NCBI GenBank assembly: GCA_008636095.1
Contig: VSJD01000316.1
Coordinates: forward strand, 1 to 10,527
Reading direction: 5' to 3'
Length of the DNA: 10,527 nt
Source of the DNA: Kiritimatiellota bacterium
GTDB taxonomy: Bacteria > Verrucomicrobiota > Kiritimatiellia > JAAZAB01
Shown: one piece after another, positions 1 through 10,527 of the stretch
Numbering within the stretch: the first letter of the stretch is position 1
Layout: every line of letters begins with the position of its first letter
The notes under the pieces: generated by a model
The model's database searches: none
Told to the model about the DNA's origin: nothing
The model's input: the letters and a program-made list of their open reading frames with translations, nothing else
Made by a program: the position numbers and the translations under genes

Positions 1-2
1 AC

Positions 3-172
3 TACGAAAGCGGAACGTTTGTTTTTCAGACCAACATTATTTTTGGTAATTAGATACTGGCGGCACGTGGAAAGTATACTACATCCAGGTTGTTGAAGAA
101 GCTATCTTTTGCGCTGATTCAGTGCAAGGGAATTCTTACTGGAAATGTAATCCTTCAGTTATAGGGGAGTAA
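3..172 (+). pseudogene. Remnant 3' reading frames of a plus-strand gene cut by the window edge
   Basis: Two protein-like frames follow each other here. The first (3-53) reads YESGTFVFQTNIIFGN and ends at TAG. The second, in another frame (50-172), runs 40 codons to TAA without a credible start codon, includes GGTWKVYYIQVVEEAIF and YWKCNPSVIG, and is rich in aromatic residues with two cysteines. The overlap of the frames near base 50 looks like the end of a gene broken by a frameshift. Alternatively 3-53 is the true C-terminus of an upstream gene and the second frame is chance. I do not recognise a family. Without the sequence to the left this cannot be settled. Confidence 0.3.
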
Positions 173-224
173 AATGACACGACACGAGGAAAGCGCCCTA
201 TGCCCGGTTCCACGGCTCGACTGA
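164..224 (+). other. Orphan ribosome-binding site with a 16-codon open frame
   Basis: GGGGAG at 164-169 lies four bases before an ATG at 174, a good Shine-Dalgarno arrangement. The frame that follows (MTRHEESALCPVPRLD) stops at TGA 222-224. It could be a real short peptide, or the 5' end of a former plus-strand gene whose body was replaced by the hairpin-rich sequence that starts inside it. It resembles no protein I know. Coding status is doubtful. Confidence 0.25.
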
Positions 225-349
225 GCTCACCGAAGTCCGAAGCGCTACGCCCAAGGCAAGCAGGGCCTCAGCTCTTGTCACGGCGAAGAGAGCCTTTGCA
301 GGGACGGATGCCAGGGCTATTGGGATCGACTTCCCATGTAACTGATGGA
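205..349. repeat. Hairpin-rich GC stretch, possible dispersed palindromic element
   Basis: No gene is supported between the orphan frame and the end of the peptidase gene. The stretch contains nested inverted repeats: CGGT (205-208) pairs with ACCG (229-232), GCTC (215-218) with GAGC (223-226), and GCTCT (271-275) with AGAGC (289-293). Sequences of this kind often belong to short dispersed intergenic repeats, but one copy cannot prove that. It lies just downstream of the last gene of the minus-strand operon and could help end its transcripts, although no T-run follows a strong stem. Confidence 0.3.
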
Positions 350-1498
350 TTACCTGGAATGCGCAATGACATTAACCAACCCGTTGTAATGACGGGTTTG
401 ATGTTCGCGCATTAATTTAGGAGTGGTGAGATCCTGCATGCAAGGCTTGGTCGGCGCATAGCCGTCCCACTCCACATCAAAGGCCGGCGCTTGGCGGGTT
501 GCATATACCCAATCCGGCAAACTGCCCGACGTACAATCGGCGTGCGCACCAAGCCATGCTCCTTGCGAAAAACCGGGGAGCGCCACCCCGCCTTCTTCGG
601 CAGGATACATGCCCGCCACATACCAATCTGCCAGTTGCCGGCATCGGACGGAATAATCATCATCACCGGCAGATCGTTGGGCCGACAAAAAAGCTCCTCC
701 GCATATTGAAGCCAACGCATGGTAGGAAAACACGGCTGATAATTCCGGAATATCCCGAATGAAATTAACTATTGCCCGTGTTTCAGGTTCCGAGGCAGGC
801 GCGCCGCCACGATAAGTTGCGCTTTCCGGATCGGTTGACCGCAACCCATAGCCCAAGTCATCATTCATCTCCTCCCAATCGGAATCGAAATTGCGATCGA
901 TATCCACGCCATTGGCATTCAAACGCAAGTAACACGGATATCCTTGAACCAATTTTTCTCTCTCGTCGGCGCCAACCGAAGGCAAGGCGGCTATGCCGAT
1001 ATAAGTCAACAAATCCTTCCTTTCCTTTATCATCCGTTCCAGCGCAGGAATAATGATTTCCGGTCCGGATTCGCCGGGATGAACACTGCCTATCAATGCC
1101 ACCATTTTTTTGGAATTCCCTGCATATATCGCTTCCAAATCATTGCCCCTTGCCGTGGCACCTACCTTCGCAATGCGAACGAGCGCCGGGTTATCTTCCG
1201 CCAGCGCCTTGATGCGCGCGCATATCTTGGAATACGGCCACCAGATTTCCGGACTACGGATACGCACCGCCGCAGGTCCGACCGGCTCATCACCTTCATC
1301 CGATGAAACCCAGTAGGCATATGTCTTCAGCGGTTCAACGTCTCTGTCAAAAAACTCGAACTTGCGCAATTTATCGGCCTCCAGCATGCCATCATATATC
1401 ATCTGCGCCTGGCGCCAATCAATACCGTCGAAATATTCATCATAATCAGCGCCAAATTGAAAATCCGGTTCATCTTTCCGGTAAACGCGGATTTTCAT
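350..1498 (-). CDS. M14-family zinc carboxypeptidase
   Basis: This predicted 382-residue metallopeptidase would cleave a C-terminal residue or amide-linked group. The M14 signature is complete. H140 and E143 in SVHPGESGPE, with H260 in FSYHA, match the three zinc ligands. NANGVDIDRNF (194-204) corresponds to the substrate-carboxylate-binding NGVDLNRNF block, with one Asn replaced by Asp201. E343 in FDVEWDGY fits the catalytic glutamate. An N-terminal segment of about 100 residues precedes the catalytic domain. No convincing signal peptide is seen, so a cytoplasmic location is likely. The chosen start (1498) has AAGGA seven bases upstream. An in-frame ATG at 1612, with AAGGAG eight bases upstream, would add 38 Arg/Ser-rich residues. 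The longest open frame, to 1768, would overlap the preceding gene. It is the last gene of the cluster. Confidence 0.88.
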   Translation of the reverse strand: MKIRVYRKDEPDFQFGADYDEYFDGIDWRQAQMIYDGMLEADKLRKFEFFDRDVEPLKTYAYWVSSDEGDEPVGPAAVRIRSPEIWWPYSKICARIKALAEDNPALVRIAKVGATARGNDLEAIYAGNSKKMVALIGSVHPGESGPEIIIPALERMIKERKDLLTYIGIAALPSVGADEREKLVQGYPCYLRLNANGVDIDRNFDSDWEEMNDDLGYGLRSTDPESATYRGGAPASEPETRAIVNFIRDIPELSAVFSYHALASICGGAFLSAQRSAGDDDYSVRCRQLADWYVAGMYPAEEGGVALPGFSQGAWLGAHADCTSGSLPDWVYATRQAPAFDVEWDGYAPTKPCMQDLTTPKLMREHQTRHYNGLVNVIAHSR

Positions 1499-1652
1499 CG
1501 TTTTTTCCTTGCCCTGCGCCGAAGCGAACAAGAGTGAACTCTTATAAAAGCTTAATCGCACTTTCGCCGCGCTCAAAACAACTCGTAACCTGCAGAACTG
1601 TTTGCGAGACATGCGCGCTACTCCTTCCTGCTTGATATTGTTCCCGTCACGG
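1499..1652 (-). promoter_or_regulatory. Gap before the peptidase gene with a 14-base palindrome and alternative ribosome-binding site
   Basis: This is the only large gap in the cluster (154 bases). It contains a perfect inverted repeat, AAGAGT-GA-ACTCTT, at 1530-1543. A TATAAG hexamer sits immediately before it in the direction of transcription, but I see no good -35 box. AAGGAG (complement of 1621-1626) lies eight bases before an in-frame ATG at 1612. The gap is therefore either a regulatory spacer with an operator-like site, or partly the coding start of the peptidase. The two readings exclude each other in part. Confidence 0.4.
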
Positions 1653-3683
1653 TCAGTCGGCATCTGAAGTAAATTTTTTCCTGTAACGATAAAACGCAAA
1701 ACGCCGTGGATCATGAATTTCGCAGGAAAACCGTCCGTTTTGCCGGTCATAGCCCGCGTTTTTGCCATCGCCGGCCAATAGTTCGAAATTATAATCAGAA
1801 AACAAAGGATGGTTCACGGCAAATGTTCCGCGGTCATCAGGAGTATTATCACGAAAGACGATGATAAAACCTTCGCCCGATTCAGAATCATGGGCTTGAA
1901 AACCGCTCCACGAAAAACCGTCAGGTTCTCCGCCAATTGGATAAATAATACAGCGATGGAGCGAATTCCGCGCCGATTTGTAGACCGTAATGATGCCGCG
2001 CAAATCGGCGGCGAATGATTGTTCCAGTCCGCTAGCCTCAAACCAGGCCATCGGATTAGCTGTCATGGCAACGGCAAAAAGATAGTCGGCCCGGTAATGA
2101 CAAGGCGCCAGCGGATCGTTCGGATAGAGCTGCGCATTACGTTGGCCGTTCAATACTTCAATTCGCAAACGGCGTGGATCAACGTATTTTGCTAATTGCC
2201 AAAGATTGCGCAGGGTGGTGTAGGGGTAATATTTTCTCCAATCCGTATAACGATTTTCCAGAAACAAAAATCCGTATGACATGGCCTGATAGTAGCCGGT
2301 TCGAACGCCGGCGGTGATGTCAATTTCGATCGCCGTTTCGCCGGCAGTACCCTGGACAACTGCATGCATGATCCGCAGGAGGTTGTCCTCGCCTTTCTTC
2401 GTATAAAAAGCGACGCCATCCAGCTTTACGTTGCCGAGGCCGAGATCCTTAACCCGCTTGAGAATCACTTCAACATCCCTTTGCCAATTGGCGTAGTCAT
2501 TCGTTTTATCGGGATTATACCACATACCGATTTTGAATCCGGTGGCACGGGCCATATCCGTCAATTTCTTTAACCCATTCGGGAATCGTTTCAGATTATA
2601 CTCCCAGTAATCGTCCTGGGCCCACTGGTTTTCCCATACGCCGCCGGGAATAACCGAATTGGCGGATGGTCCCTTTTGCCAGCCGTCAATAAAATAGAGG
2701 AAATCAATGCCGATGGCCTCGGCTGCTTTCATTTCCTTTAAATAAAACTCTTCGCAAACCCGTCCGTCCTTGTGCCGGTCGCCCCAGATGGAATGCCAGA
2801 TAACCTCGTCTTTTTCCGGACGATAGCGACGGAAGCGCCGCTGATAGGCGTGCAACGTTTCGATAAAACCGGGATTACCGCTACTATAAACCGAAGTTGT
2901 AAAGGGATAACTGCGCCGTTCATGTTCGGATCCGGCGCCGAGTCCGTGGAAACAGAATTGGTCGCGGCGGATCAGTAAATCATATTCCGTTTTGACAGGC
3001 CGGGCATGGGGTAGAGGCGCCTCTTTCAGGAAAATTAGGCCCGCGCCGGTCAGACGATTTTCCAATCGGAAAAGGTTGCCGCGCGCCTTGACTTCAGGAA
3101 AGTTGGTAAGAAGATGTTTTTCCTCGTGGACCAGATTGTCCTGGCTGTCAGATCCGTCCATGAGGCTGACCACGGTTAAATAATGGTGAACATATGGGAG
3201 ATGAAAAAGCTCCTGCAAATCGTTCACGGCCGCTTTTTGCTTTTGATCCGGAACGTTTTCCAAGCCCGTTGCCGTCTGAGTCCGGGATAGATCGCAATCC
3301 GGATTGCCTGGCCAGCCTTTGACGCTTAAAAAAGTGGATATGGCCGGGGTTTGCGGATATATTTTAATCTGAAAGGTCAACTCTCCCGTTTTAAAAAGAC
3401 TGATTACCCGCGCCGATAGATACGGTTCTTCGATACAGACGCTTTGCTCCACGGCCGTTTCCAGCCGCCAATTTTGCGTATCATCCGTAATTTGAATTTC
3501 AGGATATGGCGAGGGAACCTCGCTCGGCGCAATGAGCCATTCCATTGCCGTTGTTTTGTCGAATAACGACACGTTGTATAAAAATCCGTTTTCAATCCGC
3601 CAACTTCTTTCCATCCGCGAATTGCCAGCCACAAGCACATTGCCGGCAATGCGTACATAAGCGTCTTTGAGTGTTCTTTCCAT
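1653..3683 (-). CDS. GH36-like (clan GH-D) alpha-galactosidase-type glycoside hydrolase
   Basis: This 676-residue protein has the layout of GH36/melibiase-type enzymes, which hydrolyse terminal alpha-galactosides by a retaining mechanism. Residues 1-285 form a probable N-terminal beta-sandwich, about 290-560 the TIM barrel, and 570-670 a C-terminal beta domain. Barrel landmarks are FLYFIDGWQ (328-336), GFKIGMWYNP (382-391) and NVKLDGV (418-424). D422 of that last motif sits where the clan nucleophile is expected. D481 in ENRYTDW is a candidate acid/base, less certain because the usual Cys/Gly-rich acid/base block is not evident. There is no signal peptide, so it should act on imported or intracellular substrates. 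Its start lies 26 bases after the upstream stop, with GGAA nearby. A true alpha-galactosidase specificity is not proven; a divergent relative with another substrate is possible. Confidence 0.82.
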   Translation of the reverse strand: MERTLKDAYVRIAGNVLVAGNSRMERSWRIENGFLYNVSLFDKTTAMEWLIAPSEVPSPYPEIQITDDTQNWRLETAVEQSVCIEEPYLSARVISLFKTGELTFQIKIYPQTPAISTFLSVKGWPGNPDCDLSRTQTATGLENVPDQKQKAAVNDLQELFHLPYVHHYLTVVSLMDGSDSQDNLVHEEKHLLTNFPEVKARGNLFRLENRLTGAGLIFLKEAPLPHARPVKTEYDLLIRRDQFCFHGLGAGSEHERRSYPFTTSVYSSGNPGFIETLHAYQRRFRRYRPEKDEVIWHSIWGDRHKDGRVCEEFYLKEMKAAEAIGIDFLYFIDGWQKGPSANSVIPGGVWENQWAQDDYWEYNLKRFPNGLKKLTDMARATGFKIGMWYNPDKTNDYANWQRDVEVILKRVKDLGLGNVKLDGVAFYTKKGEDNLLRIMHAVVQGTAGETAIEIDITAGVRTGYYQAMSYGFLFLENRYTDWRKYYPYTTLRNLWQLAKYVDPRRLRIEVLNGQRNAQLYPNDPLAPCHYRADYLFAVAMTANPMAWFEASGLEQSFAADLRGIITVYKSARNSLHRCIIYPIGGEPDGFSWSGFQAHDSESGEGFIIVFRDNTPDDRGTFAVNHPLFSDYNFELLAGDGKNAGYDRQNGRFSCEIHDPRRFAFYRYRKKFTSDAD

Positions 3684-3709
3684 AATATTTTTCCAGTTCC
3701 ACGAATTGT

Positions 3710-4762
3710 TCAGGTGTCAAAAGATTCAATGAGGTCAAGCACCTCAGACTTTGAAGAAGCGCTTGCCTGGCAATATAATTTATGGGTTTGATATTGTTCC
3801 CACAACTCGGACACAAGCTGCGCCGGTACATTGCGCAATTGGCCCTTGCCTAAATCGTCAATTCGCCGATATAGATGATCCCAATTCTCATTGTCGTGGC
3901 CCACACCGGGCACCCATTGGATGACACCAATCTTGGATATGGTGCAGAGCGATTCAAGATGAATAATGGAATTCACGCCGTCCAGGTGATACTCAACGCC
4001 GTCCCAAACCTCGATCTCCCGGCGCAAACTGGGGAGCGCGAATTCATTAAAATGTTCTTTGCCGATGTTATATGCGAAGTCGCATTGCGGCACATTGGTT
4101 GCGCCCGGACAATATAATCCATGGCGGGTAACCGACCCGTATTTATCGAATTCGAATAGGCGCTTAAATTCGTTGAAAACCGCATGATATGCCGTTGTTA
4201 TTTGATCCAAAGCATGATGAACCGCTTCCGGCGCGTCGTACAAGTCTAACAGAAGCCGCTCCGTGCCGCGGATGGCTGCCAGCGCGTCGAGATTGCCAAC
4301 CAACGTGGGTGCGCCGACAATCAATTTGCCATCGCACTTTCGTTTGGCAATTTCGATATAAGCAACCATTTTTTTCCACATTTCACTTTCCGGTCTGAAC
4401 CTGATATCCGTGTTGCCGATGTCATCTATAAAAGGAATAATCCGCGTGTCAAAACAATGTTTGTTTTCGGCTATTTCAACCTTTGCGCCGAGAAACGCGG
4501 CCAAAAGATTGGAGCAGAGCGATAGAATGAAATAAGGTACGGCTTCTCCGACAAAATCACAAGTTTCAGCACAAGCGAGCGCCTGGTCAACAACCTGTTC
4601 CATGTTATTAACAAAAGCCGCCCCAAACCCGGGCATTTTTTCGGGCGTGCATCCTTGCTTTGGAAAGACCGCGGCAATAGCCGGCCGCCGGGCTTTTCCC
4701 TCCCAAAACAAACGCCAGAAATATTGTGCCTCGGGAAAATCCCGTTTGTATTCAAGTTTCAT
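3710..4762 (-). CDS. URO-D superfamily protein (non-heme; methyltransferase-like), second paralogue
   Basis: This 350-residue protein belongs to the uroporphyrinogen decarboxylase fold group, which also includes corrinoid-dependent methyltransferases such as MtaA and CmuA. Landmarks are LAAFLGAKVE (87-96), a VGAPTLVGNLDAL block near 150-160, YHLDG (258-262) and IQWVPGVG (281-288). It lacks the N-terminal RQAGRY motif of heme-pathway HemE. The His-x-Cys zinc motif of MtaA-type enzymes is replaced by H259-L-D261. The heme role is therefore unlikely, and zinc-dependent thiol methylation is not supported. The start at 4762 has GGAAAAG just upstream, the same context as the peptidase gene; an ATG at 4774 would add MEKT. 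It differs strongly from the adjacent paralogue, so the pair may form complementary subunits or act on successive substrates. Confidence 0.85.
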   Translation of the reverse strand: MKLEYKRDFPEAQYFWRLFWEGKARRPAIAAVFPKQGCTPEKMPGFGAAFVNNMEQVVDQALACAETCDFVGEAVPYFILSLCSNLLAAFLGAKVEIAENKHCFDTRIIPFIDDIGNTDIRFRPESEMWKKMVAYIEIAKRKCDGKLIVGAPTLVGNLDALAAIRGTERLLLDLYDAPEAVHHALDQITTAYHAVFNEFKRLFEFDKYGSVTRHGLYCPGATNVPQCDFAYNIGKEHFNEFALPSLRREIEVWDGVEYHLDGVNSIIHLESLCTISKIGVIQWVPGVGHDNENWDHLYRRIDDLGKGQLRNVPAQLVSELWEQYQTHKLYCQASASSKSEVLDLIESFDT

Positions 4763-4808
4763 CGTCTTTTCCATTCTTTACCATAACTCCATTTAAAGCT
4801 TTTCCGGT

Positions 4809-5939
4809 TCATGATTGAGAATGCGCGTATTTATAGAAAGCCAATACGTTTTCCAGCGGCGTGTTTGCCATAATGGAACTGCTGGGGGAAAGAACCACGC
4901 CGCCTCCGCGTTGTTTGGACAAATCAACCATACGCCGGATGTCGCTGCGAATCTTTTCAGGGGTCGTGTACATGGTGGTCGTCACATTCACGCTGCCGAA
5001 CAGAAACGGCAATTTCCCGTTTCGACAGGGAGTCGCGGCGAGTGCATCCATATCCATCCCCTTGTCCTCCTCAAATCCCTGAAAACCGCCTATACCACAA
5101 TCAATTAGGTCAGGCAGGATGGGAAGAATATTGCCGTCGCTGTGCCAAAGCCAGTGGATGCCCGCCTCAATGATCGGGGCGATTGCGCGTTTCTGGTGTG
5201 GAAAATAGATGTCGTGCAGAATTTGAGGAGAGACCATTGGCCCATCATTTCCACAGATGTCTTCGCCGGAATAAATGATTGGCACAAGGTCATAATCCCT
5301 GATCGCCTTGGCAATTGCCTCGTTGCGCAGGCGGCTCTCTTCGCCGATAAAAGCGAACAGACGTTCCAACGCTTCCGGATAGAGCGCGTGCGCCATGAGA
5401 TAGTTTTCATATCCCATGACAGTGTACCACATCCACGGTACCCCCTGGCACAGATGGCCGGGAATGAACACGGCCGGCTTAAGAAATGCGCCCCAGCCGT
5501 CCAGTTCCAGCCACCGTAAATAAGTAATGTCGGGGTCAACATAGCGGCGCGCTTCGGAAACCGCAGGAACGGTTTGACAGAAATCACGGACATCCTCGGG
5601 AGACTTGAAGGCGCCATGCGTCCGACACCACTCGCCCGCCAGGTTACTGCGCAATCCGTCGCATATATTTATAGCCGCAGTAGGTCCGCACTGCTTGTCC
5701 TGCCGGTCTGGCAGTACGAACTGCAGGATTATATCCACATCCCACGCGTTCATTGCCAGGGCAAAAACTTCCTTGGGATGCGCGAGGTAGTCGCTGCGCC
5801 CGGTGATACGCTCAATGGCGGCGATCGTGGCATTCCCGCACTTGACCGGCAGGCGATCGGTCGGCTTGAACTCAACCGCATTGATCAGCCGCTCTCGTTT
5901 CTGATGGTACAGTTCGCGTTTTGTCATATGGTTTTTCAT
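4809..5939 (-). CDS. URO-D superfamily protein (non-heme; methyltransferase-like), first paralogue
   Basis: This 376-residue cytoplasmic TIM-barrel protein has the opening typical of non-heme URO-D relatives, with KRERLINAVEF followed by PTDRLPV (26-32). SGEDICGNDGPMVSP (224-238) is the conserved central block. WHSDGNILPILPDLIDCGI begins near residue 265, and GSVNVTTT lies near 315. HSD (266-268) replaces the HxC zinc motif of methylcobamide:thiol methyltransferases, and the HemE RQAGRY motif is absent. The substrate is unknown; methyl transfer or decarboxylation are family possibilities. The gene begins almost at the stop of the upstream reductase, implying coupled translation. The start is ambiguous among TTG 5945 (touching that stop), ATG 5939 and ATG 5927; GAGG lies 12 bases before the last. 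The C-terminus is intact. Confidence 0.86.
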   Translation of the reverse strand: MKNHMTKRELYHQKRERLINAVEFKPTDRLPVKCGNATIAAIERITGRSDYLAHPKEVFALAMNAWDVDIILQFVLPDRQDKQCGPTAAINICDGLRSNLAGEWCRTHGAFKSPEDVRDFCQTVPAVSEARRYVDPDITYLRWLELDGWGAFLKPAVFIPGHLCQGVPWMWYTVMGYENYLMAHALYPEALERLFAFIGEESRLRNEAIAKAIRDYDLVPIIYSGEDICGNDGPMVSPQILHDIYFPHQKRAIAPIIEAGIHWLWHSDGNILPILPDLIDCGIGGFQGFEEDKGMDMDALAATPCRNGKLPFLFGSVNVTTTMYTTPEKIRSDIRRMVDLSKQRGGGVVLSPSSSIMANTPLENVLAFYKYAHSQS

Positions 5940-5945
5940 CCTCAA

Positions 5946-8279
5946 TTATTTCCCAACCGGGCAAACCTGAAGGCATTTTTCAACGATCGTATCGGTGTGG
6001 CAGGGTGCGCGATAGCCTGTTACCTGAAGCGGGTCTTTTTGTGAAAGATATTCCTGGATCTTATCTTCGGATATTTCATCGGGAACCGGAATGCCGGGCG
6101 TCTTCCATCCGAGGCACTTTTGGCCTTCCTCGGGAATCATCCCCAAAGACCTGGCCCAGCGGCAACGGACCTCATTTCGAACAAACACTTCACAACCCGC
6201 AATATTTTCCAGAGTATCCTTGTTCAAAGCCTTGACCGGACATGCTTCGGCGCATTTGCCGCAGCGCAGGCAAAGAGCGGCGCTATTGCCGGATATGCGG
6301 ATCGGCAATTCCGCGGTTGTCAGTACAAAAACGAACTTGTGCCTCGGTCCGAACTCCGGTGTCAACAACAGGCCGCTCCGGCCCAATTGTCCAAGTCCGG
6401 CTGCAACGGCCAATGGCGCATTGGCCCTGGGATCGGGATGCCCCAGCTTGGCCCATTCGAATTCCCAGTACGGTGAAATAGTGCGGAATGAATTGAGCGT
6501 GCAGTCCGCCAGCGGCAAGGCGCGGTGGCCTTCGGCTTCAAGCCGGGCGGATAAATCATGGGCCGTCCACAAAAGTTCCCGCAAAGTCTGATACTGCAGA
6601 AAGCTGTAAGTGGTTGCGTCCTCCGAATCCTGATTTGCCGCCAGTTCCACGGTCCTTTTTGAAAATCCAGCCAGAAGAACAATCAAAGAACGCGCGCCCG
6701 GAAGGACAGCGGAGAAATCGAGCACGCCGGGTATTTTTGGCAAATTATCAACCCTTGCCACCCCGGCCTTGTCAACGCCCCGCAAACATGATGGGGACAG
6801 CAAATCGGCTTTTGTTGCATTAACGACATTCAGCAGCTCAGTCCGCGCGGCTAACGGCGCCCGGCAGATAACGCCACAGAAAATCATTCGGGATATTCCG
6901 GCCATTCCGTTCTGCGCGCCGGCGGTCATTGATTGTTGTTCTCTTTGCACGCCGGTCTCGCCGCGGGCCGACACCGCATAACGTATTGTTCGCGGTAAAG
7001 ATTCTGCACCGGCCGGCGCAACAACCTTTGCGTTATCCGCATCAACGGTCATGTCATCCCACCCGGCTCGCGCCTGGGCAAGCGCGGATAATGGCGTCCA
7101 ATCCTGCATGGCCTCAAAGCCAAGATCGTCAAGATAAGCCGCGATATCGTAGGCGCCGATACTCAAACGCACCTTGGTTGTGGCGGAAAGATATTCCGCG
7201 TTGTCATCAAGGACCCGATACAAGGGCATCTTGCGGCCAATGGATATCAACCACGCGAAATTTTTGAAAAGACCGTCCGCCGGATAACCGGCCGGCAAAT
7301 TAATTTCAGCTTTGTTAAACTCGGACAAGGGGCGTATCACCAGGCGGTCTATGCCGTTTACCAGAGCCATCGTCTTGATTTTTTCCAGCAATTCTTGGGT
7401 AGAAACGCTAACTTGCGCTTTTTTCCTCCGCGGTGCGCGCGTATATTTTCGGTCCCAGTAACGGATGTCCCTGGCCATGCAAAAACGAAGACATGATCCG
7501 AACTCGCCCCCCACGCGCCTTACGCCATCCCGAACGGCCTGATATAATGTTTCCTCATTTACCTTTTCATGCCTGCCAAGCTGGTCCATGTCCAATGCGA
7601 ATTGTTCGCCCCACAGACAGCGCCAACGGTTCAGCTTGGCATATTTATAAATCTTGTCTTCAATTATTACCTTGTCCTCCCCGCTCTCCAGCAATAAATC
7701 GCTCCTGAAGTTATGACCGGGGCAATGTTTCGCGCACATTTTGCATCGGTCGCAAAGCGCTGGGCCATCGTAAAGAGGGTCCGCCTCCAACGCCGCGGAG
7801 GTTATTACCGAAACAAGTCTCTGGCGCGGACCATACTTGGGCGACATGAACATGTTGTTCCAGCCGAATTCGCCTAACCCCGCCGCCACGGCCGCATGGC
7901 GATGCGAAAACGATGCTGTATTTGTGGTGGATATTTCCTTGAAAGGCCGGTGCCGCCAGAAACCCGTGCAGGGAAAAGGAATCGCCTTATAACCGGACTG
8001 CTCAAGAAAATCAGCCATGCGGCAACTCATCGTGTCCAGTTTTGGTATCATGCCGATCTGGAACGGTCCCGCATAATTGCTGTTCGGCTCGCCACCCCAT
8101 TCCACGGAGGCATCCGGATGATGGATACCCATGACTATGACCGACTTTGCTTCCGGCAGGTGCGCCTGCGGAGTCAACATCCGCGGAGCGTTCTGCCAGC
8201 GCGAAACCGGCGCTATACCCGCCAAATCAGCGCCAAATTCCTTGGCCTTGTTTTTAATTAATATGGTCATGTCTTTCAT
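5946..8279 (-). CDS. Multi-module 4Fe-4S reductase of the QueG/reductive-dehalogenase superfamily
   Basis: At 777 residues this is about twice the length of its relatives and is built from internal repeats. Module 1 (about 1-285) has AVAAGLGEFGW (130-140), KYGPRQR, and a ferredoxin motif with C176, C179, C182 and C186, plus C221, C263 and C267. A middle segment (about 300-400) resembles only the N-terminal half of a module and has no cysteine. Module 3 (about 475-777) has AVAAGLGQLGRSGLLLTPEF (624-643), cysteines C670, C673, C676 and C680, then C706, C722, C760, C769 and C773. Known relatives bind cobalamin and two 4Fe-4S clusters and perform reductive cleavage (epoxyqueuosine reductase, RdhA). 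No Tat signal or membrane segment is seen, so respiratory dehalogenation is unlikely. The start has AAAGGA eight bases upstream. The gene follows its single-module relative by 12 bases. Confidence 0.85.
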   Translation of the reverse strand: MKDMTILIKNKAKEFGADLAGIAPVSRWQNAPRMLTPQAHLPEAKSVIVMGIHHPDASVEWGGEPNSNYAGPFQIGMIPKLDTMSCRMADFLEQSGYKAIPFPCTGFWRHRPFKEISTTNTASFSHRHAAVAAGLGEFGWNNMFMSPKYGPRQRLVSVITSAALEADPLYDGPALCDRCKMCAKHCPGHNFRSDLLLESGEDKVIIEDKIYKYAKLNRWRCLWGEQFALDMDQLGRHEKVNEETLYQAVRDGVRRVGGEFGSCLRFCMARDIRYWDRKYTRAPRRKKAQVSVSTQELLEKIKTMALVNGIDRLVIRPLSEFNKAEINLPAGYPADGLFKNFAWLISIGRKMPLYRVLDDNAEYLSATTKVRLSIGAYDIAAYLDDLGFEAMQDWTPLSALAQARAGWDDMTVDADNAKVVAPAGAESLPRTIRYAVSARGETGVQREQQSMTAGAQNGMAGISRMIFCGVICRAPLAARTELLNVVNATKADLLSPSCLRGVDKAGVARVDNLPKIPGVLDFSAVLPGARSLIVLLAGFSKRTVELAANQDSEDATTYSFLQYQTLRELLWTAHDLSARLEAEGHRALPLADCTLNSFRTISPYWEFEWAKLGHPDPRANAPLAVAAGLGQLGRSGLLLTPEFGPRHKFVFVLTTAELPIRISGNSAALCLRCGKCAEACPVKALNKDTLENIAGCEVFVRNEVRCRWARSLGMIPEEGQKCLGWKTPGIPVPDEISEDKIQEYLSQKDPLQVTGYRAPCHTDTIVEKCLQVCPVGK

Positions 8280-8291
8280 TAAGATTATCCT

Positions 8292-9323
8292 TTATTCCTG
8301 ATCCGCCTTTCCTCCGCGCGCATCGCGAACGATCCCCTTTACCAGCCGGGCCTTATTGACGGCGCGTTTATCTTCAGAACGCGCGGTGCTGTATTTATTC
8401 GTAAAATTTCCGTCCAACAGGCCGCGTTGTTCCAAGTGCGCCAGGCATGCCCGATAGCACCCCTTGGCGCCGCAATGCGCATAGGACCGTCCCAATATTG
8501 ATACCATGGAAAACAAAGGATGCGGATGTTTCCTGTTCATCTCCGTGACGGCCGCCATTCCCAAAACGTAATCATCCGTGTCATCTTTCGATTTTTTGCG
8601 CAGTTCGGCATACCTGGCTTCAATATCGGCAGTATCGAAATTGTCCGGAGCGCAGGGATGCGTTTCCGCTAATCCGCCGTGATGCGCCACGGTGCAACGA
8701 TACATATCCACTTTGGCATGCCTGATTTCCCGACCGTCAAGATTGATGGCCACGGATTCTTTATTCGATATGGCTTTCCCCGGGCAGGCGCGGGCGCAAG
8801 CCATGCATTTGTCACAAAGATTGTCAAGTTGCAGAGGATCGGACGGTAAATCGGCATCTGTCAGCACGATTCCGAATCTCTGCAGTGGCCCGAAACGTTT
8901 GGATAAAAACACTTTTGACCAGCCAAATTCCCCCAGTCCCGCGGCCACCGCTGCGGTGCGATGGCACATGATCGGCTCCTGATGAGGCGCCCCGGTCCAT
9001 TGAATTACAGGAACACCCGAACAGCCATGGTCCTCCAGCCAACAGGCAACTTTTTGTTTTAAATCCCGCATGAACTGTTCATTGATTCCGCCGTAACCAT
9101 GCGCATTATATGGAATATAGCAATTGTTATCCAACGACTCCATCAATCCCCTCAAAACCCGGATACCCATCACCACCACTGTTTTAACTTTGGGATAAAT
9201 ATTACGCGGATGATATTCTTCCGGCGCGTCATTGAACCTGTCAATATTGGCAAAACCGAGCATGTCTGCCCCGTTTTTCAATGCATACGACCTTAATTCT
9301 TCCTTAATTTCATTTGAATTCAT
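8292..9323 (-). CDS. Single-module 4Fe-4S reductase of the QueG/reductive-dehalogenase superfamily
   Basis: This 343-residue protein shows the family order. The N-terminal half is cobalamin-domain-like (GADMLGFANIDRF, then VKTVVVMGI near 46-54). TAAVAAGLGEFGW (123-135), RFGPLQR (143-149) and a ferredoxin motif (C170, C173, C176, C180-P) follow. The second cluster probably uses C210, C284, C289 and C293, but its CxxxxCxxxCLAHLE form departs from the usual CxxxCP. It is closest to module 1 of the next gene, sharing VAAGLGEFGW. Relatives reduce substrates through corrinoid and Fe-S chemistry; here the substrate is unknown. There is no Tat signal or membrane anchor, so it is cytoplasmic. It is not expected to be housekeeping QueG, given the tandem context and divergent cluster. 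The start is firm, with AAAGGGAGG 11 bases upstream. It is the first structural gene after the regulator. Confidence 0.86.
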   Translation of the reverse strand: MNSNEIKEELRSYALKNGADMLGFANIDRFNDAPEEYHPRNIYPKVKTVVVMGIRVLRGLMESLDNNCYIPYNAHGYGGINEQFMRDLKQKVACWLEDHGCSGVPVIQWTGAPHQEPIMCHRTAAVAAGLGEFGWSKVFLSKRFGPLQRFGIVLTDADLPSDPLQLDNLCDKCMACARACPGKAISNKESVAINLDGREIRHAKVDMYRCTVAHHGGLAETHPCAPDNFDTADIEARYAELRKKSKDDTDDYVLGMAAVTEMNRKHPHPLFSMVSILGRSYAHCGAKGCYRACLAHLEQRGLLDGNFTNKYSTARSEDKRAVNKARLVKGIVRDARGGKADQE

Positions 9324-9334
9324 TTTACTGTTTT

Positions 9335-9343
9335 CCTCCCTTT
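9335..9343 (-). promoter_or_regulatory. Strong ribosome-binding site for the first reductase gene
   Basis: The minus strand reads AAAGGGAGG, ending 11 bases before the ATG at 9323. It is the strongest Shine-Dalgarno in the cluster and fixes that start. It contrasts with the regulator gene upstream, which has none, suggesting the structural genes are translated far more strongly than the regulator. Confidence 0.7.
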
Positions 9344-9356
9344 AATAGACTGCAAT

Positions 9357-10112
9357 TCAGGTTCCAAATAAATCAGTTTCAATCCGGTGGACGGCATCAG
9401 AGAGCCTTCCGGATAAACGTTTTATATAACCGCGCTTATCCTTTATTTTCAGCAGATTGATGTTGGCAAATGCAAGACCGGCAATCGCGGGCTTTCCGAT
9501 GGCGACGGCGATTGTCGTTGATGCAGGATTGTGTGTGACCATGGAATACCCATTTCTTATGGTGTCGTTAACACGGCGATTTAATAAATTCATCTCATCT
9601 TTACTTAATCGATCGGGACCTTGAAGCATTAGACGTTGCGCCATGCTTCGATCCATTGATGCCAAAATAGCGGTCCCTATGCTCGATTTGAATGCCAGGA
9701 ACGGCTTGGAAGCGCCGATTCCATTCTCCAATGTGTTTCGATTATCCCCATGAAACAGATAGCAGACATGCTTGCGCCACAGCACGCCCAGCGAGACGAG
9801 CAGATTTTCATCCATTAACGTACGGATGTATGGCAAGGCACAGGCCAGCAGGCGCGAGCTTTGCAGGCTTTGGGCGGCCAGAATGTGAATGCCCGGGCCG
9901 GCCTGATATTTGCAGTCCGCAGTCTTTTCAGCCAAACCAATGGCGGCGAGCGTACCCATCAAACGGTTAACGCCGGTATGTTCAAGATTAAGTCTCCGCC
10001 CAAGTTCCCGAGTGCCGATGGGACGCGCCTCGAAAATCATGGTTTGCAGGCATAAAATACCTTTAATCAGGCTTTGATTAGGTTGCGCCGGAAGCAGTCC
10101 TTTAGTTCTCAT
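9357..10112 (-). CDS. IclR-family transcriptional regulator
   Basis: This 251-residue protein has the normal IclR length and two-domain plan. An N-terminal winged helix-turn-helix (about 13-70) includes IGTRELGRRLNLEHTGVNRL, with the recognition helix near 44-55. The effector-binding domain follows (about 80-245), with GASKPFLAFKSSIGTAILA near 132-151 and the late IRNGYSM and STTIAVAIG blocks of the family. IclR proteins commonly control catabolic operons in response to small organic acids or aromatics, as repressor or activator, and often control their own gene. It is first in the cluster, 33 bases before the first reductase gene. There is no Shine-Dalgarno before the ATG at 10112, and the promoter sits so close that the transcript may start at the ATG itself. 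An overlapping operator-like inverted repeat suggests autoregulation. The effector is unknown. Confidence 0.93.
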   Translation of the reverse strand: MRTKGLLPAQPNQSLIKGILCLQTMIFEARPIGTRELGRRLNLEHTGVNRLMGTLAAIGLAEKTADCKYQAGPGIHILAAQSLQSSRLLACALPYIRTLMDENLLVSLGVLWRKHVCYLFHGDNRNTLENGIGASKPFLAFKSSIGTAILASMDRSMAQRLMLQGPDRLSKDEMNLLNRRVNDTIRNGYSMVTHNPASTTIAVAIGKPAIAGLAFANINLLKIKDKRGYIKRLSGRLSDAVHRIETDLFGT

Positions 10113-10135
10113 GGTGCTATAGTAGCATCACCATG
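10110..10135 (-). promoter_or_regulatory. Imperfect inverted repeat over start codon and -10 region, probable operator
   Basis: Read on the minus strand, CATGGT-GAT-GCTA, a CTA centre, then TAGCACCATG form 10-base arms that match exactly except for a three-base insertion in one arm. The core TGCTA-CTA-TAGCA is perfect. The repeat covers the -10 hexamer and the ATG of the regulator gene, where a bound regulator would block transcription. That it binds the adjacent IclR protein is an inference from position and symmetry. Confidence 0.5.
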
Positions 10136-10146
10136 CGCCATGTCAA
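10119..10146 (-). promoter_or_regulatory. Sigma-70-type promoter of the IclR gene and cluster
   Basis: The minus strand has TTGACA (complement of 10141-10146), a 16-base spacer, and TACTAT (complement of 10119-10124). The expected start of transcription, about seven bases after the -10 box, falls at the A of the ATG at 10112, so the message may be leaderless. With 6 to 46 base gaps downstream, this promoter could drive the regulator and at least the next five genes. Confidence 0.6.
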
Positions 10147-10214
10147 CTAAATTCTTCCGGAAACCGAGATGGCCGGATGGCTTATGATGTCCCCAGTGTG
10201 GCAGCGCGAACGCA

Positions 10215-10231
10215 GGGCGGGTGGGCCGGGG
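10215..10231 (+). promoter_or_regulatory. Canonical G-quadruplex motif upstream of the operon promoter
   Basis: The plus strand reads GGG-C-GGG-T-GGG-CC-GGGG: four runs of at least three G with loops of one, one and two bases. Such short loops favour a very stable parallel quadruplex. It lies about 70 bases upstream of the -35 box, on the non-template strand for plus transcription and the template strand for the operon's orientation. Any effect on expression is an inference. Confidence 0.5.
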
Positions 10232-10401
10232 CGATGGCTTTACCGGAGATGTCGGCGGCGGACGTCTGTAACGGCTCTTATTGATGAACCACGCAATCAT
10301 GCGCCGAAACCGATATTTCAACGTTTGCGGCACTTTTTGCGTCAGACAGTGTAACGTGCTGGGAATTTCCAGAACAATCAATAATATCCGAAGATATTTT
10401 A

Positions 10402-10419
10402 CCACGGATATCACGGATT
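10402..10419. repeat. Two-copy direct repeat of CACGGAT with 9-base period
   Basis: CCACGGATA is followed directly by TCACGGATT, so CACGGAT recurs every nine bases. Strings of this type (ACCACGGAT..CACGGATT) are, from memory, scattered between genes in several environmental bacterial groups. Here only two units exist, in the AT-rich part of the intergenic region. Confidence 0.4.
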
Positions 10420-10435
10420 ACAGGCATGTGGTCTG

Positions 10436-10525
10436 TCAAGTTGTTTGAGTAAGAATTATTAATGTTTTTTCTTCAAACTCTTTCAGAGACTTGTAACCCA
10501 TCAATCGAATGCGCACGAGACCGAT
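10436..10525 (-). CDS. 3' tail of an unidentified gene entering from the right edge
   Basis: The minus strand is open from the window edge to TGA at 10436-10438, giving 29 residues that include VRIRLMGYKSLKEFEEK and end ILTQTT. The helix-like charged pattern of the first 20 residues looks coding, and no stop interrupts it. The family cannot be told from so short a piece. A chance open frame is possible. If real, the gene lies upstream of and in the same direction as the cluster, about 320 bases away, with no clear terminator between. Confidence 0.35.
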   Translation of the reverse strand: MGLVRIRLMGYKSLKEFEEKTLIILTQTT

Positions 10526-10527
10526 TT

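Follow-up and report, generated by a model that had tools for sequence, protein, structure and literature searches.

Reductive dehalogenases (RdhA) and epoxyqueuosine reductases (QueG) together form the class III B12 enzymes in the grouping given in PMC7585037. In QueG, the distal cluster is bound by C184, C187, C190, and C243 and the B12-proximal cluster by C194, C210, C236, and C239, and the clusters of both QueG and PceA are described as lying near the surface (PMC4646009). In PceA2B2, the two active sites are described as widely separated, and no cofactor lies between the two (PMC10624902). Two catabolic RdhA enzymes, NpRdhA and JtRdhA, carry a vestigial corrinoid-type domain directly before the catalytic corrinoid domain and its ferredoxin. 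Here, we describe a 777-residue protein, P0001, which shares this arrangement and is composed of two complete modules of the QueG/RdhA plan flanking a third corrinoid-type domain. No QueG/RdhA protein with two modules is described in the titles and abstract openings of the open-licence literature that we searched; the second complete module is therefore without precedent in that literature, and the vestigial domain alone is already known from NpRdhA.

The gene lies on a 10,527-nucleotide stretch of a Kiritimatiellota genome (contig VSJD01000316.1), which we refer to as the window. The gene and its parts are as follows.

5946..8279, minus strand: tandem corrinoid/Fe-S reductase-like gene (P0001, 777 aa), from its open frame and aligned relatives
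7785..8279, minus strand: module 1 corrinoid-type (nitroreductase-fold) domain, residues 1–165, the best conserved part
7425..7784, minus strand: module 1 ferredoxin region, residues 166–285, from column counts in 118 sequences including the query
6855..7415, minus strand: middle domain of corrinoid type, vestigial and lacking a ferredoxin, residues 289–475
6306..6782, minus strand: module 3 corrinoid-type domain, residues 500–658, with a Tyr cluster (558–563) and GPR-x-K/R (K648), from PceA, NpRdhA, and QueG alignments and counts
5949..6305, minus strand: module 3 ferredoxin region, residues 659–777, from column counts in 118 sequences including the query

The two full modules span residues 1–285 and about 500–777, and each consists of a corrinoid-type domain and a ferredoxin region. 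The original prediction that they share one fold was borne out by fold matches and by an hhalign comparison of the profiles of residues 1–300 and 452–777 (probability 99.9, E 2e-31, 247 columns); these profiles were built from 83 proteins, and the E-values refer to a single comparison rather than to a database. The middle segment had been read as a cluster-free half module. Residues 288–410 gave a match to the initial hundred residues of module 1 (93%, E 3.4e-7) and a weaker one to module 3 (72%, E 3.3e-5). With insertions stripped, the match to module 1 scored 38.5 (77%, E 2.1e-5), compared with 20.6 or less for 40 column-shuffled controls, 14.6 for the reversed profile and 18.1 for the later part of module 1. 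The degenerate corrinoid-type character of this segment and its lack of a ferredoxin were thus upheld, but the predicted model shows a whole nitroreductase-type fold and not a half. The AF2 model of the tandem has a pLDDT of 91.1 and a pTM of 0.94; predictions were made on residues 1–777 and 286–777, and the middle domain was seen within these. Neither an unrelated middle segment nor a difference of fold between the two halves emerged from the hhalign comparisons and predicted folds. Among 529 candidate proteins of 0.55–1.75 times its length (196 aa), no free-standing version of the middle domain was found at E ≤0.001.

A role of the middle domain as an internal electron relay had also been proposed and was not supported. 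Apart from C472 (in 87 of 118 sequences), the domain has no cysteine of even fair conservation and so has no cluster of its own; lacking a conserved cysteine set, it is unlikely to provide a path for electrons. Retention of a flavin, as in nitroreductases, would offer another relay with NAD(P)H entry at this point, and we consider this very improbable. The precedent of NpRdhA makes the middle domain less strange than it first appeared and favours a pseudo-dimer or scaffold over a relay, as does the wide, cofactor-free separation of the active sites in PceA2B2; the reading of the tandem as a pseudo-heterodimer is plausible.

The same architecture defines a real family. A homology search returned 235 proteins, and of the best 120, which include the query, 118 share the plan at lengths of 726–811 aa; these 118, all longer than 700 aa, align across nearly their full length. 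The other two (P0100, 685 aa, and P0119, 544 aa) were excluded from the alignment, and all counts on 118 sequences include the query. Thirty loci lie on contigs of metagenome-assembled genomes that are assigned to Planctomycetota, Bacillota (Clostridia, Oscillospiraceae, and Desulfotomaculum), Lentisphaerota, Spirochaetota, and Verrucomicrobiota. The source genome is 87% complete and divided into 357 contigs, which could in principle favour the false joining of two genes during assembly or annotation. This explanation was ruled out, with a negligible residual probability, because the plan is common to 118 of the 120 listed proteins and 29 of the 30 loci match near full length, the remaining one being cut by a contig end. 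That locus (L058) and L049, which matches residues 2–774 with no called frame above 700 aa, were left out of the tandem counts. Of 194 genomes of its own phylum, 16, among them the source genome, contain a match to the protein at 1e-40, and a search of plasmids with module 3 gave no match. Where sources name tandem members, they use “epoxyqueuosine reductase” or “hypothetical protein”. The tandem at L063 (2814–5141) lacks the C-x3-CP with which its close relative at L059 ends, through either a frame error or decay.

In a tree of 74 rows, comprising 22 of 35 tandems together with single-module and QueG proteins, the modules 3 formed one clade (support 99), the modules 1 were grouped at weak support (36) and the single-module and QueG rows fell on one side at weak support (8). 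By eye, the inner branching of the modules 1 resembles that of the modules 3 across these 22 tandems, so that a single old fusion followed by spread is the simplest reading.

By motif, each module retains all four distal and three of the four proximal cysteines, that is, seven of the eight canonical cysteines by which RdhA enzymes bind two [4Fe-4S] clusters. In module 1, C176, C179, C182, C186, C221, and C267 are invariant in the 118 sequences, and the seventh cysteine is C261 in 84 and C263 in 34, the query among the latter; four proteins have an extra cysteine at 260. In module 3, C670, C673, C676, C680, and C706 are present in all 118 and C769 and C773 in 117. The place of QueG C236 is taken by residue 766, which is V, I, or L in 117 proteins and a gap in one. 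With one proximal-cluster cysteine missing per module, the proximal cluster may be altered or absent. Judged from the sequence, C755 of module 3 (76 of 118) or C472 of the middle domain could serve as a replacement ligand.

Across the tandem relatives, C261 goes with C755 and C263 with G755. We considered this covariation as a sign of contact and rejected it: in a tree built from 66 of these 118 proteins, the first trait changes once and the second four times, which leaves one independent pair. Common ancestry may therefore explain the covariation, and contact between the modules cannot be concluded from it. The counterpart of QueG C236 is also missing in some single-module relatives (L043 and L061), in a comparison made from cysteine spacings only.

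Several residues of module 3 correspond to catalytic positions of RdhA enzymes. K648, which is K or R in 115 of 118 sequences, is aligned to NpRdhA K488 and to PceA R305, and R710 (111 of 118) to NpRdhA R552. Candidates for the equivalent of NpRdhA Y426 are Y558 (112 proteins), position 560 (tyrosine in 84 proteins but phenylalanine in that of the window) and Y563 (115). Module 1 has a different set. R154, invariant in the 118, corresponds to K648 by motif; the place of R710 is occupied by an equally invariant E225; and the helix at residues 77–94 of the window protein is free of tyrosine. H53, D56, K80, D82, H110, and R111 are found in all 118 proteins and C104 and H126 in 116. This charged set of its own suggests that module 1 acts at a different step or on a different substrate.

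Based on this, we consider it probable that the tandem is a soluble class III (QueG/RdhA) corrinoid/Fe-S reductase made up of module 1, a vestigial domain and a module 3 that is closer to RdhA. Both full modules would contain two Fe-S clusters and a single base-off corrinoid, the latter beside the proximal cluster. Electrons would enter via the clusters and pass to the cobalt of the same module, and the reduced cobalt would attack or reduce the substrate, in module 3 with the help of RdhA-like proton-transfer residues. As in NpRdhA, the vestigial domain would most likely serve for packing, and a single chain would in this way do the job of the PceA dimer.

A possible but less likely alternative is that only one module is catalytic and the other has kept the fold as an electron-entry module, with either module in either role. 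Module 1 is the better conserved of the two (mean pairwise identity 0.63 versus 0.47; 104 of 285 versus 54 of 293 columns at least 90% conserved; tree length 13.3 versus 18.7 on the same 22 loci), the core of the middle domain having a mean pairwise identity of 0.43, and the Tyr-Lys/Arg-Arg set found in module 3 is missing from it, both of which would fit such a division. However, neither module has lost its GPR-x-R/K motif or its seven cluster cysteines, and module 3 retains the RdhA-like catalytic positions. A bolder version of the two-centre reading, which we regard as doubtful, makes the tandem a separate branch of the class III B12 enzymes, with two unlike corrinoid centres acting successively on one sugar- or glycan-derived substrate by non-halogen reductive chemistry; an iron site left open in the proximal clusters, or a ligand that C472 of the middle domain lends to them, would take part in catalysis.

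The remaining long genes of the window are listed below.

9357..10112, minus strand: IclR-type regulator, upstream (Pfam IclR_C E 0.0018; NCBIfam PcaR/PcaU/PobR E 4e-10; both below cut-off)
8292..9323, minus strand: single-module relative, 343 aa, 12 bp upstream of the tandem (TIGR02486 E 3.7e-12, below cut-off)
4809..5945, minus strand: UroD/MtaA-CmuA-like methyltransferase-type gene, downstream (PF01208 E 8.3e-15; TIGR01463 E 7.1e-9, below cut-off)
3710..4774, minus strand: second UroD-like gene, diverged (PF01208 E 0.0023, below cut-off)
1653..3683, minus strand: melibiase-like glycoside hydrolase (PF02065 E 0.00055, below cut-off)
350..1768, minus strand: M14 zinc carboxypeptidase (PF00246 E 5.1e-20)

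With the tandem, these make seven co-oriented genes, and from the regulator through the hydrolase the intergenic gaps are no longer than about 35 bases. They are likely to form one transcript, and the melibiase-like gene probably belongs to the same transcript as the genes upstream of it. For the first UroD-type gene, the ATG right after the listed TTG is the likelier start. The listed start of the M14 peptidase overlaps the hydrolase gene, so its true start is probably further in. The Rfam scan of the window gave no match above gathering. Promoter-like sites (16, versus 11.4 ± 3.6 in shuffles) and terminator-like sites (21, versus 13.9 ± 3.4) were not used for conclusions.

The position of the tandem directly before two UroD-type genes raises the alternative that it reductively reactivates their corrinoid methyltransferases in place of Ram/RACE activases, and the genome (G000) contains a large methyltransferase-type set, with 43 URO-D (PF01208) stretches in 3.8 Mb. 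Yet the UroD proteins of the window were the best hit of no ORF at 1e-4 in 38 related loci, several of them short; a corrinoid carrier protein is absent among the seven scanned window genes; and the type 1 mlp clusters, as described in PMC10418091, carry Ram/RACE activases instead. We therefore consider reactivation unlikely.

For the probable reductase, the surroundings of its relatives provide hints about the substrate. A gene of an AraC-like cluster lies directly upstream on the opposite strand in 14 of 28 genome-contig tandem loci, and a Gfo/Idh/MocA cluster is present in seven loci, the Pfam assignment being made on one representative in each case. Sugar-type neighbours occur in one or two loci each: a sulfatase (L036), GH31 (L051), GH3 with PfkB (L060), and LacI (L061 and L064). 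An IclR-type gene accompanies the tandem also in L030, L031, L059, L060, and L063. Several of the other scanned neighbours have no Pfam match, and an efflux protein, a peptidase M28, PTA, and PLD fit no sugar theme. With neighbours this varied, the sugar link is a lean and not a result. A polar metabolite, perhaps sugar- or glycan-derived, is the probable substrate and would be reductively cleaved or deoxygenated. No halogen-related gene was found among the scanned neighbours of the tandem. There was no link to cobalamin riboswitches, which were seen in 11 of 15 tandem genomes and in 10 of 15 genomes that gave no match at 1e-40, with at most 58 candidates scored per genome; candidates over the family cut-off were found in eight tandem genomes and 10 others (15 each).

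Two further groups of neighbours were seen. A pseudopilin-like cluster (SBP_bac_10/N_methyl, Pfam for L039 only) occurs in L034 (4008–4697), L039 (12402–13166), and L043 (14581–15768). Members of another protein cluster lie no more than some genes away from the tandem in L035, L045, L047, and L054, that of L035 being a glycyl-radical enzyme (PFL-like, by Pfam).

The 343-aa single-module protein of the window is 37% identical to P0001 over residues 9–222, that is, to module 1, and ends in C-x4-C-x3-C, with eight motif cysteines. A search with it returned 175 proteins, itself included, and where members of this type are named by function they are called epoxyqueuosine reductase or ferredoxin. 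Its own genome also contains a second, diverged tandem adjoining another single module (319 aa), which was detected by similarity search because ORF calling kept the longer of overlapping frames. A single-module gene shares the stretch with the tandem in eight of 34 other tandem loci (L030, L031, L042, L043, L044, L059, L061, and L062), in some of them adjacent to it. The single module of the window was matched at 1e-15 in all 15 other tandem genomes, although the tandem itself can give such a match. In two genomes of the same phylum, the family is expanded, with 19 (G108) and 14 (G208) single-module matches, three and two of them within tandem frames, partly in runs of two or three neighbours. 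Adjacent single-module pairs of unequal length are present at L062 (5520–7561), L066 (7423–9378), L044 (12257–14241), and L065 (138–2089). It is possible that such pairs are two-subunit counterparts of the fused tandem.

The tandem thus represents a conserved family from genomes assigned to five phyla, in which every chain combines two full modules that differ in their conserved residues. If it does bind corrinoids, it would point to another type of chemistry in anaerobes and offer a single chain in which to study a dimer-mimicking domain beside two redox modules.

Compared with known systems, the predicted models place a nitroreductase-type fold, as in class III cobalamin enzymes, in the tandem, and models, fold matches, and motifs agree on the RdhA order of a corrinoid-domain fold followed by a dicluster ferredoxin. 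The tandem scores 93 bits in two stretches against TIGR02486 (RDH, cut-off 160.35 bits) and 59 bits against TIGR00276 (QueG, cut-off 200 bits). The nitroreductase-type B12 fold is shared, by fold matches, with CblC and CblD (MMACHC and MMADHC). CblD is a partner protein with the same fold, and both lack a ferredoxin and function in B12 handling rather than in metabolite reduction. QueG has another Tyr/Asp motif, and each tandem module has one cysteine fewer than QueG; the same genome encodes a separate 318-aa QueG-like frame that groups with E. coli QueG in the tree. Respiratory PceA forms dimers of single-module chains, whereas the tandem holds its two modules in one chain. The full model matched NpRdhA end to end in Foldseek with an rmsd of about 25 Å and a TM of about 0.24, and the middle domain with module 3 aligned over 322–330 residues at about 12–13 Å with no rigid superposition, so that domain packing in the tandem may differ. 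In domain order, residues 286–777 correspond to NpRdhA: the vestigial corrinoid domain before the core, as in catabolic RdhA enzymes, was found by both hhalign and fold, and the positions of K488 and R552 are kept in module 3. The tandem differs from NpRdhA in having an extra complete module in front.
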